DNA of 41,778 nucleotides, taken from contig JAGDXY010000024.1 in the NCBI GenBank assembly GCA_023256495.1, positions 1 through 41,778 of the forward strand. The letters are read 5' to 3'. The notes beneath the pieces were generated by a model. That model had not been told where the DNA came from. It did not search any database and saw only the letters and a program-made list of their open reading frames with translations. Below, one piece after another: positions 1-41,778 of this stretch (its first letter is position 1; each line of letters opens with the position of its first letter). The stretch comes from Microcaldota archaeon (GTDB lineage Archaea > Micrarchaeota > Micrarchaeia > Micrarchaeales > CABMGC01). Position numbers and translations under genes: made by a program.

Positions 1-2
1 GA

Positions 3-47
3 ACATCAAGAAGAGAAATCAAAGAATTATTAAAGAAATTAATTTAG
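3..47 (+). CDS. C-terminal end of an upstream gene truncated by the window edge (TSRREIKELLKKLI*)
   Basis: Open frame from the window edge to TAG at 45-47 with a charged helical tail; no further support. Confidence 0.35.
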   Translation, partial: TSRREIKELLKKLI

Positions 48-218
48 CCACCTCCTTTAGGTTCCATCTTTTCACCTTGAAGTTTTAAAAATAAAAGAAT
101 TTAAAAAGATTTCCTTAAATAAATAAGAACAAAGTAAATTTAGCAATTTTAATAAAAGCTAAACAAAATTCAAATTATTTTGGGAAGAATTAAAAATTCT
201 TAAATTTATATATTATTT

Positions 219-2030
219 GTGGATTTTCTATTGAGATTTAATAAAGCAAGACCGTTTCAAGAGGATATGATTAAAGATATCTACAATGCATTAAAAGAGA
301 AAAAATCTATTCTAATAAATGCACCTACAGGAATAGGAAAGACAGATGCTGCTTTAGCAAGTTCTTTAAGATTTGCTTTAGAAAATAATCTTAGGGTATT
401 ATTTCTAACCCCTAAAAAATCGCAACATAATATAGTAGTGGAGGCATTAAATGGAATAAACGAAAAATATAATTTAGATATAAAATTTGTTGATTTGATA
501 AGCAAAAAAGAATTATGTACAAATCCAGAAGCCAATTCATTAGAGAGTGATATATTTTATAAAGCATGCGAAGAACTTATAAAGCATAAAAAGTGTATTT
601 ATTTCAATAATATAAAAGATATTGATTTAGATAAATTTTCAAAATATACATCGCTAGGACATAACAACTTCTTTGATGTTGCATTTAAAAATGGCTTATG
701 TGCATATGAACTAGCCACCAATCTTGCCAAAAAGGCTGATGTAATAATAGCTGATTATGGCCATATAATAAATACATATATAATGGGTTTGTTCTCAAAG
801 AGAGTTGCATTAGATGTTGGATCTACAATAGCTATATGGGATGAGGCACATAATATAAATGAAATTGCAAATGAGTACATGAAGAGGACTCTTAGCACAA
901 ATATGATAAAAAAGGCTAAAAGCGAATTACTAGAAATAAAAAATAATATTGATTTATCATACTTAGAATTTATGCTAAATGAGCTAAGCGAAAAAAAGCT
1001 TGAAAATAAAAAAGAAGCACTTGTTTATAATAACGATATTCCAGATACTCTAAAAGAGAATCTAGATGAGATAATAGAAGAATTAGAAAGAGCAGCAACA
1101 GAATATATAATAAACAAAAAGGCAAAGAGATCTTATCTTTTCCACATTGCTAAATTTCTCTCTAATGTCTTAATAGAGGATGAATCTATAATAAAAGTAA
1201 TAACAAAAGATAGAGAAAGTATAAAATTATCTATAATATCGCTCTATCCTAAAGATGTTATTGATAAGATTAAAGAATTTTATTCAAATGTATTTATGAG
1301 TGGCACATTATTACCACTAGAGATGTATAGAGATCTTTTTGGTATTAAAGATGCAATAATAAAGAGCTATAGCTCACCTTTCCCAAAAGAGAATAGAATT
1401 GTATTCATAGATGATTCAGCTACTACAAAATTTGAAAAGAGATCTATAGAACAATATAAGAAAATAGCTGAAAGAATAGACTTGATAAAAGAAAGAATAA
1501 ATGGAAATGTAGCTGTATTCTTCCCTAGTTTTGATGTAGAAGAAAATGTTTTTAGATATATAAAGCATTCACCAATAATAAGACAAAAGAGAGATATGAA
1601 TTCAAAAGAAGTAGAAAAGATAATAAGCGATTTGTATAAAGAAAACAATGCGTTGTTTCTTGGAGTTATGGGTGGTCTTCTAAGTGAAGGTATAGACTAC
1701 AAAAACAATATCATAAAAGGTTTGATAATAGTAGGTATACCCTTATCTACTCCAAATATAGAGATAGAAGCAAAGATTAATTATTATGAAAAGTTATTTG
1801 GCGCAGGTTATGATTATGCATATATAATACCTGCAATAGTAAAGACGATACAAGCAGCGGGTAGAGCAATAAGGAAAGAAGATGATAAAGCATTTATAAT
1901 TCTATTAGATGAAAGATATGAGTGGAAAAAATATAAACAACTTATATCACAATTTTTAGATGTAAAAGACAAAATAGCCTTTTCTTCTTTTTTGAACAAT
2001 GAAACAAGCAACTTAACCAAACAAACATGA
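219..2030 (+). CDS. XPD/Rad3-family DNA helicase (DinG-like) with probable 4Fe-4S domain
   Basis: Walker A 'NAPTGIGKT', 'DEAHN' box, four Cys in XPD-like context (ELC..KAC..KKCIY..GLCAYELA..ADVIIADY), C-terminal 'QAAGRAIR'. GTG start. Confidence 0.9.
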   Translation: MDFLLRFNKARPFQEDMIKDIYNALKEKKSILINAPTGIGKTDAALASSLRFALENNLRVLFLTPKKSQHNIVVEALNGINEKYNLDIKFVDLISKKELCTNPEANSLESDIFYKACEELIKHKKCIYFNNIKDIDLDKFSKYTSLGHNNFFDVAFKNGLCAYELATNLAKKADVIIADYGHIINTYIMGLFSKRVALDVGSTIAIWDEAHNINEIANEYMKRTLSTNMIKKAKSELLEIKNNIDLSYLEFMLNELSEKKLENKKEALVYNNDIPDTLKENLDEIIEELERAATEYIINKKAKRSYLFHIAKFLSNVLIEDESIIKVITKDRESIKLSIISLYPKDVIDKIKEFYSNVFMSGTLLPLEMYRDLFGIKDAIIKSYSSPFPKENRIVFIDDSATTKFEKRSIEQYKKIAERIDLIKERINGNVAVFFPSFDVEENVFRYIKHSPIIRQKRDMNSKEVEKIISDLYKENNALFLGVMGGLLSEGIDYKNNIIKGLIIVGIPLSTPNIEIEAKINYYEKLFGAGYDYAYIIPAIVKTIQAAGRAIRKEDDKAFIILLDERYEWKKYKQLISQFLDVKDKIAFSSFLNNETSNLTKQT

Positions 2031-2070
2031 ATTAAAATGTTTAAGCATTTAAAAATAATGAAAACCAAAA

Positions 2071-2523
2071 GTGATTATGCAAAAAAGAAGAAGTGAAGTC
2101 ATAGAAAAGTTTTATAAAATTATGACTGCACTTCAGAATGATATACCTAATAAGCTATCAAATATAAATGATAAAAAACAAATAAAAGAAATAACAAACA
2201 TTGTAGAGAGGCAATTACTAAGTCCATTTTATGCAAACTCAGTAGTTATAAACTATCTCCTAGACTTGTATGTAAGAATAGTAAATACTATATACAAAAA
2301 CATAGAGAATGGAAGTATTAATGGCCTAGGCAAAAAATCTATGAATATAATATATCAATTAGATGATCTATCAAAAACACCAAATGAGCTAAAAAGGACA
2401 ATGCTAAGATTGAAAAAGGTAATATATGAATATAGCTACAGCGATAATGAAGAAAGAACTATCGAGATAATATATAATACGCTCTCTTGGTCTAAAGAGA
2501 AGGCCAAAGGTTTAATAATTTAA
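2071..2523 (+). CDS. Hypothetical protein, 150 aa, helical
   Basis: Full-length ORF 40 bp downstream of the helicase, same strand; no recognised domain. Confidence 0.7.
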   Translation: MIMQKRRSEVIEKFYKIMTALQNDIPNKLSNINDKKQIKEITNIVERQLLSPFYANSVVINYLLDLYVRIVNTIYKNIENGSINGLGKKSMNIIYQLDDLSKTPNELKRTMLRLKKVIYEYSYSDNEERTIEIIYNTLSWSKEKAKGLII

Positions 2524-2540
2524 ACAATTAATTAAGTAAT

Positions 2541-4076
2541 ATGCTAGCGCTTTTATTACTAACTCTTATAATAAAGACTAGCTACATTCATTATCTATTG
2601 AATTCGAGCAATGTCAACGTTACCTTTTCAAATAATGTAAGTAACTCATTGCTTATATGTAATAATGCTTCTATACTAAATGTCTATTTTCTAAATAATA
2701 CATATAACAATACAATTGAAAATTGTAGTATAAATGGTAAAGTATATAGCAAAAATAATGCACAAAACAATTTAATAAATGATAGCGGCGATTATTCATT
2801 AAATTTCTCAGACAATAATTCAAATATAGGTATAGGCTATTTTCTAAAAGTTATTATACATTTGAATAACGCTAGTACATATGGAGTAGCGCGTTTTGTT
2901 GAAATACTTCCATATAACATAGTAAATGAAAATCCATATCTAATTTCTATGAGCGCTAATAATACTACATTATCTAATACAATTAGCAAATCTAACTATA
3001 CTATTCCTAGGTTTGGTATACAATTAAATGCTAGTGTAAATGGCATTGGCATATTTCCAATAGAAATAAAGCAAGTATATAAAAACAAGATAATAAATTA
3101 CAATCCTTATATATATGAAACGCCATATTCAGGCTACGATGAAGTAGATAGGTATGTATTTAATATGACAAATAATATCGTTTATGAACCTGCTTTTATA
3201 AAACCACTAATGTATTTTGCAGAACCATTTCCTGCTAATAAACCTATGATAATAAGATTCTTTATACAATTCTATAATAATACAAAATGGAATAAATTTA
3301 TAATTTATAATGAACCGCAGAGTTTTATTAATGCAACGCCTATAGCTATATTCAATAATGTAACGAGTGGTGTTTTAACATACAATGCGGGTTTTGAAAA
3401 ACCAGGGAATTATGGTTTTTATGCAATATTAAATACAAATTATGATCATGAAAATACTACATCACCATTTTATTCTATAGGACTTGGTTTTTGCAATCAA
3501 TTCGTAACAACATTAAACACATCTGGCTATTATCCTTTTGTTTATAATACACTCAAAGAAAATTATATATTTTGGCTTACGAATAATACATGCAATATTG
3601 GATTGAGAATAATATCAAATAATATAACAGTAAATTGTAGATATGGTTATTTAAATGACAATCAAACTGATATAGAAGTAGATAATGCTAAGAATGTAAC
3701 TATAGAAAATTGCTATCTTTACAAAAATGGAATAAATGCAACAAATAGCGAAATAAATTTATATAATGTAACGTTTATACCAACTAATAGTTCATATAGT
3801 ATAAGTGGAACTAATTTAACCATAATAGCTAGCAATGTTTTATTTAAAAGTAATGCTATTATTAATTCAAATTCAATAAATATTATATCAAAAAACACAT
3901 CAAAGAACATAACAAAAGAGAATTATACCCATTATGTTTATATAAATGAATCATTAAGTAATGAAAAAATAATAAAGAATATAACTAATCAATTGTATAT
4001 AGTAATTTCAATAATAGTAATTGCATTACTAGGATATGCATATATAATTATAAAAATAATAAATAAGAAACATTAA
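2541..4076 (+). CDS. Asn-rich predicted surface glycoprotein, N- and C-terminal hydrophobic segments, possible beta-helix
   Basis: Many N-x-S/T sequons, repeated N-V-T-I-E-N-C-type turns, C-terminal TM 'LYIVISIIVIALLGYAYIIIKIINKKH'. Confidence 0.75.
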   Translation: MLALLLLTLIIKTSYIHYLLNSSNVNVTFSNNVSNSLLICNNASILNVYFLNNTYNNTIENCSINGKVYSKNNAQNNLINDSGDYSLNFSDNNSNIGIGYFLKVIIHLNNASTYGVARFVEILPYNIVNENPYLISMSANNTTLSNTISKSNYTIPRFGIQLNASVNGIGIFPIEIKQVYKNKIINYNPYIYETPYSGYDEVDRYVFNMTNNIVYEPAFIKPLMYFAEPFPANKPMIIRFFIQFYNNTKWNKFIIYNEPQSFINATPIAIFNNVTSGVLTYNAGFEKPGNYGFYAILNTNYDHENTTSPFYSIGLGFCNQFVTTLNTSGYYPFVYNTLKENYIFWLTNNTCNIGLRIISNNITVNCRYGYLNDNQTDIEVDNAKNVTIENCYLYKNGINATNSEINLYNVTFIPTNSSYSISGTNLTIIASNVLFKSNAIINSNSINIISKNTSKNITKENYTHYVYINESLSNEKIIKNITNQLYIVISIIVIALLGYAYIIIKIINKKH

Positions 4077-5611
4077 TTAGATAAAGCATTATTCAATATT
4101 TCTTTTGCTTTTTCAACACCTATAAAATAAACTAACTTGCCAAACCTTGGGCCTGTATCTTTTCCAATTAAACCTTTGTATAAAACAGAAAATAATTTAG
4201 ATGGCTCTATATTCTTTTCTTTTGATACCGCATATACCAAATTATGTATATCTAAAGGATTCATATTACTGTTTAATCTATTGATAAAGTCTTTAACTTC
4301 TTCTGTATACTCATTTATTTTATTATTTCCAATATTAAACTTATACTTATCTGGTACATAACCTTCTTCAATCCAATTTGTTATATAAGGTGCAAGGTAA
4401 TCGACTCCTTCTTCATCATTCAATAATTTCTTAACTTGATTCCAATCATGATATATTTGATATGTTGTTAATATATCGGTAAATGGTACGTGCCAGTGCA
4501 AATTTTTTATTATTAAATTAAAAATAAATTTCTTCTTTACATCCGCTCTGTTCGTTGGATTATCTAAACTTGCAATTCTCTCTAAATCATCGTATGCATA
4601 TATAAGCTTATCTCCATTTGGATCTATATCTTTATTATGCTCAAGTTCAGGAACTACAAGCATGTACATAAGAAGCTCTGGAGGTATTAATTTAAGTATG
4701 TGTGTAGCCGTTACGCCTATACCTTTACTCTTTGACATTTTTTTACCATGAAATAGAACAAAACCATATTTATAATAAACTGGTGGCTCTCTATTAAAGA
4801 ATTCTTTTAATATTGCATAAGATGTATCTTTACTACCGCCTCTTGTCATATGATCAACGCCAGCACCTTCTATATCTGTATTAAAGTACATCTGCCAAGC
4901 AGGCCAATGTAAACGCCATTGTAATTTATATTTATGCTCTTTTATATTGTTTTTACCTCTATAACCACAGCCTTTCGTATAGCCTACATCTTTATCACAA
5001 ATATATTCATAATTCTCTGAATCATGCCATATAACTCTTGTAGTTGCTATCTTGCCGCAATTTTCACAAATAGGCATTATAACGCTCCAATCTTGCATGT
5101 TTTCTATCTTTCTAAATGAAGTTCTAGCAACTATCTCCTTTATTTTATCTTCATTTTCTAAGTATTTTTTAGTATATTCATCAAAACCGCCGCTTGCATA
5201 TATATCTGATGCCTTAACAACTTTTATATCAAGGTTCATTTTCTTCATTATTGATTCTACTTCTGATAAATAATGCTCCCCATAAGACTTATGACAGCCA
5301 AGCGGATCTGGAACATTAACTAGGGGTTTACCAAGTTCTGGTTTCAGTTGTTCAGCGTATTGCTTCAATTCTAGTGGTATATCATCAAAAGCATCCATAA
5401 TGTCTCCAACAAAATACATTTCTGCTTTTTTACCTTTGCTTTCAACAGCCTTCTTTATTGTAGATGGATATAAAAATTCACAAACAGTACCAAGATGCGC
5501 AGGCCCGCTTGTTGTTATACCGCCAGTTATTACAACTTTATCTTTATCTTTTGATCTTTCTATTGCTTTTTCGGCCAATATCTCTGACCAATGCTTTATA
5601 TCCCTATCCAT
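4073..5611 (-). CDS. lysS: Lysyl-tRNA synthetase, class I
   Basis: 'GGITTSGPAHLGT' (HIGH-type), 'KKMSKSKG', Zn-type Cys pairs; archaeal class I LysRS architecture. Confidence 0.95.
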   Translation of the reverse strand: MDRDIKHWSEILAEKAIERSKDKDKVVITGGITTSGPAHLGTVCEFLYPSTIKKAVESKGKKAEMYFVGDIMDAFDDIPLELKQYAEQLKPELGKPLVNVPDPLGCHKSYGEHYLSEVESIMKKMNLDIKVVKASDIYASGGFDEYTKKYLENEDKIKEIVARTSFRKIENMQDWSVIMPICENCGKIATTRVIWHDSENYEYICDKDVGYTKGCGYRGKNNIKEHKYKLQWRLHWPAWQMYFNTDIEGAGVDHMTRGGSKDTSYAILKEFFNREPPVYYKYGFVLFHGKKMSKSKGIGVTATHILKLIPPELLMYMLVVPELEHNKDIDPNGDKLIYAYDDLERIASLDNPTNRADVKKKFIFNLIIKNLHWHVPFTDILTTYQIYHDWNQVKKLLNDEEGVDYLAPYITNWIEEGYVPDKYKFNIGNNKINEYTEEVKDFINRLNSNMNPLDIHNLVYAVSKEKNIEPSKLFSVLYKGLIGKDTGPRFGKLVYFIGVEKAKEILNNALSN

Positions 5612-5695
5612 TTAATACACCAAATATATTTTCTAAATGAATCAAAATATAAAAATATAATGTATAATAGATATTAACTCATTTTTAGTGATAAT

Positions 5696-6682
5696 ATGGT
5701 TGTAATAGAAAGCAACCATATAAAAAAATTTATAGAATTATTTCAAAATAAAACAAGAGATATTGAATTTAACACATTTTGGCTAGGGGCTACAGGTAAT
5801 AATAAAGAAAAAATAAAAGAGATAATAAGGAAAGTAGGAAAAAAGATAGAAGAAACAGGCAAAAAAGCAACACCTGTAAACCCAGATTTAATTGGAATAT
5901 TTGATGAGTATAACTTAAAAATAACAATAAGACCGTTATATATTTATGGTAGATATATAAAACTATCTCGTTATATACCACAAACTATGTTTTCATGCAA
6001 GGTATGTAATGGTAGAGGTTGCGCAATCTGTGATTACACTGGTAAAGCGTATAAAACAAGTATAGAAGAAATAATAGGCGAACCAATGAAAAGAGAAACA
6101 AGAGCAGATTCATATACATTAATAGGTTTAGGACGAGAGGATGTTGATGTTAGAATGTTAGGTAATGGAAGGCCATTTCTAATAAAGTTAACAAAACCTA
6201 AAATTAGAAATATAGACCTAAATAAAATAAAGGAAGAAATAAATGAAAATGAAAGAGTTATGGTAAGTGATTTGTTGTTTGCAAACGATGAACTTGTAAA
6301 GATGTTAAAAAATGAAAAAGTAGAAAAAGAGTATATTGCATTAATTGAATGTAAAGATGAAATAAAAGAACTAAATTTAAAAAATGAATATTTTATAGAG
6401 CAAAGAACTCCAACCAGAGTTATGCATAGAAGGCCTGATTTAATAAGATATAGAAAGATAAGAATAAAAAGAATTGAATTTATAGATAAAAAACATATAA
6501 TGCTTGATATAATAGCACAGCATGGAACTTATATAAAAGAATTTGTATCAGGTGACTTTGGTAGAACAAAGCCGTCTATATCTAGTATAATAGGTACTAA
6601 TTGCATTGTTACTGAATTAGATTGCATAATGATATTTGATAAACTACCTTTTAGCAATAAAGTTATTTATCCTTTCAACTAA
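5696..6682 (+). CDS. pus10: tRNA pseudouridine(54/55) synthase Pus10
   Basis: 'CKVCNGRGCAICDYTGK' zinc motif, 'EIIGEPMKRETRADSYTLIGLGREDVDVRMLGNGRPF' and 'YIKEFVSGDFGRTKPSI', diagnostic of archaeal Pus10. Confidence 0.93.
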   Translation: MVVIESNHIKKFIELFQNKTRDIEFNTFWLGATGNNKEKIKEIIRKVGKKIEETGKKATPVNPDLIGIFDEYNLKITIRPLYIYGRYIKLSRYIPQTMFSCKVCNGRGCAICDYTGKAYKTSIEEIIGEPMKRETRADSYTLIGLGREDVDVRMLGNGRPFLIKLTKPKIRNIDLNKIKEEINENERVMVSDLLFANDELVKMLKNEKVEKEYIALIECKDEIKELNLKNEYFIEQRTPTRVMHRRPDLIRYRKIRIKRIEFIDKKHIMLDIIAQHGTYIKEFVSGDFGRTKPSISSIIGTNCIVTELDCIMIFDKLPFSNKVIYPFN

Positions 6683-7543
6683 ACTTTTGTATTCCTCTTT
6701 TATATAAATTAATGATTCTAATAAATCAATTTCATTTTCTTTATAATTCTTTTTTATCTTATTTAATAAAAGCTTGGCTTGATTTTCAAAATATTCTTTA
6801 TTTTTTGAAATTTTTCTATGGTTAATGTGTGGCAATGCCTTACTTTCTATATAAAATTTCTTTATATTATCTATATCATAATTTTGAATAATATCTAGCA
6901 AAATATTAGATGATATAAGCATATAATACATATTATTGATATAGTCTGCAAAATCCAAATAGTTCTTTATTCCAAGTTCATTCATATTATTTAATTCATC
7001 ATCAATTTTACTAAATCCAAATAGGTCTAGAATATTTAATAAAACTGATAAAACATCTTTATTTGATTTAATATTAATATTGTTGAATAGGCTATAGCCA
7101 TATATTAGGCCGATTAGCTTTAAAAAGTGTTGGTTTTCAATATTATAATCCCTTTTCTTTGTTTCAACATCATTAATGATTTCTGTTCCAAGTAAATTTA
7201 AAAACATAAATAGAGCCACCTTTTCTTTATTGTTTGCAATGTCTTTAGGCATTACAAAGAGGAACAAATCTTCTACTTCTAAATAATCATCTTCATATCC
7301 GCTTATTTTTATACTTATCTCAAAGAAGTAAAAGTTTTTTGACTTACCATATATTTTTATCTTAATACTATCCTTATCTACGCCCTTTGCGATTATATAT
7401 GGGAATAGCTTAGAAGAATCGCCAATACTAATAGTGTCTTCCATAATTTTTAAAAATGACAAAGATTGCTTAAGCCCATATGTTATTGTAGATGCGAGTA
7501 CTTTTGCTTCATCCTTTTCTATATTCTTTATTTGAAAGAACAT
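6644..7543 (-). CDS. Hypothetical protein, 299 aa
   Basis: Long ORF, converges with and overlaps pus10 by 39 bp; no recognised domain. Confidence 0.65.
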   Translation of the reverse strand: MFFQIKNIEKDEAKVLASTITYGLKQSLSFLKIMEDTISIGDSSKLFPYIIAKGVDKDSIKIKIYGKSKNFYFFEISIKISGYEDDYLEVEDLFLFVMPKDIANNKEKVALFMFLNLLGTEIINDVETKKRDYNIENQHFLKLIGLIYGYSLFNNINIKSNKDVLSVLLNILDLFGFSKIDDELNNMNELGIKNYLDFADYINNMYYMLISSNILLDIIQNYDIDNIKKFYIESKALPHINHRKISKNKEYFENQAKLLLNKIKKNYKENEIDLLESLIYIKEEYKSLVERINNFIAKR

Positions 7544-7551
7544 ATATACAC

Positions 7552-8085
7552 CTATCTTATTAATTTTTTTAATAGATATTTAGCGGTTTTAATCTCAGCT
7601 GTTATTATACCATATGATATTGGATATGTAACTACTTCAGCAACAATTAATGGCACAACATAGATTGGTATAAATGTTGAAATATTAGCAGGTATACCTA
7701 ATTTATAATGTAATACAGAATATTCAAAATAAAATGCTGGAATAGATGAAAGCTCAACATCAATCAAAGACAAAAGCATTTTATTTGTTTTTGTATCTAA
7801 GGTATTAGCTAAATTATATGCCTTCAAACTTAAATAAGACCTAACATCTTTTAGTTCGTCTTTTAGTTCGTTTATTATTCTGTACACTATATTACCTATA
7901 TATTCCCCTTTTATATTCCTTACTACTAAAAGATTAATTATTAAACTAATATCTCCTATAAAAATTAACGAAAAGATTAAAATAGAAAGATTTTTTAAAT
8001 AAGCAATATTATCTCTAAATATGATAAAAATAGGTAATAAGATTAAAAATATTATAGAAAGAGATAAAAGGGTAATAATGCCCAC
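7552..8085 (-). CDS. Hypothetical membrane protein, 177 aa (start uncertain, GTG at 8085)
   Basis: Several hydrophobic helices; overlaps the 5' end of the divergent aminotransferase ORF by 65 bp, so the true start may be internal. Confidence 0.6.
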   Translation of the reverse strand: MGIITLLSLSIIFLILLPIFIIFRDNIAYLKNLSILIFSLIFIGDISLIINLLVVRNIKGEYIGNIVYRIINELKDELKDVRSYLSLKAYNLANTLDTKTNKMLLSLIDVELSSIPAFYFEYSVLHYKLGIPANISTFIPIYVVPLIVAEVVTYPISYGIITAEIKTAKYLLKKLIR

Positions 8086-9334
8086 TACAAGGGAGGTATT
8101 TCCTTTTGTTCCAAGTCATGGAAAGAATGATATTGTATATGATATAGAAGGAAATAAGTTTATAGATTTTAGCAGTTTTATAAGCGTTTATAATTTTGGA
8201 ATAGGTAATGAATATATAGTAAATGCAATAAGAGAGCAAGCAAATAAATTAATACATGCTGCATTTACAGATTTTTATGGAGTAGAGCAGGTAGAATTTG
8301 CAGAAAAACTGATTAAATTTATGCCTAATGGGTTTGGAAAGGTATTCTTTTCAAATTCTGGTACAGAAGCAAATGAAGCTGCAATAAAATTTGCGCGATT
8401 ATTAAATAAAAGGTATTATATAATAGGATTTTATAATGCATTTCATGGTAGAACATATGGCTCTTTATCGCTAACCGCTTCAAAAGCCATACAAAGAGCA
8501 CATCTAGGTCCTTTTGTAGGATCAATACATGTGCCATATCCATATCCTTATAGATTTAAATACGGCGATGAAGACGAATGTACAAACTATGTAATAGATT
8601 TTATAGAAGAAAATATAATAAACAAAGAGTATAGTAGCGATGAAATAGCTGCTATAATGTTTGAGCCAATACAAGGTGAAGGTGGTTATATTGTACCTCC
8701 AAAAAATTTCTTTAGAGAATTAAGGAAGATTGCTGATAAATATGGCATATTGCTAATAGATGATGAGGTACAAGCAGGATATATGAGAACAGGCAAATTC
8801 CTTGCTCTAGATAATTTTAATACAAAGGCAGATATATATACATTTGGCAAAAGTGCTGGTGGTGGAGTACCTATAGGTATAACAGTAACTTCTAATAAAT
8901 TAGGTACTATTCCAGAAGGATCACATGCAAATACATTTGGTGGAAACTATCTAGCTATAGCAGGCGCAAATGCAACAATAGAGTATATAAATAAAAATAG
9001 ATTCACATTAGAAAGAGAGATAAAGAAAAAAGGTGAGATAATAATAAAAAGACTACTAGAGATGCAGAATAAATATGAGCTTATTGGAGACGTAAGAGGT
9101 ATTGGATTAATGATAGGTATAGAATTAGTAAAGAATAAATATACTAAAGAACATGCAGTTAAAGAGAGAGATGAAGTAATAAAAAATGCATTTTATGATG
9201 GATTATTATTACTTCCAGCAGGCAAATCATCAATTAGAATAATACCTCCTTTAACAGTAAGCTATGAAAATATAGAAAAAGGTCTTGAAATATTAGAAAA
9301 TTCTATAAAGAAGGTAAATTTTAAATTAAAGTAA
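8021..9334 (+). CDS. Class III PLP-dependent aminotransferase (4-aminobutyrate/ornithine-aminotransferase-like)
   Basis: 'NSGTEANEAAIKFAR', 'FEPIQGEGGY', 'LIDDEVQAGYMRTG', PLP-Lys motif 'FGKSAGGG'. TATA-like TTTTTTAAATAAG about 25 bp upstream of 8021. Confidence 0.9.
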   Translation: MIKIGNKIKNIIERDKRVIMPTTREVFPFVPSHGKNDIVYDIEGNKFIDFSSFISVYNFGIGNEYIVNAIREQANKLIHAAFTDFYGVEQVEFAEKLIKFMPNGFGKVFFSNSGTEANEAAIKFARLLNKRYYIIGFYNAFHGRTYGSLSLTASKAIQRAHLGPFVGSIHVPYPYPYRFKYGDEDECTNYVIDFIEENIINKEYSSDEIAAIMFEPIQGEGGYIVPPKNFFRELRKIADKYGILLIDDEVQAGYMRTGKFLALDNFNTKADIYTFGKSAGGGVPIGITVTSNKLGTIPEGSHANTFGGNYLAIAGANATIEYINKNRFTLEREIKKKGEIIIKRLLEMQNKYELIGDVRGIGLMIGIELVKNKYTKEHAVKERDEVIKNAFYDGLLLLPAGKSSIRIIPPLTVSYENIEKGLEILENSIKKVNFKLK

Positions 9335-9349
9335 ATAGAATGATATAAT

Positions 9350-9640
9350 ATGTCATTAATAAAGGAAATTACCCTATTTAGAATAAATAGATTACTAGAA
9401 TTAGCTGAAAATAGAGTAAAAGAAAATAAGATAGATTTAGCAAAAAGATATGTTTATATAGCAAGAAGGTTAAGCATGCACAATAAGGTAAAAATACCAA
9501 AAAGTAAAAAGCTGTTTATATGTAAAAAATGTAATAATTACTTAATACCTGGAATAACATGCAAAGTAAGAAAAAGTAAAGACTTTATTATATATAAATG
9601 CAATTGCGGTAATGAAAATAAAATGTTTATTTTACATTAA
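9350..9640 (+). CDS. rnp4: Ribonuclease P protein component 4 (Rpr2/Rpp21/SNM1 family)
   Basis: 96 aa with 'RYVYIARRLSMHNKVKIP' plus 'CKKCNNYLIPGITCKVR ... CNCG' zinc ribbon. Confidence 0.9.
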   Translation: MSLIKEITLFRINRLLELAENRVKENKIDLAKRYVYIARRLSMHNKVKIPKSKKLFICKKCNNYLIPGITCKVRKSKDFIIYKCNCGNENKMFILH

Positions 9641-10148
9641 TTTTCTTTAGTATCTTATCCATTGCATTGCTAACTTCCTTCCAATTCTTTACAGTATATA
9701 TGTTTTTCGACTCCTCAATACTATTCTCTGTTATATAACCTCTAAATAATTTAATTGTCTTTTTTATCTCATCATTATCTATGTTTGCTATTTTTTGATC
9801 CTTTATTATATTTGCCTTAGCAAGAAGACCCACACTAGAATCTATAGCAAGTATTGGCCTATTTAAATCATTAAAAAGTCTGATAAAATCTGCTATCTGT
9901 CTTGAATCATATAGCTTCTCTTCCTCTATTCCAGGACCATCAATAAGAACAAGTAATGAATATTGCGAAGGATTTGCATAAGTAATATCTACATCAGGTT
10001 TTATGGTAAGCCCATGATAGCCATAACAAGTAGATGTATTATAAGATCCAATAATAGGTTTTATATCCCACTTTTTTAGCATGTTTACTACTGTTGTAAA
10101 GCTTTCATCCTTAAAATCTTTTCTTGGTACAAATACAAGTGCTTCCAT
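9627..10148 (-). CDS. DJ-1/PfpI-like (class I glutamine amidotransferase-like fold) protein, apparently lacking the nucleophile Cys
   Basis: 'YSLLVLIDGPG' and 'PILAIDSSVGLLAKANII' align by eye to the DJ-1/PfpI core; the expected 'ICHGP' elbow reads 'IDSSV'. Confidence 0.6.
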   Translation of the reverse strand: MEALVFVPRKDFKDESFTTVVNMLKKWDIKPIIGSYNTSTCYGYHGLTIKPDVDITYANPSQYSLLVLIDGPGIEEEKLYDSRQIADFIRLFNDLNRPILAIDSSVGLLAKANIIKDQKIANIDNDEIKKTIKLFRGYITENSIEESKNIYTVKNWKEVSNAMDKILKKINVK

Positions 10149-10201
10149 AAAACTTAATAAAACATGAAATTTAAAATAATTATTTCTAAAAACAAATGCT
10201 T

Positions 10202-11848
10202 TTAATCCTTATTATATATACCTTCAAAATAATAATTAGGCATACCATTTTTTGGATATTCTCTAACTCTTATCCATTCTATACTAAAATTAGAATCATA
10301 ATATGGATATAATATATCATCGCCATAGAGAGTTATAGTATTTAATCTTCCATTATATAAAGAGTTATTGTAGATATTATAGTAATTTAAATAAATTTCA
10401 GAACTAGGATTATAGACAATAGAGTAAACTGCATTTCTTATAGGGGTTATGCCAATTATTGAAATATTCTTATTAGAAATAGCTAAAAGCAAACCTAATA
10501 ATGATGCTATACCAAAACTGCCTTTTGTATTGTTTAGTTCAAATTCATTGAATAGTGGTGTAAATAAAGATCCGTATATGTCAAAAATATAATCTCTATT
10601 ATAATTTGTTGTGTTTGATATACCAAAAGATATAGAATTAGCAGAAACGATAGTATAGTTTCTATAGCTGTTTATTATTGCATTGAATGTATAAAAATTA
10701 ATAGATGAATTACCAAAATTCTCATAGAAGTTAAATATATTATTGCCATTATCTAAACCTTTATTATTGCTTATCTGATATGCCTCACCACCATATATTC
10801 CATTCAGCTCATTAAATTTGCTAAATTCTAAAAATATAGGGGTTATACCATGACCTTTAACATAAGACAACCTAAGCCACAGTCTTATAGTTGTATCATT
10901 TTCATTTTCTATCCAATAAGGTATAATAGAACCGTTTGGATATATAAATAATAGATTTGAATAGGTATTATTTACTTTTAGAAATCTAGAAAAGTTACTT
11001 TTTGAGATATTCATAAGCTCTTGAAAGTTATATAGAGGTGTATTATTACTTACTATTTTTATTGGAACAACAGCAGTTATATTGTTTGCATTAGGTACAA
11101 ATACAATTGGTATTGTTTTAGTTATGTTTGAAAAGTTTGCTGAAACGTTGTATATGCCTGATTCATTAATGCTAGCTTCTGTATTAGTATAGCCATTGCT
11201 ATTTGTGAAATTTAGATTAGGTGTTAAGTTTAATTCTTGGCCATAAAAGTGTATTGCAGCTCCAACAATTGGTCTACCAAAAATAAGAAGTCTAGCATAT
11301 ATTTGTTGAGTTTGATTAACATTTGCTATTTCTGGGTTAGCAAATAAAGTAATGCTAACAGAAAGATTGTTCACTATAGCTACTCTAGTATTATAACTAC
11401 CTACAAAAGATTCTTCTTCATTATTTTTACATGAAGAGGCATTACCTATAGGACATGGATATGCGTTTATATAGAATTTACCAGATAACAATGTATTGTT
11501 TGCAAAATGCTCTGGAATAGAGACATAGCATAATAGAGACGAGCCAGATCTAGCAAAATTTGGATCACAGTGGCCTGTATAATTGTTGTTTCTAAGTGTT
11601 ATAGTTATACTTGGGCTATATAAAAAGTACTGCTCTGCATTTGATAACAAAAAGATTACTTTTGTAGTATTGTTATTTGAACCTGCAATTAAGTCATAAC
11701 AATAAACACCATAAGAGATAGAACAAGAACTTGGCGCAATTAAAGCAATCCCATTAACATAAATAAACATTATAGCAAGTATTAAAGCCATTATTAATAT
11801 TGCCCACGAATATGTTACAATATATTCTATTGCACTTTGTAAGTGCAT
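10202..11848 (-). CDS. Secreted/pilin-like protein with class III signal peptide and DUF2341-like region
   Basis: N-terminus MHLQSAIEYIVTYSWAILIMALILAIMF; 'IPYWIENENDTTIRLWLRL..' resembles DUF2341; many N-glycosylation sequons. Confidence 0.75.
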   Translation of the reverse strand: MHLQSAIEYIVTYSWAILIMALILAIMFIYVNGIALIAPSSCSISYGVYCYDLIAGSNNNTTKVIFLLSNAEQYFLYSPSITITLRNNNYTGHCDPNFARSGSSLLCYVSIPEHFANNTLLSGKFYINAYPCPIGNASSCKNNEEESFVGSYNTRVAIVNNLSVSITLFANPEIANVNQTQQIYARLLIFGRPIVGAAIHFYGQELNLTPNLNFTNSNGYTNTEASINESGIYNVSANFSNITKTIPIVFVPNANNITAVVPIKIVSNNTPLYNFQELMNISKSNFSRFLKVNNTYSNLLFIYPNGSIIPYWIENENDTTIRLWLRLSYVKGHGITPIFLEFSKFNELNGIYGGEAYQISNNKGLDNGNNIFNFYENFGNSSINFYTFNAIINSYRNYTIVSANSISFGISNTTNYNRDYIFDIYGSLFTPLFNEFELNNTKGSFGIASLLGLLLAISNKNISIIGITPIRNAVYSIVYNPSSEIYLNYYNIYNNSLYNGRLNTITLYGDDILYPYYDSNFSIEWIRVREYPKNGMPNYYFEGIYNKD

Positions 11849-11862
11849 ATTTATATTCAGAA

Positions 11863-11982
11863 TTATATATAATTTAAATCTTTGTTTTCTTTTCTGCGTT
11901 TAACAACATATACTAGAGAACTTACTAAAAATACGAAGGCCATTATAAAAAATAATACAACCCCACCCCCATCTTCTTCCAT
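11863..11982 (-). CDS. 39-aa single-TM small protein (MEEDGGGVVLFFIMAFVFLVSSLVYVVKRRKENKDLNYI)
   Basis: Manually translated; below the ORF-track cutoff. TATA-like ATTTATATATC about 27 bp upstream of the ATG; acidic N-term, one TM, basic tail. Confidence 0.6.
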   Translation of the reverse strand: MEEDGGGVVLFFIMAFVFLVSSLVYVVKRRKENKDLNYI

Positions 11983-12089
11983 AATAAATATTTACTCTTT
12001 TCTGATATATAAATGTTTCCATTATATTGTATAATTGTGAAATTTTTTAAGCAAAAATTATTAAAGAAGAATGAATTAAATTAATTTAT

Positions 12090-12201
12090 GCCGGGGTGGC
12101 GGAATCCGGTAACGCGCACGCCTGGAGAAAACAACTAGGTAGCGTGTGGCTCATCCGAGCCTTCTGGGTTCAAAATATCTATGAAAATCCCAGCCCCGGC
12201 G
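12090..12201 (+). tRNA. tRNA-Ser(GGA), two introns: 12128-12140 (37/38) and 12175-12187 (59/60)
   Basis: Acceptor GCCGGGG/CCCCGGC with G73; D stem GCG/CGC; anticodon stem CACGC/GCGTG; variable arm GGCTC-ATCC-GAGCC; T stem CTGGG/CCCAG. Removing both 13-nt inserts gives anticodon loop CTGGAGA and T-loop TTCAAAT. CCA not encoded. Confidence 0.93.
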
Positions 12202-12207
12202 TATAAA

Positions 12208-13092
12208 ATGATAAATATGATAAATAAGTATATAGCAATAGATTTGGCTTTGTTGTTTCTCTCATTAATTATATTATGGCTAGTTGATAATATAATAATT
12301 AATAGTGGCCTTCCTTATTGGATTGGAATTGCAATAAAAGTAGTTATTATAATCGCATTTGGTTATATAATAATAGAATTAATAGGTTTTGGCATATTTT
12401 CTACGCTATCAAAAAGAAAGGGACCAGGAATTAAGGAAGAGGCATTAGCGGTAAGAAATCTATTTAGGATATTTGCATATAGCATATTAATCTTATTAGT
12501 ACTTTCATACCTAAACATAAATATAACTGGGTTTATAATTGGTGCTGGTTTTCTTAGCGTTGTTGTAGGTCTTGCTGCGCAAGCATCATTAGGAAATTTC
12601 ATTGCTGGTTTAATATTATTTATAGTTAGACCATTTAGAGTAGGTGATAGGATAACGCTAGTTACTTGGCAATATGGCGTTATAGCACAAAGTTATCAAC
12701 ATGAAAGGCTAATTCCAGGTTATGAAGGCATAGTAAAATATATTGGCTTCTTTTATACCACAATATATAATGAAGAAGGTATACCTACACAGATACCAAA
12801 TTCAATAATGCTTCAAGCTATGATAATAAATCATAATAATACAAAAAAGAAAATTATAAATCTAACATTTGAAGTAAATTCAAAAGTAGATTTTAGTCAA
12901 CTAAGAGATAAGCTATATGATTTTATAACATTATTTAAAGGTGTAAATATAAGTAAAAATAATATATACATAGTTTATATAGACCATAATGCATATAGAG
13001 TTGGCGTAAAATTCATATATGAAGGTGAGCCTTATATTATTAAGTCTGCTATATTAAACTTTATTAAAAAATTTGCATCGCAAGATGAGTAA
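12208..13092 (+). CDS. MscS-family mechanosensitive ion channel
   Basis: 'GFLSVVVGLAAQASLGNFIAGLILFIVRPFRVGDRI' is the MscS pore/beta signature. ORF-track start 12181 lies in the tRNA; ATG at 12208 is preferred. Confidence 0.88.
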   Translation: MINMINKYIAIDLALLFLSLIILWLVDNIIINSGLPYWIGIAIKVVIIIAFGYIIIELIGFGIFSTLSKRKGPGIKEEALAVRNLFRIFAYSILILLVLSYLNINITGFIIGAGFLSVVVGLAAQASLGNFIAGLILFIVRPFRVGDRITLVTWQYGVIAQSYQHERLIPGYEGIVKYIGFFYTTIYNEEGIPTQIPNSIMLQAMIINHNNTKKKIINLTFEVNSKVDFSQLRDKLYDFITLFKGVNISKNNIYIVYIDHNAYRVGVKFIYEGEPYIIKSAILNFIKKFASQDE

Positions 13093-14262
13093 ATGAAAAT
13101 AGCAATAATAGTAATAGATACTTTGCGTTTAGATACATTCAATGAATTGAAAGATAAAAAAAGATATTTACTAGAGGATTTTTCAACAATAGATTCATGT
13201 ATAGCTCCAGCACCTTGGACATTACCATCACATGCATCATTATTTACTGGTTTATATCCATCGCAACATAAAGCCCATGAAACAAAGTATATTAAAAGTC
13301 TTAATATAGACAAAATTAAATTAAAAAAGAAAACTTTTGTTTCAATATTAAATAAAAAATTCAAAACAATAGCAATATCTGCAAATCCTTATGTTAATCC
13401 AATATATGGTTTTGATGAATTCAAAATTTTTTATGAAGAGACATATTTTACTGATGTTTTTGGAAGCATATTTGAAGTTTCAAAAGAACTAAAAGAAAAG
13501 GTCGCAAAATATAGAGATCAAACATCTAGTAATACTCTATTAACAATAATGAATATATTGAAAAATGATAAAAAATTATTTTTTGAAGTAGCAAAGGATT
13601 CTATAATAAACATGCCATCTAGCATTAAGAAAAAATTCAAAGCTTATTATATAGATAAATGGCCTTTAGAAAAAGGTGGAAAAAACATAGTAAAAAGGGT
13701 TAAAGAATTAAATATCAAAGATAATACATTCTTATTTGTAAATTTAATGGAGGCACACGATCCATATCTAAGAAGAGATAATTTTAATTGGAGCACTCCT
13801 TTCTTAAAGATTCAACCAAATGAGCAAATGATAAAAGAATGGAAGAATAAATATAGATTAGCATCTGAAAGAGCGATGATATATGCAAAGGATATAGCTG
13901 AAAGATTTTTGGATGATGGCTTAGTAATCATTACTTCTGATCATGGTCAAGAATTCAATGAACATGGCTTTATAGGCCATGGCACAATGCTTCATGATGA
14001 AATAGTAAAAGTTCCACTTGCAATTCATATGCCAAAGAGGTTTGAATTTAAAGAAATGAATAAGTATTCTTCTTTAGTAAATATAAGTAAGTTCTTATTT
14101 GGAATTTTAAGCAATAATAAATCAGCATATAAGCTACTATATTCAAATGTAGTTTATTCTGAAAGTTTTGGAATTCCTGCAAATATTAGTATGATAAAAG
14201 GAATAGATATTAACAAAATAATGAAAAATGAGATATATAGAAAAAGAGTATTTAAATCATAA
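13093..14262 (+). CDS. Alkaline-phosphatase-superfamily/sulfatase-like enzyme with a Thr-type active site
   Basis: 'IIVIDTLRLDTF', 'APWTLPSHASLFTGLYPSQH', 'ITSDHGQEFNEHGFIGHGTMLHDEIVKVPL'. Confidence 0.85.
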   Translation: MKIAIIVIDTLRLDTFNELKDKKRYLLEDFSTIDSCIAPAPWTLPSHASLFTGLYPSQHKAHETKYIKSLNIDKIKLKKKTFVSILNKKFKTIAISANPYVNPIYGFDEFKIFYEETYFTDVFGSIFEVSKELKEKVAKYRDQTSSNTLLTIMNILKNDKKLFFEVAKDSIINMPSSIKKKFKAYYIDKWPLEKGGKNIVKRVKELNIKDNTFLFVNLMEAHDPYLRRDNFNWSTPFLKIQPNEQMIKEWKNKYRLASERAMIYAKDIAERFLDDGLVIITSDHGQEFNEHGFIGHGTMLHDEIVKVPLAIHMPKRFEFKEMNKYSSLVNISKFLFGILSNNKSAYKLLYSNVVYSESFGIPANISMIKGIDINKIMKNEIYRKRVFKS

Positions 14263-15471
14263 TTTTAGTACATTTCCAAAACCTAAGAAATTGTTTTTAT
14301 TATCAAAGATAGTAAACTTACCTATATCTTTATTTATCTCAAAAGGCTCAACTGCTACGCTCTTTTCAACATTTACCTTTACAATAGCAACTTCTAACTG
14401 CTCTGGTTTGCCATCTAACTCTTTATTTCTTGTAGGGTCTATTCTTTTTATAAAAGAGATTTTAGCATTATAATCTAGGCCATTAATCCTAATTATTACA
14501 TTTCTTTTATCAATGTTCTTTGCTAAAAATATCTTACCAAGAAACATACTAACTGGTTCTAATTTATCATTTTTATGTACCAACAAATCACCACGATTTA
14601 AAACAACATCAGTACTTATCATTACATTATCTCCTACTTTAGCTTTATTAGAAGGTTTTAAACCATTATATATGCTTTTTACTTTTGCTATTTTACCTTG
14701 TGGCAATACTTTGACAAGATCGTTACTTTTTAATTCACCATTTAATATATGTATGGCAAATTTATCTTCTATCTTGCTTTGCACAATGCCAATAAACCTC
14801 TTATCTTTGCTTTTGTTTGTTTTTAAAAGTCTTAACAAAACATCAAGAAGTGGTTTGCCTTTATACCATTTCATATGAATAGAATTTGTTGTAAGATTTT
14901 CTCCATTATATGCAGATATCGGTACAAAATAATATTCTTTTAAATTCAATTCCTTGATAAATGGCTCGATTCCATTTTTTATATTATTAAAAACTTCATC
15001 ACTATAATTAACAGTATCCATCTTATTTACAGCAACTAACAACTTATCTATGCCAAGCATACTAGCTAAATATAAATGCCTCTTTGTCTGTGGCCTTATA
15101 CCTTCATTTTTCTTAGCAGAAATTATAAGAACTGCAGCAGAAGCATATGATGCACCTGTTATCATATTTTTAATAAGCTCTTCATGACCTGGAACGTCTA
15201 TTAATTCTATAGCAACATTCTTATAATGAATTTCAGCCCTAGTAGTATCTAAAGTCATGCCGTTTCTTTGCTCTTCATAAAAGCTATCTAACAAAAAGGC
15301 AGGTTCAAATGCTTTTCCAAGCTCTTTGCTTGCTTTCTTTGCTTCTTCTATGCGTTGCTTAGTGACTGACTTTGTTTTTATCAATAATGAGCCTATTAAT
15401 GTAGATTTTCCATGATCCTTATGCCCCAGCATTGCTACTCTATAAACTTTCATAGAATCACATATAGCCAA
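14257..15471 (-). CDS. cysN: Sulfate adenylyltransferase subunit 1 (CysN-like GTPase); start probably at 15453
   Basis: 'GHKDHGKSTLIGSL', 'DVPGHEEL', 'NKMD'; EF-Tu-like domains; 3' partner of cysD. Confidence 0.85.
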   Translation of the reverse strand: MAICDSMKVYRVAMLGHKDHGKSTLIGSLLIKTKSVTKQRIEEAKKASKELGKAFEPAFLLDSFYEEQRNGMTLDTTRAEIHYKNVAIELIDVPGHEELIKNMITGASYASAAVLIISAKKNEGIRPQTKRHLYLASMLGIDKLLVAVNKMDTVNYSDEVFNNIKNGIEPFIKELNLKEYYFVPISAYNGENLTTNSIHMKWYKGKPLLDVLLRLLKTNKSKDKRFIGIVQSKIEDKFAIHILNGELKSNDLVKVLPQGKIAKVKSIYNGLKPSNKAKVGDNVMISTDVVLNRGDLLVHKNDKLEPVSMFLGKIFLAKNIDKRNVIIRINGLDYNAKISFIKRIDPTRNKELDGKPEQLEVAIVKVNVEKSVAVEPFEINKDIGKFTIFDNKNNFLGFGNVLKL

Positions 15472-16246
15472 ATGCCCTAAGTTTTTGCATTATGTATTCC
15501 TTTTCCTTATCCTGCTGCCTACCTGATCTCTCCTCTACATTTGTAACTTTTAGCTCCTTTATTATTTGATCTAATGTTTTGGCATTAGATTTTATTGGTA
15601 CCGTACAATGCGTACAGCCAAGACTCCTATATCTATAGCCATTTCTAGAGAAATATAATGGATTAACTGGAACTTTATTTTTCTTTATATAACGCCATAT
15701 ATCTATTTCATTCCAATCAAGCATTGGATGTACTCTAATATGACCTCCATTGTCTAACTTTGATGTATAATCATCCCATAATTCAGCAGGTTGATCTTTA
15801 TAATTCCATTTAAAGTCTTTACTTCTTGGTGAAAAATATCTTTCTTTTGCTCTTATCCCATGCTCATCTCTTCTTATAGATACTATAAGTGCATCAAATC
15901 CTTTCTCTTTCATTACCTTTTTTAAAGCAATAGTTTTATTTGCGCCACAGCAACTAAAACCAGAGATTTCTGGCTTAATCTTACTCTTTGCAACAATCAA
16001 ATTAAGTTTCCATTTTTTAGCTAGCTCGTCTCTAAATTGGTAGGTTTCTGGAAAATCAATTCCATTATCTATATGTATAACAGGAAATGGAACCTTACCC
16101 ATGAATGCCTTTCTAGCAAGATAAAGCATTGTTGTTGAATCCTTTCCCATACTCCATAAGGCAGCTATATTCTTAAAACGTGAATAAGCCTCTCTTATTA
16201 TATATATACTTCTTTTTTCTAACTCATTTAAATTTTGTTCTATCAT
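15458..16246 (-). CDS. cysD: Sulfate adenylyltransferase subunit 2 (CysD), PP-loop ATPase
   Basis: 'SMGKDSTTMLYLARKAF', 'FPVIHIDNGIDFPETYQFRDEL', 'YRSLGCTHCTVPI', 'EERSGRQQDKE'. Confidence 0.9.
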   Translation of the reverse strand: MIEQNLNELEKRSIYIIREAYSRFKNIAALWSMGKDSTTMLYLARKAFMGKVPFPVIHIDNGIDFPETYQFRDELAKKWKLNLIVAKSKIKPEISGFSCCGANKTIALKKVMKEKGFDALIVSIRRDEHGIRAKERYFSPRSKDFKWNYKDQPAELWDDYTSKLDNGGHIRVHPMLDWNEIDIWRYIKKNKVPVNPLYFSRNGYRYRSLGCTHCTVPIKSNAKTLDQIIKELKVTNVEERSGRQQDKEKEYIMQKLRAFGYM

Positions 16247-16248
16247 GA

Positions 16249-16527
16249 TTACACCTTATTAATATTATAAAGACCCCTTAAATAATAAGTAGCACCTTCT
16301 ATACCGCTTTTTGTCTTTTTGTATATAGGTATCTTTGCTAAAAGTTTTTGTTTACTATCATATAACTCTACATAAGAATCTTTTAAATTGTCTTTATTTT
16401 TAAGTTCTTTTATATATACTACCCTATAGTACTTAGCATTGCTCTTTAGTAATATCTCTCTAAATTTAGACCAGTTTTCATCATTTGGATCTTTCCATAA
16501 TAAATCTGCTATATCCTTCAAGTTCAT
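16249..16527 (-). CDS. Hypothetical protein, 92 aa, in the cysDN operon
   Basis: ORF 2 bp upstream of cysD and 9 bp downstream of the RHH gene; no recognised domain. Confidence 0.65.
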   Translation of the reverse strand: MNLKDIADLLWKDPNDENWSKFREILLKSNAKYYRVVYIKELKNKDNLKDSYVELYDSKQKLLAKIPIYKKTKSGIEGATYYLRGLYNINKV

Positions 16528-16536
16528 AAATTACAC

Positions 16537-16749
16537 CTAAATATAACCCAATTTCCTTAATTTTTCAATAATTTCGTCTTTTTTGTCATCTGGAGAATCC
16601 ATTTCAACCAATATCTCTCTAAGTATATAAGTCACATAATCAGATACAGATGAAAAACCCGTATCTTTTATTTTTTCAGATAATTTATCAAACAATTTTG
16701 TAGGTATTGTTATTGTAGTATATTTCCTTCTTTCTATTTTTCTGTTCAT
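16537..16749 (-). CDS. Ribbon-helix-helix (CopG/MetJ-like) transcriptional regulator
   Basis: 'RRKYTTITIPTKLFDKLSEKIKDTGFSSVSDYVTYILREIL' is an RHH fold. The ORF-track start 16785 would include the promoter; ATG at 16749 is preferred. Confidence 0.82.
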   Translation of the reverse strand: MNRKIERRKYTTITIPTKLFDKLSEKIKDTGFSSVSDYVTYILREILVEMDSPDDKKDEIIEKLRKLGYI

Positions 16750-16755
16750 GTTATA

Positions 16756-16771
16756 TAATGTTATAACATTA
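16756..16771. promoter_or_regulatory. Perfect 16-bp palindrome TAATGTTATAACATTA, candidate RHH operator
   Basis: Reverse complement is identical; lies between TATA-like TTTTATATTTT (minus strand, about 16772-16782) and the ATG at 16749. Confidence 0.6.
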
Positions 16772-16790
16772 AAATATAAAAACATTTCTA

Positions 16791-17903
16791 TTATATGCTT
16801 CTATATTCCAACGTAACTATATCTCCATCACATAATATATGATCCTTTCCAACTTTTTGATTTGCAAATTTTACACTTTTTCCAGTAACTAGAGCATATT
16901 TTAGATATTTGCTTATTCTAGAATCTATTGCATTTGCAACATCTAAAATTGTAGAACCTTTTCTAAGAATTAATGGTTTATCAAAATCAGGTTCTTTATC
17001 TTTTGGCTTTAAGTATATTCTTATAAGATCAAGTTCTTCAAACAATATTTTTTTGAGCTCATCTATACCATAACCTGTTTCTGCGCTTACTCCTATTACT
17101 TTCATTTTTGTTTTTTCATATAATTCTTTTTTTATTTCGTTTAATCTATTTTGATCTATAAGGTCAATTTTATTTAATATGATAATTCCTCTTACATAAA
17201 AATTTCTTCTAACAATTGCATCTATTATATCTTCTTCATTAACTTCTTGATTTATTACTACAATTGCATTATATATCTTAAATTCTTGTAAAATCTCTTT
17301 TACAATATCTTTGTTGACTTTATAACTGCTTTCTATTACTATACCACCATTTTCTCTCTTTTCTATTTTTATCTTTGGCTTTTCCTTATTTAATTTTATA
17401 TTAAGCAAATCTATTTCTCTAAGCAATTTGTATACATCTTCATAATTAGAGGCATCTACTACTATTGCTATAAGATCTGCTATTCTTATTACACTTGCAA
17501 CTTGTCTACCTCTGCCTTTGCCTTCATATGCTCTTTCTATTAGTCCAGGTAGATCAATAACTTGTATTTTTGAGTTTTCATATTCAAGCATACCTTGTAT
17601 AGGCTCAAGAGTAGTAAAGGCATAATTTGCTATTTTTGAATTGGCATTTGTTAATCTATTTAATAATGAAGATTTTCCTGCATTTGGAAAACCAACTAAT
17701 ACTACTGTTGCATCTCCTGATTTTTTAATTCCAAAACCAAAACCTTTTTTCTTTTTGCTTGCTTCAGTTATCTCCCTTTTTATTTCAGCTATTTTTGCCC
17801 TAAGTGAACCAAGATACTTATTAGTAGCTTTATTATCCTTAGTAAAAGAATATTGCTTTTTAAGCTCTTCTAACTTTTCTTTAAGCTTTTCTGTTTTATC
17901 CAT
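16791..17903 (-). CDS. DRG-family (Obg-like) GTPase with TGS domain
   Basis: 'VVLVGFPNAGKSSLLNRLT', 'DLPGLIE', 'NKIDL', C-terminal TGS 'KVGKDHILCDGDIVTL'. Confidence 0.92.
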   Translation of the reverse strand: MDKTEKLKEKLEELKKQYSFTKDNKATNKYLGSLRAKIAEIKREITEASKKKKGFGFGIKKSGDATVVLVGFPNAGKSSLLNRLTNANSKIANYAFTTLEPIQGMLEYENSKIQVIDLPGLIERAYEGKGRGRQVASVIRIADLIAIVVDASNYEDVYKLLREIDLLNIKLNKEKPKIKIEKRENGGIVIESSYKVNKDIVKEILQEFKIYNAIVVINQEVNEEDIIDAIVRRNFYVRGIIILNKIDLIDQNRLNEIKKELYEKTKMKVIGVSAETGYGIDELKKILFEELDLIRIYLKPKDKEPDFDKPLILRKGSTILDVANAIDSRISKYLKYALVTGKSVKFANQKVGKDHILCDGDIVTLEYRSI

Positions 17904-17955
17904 ATAAATAGTTGGTATTTAAAATTTTTAATTCTTAAATATCTTAAATAAATGT

Positions 17956-18192
17956 ATGTACGATTATATTTTAGCTATTGGTTTATTGCTTATATTCCTA
18001 GGCTTTATTGCGATAATATTCTATAGCTTAGCAAACCTAAAAAGCCAAAATGCAAGTGTTGGTGGTGTTATATTATTAGGCCCAATACCAATAACATTTG
18101 GAAATTCATCGCAAGCAATTATCATTGCACAGATACTGAGTATAGTAATAATAATATTAATTATCATACTATACTTGCTACGCATTCTTTGA
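17956..18192 (+). CDS. Small membrane protein, TIGR00304/DUF131-like
   Basis: 78 aa, two TMs around 'GGVILLGPIPITFGN', characteristic of this archaeal family. Confidence 0.75.
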   Translation: MYDYILAIGLLLIFLGFIAIIFYSLANLKSQNASVGGVILLGPIPITFGNSSQAIIIAQILSIVIIILIIILYLLRIL

Positions 18193-18199
18193 AATCATT

Positions 18200-21100
18200 T
18201 TAATGAGCAATATAAACTTTAATATGGAATTTATCTACATCAAATTCGCTAAGTATCTTATTTTCTTTTTCTTTTGTTATGCTTGCATTTAATGTCTTTT
18301 CTATCTTTTCTTTATTCTTTTCTATTAAGTCCATAAATTCTTTATCGGCTTCTACATAAATCTCAATTTTATTTGCTCTACTAAGATTTAACTTCTTCCT
18401 TATTAATTGTATGTTTCTTTCAAACTCTCTTATCATTCTTTCCTTCTTAGTTTCTTCGCTAACTCCTTTCTCAATATAAGCTGTACCGAATCTAAATACA
18501 ATGCCTTTTACTTGCTCTATCTTTGGTACTATCTTTACATACTCGCTCCTTATCTCAATTGGTTCGTTTTCTATATTTACTCTTACATAATTATTTTTAT
18601 TTAGCTCTTTTATTATTTCCCTTTGATCAAGCCTGCTTAATTGATCAACTACTGCCTTTGTCTTCTCCTTGAATATAGGTCCTATTACATTATATATTGG
18701 TTTTACTACAAATTCTTGCTGAGATAGTGTAAAGACAATATCTTTACTATTAACATAATCTTTTATTATCTCTTTAAAACCTTTCGCTAATTTTACATAT
18801 GAATCATCATTAAACTCTACATGTACTAATTCAACAGGCTCTTTTAATGATATATTATTTTTCTCCCTTAAATTCAATATTGCAGATATGGTTTCTTTAA
18901 TCACCTCAAAATTATTCTCTAATACATAGTCTATATCATTTTCATTATAATTTGGCCAATCTTCTAAGAATATAGATTCCTTAAAATTAAATTGCTCTTT
19001 GTATATTGCTTCTGTATTATAAGGCGCATAAGGTGCAAGCAACAAAAGATAATAATAGAGGATCTTCCTTATAAGGTTTATTATCAACTCAACATCCTTT
19101 CCATTATTTATTCTCTTCTTTGCATATTTTAGATAGAATCTACTAAAGTCTTCTATCAAAAACTTATATAACTCTACCATACCTTCATTTGGTGCATAGT
19201 TTTCAAATGAATCAGTTACTATCTTTATTAAACTATTTATTCTCGATACAATCCATTTATCTTCTAAATCGCTAAAATCACTATATCTTATAGACATATC
19301 ATTTGTAAATTTTACTTTATATAAAGTTGAGTATTCGTTTATTAATTTTGAAATATTATGCATTACAATCAGAGCATTTTGCATCTCTAGTATTTCTCTT
19401 TTTGAAAACTTTAGAGCTTCATGTATTATATGAGAAAGCATATACATTCTTATTGCATCAATAGAGTAATTATTGATTAAATCACGTGCTGCCACATAGT
19501 TTCCCTTACTTTTATGCATTGCTTCGCCTTTTTCATCTACTACCCAACCCTGCATCATTACTATAGAGAATGGTAGCTTAGAATATGCAGCAAATGCTGT
19601 TTTAGCTAAAGTAGCAAACCAACCGCGTATCTGATCTGGACCTTCTGTTACGAAGAACTTTCCAAACATATTATTAAATTCACTATCATCTATACTAGCA
19701 GTATGAGCTACTCCAGAATCAAACCAAACATCAAAAACATCAGGTATTCTATGCATTGTGCCATTGCATTTATCACATTTTATTGTATATGTATCTATTT
19801 TTGGTTTGTGAATTCCAATGACAGTTCTTTCAATTTTAATACCTGATAATTTCTCAAGTTCATCAATAGATCCTATAACTTTTGTATTTCCACAATTGTC
19901 ACAAACCCATATAGGTATTGGTATACCCCAATATCTTTGTCTGGATATAACCCAATCTGGGGCAAGTTTTATACTTTCAGTAAACCAATTTTTTAATTCT
20001 TTTGGATACCATGCTACATTATTACATGCATTTATCAAATCATCTTTGAGTTTCTCTACATTTATGAACCATTGCTCTGTTGGAAGAAATATTAATTTTT
20101 CTTTACATCTCCAGCAATGTGGATATGCATGTACTATATCTGTTTTATATAAAAGTGAACCATTGTTCTTTAGTAAATTCTCTACCTCTCTGTTTGCATC
20201 ATGTATTAATTTAATACCTTTTAGAGGACCAGCACTATCAATAAATATACCTTCCTTATTTATTAAATTAACTAAAGGTAAATTCTCTCTTTTTCCAATT
20301 TCATAATCTTCTGGACCATGGGCTGGAGCCAAATGTAAAATACCACTTCCTTCAGTTAATTCAACAGAATCATCTAAAATTACTCTGTGCTTATCTCTCA
20401 ATTCTTTTTGTATTGGGACAAGATCTTCTAGAGGATTTATATAGTATATATCTTTTAGTTCTTTTCCTTCAAATTCTTTTATAATTTTTATCTCTTTATT
20501 TAAGTATTTTTCTAATAATTTGGCACTGCTTTTTAATAAAATTATCTTTTTGTCATCTAATTGTCCTAATATATAAATACCATGTGGGTTTACTGCTACA
20601 GCAACATTATCTGTTATTGTCCATGGAGTAGTAGTCCAAATGACAAGATATGTATTTTTTAGTTCTTCATTCTTAGTTAACTCATCATTTACTTTAAAAA
20701 GCACAAAAATAGAGGGGTCTGTTTCTTCTTTTTCTTCTACTTCTGGGCCGCTAGCAAGAACTGTGCCACAATGAATGCAATAAGGCATTACTTTTTCTGA
20801 CTTATAGACAAGGCCCTTATCCCAAATTGTTTTAAACAGTCTGAAAGTTTTGTCAATATAATCAGGAGTATAAGGCACATATTTGTTCTCAAAATCAAGC
20901 CAAACACCAAGTTGTATTGCTGTATTTATTTGATCTGCCATGTTCTTTTCTGCTTCTCTGATACAAGCATTAATAAAGTTGTCTATACCTATGTTGCTTT
21001 CGATCTCTTTCTTGTTTTTTATTCCAAAATCCTTCTCTACTTTGTTCTCTATTGGCAAACCATGTACATCAAATCCTGCTCTATCATATACTTTATAACC

Positions 21101-21316
21101 TCTTAACCTTTTATATCGCAATATTGCATCTTTTCTTGTATATCCTCTTACATGACCTAAATGCAACTCGCCATTAGCATATGGCGGACCTTCAAGAAAA
21201 TAAAAACCTTCTTTATTTTTATTTTTGTCATCTATTTTCTTCTTTATTCCATTATTAGTCCAAAATTTTAAAATATCTTGTTCCTTTTTTAATAAAAATG
21301 CTAGGTTTTGTTCCAT
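18200..21316 (-). CDS. ileS: Isoleucyl-tRNA synthetase
   Basis: 1038 aa; 'GPPYANGELHLGHVRGYTRKDAILRYKRLRGY', 'AGFDVHGLPIE', 'WFATLAKTAF', 'GEAMHKSKGNYV'. Confidence 0.95.
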   Translation of the reverse strand: MEQNLAFLLKKEQDILKFWTNNGIKKKIDDKNKNKEGFYFLEGPPYANGELHLGHVRGYTRKDAILRYKRLRGYKVYDRAGFDVHGLPIENKVEKDFGIKNKKEIESNIGIDNFINACIREAEKNMADQINTAIQLGVWLDFENKYVPYTPDYIDKTFRLFKTIWDKGLVYKSEKVMPYCIHCGTVLASGPEVEEKEETDPSIFVLFKVNDELTKNEELKNTYLVIWTTTPWTITDNVAVAVNPHGIYILGQLDDKKIILLKSSAKLLEKYLNKEIKIIKEFEGKELKDIYYINPLEDLVPIQKELRDKHRVILDDSVELTEGSGILHLAPAHGPEDYEIGKRENLPLVNLINKEGIFIDSAGPLKGIKLIHDANREVENLLKNNGSLLYKTDIVHAYPHCWRCKEKLIFLPTEQWFINVEKLKDDLINACNNVAWYPKELKNWFTESIKLAPDWVISRQRYWGIPIPIWVCDNCGNTKVIGSIDELEKLSGIKIERTVIGIHKPKIDTYTIKCDKCNGTMHRIPDVFDVWFDSGVAHTASIDDSEFNNMFGKFFVTEGPDQIRGWFATLAKTAFAAYSKLPFSIVMMQGWVVDEKGEAMHKSKGNYVAARDLINNYSIDAIRMYMLSHIIHEALKFSKREILEMQNALIVMHNISKLINEYSTLYKVKFTNDMSIRYSDFSDLEDKWIVSRINSLIKIVTDSFENYAPNEGMVELYKFLIEDFSRFYLKYAKKRINNGKDVELIINLIRKILYYYLLLLAPYAPYNTEAIYKEQFNFKESIFLEDWPNYNENDIDYVLENNFEVIKETISAILNLREKNNISLKEPVELVHVEFNDDSYVKLAKGFKEIIKDYVNSKDIVFTLSQQEFVVKPIYNVIGPIFKEKTKAVVDQLSRLDQREIIKELNKNNYVRVNIENEPIEIRSEYVKIVPKIEQVKGIVFRFGTAYIEKGVSEETKKERMIREFERNIQLIRKKLNLSRANKIEIYVEADKEFMDLIEKNKEKIEKTLNASITKEKENKILSEFDVDKFHIKVYIAH

Positions 21317-21401
21317 AATTAGATTTTGCTAGATTAATTTATAAATAAATTATGTATAAATGAAAAAAGTTTAATAATGTATTCTAGATTATTTTTAATT
21401 T

Positions 21402-23069
21402 ATGGTGGCAATTAAAAATAAAAACAAAATAGATGATTTACTAAATTCAAAATCCCCTTATGAATTTGTTAATAAATTAAAAAATTATGAATTAGTAGAA
21501 AGAATAATTTCACTTAATGATAAAGAATTTATAGAATTCATAAAAAGGCCAATATTCAGCTATAATGTCATAGATTATATATTAAACTCAATAGTTGACA
21601 GCAATGATACAATTATAGATAGCCCAAGAAGCAGTGCTATAGTTGATCGCATTTTAAACATCTCTAAATCTAAAAACTATAGAGAAGAGGTTCTAAATAT
21701 AAAATTAAAGAGTAGAGATAATATAGATTTAATGCTGTTTCTATTTAATTTAAGTTATAAAGCAAGTGAAGAAATAGCAAAAAATATAGATAAATATATA
21801 AATTTTATATCAATTGATGAATTTGTTCTTCATGTTCTAGTAAGTTTAGAGATATTTGAAGAAAAGAAGGAAATGAATCTTTTTAGGCTTATGCTAGAAA
21901 ACAAAAATCTTAAAAAAGAGGATAAAAGGAAAATATTTGCATATATACTTGGCACAAATATATTATCAAATTTTACTACTGATGAGTATTTAGAAGATTT
22001 CGTAAAAAAATATGGACTAGATGGAAATGTAATAATATCTATACTATACCATAAATTGGGGTGGATAACAATTAAAAATATCTTTGAAAAGAGAGTAGAT
22101 TCAAAAACTGCAGAACTAGCAACTGCTTTAATTCAATTTTTAGGTATAAGAAAGAACAATGTTGAAAACAGAAAAATACCTATATATAATTTTGATGGTG
22201 AAAAATTAGATTTTCTATCAAATTTTAATAAAGATTTTAATGGGGATAGCAACTCATTTTTTATATATTTAGCAAAAAATTTGAATGAGAACAGATTTGA
22301 CAGGAAATATGAATTAGAATTAAAAACTATATTAGAAGAATTGATCAATAGAGGTATAGACAAAGAAAAGTTATTTTATTTCATATCTTCAATAGCAATA
22401 TTACCACCGAAATATGTAAAATATTTTTATAAAGAAAGTAAAAACTTTATAGAGGAAATCGAGAAATTATTTTTAATAGCTATAAATTTTGTTGATACAA
22501 CTGTATTACCAAATAAAAATATGGTAAACAATTATTTAAATCATCGTGCTAGTGAACTAAAAGAAAATTATAACATAAAAAACATAGATTCAGAATCTAT
22601 TTACTTATTAAACTACTTTTTCAATACTTTTTATATAAAAAATGAATGGATAAACGCTATAAAGATAAATAATTTAAAAGGTATTGAAAAGAAAATAGAT
22701 AATATAACAATTAGGCCTCTTACTACAAATGAAATTTTAAAAGCGATAGCAATGGGAAACGGCAATCTGAGAAAATTCCTTTTCGATAAGGACTCTTTAT
22801 ATATTGGATCATTTAAGAACAAAAAACTTATAGAAGCTTATATATTCGATAAGTCTAAAATTGACGATATTTATGATTTTAGCGATATTAGCGAGATAAA
22901 TGACGATAATTACTTTAATTCTCTATTAATGGCTAAGTTAATAATGGATTATGAAGCTTCGCAAGATATAATAGAAGTAGATGATATATTAAAATGGTAT
23001 ATAATAGATTATATTGAACATGGTATACAATTTGATCAGAACATTGAGAGATTTATACGCAGAAGTTAG
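21402..23069 (+). CDS. Hypothetical protein, 555 aa, Lys/Asn/Ile-rich, probably all-alpha
   Basis: Long uninterrupted ORF with its own upstream AT-rich promoter region; no recognised motif. Confidence 0.75.
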   Translation: MVAIKNKNKIDDLLNSKSPYEFVNKLKNYELVERIISLNDKEFIEFIKRPIFSYNVIDYILNSIVDSNDTIIDSPRSSAIVDRILNISKSKNYREEVLNIKLKSRDNIDLMLFLFNLSYKASEEIAKNIDKYINFISIDEFVLHVLVSLEIFEEKKEMNLFRLMLENKNLKKEDKRKIFAYILGTNILSNFTTDEYLEDFVKKYGLDGNVIISILYHKLGWITIKNIFEKRVDSKTAELATALIQFLGIRKNNVENRKIPIYNFDGEKLDFLSNFNKDFNGDSNSFFIYLAKNLNENRFDRKYELELKTILEELINRGIDKEKLFYFISSIAILPPKYVKYFYKESKNFIEEIEKLFLIAINFVDTTVLPNKNMVNNYLNHRASELKENYNIKNIDSESIYLLNYFFNTFYIKNEWINAIKINNLKGIEKKIDNITIRPLTTNEILKAIAMGNGNLRKFLFDKDSLYIGSFKNKKLIEAYIFDKSKIDDIYDFSDISEINDDNYFNSLLMAKLIMDYEASQDIIEVDDILKWYIIDYIEHGIQFDQNIERFIRRS

Positions 23070-23096
23070 ATGCGCTTAATTTTATGCTAGCTATAC

Positions 23097-23717
23097 TTAA
23101 TTATCTGCTTTAAAGCCCATCTTTTCCTGGGCCAAAACATTATTTATCACTTCGCTTACCATCCTGTTTACTTCGTCTCTACTCTTATCATTTACATTTA
23201 TAATGTTTGTAATCTTGAAAAATGGTGGTCTTTTAAATAACTCTTTATAACTCTCTCTAACTTTTTCTAATAATTCAAGGTTATGAAATCTTTCACTATT
23301 ATCTATTCTTTCCATTGCTTTTTTAGGATCTATATCTAAATATATTATTTTATCTGGTAAAGGAAAGATTGAATTAAGGTTTATTAATAGATCCATAGAG
23401 ATGCCTGATGCGCTACCATATGCTATAGTCGATGGAGAATATCTATCTATTATTACAACTTTATTTTCATTAAGTGAAGGTTTTATATTATTTTCAACAT
23501 CATATGATCTATCAGCTATAAATAGTAACTGTAATGTAAGTGGATCAATTTTTCTTTCTTTGTCACTTAAAAAACTTCTTATAAATTTACCAATTTCACT
23601 ATCAGTAGGCTCAGAAAGAGTTATGAAATTAATATTATTTGATCGAAGTTTTTCTACCAAACCTTTTATTACTGTTGTTTTTCCAGCGCCATCTATACCT
23701 TCTATATCTACGAACAT
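23097..23717 (-). CDS. tmk: Thymidylate kinase
   Basis: 'FVDIEGIDGAGKTTVI', 'SEPTDSEIGKFIR', 'VIIDRYSPSTIAYG'. Confidence 0.92.
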   Translation of the reverse strand: MFVDIEGIDGAGKTTVIKGLVEKLRSNNINFITLSEPTDSEIGKFIRSFLSDKERKIDPLTLQLLFIADRSYDVENNIKPSLNENKVVIIDRYSPSTIAYGSASGISMDLLINLNSIFPLPDKIIYLDIDPKKAMERIDNSERFHNLELLEKVRESYKELFKRPPFFKITNIINVNDKSRDEVNRMVSEVINNVLAQEKMGFKADN

Positions 23718-23818
23718 AGATACACCAAATAAATATTAATAAATATGAGTTTTTAATTTTTGTTACTTTTATTAAAAGATATATAAATTTTTTAAGGATT
23801 GCTATACTTATTAATATT

Positions 23819-24475
23819 ATGAACATTGATGAAATACATTGGATATATCATGCTGGTTTTTATTTTGAAAGCAATAACAAGAGAATTTTTATTGACCCAT
23901 TCAATCTTAAAAAGGATTTTGGAAAAGCGGATATTGTATTTATAACGCATCCACATTTTGATCATCTAGACGCTAATGCATTGGAAAAGATAATAAAAAA
24001 AGATACTATTGTCGTTTTGCCTAAAAGCGCTATGGATCAGTTAAAATTAGGAAAACCATTTCCAGTTGAACCAAATAATAGATATGAGCTAAATGACATA
24101 TCGTTTTCAACAATACCTGCTTACAACATTGTAAAAGACAGATTACAATTTCATAATAGGAAAAACAATTGGGTAGGCTATATAATAAATCTAGACATAG
24201 GTAAAATATATCATGCTGGCGATACTGATTTTGTTGAAGAGATGAAAGGATTAGATGTTGATCTTGCTTTAATACCAATAGGTGGCAAATATACAATGAA
24301 TTTAGATGAGGCAATTGAAGCAGCAAATTCAATGAAAGCAAAAATTGTTGCACCTATGCATTATAAGGCATTATTAGGCAAAAACGGTTCAGAAAAAGCA
24401 GAGAAAACGTTTAAAGAAAAAGTTAGTAATGCAATTATATTAAGTGAAGAAGAAGAGCCTGATTATTCATTCTAG
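23819..24475 (+). CDS. Metallo-beta-lactamase-fold hydrolase (UPF0173/UlaG-like)
   Basis: 'DIVFITHPHFDHLDA' and 'IYHAGDTDFVEEM', 'VAPMHY'. Confidence 0.9.
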   Translation: MNIDEIHWIYHAGFYFESNNKRIFIDPFNLKKDFGKADIVFITHPHFDHLDANALEKIIKKDTIVVLPKSAMDQLKLGKPFPVEPNNRYELNDISFSTIPAYNIVKDRLQFHNRKNNWVGYIINLDIGKIYHAGDTDFVEEMKGLDVDLALIPIGGKYTMNLDEAIEAANSMKAKIVAPMHYKALLGKNGSEKAEKTFKEKVSNAIILSEEEEPDYSF

Positions 24476-25231
24476 GTATTTCTTCATTTTATTTGTTACA
24501 TTAACTATTTCATAAGGGCTCATACAAAAAACTCTTGTATTATTTTCTTTTATGTCATTAATAAAATCTTTAACACGACCTTTGCTTACTTTTAAATTTC
24601 TTGATGTATTTAAAATAGCAGCGCGTAGGGTCTTTCTCTTGTGCTGCATTATCAAATTTATATACTTATCATCATATTCAACAACTTCTTGCTTCGGTTC
24701 TATGTAAACGACTGCTGAGTCAACCTTTGGTATTGGATTAAAATTACCTCTTGGTACATCTATAATCTTTTTCACGTTTAGATTTAATGATGTTATTACG
24801 CTTAACCTAGAATAGTCTCTTGAACCTTCTTTTGCAAGCATTCTATCAACGAATTCCTTTTGTAGTGTTAATACTGCAGGTATCTTATGCTTTATTATAT
24901 AATCGATAGTTTTGCTAGATAGGCTATATGGTATATTAGATATTATTATATCAACTTTATCTATTTCTACATCAGAACCGCTTAGCTTAAAAAAATCTGC
25001 ATTTATTAACCTTACATTCTTAGAATTATAAAAATCACTAAGTAAATTGTAATATAATCCAGTATCTTTCTCTATTGCTATTACCCTCTTTGCTACACGC
25101 TGAAGCATTTTAGTTAATATACCCCTGCCTGGCCCTATTTCTAAAACTACCTTATCTATTCCATACTCAGCTTCAATACCAGCTATCTTTTCATTTATTA
25201 AAAAGTTTTGACCTAATTCCTTTCTACTCAT
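24467..25231 (-). CDS. rsmA: 16S rRNA adenine dimethyltransferase KsgA/Dim1
   Basis: 'LGQNFLINEKI', 'VLEIGPGRGILTKML', 'IISNIPYSLSSK', 'LTLQKEFVDRMLAKEGSRDYSRLSV'. Confidence 0.93.
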   Translation of the reverse strand: MSRKELGQNFLINEKIAGIEAEYGIDKVVLEIGPGRGILTKMLQRVAKRVIAIEKDTGLYYNLLSDFYNSKNVRLINADFFKLSGSDVEIDKVDIIISNIPYSLSSKTIDYIIKHKIPAVLTLQKEFVDRMLAKEGSRDYSRLSVITSLNLNVKKIIDVPRGNFNPIPKVDSAVVYIEPKQEVVEYDDKYINLIMQHKRKTLRAAILNTSRNLKVSKGRVKDFINDIKENNTRVFCMSPYEIVNVTNKMKKYLE

Positions 25232-25282
25232 TCCTAAATAACACCTATATAATAAATTATCTAAAGTTATATTTAAATTTTA

Positions 25283-27004
25283 TTATTGCTTCTTTTTCAC
25301 ATAAAAATTTCCTATGATCATATCGCTAGCCCCTGTATTTAACAATGTCCAAACAGCATCTGCAGGATCTAATACAATAGGCATACCATGCTTATTAAAA
25401 CTCGTGTTGAATAGTGCACCTATTCCAGTATATTTCTTAACTTTTAATATTAAATCTCTATAAATAGGGTTTTCATTGCCAAGTATTTGTGGTCTTGTAG
25501 TCTTATCTATATGTGCAGCAGCTACTAAATCATTAAAATGCTCATCTTTTATTCTATAACCAACAGTCATAAACCTATTTGGCCTTGGATAAGGCTCTAA
25601 TAGCTTAGGAGCATCTTCTTCTAGTATAGTACTTGCAAATGGTTGATAATATGGTCTTTTCTTAATAATAAGATTTACTATATCTCTATTTTTAGGATCA
25701 TTTGGCAGAGCTAATACACTTCTATTTCCAAGAGCCCTTGGACCATATTCCATTCTTCCTTGGAACCACAAAAGGATCTTATTTTCTTTACCTATAAGCT
25801 CTGCTCCATAACTAGTGGGATCACTTATTTCTTCAAAAGTTATTTCTTTATGTTTTTCTAATTCATTCTTTATCTCTTCGTTTGTATATGCCGGGCCTAA
25901 ATAAAGATTATCTATCTGCTTATCATTAAATTTCCCATTTTCTAAGAAATCAACATAATAAGCAGCACCTACTGCAAGTCCACCGTCACCCATATGTGGA
26001 AATACAAAAAAGTTTTTCACTTCTGGAAGTTCGTTTATTAACATGTTTATTACTATATTTGAAAATAGGCCCCCTGCAACAGCTACATTAGTTATTCCTG
26101 TTTCTTTTATGTTTTGCTTTATTATTTTTAATACTTGTTCCTCTACATGTTTTTGTATGGCATATGCAAATGCTTCTCTATTATATCTCCACAGTATTGT
26201 ATTTCTAAAATATTCTGCTAGATATAACTCATATTTTCTTCCAAATTTGCTTACTAATTGCTTTTTGTTTTCATCATAATATGATATGTTTTTCAATTCT
26301 TCAATTTTTGTTGGATAAGAATAAGCGGCTAAGCACATGAGTTTACCTTCATCTTCACTATAACGCATATCAGTAGCAATAGTAGCTGCACCATAAAGAA
26401 TGCCTAGGCTTGCACTTGCCTTAAATGTATTTATTCTTCTCAAATTACCATTCTCGCCAATTGATACTGAACCACTTAAGCCATCACCAGCACCATCTAG
26501 TGTTATGACAAGAGCTTCTTTAAAGCCAGAAGCATAATAAGCACTTGAGGCATGTGCAACATGATGTTCTACAAAAACAAGCTTTTTCTCTAAACCTAAT
26601 TTTTTAAGTCTATTTCTCAATAGATAGCCCCCTATATTAGTACCAAGGAAATGCCATAGCGAAGTTGGCTTCTGGTCTTGTATAATCTTAAACATAAAAT
26701 TAGTAAATAACATGTTTGCATATGATGGCTTCTTTATTTCACGCCTCCAAAGTTGTCTTCTTTTTTGCTCTCTTTTTGGATATATTCTACCAAATAAGGC
26801 ACTACCACCTATCCAAGGAATAGCGATCTTATCTATCTCTTCATTTTTAACTAATGTAAGTAAATATTTAATAGAGTTTATAGGAAAATTTACATCATTT
26901 TTTTTCTTTGTAAAACGTTCTTCATTAACAGCAGATATTAATTTCCCTTCTTCTACTAATGCAGCTCCAGCATCATGTCCATCATGCACTCCAAGAATAT
27001 ACAT
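25283..27004 (-). CDS. Carbamoyltransferase, NodU/CmcH (TobZ-like) family
   Basis: 'ILGVHDGHDAGAALVEEGKLISAVNEERFTKKK', 'VEHHVAHASSAYYASGF', 'FQGRMEYGPRALGNRSVLA', 'LFNTSFNKHGMPIV'. ORF-track end 27013; MYILGVHDG start at 27004 preferred. Confidence 0.92.
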   Translation of the reverse strand: MYILGVHDGHDAGAALVEEGKLISAVNEERFTKKKNDVNFPINSIKYLLTLVKNEEIDKIAIPWIGGSALFGRIYPKREQKRRQLWRREIKKPSYANMLFTNFMFKIIQDQKPTSLWHFLGTNIGGYLLRNRLKKLGLEKKLVFVEHHVAHASSAYYASGFKEALVITLDGAGDGLSGSVSIGENGNLRRINTFKASASLGILYGAATIATDMRYSEDEGKLMCLAAYSYPTKIEELKNISYYDENKKQLVSKFGRKYELYLAEYFRNTILWRYNREAFAYAIQKHVEEQVLKIIKQNIKETGITNVAVAGGLFSNIVINMLINELPEVKNFFVFPHMGDGGLAVGAAYYVDFLENGKFNDKQIDNLYLGPAYTNEEIKNELEKHKEITFEEISDPTSYGAELIGKENKILLWFQGRMEYGPRALGNRSVLALPNDPKNRDIVNLIIKKRPYYQPFASTILEEDAPKLLEPYPRPNRFMTVGYRIKDEHFNDLVAAAHIDKTTRPQILGNENPIYRDLILKVKKYTGIGALFNTSFNKHGMPIVLDPADAVWTLLNTGASDMIIGNFYVKKKQ

Positions 27005-27064
27005 AAAAATCAATAATTATTTGAAAAATATAGGTTTTTATACTTTTTATTAAAAAGAAAAATA

Positions 27065-27790
27065 ATGCCAACTGATAGATTATATTTGAAAGATAGCTAT
27101 TTAAAAGAATGCGAAGCAATAATAGAAAATATCTCTGATAATAAAGTTATATTAGATAGAACAATAATACACCCACATGCAAGTGGATTAGTAAGTGATC
27201 AGGGGGTAATAATATACAATAATGAAGAGCTCAATATTATAGATGCGATAGATGATAGAGAAAATGATAATGTAATCCATATTTTAGACAAAAAACCAAC
27301 ATTTAATGTAAATGAAAAAGTAAAGATAGTGATAAATTGGAATAGAAGATATAAACTCATGAGAATGCATACAGCAAGCCATATAATAGCAGCACTAGCA
27401 TATAAAAAGTTTAATGCTATGATAACTGGTGGTGAGATAACAGAGGAGTATGCAAGAGATGATTATAATATAAATTTAAGCGGAGATGCACTAAAGAACG
27501 CATTTAGTGATATAATAAAAGAAGCCAATAATATAGCAAAGAAAGCAATAGAAGTAAAAATCTATAATATGAAAAAAGAAGAAGCGCTAAAGATAGAAGG
27601 AATAGTGAAATTATTAGAGAGGGAACCACCAAAGAGTGAAATATGGCGTATTGTAGAGATACCAGGAGTAGATATACAAGCAGATGGAGGGCCACATGTA
27701 AATAATACATCTGAAATTGGAGATATTGAATTAGTTAAGATTGAAAACAAAGGTAAAGATAAAAAGAGAGTATATTTTAAAGTGATTTAA
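27065..27790 (+). CDS. alaX: AlaX-type trans-editing alanyl-tRNA editing protein
   Basis: 'MRMHTASHIIAA' (HxxxH) and 'IPGVDIQADGGPHVNNTSEIGDI' (CxxxH-type region with Cys replaced). Confidence 0.88.
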   Translation: MPTDRLYLKDSYLKECEAIIENISDNKVILDRTIIHPHASGLVSDQGVIIYNNEELNIIDAIDDRENDNVIHILDKKPTFNVNEKVKIVINWNRRYKLMRMHTASHIIAALAYKKFNAMITGGEITEEYARDDYNINLSGDALKNAFSDIIKEANNIAKKAIEVKIYNMKKEEALKIEGIVKLLEREPPKSEIWRIVEIPGVDIQADGGPHVNNTSEIGDIELVKIENKGKDKKRVYFKVI

Positions 27791-27792
27791 TT

Positions 27793-30213
27793 ATGATAAA
27801 ATTGAGTAAATATACAATAGCGCTAATTGTTTTGGTAATAATATCTTTTGCTTATAACATAATATTCCTCATAGGTCCATCTTTCTATGGTGATGATGCA
27901 TCATATTTAGATTTAGCATATAGTGTTGTAACAGGCACTTTTCGAGAAAGTGGCTATATATTTAGCATAAGATTAATGCAATTTCTTCCTATAGCGCTAT
28001 TCTATAAGTTGTTTGGCTTTTCTTTACTTGCCGGTGCTTTGTGGGATATAATATCATTTACATCAACATTAGTAATTGTATATTTTATAGGTAAAAAGTT
28101 ATACAATGAATTAGCTGGCTTATTATCTTCATTACTTCTTTTTGGAATACCTTTTGTCACAATGTTAGCACCAACCATTAGTGATGATATTACTGCTATG
28201 TTCCTATCCTCTCTTTCTTTCCTATTTTACTTGTATGCAAGAGAGGATAAGAATAAACTGTTTTTCTTTCTGTCTGGTTTTATTATTTATTTAAGCATAT
28301 TAACAACACCAGAAGCAGCATTTATGGCAATAACTTTATTTGCTATAATTATAATAGATTTGATTAGGAAGAAGATTAGCATAAACAAAATTTCTTTATG
28401 GTTCATTTATGGTATTATTTTTTCATTTATCTTATTTATGCCTATAAATTATTATTTTTCATATAACGATTGTAACAATGTAACAATATCCTTTTCAACA
28501 CTTTGCAGAAATCCTATATTTCCAATAACATTAGATAGCAAATTTTATAGCAGTGTAGGTGCTGCAGATACTATACCTTCAACAGATATAGACCCAAGGT
28601 TTTATTTAGATATGATGTTTCCTAATAACATTATATTTAATTTGTTAAGCAATAATATAAGGGCATTGCTTAATACTAATATTTTTATAAACAATTTCTC
28701 TGGATTTTATTTTTACTACTTGTTTTTCTTTATATTCTTATATTCTCTATTTAAAATAAAAAATAGGAAATTTAAAATAGCAATTAGTTTTGTAACAATA
28801 GTGATAGTTATAATTTATCAATACTTTATAGTGCCAAGTATAAATTCACAGACATGTGTAGGCTATACCTATGGCGCTGATTGTAGCATATCTCTAGTAT
28901 TACTTACTATGATACCTTTCATTATGTTTGCATTCTTTACATTCATAATTAGAAATGATAATATTATTTTTGCATTACTTTGGTTTATTATAGGTGCTAT
29001 ATTATTAAATTATGGACCAATGCATATTTCTCTATATCCAAAATTCTTATATTTAGTAACTTATAGATTACAGAGATTCTTTGCATTATTAGGCCCATCA
29101 ACAGCGATAAGTCTTGGTATAGTGTTTGCTTATTTTATAAAGAAAGGTAGGTTAAGTGCAATAGCCTCTATATTGCTAATAATAGTATTATTAATAAGTG
29201 GATTTCTTTCAATAGAGTTTTGCAACAATTTGACATATTATGAAACATACCCACAGAAAGTTATTGCTAATTATTTGCTAAACCTACCAAATACTACTAA
29301 TATTTATATTGCAAGCTCATTTTCAAATCTACATGTATATATGGATTATAAGAATCCATCAAGATTCTATGCATATAATAACATACAAAATTGCTCAAAT
29401 ATACCACAAGGATCGTATGTAGTAATACCTATGGTCCAGCAATTTAATCTAGATTATACACCAAATCCATTGCCTTACTGTCCATCATGGCAATTAATCC
29501 TAAAAGGACCATTAGTTAATAATAGCTTATATGAAAACGCAATATATTTTGATGGATCTTTGTACTATATACCTTATTCTAAATCTAAAAACAGCTCTAC
29601 CTCTAGCATAGAGAATAACTCTGAAAATCTAACTTATATCTTATACAATAGACCTATGCAAGATTTTAAATCATTTAATTTAACAGGAGTATTTGTTGAA
29701 TATAATAATACCTTACATTACTTGCCAATAAATATAATAAGAAATGTAAGTGTATATGTAAATAAGACTAAAGTACAACCAAACGAGCTTATATGGCTAA
29801 ATGTCACATATCATGGTTTCTTTACATGGAATACTGGTAATAATGCAACAAAATATTATTTGGAGAGTCCAGTTATAAATATACATTATTATGGGGTTGA
29901 ATTAGGAAATCAAACAGGTAATCTATTAGTACAAAACAATGGTCCTTGGTATTATCTAATAAACCAATCAGGTGAGCCTCATCAAATAATGCCACCAAAT
30001 CCATTTAATACATTAGTAGTTCATTGGAATATAAGTGCAACTCAGCAAGATATTGGTAAAGATATAAAGATATGTGGTGGTTATTTTGCTGCTTATATGA
30101 ACCAAGGTGGTTTTAGTCTATTTAATACATTAGCAAAAGAAGAAAATAATATAATAAGCAATAATGTAATAAATATTGTAAGTAAAAATTGCGCAATAAT
30201 AAATGTAACATAA
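27793..30213 (+). CDS. GT-C-fold membrane glycosyltransferase (GT39/PMT- or ArnT-like), 806 aa
   Basis: Multiple TMs, N-terminal loop 'SFYGDDASYLDLAYSVVTGTFRESGYIF' with DD motif, C-terminal soluble domain. Confidence 0.75.
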   Translation: MIKLSKYTIALIVLVIISFAYNIIFLIGPSFYGDDASYLDLAYSVVTGTFRESGYIFSIRLMQFLPIALFYKLFGFSLLAGALWDIISFTSTLVIVYFIGKKLYNELAGLLSSLLLFGIPFVTMLAPTISDDITAMFLSSLSFLFYLYAREDKNKLFFFLSGFIIYLSILTTPEAAFMAITLFAIIIIDLIRKKISINKISLWFIYGIIFSFILFMPINYYFSYNDCNNVTISFSTLCRNPIFPITLDSKFYSSVGAADTIPSTDIDPRFYLDMMFPNNIIFNLLSNNIRALLNTNIFINNFSGFYFYYLFFFIFLYSLFKIKNRKFKIAISFVTIVIVIIYQYFIVPSINSQTCVGYTYGADCSISLVLLTMIPFIMFAFFTFIIRNDNIIFALLWFIIGAILLNYGPMHISLYPKFLYLVTYRLQRFFALLGPSTAISLGIVFAYFIKKGRLSAIASILLIIVLLISGFLSIEFCNNLTYYETYPQKVIANYLLNLPNTTNIYIASSFSNLHVYMDYKNPSRFYAYNNIQNCSNIPQGSYVVIPMVQQFNLDYTPNPLPYCPSWQLILKGPLVNNSLYENAIYFDGSLYYIPYSKSKNSSTSSIENNSENLTYILYNRPMQDFKSFNLTGVFVEYNNTLHYLPINIIRNVSVYVNKTKVQPNELIWLNVTYHGFFTWNTGNNATKYYLESPVINIHYYGVELGNQTGNLLVQNNGPWYYLINQSGEPHQIMPPNPFNTLVVHWNISATQQDIGKDIKICGGYFAAYMNQGGFSLFNTLAKEENNIISNNVINIVSKNCAIINVT

Positions 30214-30254
30214 TTATAAAAAAATTTAAGTGTAATGAAATAAATGGTGTTTTT

Positions 30255-30575
30255 ATGGAATTCAATGAATATCAAAATAAAGCAAAGGAAACTGCTGAAT
30301 ATCCAAATTCTTTAAATGGAGCTGTATTCTATACTGCTATTGGCTTAGCTGGTGAAGTAGGTGAGCTTTTAAATAAAATAAAAAAGATCGCAAGAGATAA
30401 TATAACATTAGATAAAGATGATATTGCATATGAGCTAGGTGATATTCTATGGTATTTATCAGAACTAGCAAGAGCTATGAATATAGATCTAGATTATGTT
30501 GCAATTAAAAATTTAGAAAAACTTAGATCTAGAAAAGAAAGAGGCACAATACACGGGAGTGGAGATCATAGATAA
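30255..30575 (+). CDS. MazG-family nucleotide pyrophosphohydrolase
   Basis: 'GLAGEVGELLNKIKK' and 'YELGDILWYLSELA'. ATG at 30255 preferred over ORF-track 30189. Confidence 0.88.
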   Translation: MEFNEYQNKAKETAEYPNSLNGAVFYTAIGLAGEVGELLNKIKKIARDNITLDKDDIAYELGDILWYLSELARAMNIDLDYVAIKNLEKLRSRKERGTIHGSGDHR

Positions 30576-30589
30576 GAAAATTGATTCCT

Positions 30590-32344
30590 ATGATAAGGCA
30601 ACCTATAATAGTTGTAATGGGGCATGTAGACCATGGAAAGACATCTTTACTAGATAAGATTAGAAATACAACTATCGCTGCAAAGGAAGCTGGTGGTATT
30701 ACACAACATATAGGAGCAAGTGAGGTTCCATTAGATGCAATAAATACAATAAGCAAATCAATAATAAACAAATTTAAGATCGAAATAAAGATACCTGGCT
30801 TATTATTCATAGATACACCAGGACACGAAGCTTTTACAAATTTAAGAAGAAGGGGAGGTTCAGTAGCGGATCTAGCTATTTTGGTAGTAGATGTCTCTAA
30901 AAGTTTTGAAGAGCAAACATATGAAGCAATTGAAATACTAAAAGAATATAAAACACCATTTATAGTTGCTGCTAATAAAATAGATTTAATTACAGGATGG
31001 CAACCAAGTGGAAGTTATTCTTTTTTAGAAGCAATAGAAAAGCAGAATCAAAATGTTGTATTAGAATTAGACAAGAGGGTATATGATATAGTATATAAGT
31101 TAAGCGAATTAGGCTTTAATAGTGAAAGATTTGATAGAGTAAGAGAATTTAGCAAAGAAGTAATGATTATACCTATAAGTGCTAAAACAGGTGAAGGATT
31201 AGCAGAATTGTTGCTATATACAGCTGGCTTAGCTCAAAGATTCTTAGAAATGCAATTAAAAATTGAAGTAAATGGACCTGGCATTGGAAGCATACTAGAG
31301 AAAAAAGAAGAAAAAGGCTTAGGCACAACTATAGATGTAATATTATTCAATGGCAGTTTAAGCGTAAATGATGTGGTTGCATTTGCTACACCTAATGGTA
31401 TAAAAGAGGCAAAGATAAAAGCCTTATTAAGGCCAAAACCATTACAAGAACTAAGAGAATCACTAAGCAAATTTTATTATATAGATCGTGTAAGTGCAGC
31501 AGCAGGTATAAAGATAAGTGGAAATGGTTTTGAAGAAGCTATACCTGGTTCATTGATAGTCTCTACATCTATGCCAGACTATGCAAAAATGATAAATGCA
31601 GAAATTAGCGAAGTTTTTGCTACAGATAAAACAGGTATAGTAGTAAAGGCAGATAGCATAGGTGGTTTGGAGGCACTATCAAAATTATTAAACAAAGAAG
31701 GTTTTAAAATAAGTAAAAAAGGTATAGGAAACGTAACAAAGAATGATATATTAGATGCATTTGCAATGAAAAAGCAGGACCCATATTCTTCTTTTGTATT
31801 AGCATTCAATGTTGACATAGAACCAGATGCAAAAGAGCTTAGCAATACAACAGGAGTAAAGGTTCTTACAAATGATATAATATATAGATTAATAGAAGAT
31901 TTCAAAAAGATAATAGAAGAGGAAAAGAAAAATGAGATAGAAAGAATAGATAAGAGTATAACACATCCAGCAAAAATATTTGTATTACCTAATGCAAGGT
32001 TTAGAATATCACATCCTGCTATATTTGGAGTAAAAGTAGAAAAGGGCAAGATTAAGCCATCTGATCTTTTAATGAATAAAAATGGAGATCTTCTTGGAAG
32101 AATAAGAGAGATACAATCTAATGGCATATCGCTAAATGAAGCAAAGAGTGGTGATGAGGTAGCTATATCAATAGATGATATTGTATTTGGAAGGCATGTA
32201 AATGAAAATGATATATTGTATACGTTCATTAATGATGATGAAGAACGTGAGTTAAGATATAAATTAAACTCTTTCCTAAATGATGAAGAAAAAGATGTAT
32301 TAAATGAAATATCAGAAATAAAGAAGAAGAGAAAACTTAGCTAA
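30590..32344 (+). CDS. infB: Translation initiation factor aIF5B (IF-2)
   Basis: 'PIIVVMGHVDHGKTSLLDKIRNT', 'EAGGITQHIGASEVP', 'FIDTPGHEAFTNLRRRGG', 'ANKIDL'. ATG at 30590 preferred over TTG at 30581. Confidence 0.95.
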   Translation: MIRQPIIVVMGHVDHGKTSLLDKIRNTTIAAKEAGGITQHIGASEVPLDAINTISKSIINKFKIEIKIPGLLFIDTPGHEAFTNLRRRGGSVADLAILVVDVSKSFEEQTYEAIEILKEYKTPFIVAANKIDLITGWQPSGSYSFLEAIEKQNQNVVLELDKRVYDIVYKLSELGFNSERFDRVREFSKEVMIIPISAKTGEGLAELLLYTAGLAQRFLEMQLKIEVNGPGIGSILEKKEEKGLGTTIDVILFNGSLSVNDVVAFATPNGIKEAKIKALLRPKPLQELRESLSKFYYIDRVSAAAGIKISGNGFEEAIPGSLIVSTSMPDYAKMINAEISEVFATDKTGIVVKADSIGGLEALSKLLNKEGFKISKKGIGNVTKNDILDAFAMKKQDPYSSFVLAFNVDIEPDAKELSNTTGVKVLTNDIIYRLIEDFKKIIEEEKKNEIERIDKSITHPAKIFVLPNARFRISHPAIFGVKVEKGKIKPSDLLMNKNGDLLGRIREIQSNGISLNEAKSGDEVAISIDDIVFGRHVNENDILYTFINDDEERELRYKLNSFLNDEEKDVLNEISEIKKKRKLS

Positions 32345-32804
32345 CCTTAGCTAATAATGATCCTATATCAACGTTTGGTAGATTATTGTATAAATTTGTA
32401 TAGTTTACTTGTACATATCCTTTAAAAAGTGCACCTGTATATGAGCTATAAGGACTTGTACCATTATAACAACTTATGTTTAAAGTCACTTGTTGTCCAG
32501 AACCAAGATAAACTGGCTTGCTATAACTAGTAAATATTGCTATTGGCTTTTGTGTATTACAACCTAATGCTGTTATATTTATTGGAGTTACACCAGAGTA
32601 ATAAATAGTAATTGATAAGAGACCATTGGAGCTTAGATAAGCATTTTGGCATGAAAGTGGTTCATCAAATATGCAATAAGTATTAGAAATTACTCCGCTA
32701 AAGTTTAATAGCCCAGAACCTACCAAAATACCCAAAACTATAGCTATAATTAAAAGTGCCCATCCATAAGTTGTTAGATATTCAATAGCTGATTGAATTC
32801 TCAT
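32337..32804 (-). CDS. Small pilin-like secreted protein with class III signal peptide
   Basis: MRIQSAIEYLTTYGWALLIIAIVLGILVGSGLLNFSG, then a Cys/Tyr/Ser-rich mature domain. Confidence 0.8.
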   Translation of the reverse strand: MRIQSAIEYLTTYGWALLIIAIVLGILVGSGLLNFSGVISNTYCIFDEPLSCQNAYLSSNGLLSITIYYSGVTPINITALGCNTQKPIAIFTSYSKPVYLGSGQQVTLNISCYNGTSPYSSYTGALFKGYVQVNYTNLYNNLPNVDIGSLLAKVS

Positions 32805-32837
32805 TGAATTTAATTACTACAAAGAAACTTAAAATAT

Positions 32838-34289
32838 TTATCTAATAAACAAATTATTGACTTTTATTCTCTTTTGTTTAGCATCATCCCTATTACGTAT
32901 TGTTACTGTATTGTCTTCTAGTGTTTGATAATCTATGGTTATATCATATGGAACCCCTATTTCATCTGCCTTTGCATAACGCTTACCTATACTACCACTA
33001 TCACTATAATAAGAACTTATATGTCTAAACTGCATCATATTAAATATATCCTTTGCTTTTTCTATTAATTTATCATCTTTTTGTAGAGGAAATATTGCAT
33101 ATTTATATGGTGCTAAATCTTCATTTAATCTTAGATATTGCCAACCTCTACCATCATCAACAAAATTGTTTTCTAATAAAGCAAAGAAAATTCTATCTAA
33201 ACCAATACTAGGTTCTATTACGTGTGGTATGAATTTTCTGCCATTTTCATTAACCATTAGCTCTTTGTTTGAAAATAGTGAATGCTGTTTTAGATCAAAG
33301 TCCTTTCTGTAAGCATTACCTGCGCATTCAATATAGCCATATCTGGTCTTAATCTCCAAATCTATATTACCACCAGAATAGTGTGGTAATTCTTCTTTAT
33401 TTAATACTCTATACCTATATACATCTTGACTAAAACCTAGCTCTCTTAAGAATTTGTCTTCTATATATAAAATAAAGGCAAAATATCTGTTTGGTATAAC
33501 ATTATTATCTAGAAGTTCATTGATACTTTTCATTTTGGGCTTTTCATCATTAGGTTCCATAATATTAAGTTCATAATTATCAAGAAAATCTAAGTTTATA
33601 TCTCTAAATTGCTTTTGATCAGAATCTGGATCAAAGAAAAGTTCTAGCTCCATTTGAGTAAAATTACGCATTCTTACTAGTTCCTGTCTTGGTGAGATTT
33701 CATTCCTAAAAGAGTGGCCTATTTGTCCTATACCAACAGGCAATTTTAATGCATTTACTTTATATAGATAAATGAAATCTACAAATATATTTTGAGCTGT
33801 TTCTGGCCTAAGATAAGCAATATTGTTATAGCCTATATTTGTCTTAAACATAAGATTAAATCTATCTACCTTGCTTAATTCACCACCACACTTTTCACAC
33901 TTTATATTGTTTTCCTTTATAAGTTTTTCAATCTCAGAATCATTCATTTTCTTTATCTCATCTGCCTCTTTTGCTAAACCTCTTTTCTCAAAAAATTCTT
34001 CAAGTAATTTATCTGCTCTATAAGGAGTATTACAAGTCTTACAAATAACTATAGGGTCTGTAAAAGAAGCAATGTGCTGACTTGCCTTAAATACTATCTC
34101 TGGACCAAGCTCTACACTCTCTATCTCTATGCCTTCTATATAATCTATAAAGTACCAACGCCATATTTTCTTTATGTTTTCTCTTATTCTTACTGCTATT
34201 GGACCATATTCATATAAACCAGCTAAACCACCATATATATCAAAAGCCTTATAATAAAAGCCTCTTTTTATAGCTACATTATCGTTCAT
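32838..34289 (-). CDS. glyS: Glycyl-tRNA synthetase (archaeal/eukaryal alpha2 type)
   Basis: 'GFYYKAFDIYGGLAGLYEYGPIAVRIRENI', 'FRNEISPRQELVRMRNFTQMELELFFDP', 'CAGNAYRKDFDL', 'EPSIGLDR'. Confidence 0.95.
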   Translation of the reverse strand: MNDNVAIKRGFYYKAFDIYGGLAGLYEYGPIAVRIRENIKKIWRWYFIDYIEGIEIESVELGPEIVFKASQHIASFTDPIVICKTCNTPYRADKLLEEFFEKRGLAKEADEIKKMNDSEIEKLIKENNIKCEKCGGELSKVDRFNLMFKTNIGYNNIAYLRPETAQNIFVDFIYLYKVNALKLPVGIGQIGHSFRNEISPRQELVRMRNFTQMELELFFDPDSDQKQFRDINLDFLDNYELNIMEPNDEKPKMKSINELLDNNVIPNRYFAFILYIEDKFLRELGFSQDVYRYRVLNKEELPHYSGGNIDLEIKTRYGYIECAGNAYRKDFDLKQHSLFSNKELMVNENGRKFIPHVIEPSIGLDRIFFALLENNFVDDGRGWQYLRLNEDLAPYKYAIFPLQKDDKLIEKAKDIFNMMQFRHISSYYSDSGSIGKRYAKADEIGVPYDITIDYQTLEDNTVTIRNRDDAKQKRIKVNNLFIR

Positions 34290-34311
34290 AATGATATTTT
34301 ACTCATGTATT

Positions 34312-34923
34312 TTAATAAAGCTTCTCTATGATTTCATTCTTAATTTTATTTACTTTATCACTTAAAAATTCAAACAATAAGATAAAATCAATTATAATAA
34401 TATAAAATAGAGTTTTCAACGCATTGATTCGCTCTTTTTTATATTCAAACCCGTAGTTATAAGTAACATTGCTGACAAATTTATGATCAAGATCACTTCT
34501 ATAAATATAAGACTTTTTTACATTGCTATATTCTAAAATTGATTCATCAACTATTGAGTTTTTTATTATAGAATTTACTATACTAGAGCTAAAGACTTTA
34601 TTGTAACCATATACATTTACATTTCTTATTTCAGAACCAGCGCAGATTAATATACCATCTCCATTTACTTTTTCTATATCGCAATTAGATGAAATGATTA
34701 ATAGATCTTCTTGCCTTTTAAGTTTAAAATCTAGAGATTTTATATGCAATTCATTGTCTACTTTACTAATTTGCATAATAGTAATGCTATCAGCATCTTG
34801 TTTTCTCTTTATAGATTTTAAGTCTAACAAATCAAAAGACTTTTCTAATTTAGAATCAGTAGTTATAAGAATATCTGTACTTTTTCCTTTCTTTCTATAA
34901 TTTACTTCTATATTATTTCCCAT
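34312..34923 (-). CDS. Hypothetical protein, 203 aa, beta-repeat region plus C-terminal TM
   Basis: Short-period beta-strand-like repeats (SSSIVNSIIKNSIVDESILEYSNVKKSYI), TM 'TLFYIIIIDFILLFEFL'. Confidence 0.65.
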   Translation of the reverse strand: MGNNIEVNYRKKGKSTDILITTDSKLEKSFDLLDLKSIKRKQDADSITIMQISKVDNELHIKSLDFKLKRQEDLLIISSNCDIEKVNGDGILICAGSEIRNVNVYGYNKVFSSSIVNSIIKNSIVDESILEYSNVKKSYIYRSDLDHKFVSNVTYNYGFEYKKERINALKTLFYIIIIDFILLFEFLSDKVNKIKNEIIEKLY

Positions 34924-35022
34924 ATAATAAGATTAAAACGTGCCTTTTTAATCTTTTACTATTTTATCTTTTTATCTAATTTAAAATTATGCTTTTAAAG
35001 ATATTTATTCTAAGTTAAAATT

Positions 35023-35820
35023 ATGGAAGATTTAATATTCATAAAACTTGGTGGAAGTATAATAACAAAACCAAGTCCCTATACACCAGATATAGAAAGA
35101 ATTGATCTATTGCTAAAAGAGATAAAAGATTCAATGAATGATAAAAAAGTAATAATAGGCCATGGTGGGGGCTCTTTTCCACACATACCTGCAAAAGAAT
35201 ACCAAGTCAATTTAGGCTTAGTAAATGAAAAAAGCAGATATGGCGCTTCGCTTACACAACATGCAGCTGCACAGCTGCATAGAATTGTTTTTGATGAAAT
35301 GCTAAAGATAGGTTTTGAGCCTATATCTTTTCCACCTTCAGCAGGAGTAATAACAAAAAAGGGCAAAATAATAAATTGGAATATTGAACCTATTAAATTA
35401 GCACTAAGTAAAGGCTTTTCTATAGTAACATATGGTGATTTAGGTATTGATGAAGATCAAGGTGTATCGATAGTCTCTACTGAGGAAGCATTTAGATATT
35501 TGGCAAATGAATTAAGACCAAACAAAGTGATTTTGATTGGCGATGTAGATGGAGTCTTTGATAAAGACCCAAATAAATTTAAAGATGCAAATCTTATAAA
35601 GGAGATAAATAAAGACAATATAAATTCTGTATTAAACCTTACTTCCGGTTCTGCAAAGATAGCTGATGTAACTGGTGGCATGAAAACAAAGCTTTCAATC
35701 TTATATGATATTGTGATAAGCACAGGTGCTATAGGTTATATTGCAAATGGTTCAAGGCAAGGAGTAATAAAAAATATATTAGAAGATAAAGATGATATTT
35801 ATACGAAAGTAGTTAAATAA
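35023..35820 (+). CDS. Isopentenyl phosphate kinase (AAK superfamily)
   Basis: 'IKLGGSIIT', 'IGHGGGSFPHIPAKEY' with the IPK-type His, 'LIGDVDGVFDKDP', 'DVTGGMKTKL'. Confidence 0.9.
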   Translation: MEDLIFIKLGGSIITKPSPYTPDIERIDLLLKEIKDSMNDKKVIIGHGGGSFPHIPAKEYQVNLGLVNEKSRYGASLTQHAAAQLHRIVFDEMLKIGFEPISFPPSAGVITKKGKIINWNIEPIKLALSKGFSIVTYGDLGIDEDQGVSIVSTEEAFRYLANELRPNKVILIGDVDGVFDKDPNKFKDANLIKEINKDNINSVLNLTSGSAKIADVTGGMKTKLSILYDIVISTGAIGYIANGSRQGVIKNILEDKDDIYTKVVK

Positions 35821-36486
35821 TCACTTCTTATCCAAATAGGCATCGTCTATTACATATATACCGCGCATTCCTTCTTTTTCTATATGTGCTTTGTTTATAT
35901 TTATCTTATATTTAAACAATGGTGCATCTAAAACAAAACTCTCTGCTTCGCCTCCTTCAAAAGCAAGATTTATTCCATATTTTCTATTAAGATATAGAAG
36001 TTTTTCTATCATAGATTCATCAATCTTCTTTCCCAAAAAGCTTGTATCAAGGCCCTCAGCCGCTACCATAGTAATTATTGCATAAAACTTAGATGCAATT
36101 TCTCTTAGCTCTAATTCAGGTTCTATATGCCAAAGTGGTGCAATATGCTCTATTTTATTTTTTTGGCAAAGCATATTTATCCTATCTGCTTGATATTTAC
36201 TGGCTACTGCACCTGTTACTAATAAATCTACTTCATTATCTATTAATGCCCTTTCTAAATCCTCTAATTCCTTTTCCTTTTCGCCTTTTGTAAAAACAAA
36301 TATATGCTTTATTCCTAGTGCCTTTGCTTGCAATTCTGTATACTTTACATTTGGATAATGAAACATATAGCTTTCTTTGCTCTCTGGTTGCATTGTTATA
36401 AGTAGATCTATGTTAATACCTTTTTCTACCACCTTATGCAACGCTAAAGTTGAATCTTTTCCACCACTAAATAAAACAGCGTGCAT
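35821..36486 (-). CDS. Diphthine-ammonia ligase (Dph6/ATPBD4-like)
   Basis: 'LFSGGKDSTLALHKV', 'VTGAVASKYQADRI', 'LAFEGGEAESFVLDAPLF'. Confidence 0.9.
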   Translation of the reverse strand: MHAVLFSGGKDSTLALHKVVEKGINIDLLITMQPESKESYMFHYPNVKYTELQAKALGIKHIFVFTKGEKEKELEDLERALIDNEVDLLVTGAVASKYQADRINMLCQKNKIEHIAPLWHIEPELELREIASKFYAIITMVAAEGLDTSFLGKKIDESMIEKLLYLNRKYGINLAFEGGEAESFVLDAPLFKYKININKAHIEKEGMRGIYVIDDAYLDKK

Positions 36487-36487
36487 T

Positions 36488-37117
36488 TTATCTAACTCTT
36501 GAGTTAGGGCATATATCGTTTAATATACATTCATTGCATTTTGGATTTCTTGCATTACATGTATCTCTGCCAAGTCTTATGAGCCAATGTGAAAAATCAT
36601 GCCAATACTTCTTAGGAACTATATTCATTAATTGCCTTTCAACCCTCAGTGGATCTCTTGAATTAACCAAACCCAATCTATTGGCTACTCTATTAACATG
36701 AGTATCTACAACAATACCATAATTTAAATTATATAATTCATTGAGTATAACATTAGCAACTTTTCTACCAACACCAGGCAATAACATCAATTCATCTATA
36801 TTGTTTGGAATTTTTCCATTAAAATTCTCTATTATAATCTTGCTACTTTCTTTTATATATTTTGCTTTATGCTTATAATAGTTCAAACTTTTAATGAATT
36901 TATACAACTCTTTTAGGTTTGCATTTGCATAATCATTAAATGTTTTAAAATGCTTGAAAAGCTCTTTTGTAACCTTGTTTACTTGTTTATCTGTATTTTG
37001 TGGAGATAATAATACTGATACAAACAATTCAACATCATTTCTATGCTTAAGCTCAGTGCTTAAATTCTCACCATACTTAGCCTTTAGCCTATTAATTATC
37101 TCATCTAAATATTTCAT
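36488..37117 (-). CDS. nth: Endonuclease III (4Fe-4S HhH-GPD)
   Basis: 'LLSPQNTDKQV', 'LPGVGRKVANVIL', 'VDTHVNRVANRLGL', C-x6-C-x2-C-x5-C at the C-terminus. Confidence 0.93.
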   Translation of the reverse strand: MKYLDEIINRLKAKYGENLSTELKHRNDVELFVSVLLSPQNTDKQVNKVTKELFKHFKTFNDYANANLKELYKFIKSLNYYKHKAKYIKESSKIIIENFNGKIPNNIDELMLLPGVGRKVANVILNELYNLNYGIVVDTHVNRVANRLGLVNSRDPLRVERQLMNIVPKKYWHDFSHWLIRLGRDTCNARNPKCNECILNDICPNSRVR

Positions 37118-37150
37118 AATAATTTTATAATTTAAGTTTTAAGTTTATTA

Positions 37151-37990
37151 ATGATTAGCATGCGCGAACCAGCTGTTGCAGGTAGCTTTTATCCAGAGGA
37201 GCAAGACAAGCTAGCAAAGATGATAAATGAATACCTACAATATGCAAAGGTTGATGAAACTTATTCAAAAGAAGCGAAAGGTTTTGTGGCGCCGCATGCA
37301 GGTTACATTTACTCTGGAAGAATAGCGGCGTATACATACAAAGCTATATACCAATATCTACAGCACAAAAAAGTAGATACTATAGTAATCATAGGACCAA
37401 ATCACACAGGTGCAGGATCTTTAATAGCGGTATCTGATGAAGATTGGGTAACGCCATTTGGTATATTTAATAATGATCATGAATTTACTAGAGCACTGTC
37501 AAAAATAAAAGGCATTGATATAAATGAAGCAGCGCATGAAGAGGAGCATTCTATAGAGGTGCAATTGCCATTTATACAATTTATATCTAGAGATTTTGAC
37601 ATAAAAGGCGTATTTATTTGTATGCTAGATCAGAGTTATTATTCAAGCGAATTATTAGCAAATGCAATAAACAAAGTGAAAGAAGATTTAGAAAGAGAGA
37701 TTATAGTAATTGCAAGCTCTGATTTTAATCATTATGAATCAGCAGAAATAGCAAAAAGTAAAGATTTGCCTGCAATCGAAGCACTAGAAAAGCTCGATAT
37801 GTTAAAGTTTAATGATATAATAGAGAGGGTTGGAGATACCGCTTGTGGATTTGGCCCTATAACAGTAGCAGGTCTATACGCAAAAATGAATGGAGCAAGT
37901 AGGGGAATATTATTAAACTATGGAAATTCCGGTGATATAAATAACGATTATTCCTCTGTTGTAGCTTATGCAAGTTTGATTTTTGTATAA
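37151..37990 (+). CDS. MEMO1 family protein
   Basis: 'REPAVAGSFYPEE', 'APHAGYIYSGRIAAYTYK', 'IIGPNHTG', 'EEEHSIEVQLPFIQ', 'SSDFNHYE'. Confidence 0.92.
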   Translation: MISMREPAVAGSFYPEEQDKLAKMINEYLQYAKVDETYSKEAKGFVAPHAGYIYSGRIAAYTYKAIYQYLQHKKVDTIVIIGPNHTGAGSLIAVSDEDWVTPFGIFNNDHEFTRALSKIKGIDINEAAHEEEHSIEVQLPFIQFISRDFDIKGVFICMLDQSYYSSELLANAINKVKEDLEREIIVIASSDFNHYESAEIAKSKDLPAIEALEKLDMLKFNDIIERVGDTACGFGPITVAGLYAKMNGASRGILLNYGNSGDINNDYSSVVAYASLIFV

Positions 37991-38139
37991 GTGGCTTTCT
38001 CTTACTGAAGTCGTGGGTTTTCTCGCTCAATTTTATAAGTAAAAATTAATTAAAATGCTTCTTAATAAATAAAAAGATAGTTATTTAAAATATTTAAAAA
38101 GCAAAAAGAAACATTTATAAATTTTTCTTACAAAACTAA

Positions 38140-38205
38140 ATAGAAATATTTAGAGATTCCCCACCTCTAAATATAGCGTTTCCTGGGCGCATCGCGCCCT
38201 AAGTT
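38140..38205. ncRNA. Candidate structured RNA: 10-bp hairpin (38146-38174) and GC-rich hairpin (38185-38199)
   Basis: ATATTTAGAG-(9 nt)-CTCTAAATAT and GGGCGC-ATC-GCGCCC in the longest non-coding gap; TATA-like ACATTTATAAATTTT at about 38111-38125 (+). Confidence 0.4.
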
Positions 38206-38260
38206 AAAAAACAAGAATGGAAATTTTAATAAATCTATCCTTCAAAAATAATTTGATAGA

Positions 38261-38464
38261 ATGGAGCAACTTACAAATTCATTTTGGGGTGCATTGGCAG
38301 TAAGTTTGTTCTCTATAGCGGCTATAGTATCATTCTTCGTTGCTTATAGTATATTTTATATACTAGTGGCTATAACAGTAGTGGCGCTTGTATATTTTTA
38401 TTATTCATTAAGCAATGAAGAAAAAGCAAAGAGTGCAACAAAGCAGAGTAAAAATAAGAAATGA
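38261..38464 (+). CDS. Small membrane protein, 67 aa, two TMs, Lys-rich tail
   Basis: ORF with TATA-like TTTTAATAAAT about 30 bp upstream; hydrophobic pattern; directly precedes topA. Confidence 0.7.
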   Translation: MEQLTNSFWGALAVSLFSIAAIVSFFVAYSIFYILVAITVVALVYFYYSLSNEEKAKSATKQSKNKK

Positions 38465-38470
38465 GATCAT

Positions 38471-40522
38471 ATGAAGGAGCTTATAATTGCAGAAAAGCCT
38501 AGCGTTGCTATAAGAATTGCCTATGCTATATCAAATGCTAAGCCTAAATTAATTAGAGATAAAGGCATAAACTACTTTTATATAAAAGAAGATGATAAAG
38601 AGATATATGTAGTTGCTGCAGCAGGTCATTTGTTTACATTGAAAGAAAAGAAAAAGAGCAATGAGCTACCTGTTTTTGATATTGAGTGGGCGCCTTCATA
38701 TAAAATAAATAAAAGGGCATATTTCACAAAGAGATACCTAGACATAATAACTAGTATAGGAAAAGATTGCAATAGATTCATAAATGCATGTGACTATGAT
38801 TTAGAAGGAACGGTAATAGGTACTAACATAATAAGATATCTACAAAACAATGATCCAAACAAAGAGATAAACCCAGATAATGTATTAAGAATGAAGTTTT
38901 CTACTACTACAAGAAATGATTTAAGAAACTCATATGAAAATATAGAGCCCTATGATGCAAATAATTTTTCAGCTGGTGAGACAAGACATATAATAGATTG
39001 GCTATGGGGCATAAACCTAAGTAGGGCATTAATGAAAGCAATAGAAAGAGGGGGTAGAAAAAAGATATTAAGTATTGGTAGAGTACAAGGGCCAACATTG
39101 CATATATTAGCAGTAAGAGAAAGAGAGATAAATTCATTTGTACCAAAGCCTTACTACAAATTATATTTACTATATAATAAGATACAATTTAATAGGAAAA
39201 AAGGAAATATAGAAAATAAGGAAGAAGCGCTTAAACTAAAAGAAAAGTTAGAGCATGAAAAGAAGATAGTAAGTAAAAATGAAAAAAAGAGAATAAAGAT
39301 CTTACCTCTTCCTCCTTTTGACTTAACATCTCTCCAAATAGAGGCAAGCAAGATTTTAGGCTTAGATCCATCAAGAACTTTAGCTATAGCGCAATCTTTA
39401 TATGAGCATTCATATATATCATATCCTAGAACATCATCACAAAAATTGCCATATTCTTTAAATCTACCTAGAATAATAAAGGATTTGGCAAAACAAAAAG
39501 AGTATAAAGAACTAGCTAATTTCTTAATAGAAAATAATCTATTTAAACCAAGAGAAGGTAAAAAAGAGGATGAAGCACATCCTGCTATATACCCAACTGG
39601 TGAAATACCAAAGAATATAAGTAATGAAGAAATGGCATTATATAATCTAATAGTAAAAAGGTTCCTTTCAGTCTTTGCACCACCGCTTGTTGTGGATGAA
39701 GAAGAAGTTACTATAAAGGTAGATGACGAAGAATTTGTTGCAAAAGGAAAAAAGGTAATAGAAAGGGGTTGGTTAGATTTCTATAATTTTGTTGGTATAG
39801 AAGAAAAAGAAATAAACGTAAAAGAAGGTCAGGAATTAGATGCAGATATAAAATTAGAGGAAAAAATGACAGAACCACCAAGAAGATTTACAAAGGCAAC
39901 ACTAATTAAATTACTAGAAGATAAGAATCTAGGCACAAAGGCTACAAGGGCAGCAATAATAGATACATTATTTGATAGAGGTTATATAATAGGAAAAGAA
40001 ATTAAGGTCACAAATTTTGGTTTTAGCATACATGATACACTAGAAAAATATTCAAAAGAAATCTTAGAAGAAGAATTAACTAGAAAGCTAGAAGAAGATA
40101 TGAACCTTGTACAAAAAGGAATAAAGAAAGAAGATGAAGTAATAGAGGAGGGTAAAAGAATAATATATAATATAATAGAAGATTTTAAGAAAAAAGAAAA
40201 TGAGATAGGAAGCGAGCTAATAAGCAAACTAAAAGAAAGTGAAAAAGAGAATAGTATAGGTAAATGCCCAAAATGCGGTGGAGATTTAATACTATATAAA
40301 ACAAAAGCTGGAAAAAACTTTGTAAGATGTTCAAATTGGCCTAAATGTGATGTTAGCTATCCTTTGCCTTCTTTTGCCTATATAAAACCCACTGGCAAGG
40401 TATGCGAGATATGTAAAACACCAATAGTAAAGGTATTTAAAGGCAAAAAAGTATTTGAAATGGATCTAGATCCAAATTGTCCAACAAAAAAGAATTGGAA
40501 TAAAAAATTAGACAAAAAGTGA
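38471..40522 (+). CDS. topA: DNA topoisomerase I, type IA
   Basis: 'LIIAEKPSVAIRIAYAI', 'ACDYDLEGTVIG', active-site 'YISYPRTSSQKLP', 'GLG/NLGTKATRAAIIDTLFDRGYI', C-terminal 'CPKCGGDL..CSNWPKC'. Confidence 0.95.
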   Translation: MKELIIAEKPSVAIRIAYAISNAKPKLIRDKGINYFYIKEDDKEIYVVAAAGHLFTLKEKKKSNELPVFDIEWAPSYKINKRAYFTKRYLDIITSIGKDCNRFINACDYDLEGTVIGTNIIRYLQNNDPNKEINPDNVLRMKFSTTTRNDLRNSYENIEPYDANNFSAGETRHIIDWLWGINLSRALMKAIERGGRKKILSIGRVQGPTLHILAVREREINSFVPKPYYKLYLLYNKIQFNRKKGNIENKEEALKLKEKLEHEKKIVSKNEKKRIKILPLPPFDLTSLQIEASKILGLDPSRTLAIAQSLYEHSYISYPRTSSQKLPYSLNLPRIIKDLAKQKEYKELANFLIENNLFKPREGKKEDEAHPAIYPTGEIPKNISNEEMALYNLIVKRFLSVFAPPLVVDEEEVTIKVDDEEFVAKGKKVIERGWLDFYNFVGIEEKEINVKEGQELDADIKLEEKMTEPPRRFTKATLIKLLEDKNLGTKATRAAIIDTLFDRGYIIGKEIKVTNFGFSIHDTLEKYSKEILEEELTRKLEEDMNLVQKGIKKEDEVIEEGKRIIYNIIEDFKKKENEIGSELISKLKESEKENSIGKCPKCGGDLILYKTKAGKNFVRCSNWPKCDVSYPLPSFAYIKPTGKVCEICKTPIVKVFKGKKVFEMDLDPNCPTKKNWNKKLDKK

Positions 40523-40565
40523 TGTATAATAAAGTATTTTATTAAATTTAATTAAAACTAGAATT

Positions 40566-41597
40566 ATGTTAGATAAAATATATACTGCAATAGGCTCGCC
40601 TAATATAGCTTTTGTGAAATATTGGGGAACTAGAAACGAAAAGATAAATTTACCATTCAATTCCTCATTGAGTATGACTCTAGATAAAGGAGTAATTAGC
40701 ACAAAGACTAGTATAGTCTTTAGTAAAAAATTCGATAAAGACAAAATAATAGTAGATGGAAATGAACTTAATCTAGAAGAACCAAAAAATAAAGGTAGGT
40801 TTGATATAATAGAAGAAGCAAGAAAAAAAGCGAATATAGATGCAAAGGCTTTGGTTGTATCACATAATAACTTTCCAAAAGGATCTGGATTAGCGTCTAG
40901 TGCATCTGCTGGCGCAACACTAGCATTTTTGCTAAATAAAGCGCTTGAGCTTAATATGAATGAAAGAGAGCTTTCTATAATGGCGAGAAAATTTAGTGGT
41001 AGTGCATGTAGAGGAATTTATGGGGGTATAGTACTATGGCATAGGGGTATGAGCGATGATGGCACTGATTCTTATTCAGAACAGGTACTAAAGAAAGAAG
41101 AATGGAGTGATTTAATAGATATAATAGTTTTAATTAGCGAACAAGAAAAGAAGGTGTCTTCAAAAGAAGGACATGTGCATACTGCAACTACAAGTGAGCT
41201 ATTTAGGATAAGGCCAGAAGTAGCTGAGAGACATGTAGAAAGGGCATTAGATTATTTAAAAAATAAAGATTTCCACAATTTAGCAGAGATAATAATGAGA
41301 GATAGCAACAGTATGCATGCAGTGATGTTAGATTCATATCCACCCATATTCTATCTCAATGAAACGTCAAAAGAAATTATCTATAGAATAAACCAAATAA
41401 ATGAAGAAAATAAAGAAAATATAGCTGCTTATACTTTTGATGCAGGACCAAATGCAAACATTATTACTTTAAAGAAATACAAAGATGAAATTATAGAAAA
41501 AATAAGGGATATACAAGGAATAAAAGATATTATAGTAGTAGAAATGGACCAAAGCGGGCCAATTTTATCTAATGATCACTTAATAAATGATTACTAA
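40566..41597 (+). CDS. Mevalonate-diphosphate decarboxylase family protein (GHMP kinase superfamily)
   Basis: 'PNIAFVKYWGTRNEKINLPFNSSLSMTLD', 'GSGLASSASAGA', 'SGSACRGIYGG', 'YTFDAGPNANI'. Confidence 0.9.
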   Translation: MLDKIYTAIGSPNIAFVKYWGTRNEKINLPFNSSLSMTLDKGVISTKTSIVFSKKFDKDKIIVDGNELNLEEPKNKGRFDIIEEARKKANIDAKALVVSHNNFPKGSGLASSASAGATLAFLLNKALELNMNERELSIMARKFSGSACRGIYGGIVLWHRGMSDDGTDSYSEQVLKKEEWSDLIDIIVLISEQEKKVSSKEGHVHTATTSELFRIRPEVAERHVERALDYLKNKDFHNLAEIIMRDSNSMHAVMLDSYPPIFYLNETSKEIIYRINQINEENKENIAAYTFDAGPNANIITLKKYKDEIIEKIRDIQGIKDIIVVEMDQSGPILSNDHLINDY

Positions 41598-41639
41598 AAA
41601 GAAAAGGTATAAATATAAGAAAAGCATAATTAATTATTA

Positions 41640-41778
41640 ATGAATGATATACCAGATAAGGTTGCAAATACCTTTAATCACTTAAAGAATGAATTTCCTT
41701 TTCCTATAACAATGAAAAAGATAAATAATGAATTCTTTGTTTATATTGAATTTGGAATTACAAGTGATCTAGAGAAAA
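41640..41778 (+). CDS. Start of a CDS truncated by the window end (MNDIPDKVANTFNHLKNEFPFPITMKKINNEFFVYIEFGITSDLEK...)
   Basis: ATG at 41640 with open frame to the window end and AT-rich promoter-like sequence upstream. Confidence 0.6.
   Translation, partial: MNDIPDKVANTFNHLKNEFPFPITMKKINNEFFVYIEFGITSDLEK

Follow-up and report, generated by a model that had tools for sequence, protein, structure and literature searches.

Transfer RNA genes carrying more than one intron have been listed for ARMAN-1 and ARMAN-2, and the epsilon2-type splicing endonuclease (EndA) is described as cleaving both bulge-helix-loop (BHL) and hBH introns at various positions of the tRNA (PMC4033280; PMC6379350; PMC12397907). 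The locus considered here is a class II tRNA with two interruptions, located at positions 12090-12201 (+ strand) of the window, a 41,778-nt stretch of DNA analysed as a whole and belonging to a 605-kb Micrarchaeota genome whose assembly is 87.7% complete. From its sequence and its conservation among relatives, it is almost certainly a functional gene for tRNA-Ser(GGA), present as a single copy and interrupted by two introns of the kind spliced by archaeal EndA, one of which sits in the T-loop, a loop that normally stays uninterrupted. Its features are as follows (counts refer to distinct tRNA-Ser(GGA) genes of the comparative set described below).

12090-12201, + strand: pre-tRNA-Ser(GGA), 112 nt, including the discriminator G73; CCA is not encoded; 86 nt once spliced; covariance model match of 102.7 bits
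12090-12127, + strand: exon 1, nucleotides 1-37 (parse and alignment)
12122-12125, + strand: central helix of the anticodon intron, 5' strand, CTGG, nucleotides 32-35; pairs with 12135-12138 (fold)
12128-12140, + strand: anticodon-loop intron (37/38), AAAACAACTAGGT, 13 nt; same place occupied in 101/104 genes
12135-12138, + strand: central helix of the anticodon intron, 3' strand, CTAG (fold)
12141-12174, + strand: exon 2, nucleotides 38-59 (3' side of the anticodon stem, variable arm, 5' side of the T-stem, TTCAAA)
12169-12172, + strand: central helix of the T-loop intron, 5' strand, TTCA, nucleotides 54-57; pairs with 12182-12185 (4/4 in 79/82)
12175-12187, + strand: T-loop intron (59/60), ATATCTATGAAAA, 13 nt; present in 82/104 genes, with precise empty sites (TTCAAAT) elsewhere
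12182-12185, + strand: central helix of the T-loop intron, 3' strand, TGAA (fold)
12188-12201, + strand: exon 3, nucleotides 60-73

All stems of the tRNA are intact (acceptor GCCGGGG/CCCCGGC, anticodon CACGC/GCGTG, variable GGCTC/GAGCC and T CTGGG/CCCAG), and removal of both introns restores the loops CTGGAGA and TTCAAAT within an 86-nt RNA with an intact cloverleaf, which ARAGORN identifies as tRNA-Ser(gga) with all stems paired. An earlier note, made from the DNA letters alone, had described a tRNA-Ser(GGA) with two introns at this site, and its coordinates and sequences for the gene, introns, loops and central helices (CTGG/CTAG and TTCA/TGAA) agree exactly with the present parse, as does its intact spliced product. 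The minimum-energy fold calculated for the spliced RNA alone lacks a cloverleaf and was left out of the evidence. Only a few bases past the tRNA begins a gene for an MscS-like channel (PF00924; window 12181-13092), the longest mechanical open reading frame of which opens within the T-loop intron; its true start is therefore probably at 12208 or later.

The two introns form the same 30-nt module, consisting of a 5-bp stem, a 4-bp central helix, a 9-nt terminal loop and a 3-nt 3' bulge, and the fold of either can be written as (((((((((.........))))...))))). The earlier note had described each as a complete 3-4-3 bulge-helix-bulge (BHB), of which the 4-bp central helices and the 3-nt 3' bulge stand, whereas the strict motif does not: no inner helix delimits the 5' bulge (0 and 1 possible pairs in the two introns) and a 9-nt loop takes its place, so that the motif of both introns is a relaxed bulge-helix-loop (hBH/BHL). 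Relaxed forms count among the archaeal BHB-type introns, and the assignment to that class stands, given that joining the exons at the predicted sites yields an intact tRNA and that in both introns a 4-bp central helix lies beside a 3-nt 3' bulge. The folding energies of the modules alone are only modestly below those of shuffled sequences (z -1.4 and -2.1), while the whole 112-nt precursor folds far better than its shuffles (z -4.5).

The enzymes for such processing are encoded in the genome. A broad-specificity splicing endonuclease in an ARMAN-type setting had been anticipated for this tRNA, and the genome search returned an epsilon2-type EndA of 375-382 aa with two PF01974 matches, an ortholog of the ARMAN-2 enzyme (4fz2; E 1.8e-120; residues 13-375 against 14-387 of 4fz2). 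The chain is a fusion of three units, with homology to ARMAN-2 EndA along its whole length, in which the catalytic triad (Y236, H251 and K282) and the lysine of the ARMAN-specific loop (ASL; K161) are present as Y226, H239, K270 and K152; both the Y/H/K triad and the ASL lysine are conserved in 30/30 relatives. EndA homologs comparable in length are found across the class in almost every family sampled, those of the outgroup family f12 being more divergent, and the T-loop intron therefore did not simply originate together with epsilon2 EndA in the order. The ligase RtcB is also encoded.

We infer the cleavage sites, the order of splicing and the ligation step as follows. After transcription, each 13-nt intron and its flanking stem would adopt the module described above, with a 5-bp exon stem, a 4-bp central helix, a 9-nt loop and a 3-nt 3' bulge. 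The homodimeric epsilon2 EndA, being tolerant of bulge-helix-loops, would cut after nucleotide 37 and before nucleotide 38, and after nucleotide 59 and before nucleotide 60, and the ligation of exons 1 to 3 would fall to RtcB. Only once the intron at 59/60 is gone could a T-loop, its modifications and the elbow between D-loop and T-loop form.

A copy of tRNA-Ser that has decayed and acquired chance insertions would be one reading opposed to a functional gene, and it finds some favor in the fact that standard tRNA finders miss the locus, as the earlier note had warned they might. ARAGORN calls no tRNA at the gene in the unspliced window, a permissive Rfam scan returns none at 12090-12201, and the Rfam tRNA model applied to the whole genome places 33 other tRNAs above the cut-off without tRNA-Ser(GGA) among them. 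The sole Rfam match at the site with E <1, to alpha_tmRNA, was dismissed as chance (9.6 bits). Against decay, every exon position is intact and this is the sole tRNA-Ser(GGA) found in the genome: no second, intact copy, which the note had named as grounds for abandoning its reading, was found in the 87.7%-complete assembly, where the next-best match is the tRNA-Ser(UGA) on contig C21, and a custom search of the genome for further intron-bearing tRNAs yielded neither a second tRNA-Ser(GGA) nor any convincing new gene. Moreover, the two insertion sites are identical across the order and are accompanied by compensatory stem changes. The comparative data thus contradict a pseudogene, to which we assign next to no probability. 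In such genomes tRNA-Ser(GGA) can seem absent when a finder makes no provision for an intron in the T-loop.

The decisive evidence for introns is, in our assessment, this comparison among relatives, above the fold energies. Genes were gathered through a DNA search of 148 relatives, a pattern scan of genomes with named records (Candidatus Micrarchaeota or Micrarchaeum in the title, plus a few labelled Marsarchaeota or uncultured archaeon) and a phylum-wide covariance-model search, and parsing of all three sources gave 104 distinct tRNA-Ser(GGA) genes. The exons are common to the relatives, while the introns vary in sequence and length: the anticodon intron (37/38; 101/104 genes) measures 10-33 nt and the T-loop intron (59/60; 82/104 genes) 13-43 nt, the 13 nt of the window copy being the shortest length in the set, equaled in one other gene. 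Across the 82 T-loop introns, 99% of the cells of the central helix pair in the proposed register, compared with 24-53% when the register is slid by 1-3 nt. In the outgroup family f12 the helix reads TTCG/CGAA or TTCG/CGGA in place of TTCA/TGAA, which includes a two-sided change at nucleotide 57. The stems spanning the introns have likewise changed in a compensatory manner (7 pairs, 50 cells, 97.8% paired versus 22-57% when slid). The central helix of the anticodon intron is looser in the relatives, with nucleotide 33 paired in 27/101 genes and all four pairs formed in just 23/101. Most relatives have at least 2 inner pairs in the T-loop intron, and some up to eleven, which indicates that the lineage does possess the strict form, of which the window copy is a reduced version.

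The same data bear on whether the T-loop insert might be retained, such that the mature tRNA carries an enlarged T-loop hairpin. The insert does fold as an extension of the T-stem, as this reading would have it, but its length ranges over 13-43 nt, it sits precisely at 59/60, the empty sites are clean and restore TTCAAAT, the EndA-type central helix and 3-nt 3' bulge are kept in 79/82 cases, and the universal contacts of the T-loop would be lost. Retention is accordingly regarded as very improbable, and excision of both introns remains the preferred reading.

Within the order, the anticodon intron is found in 84/84 genomes (family f1 36/36; family f2 48/48) and the T-loop intron in 72/84 (f1 28/36; f2 44/48), the remaining 12/84 having precise intron-less T-loops, among them genus-mates of carriers (genera g11 and g31). 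These per-genome counts include two genomes read by eye (G056 and G108); they leave aside five more genomes of the order, for which the best match is only a tRNA-Ser(UGA) or (CGA), and the named-genome sample, since its pattern scan could accommodate no more than 30 nt in the T-loop. Outside the order, the T-loop intron occurs without the anticodon intron in two genomes of f12, and both introns are missing from one outgroup genome (G215). In outgroup family f11, tRNA-Ser(CGA) lacks an anticodon intron and carries an insert of 19 nt in its T-loop. In an EndA tree of 30 genomes, which is weakly resolved overall, well-supported branches force at least 3 changes of state of the T-loop intron. Taken together, the distribution indicates that both interruptions are real and old in the lineage; in the literature searched, no description of order-wide conservation of the intron pair was found.

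An alternative history, compatible with the same splicing mechanism, is that the T-loop intron was not inherited but transposed repeatedly between tRNAs, as proposed for Thermoproteales. The presence of T-loop inserts in the tRNA-Leu(CAA) of the same genome (C15:29451-29546) and in the tRNA-Ser(CGA) of f11, as well as the patchy presence within genera, would accord with such mobility. However, the intron lies at an identical position in ~86% of genomes, across both families of the order, and its scattered absence appears to fit better with repeated loss than with repeated gain at one exact site; transposition is thus considered unlikely, though less so than retention of the insert. More tentatively, and with less than even confidence, the anticodon intron may be under selection in Micrarchaeales (84/84), while the T-loop intron, ancestral to the order or class, has been repeatedly lost. 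If this were true, the two introns would differ in fate, the anticodon intron perhaps being needed for maturation or modification and the T-loop intron being tolerated for the sole reason that epsilon2 EndA can handle bulge-helix-loops.

Other tRNAs of the genome also appear to be disrupted. The tRNA-Leu(CAA) gene carries a 10-nt T-loop insert (TTCAATATTGAATAAAT) with a TTCA/TGAA helix and is a second candidate for a T-loop intron. An apparent D-loop intron of ~21 nt (around TGGCTTATAAAGAGCCACAGA) is seen in tRNA-Leu(UAA) (C21, about 2142-2251), where the Rfam match is partial only, and C24:6494-6582 holds a tRNA with an apparent UAU (Ile) anticodon and a short intron. In tRNA-Ser(GCU) (C19:20820-20924), the D-arm and the anticodon stem are separated by additional sequence, which ARAGORN calls as a 19-nt intron at position 31 and which is a candidate for another non-canonical intron. 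The tRNAs for Phe, Tyr, Trp, Asp, Ile(GAU), Glu(UUC), Pro(GGG), Thr(UGU) and Ser(CGA) were not found in the 87.7%-complete genome, and either lie in the missing 12% or are more heavily disrupted.

Two other serine tRNAs of the order, tRNA-Ser(UGA) and tRNA-Ser(CGA), have anticodon introns of a different character. All 26 examined (20 UGA and 6 CGA, including the example in the window's own genome at C21:3912-4027) contain CUGA followed by UGAUG, and the bases directly upstream of CUGA are complementary to the tRNA's own anticodon loop. Counting upstream from CUGA, the fifth base (N+5) pairs with nucleotide 34 in 26/26 and covaries with it (A opposite U34, G opposite C34). These introns look like putative intron-encoded box C/D guides for 2'-O-methylation of the wobble base (Um34/Cm34), although part of the complementarity to the anticodon loop could serve splicing or folding instead. 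Haloferax is known to have such a guide in its tRNA-Trp intron (PMC7994747, PMC11408192), beside which the serine introns would possibly be a new case; as a lead, they may be stronger than the two-intron tRNA-Ser(GGA) itself.

Compared with the known systems, the tRNA-Ser(GGA) gene of the window is an unusually compact case of the multi-intron tRNAs of ARMAN-type archaea. Those of ARMAN-1 and ARMAN-2 (Ca. Micrarchaeum) resemble it in phylum, EndA type, non-canonical intron positions and relaxed BHL/hBH motifs, and in Ca. Micrarchaeum sp. A_DKE the tRNA-Ser(GGA) has both introns at the same sites. The splicing mechanism is well understood in outline. The present comparison adds the conservation seen across the order, the alleles that lack an intron and the covariation. 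The T-loop introns collected here span the order, share one exact site and have natural intron-free counterparts, and so offer material for testing intron gain, loss and co-evolution with EndA. Thermoproteales (Pyrobaculum and Thermofilum) likewise have two or three introns per tRNA at non-canonical positions (PMC4033280, PMC3218864), but they belong to another phylum and possess an alpha2beta2 EndA. The permuted tRNAs joined at 59/60 in Thermofilum and Cyanidioschyzon (PMC3218864) have the T-loop disrupted at the very position seen in the window; in the window tRNA, by contrast, the order of the exons is normal and an intron is merely inserted. Relative to its own relatives, the window copy has the shortest T-loop intron (13 nt) and a bulge-helix-loop where most of them keep a short inner helix or more, which suggests that an intron of the relaxed bulge-helix-loop type can be reduced to 13 nt, even in the T-loop.
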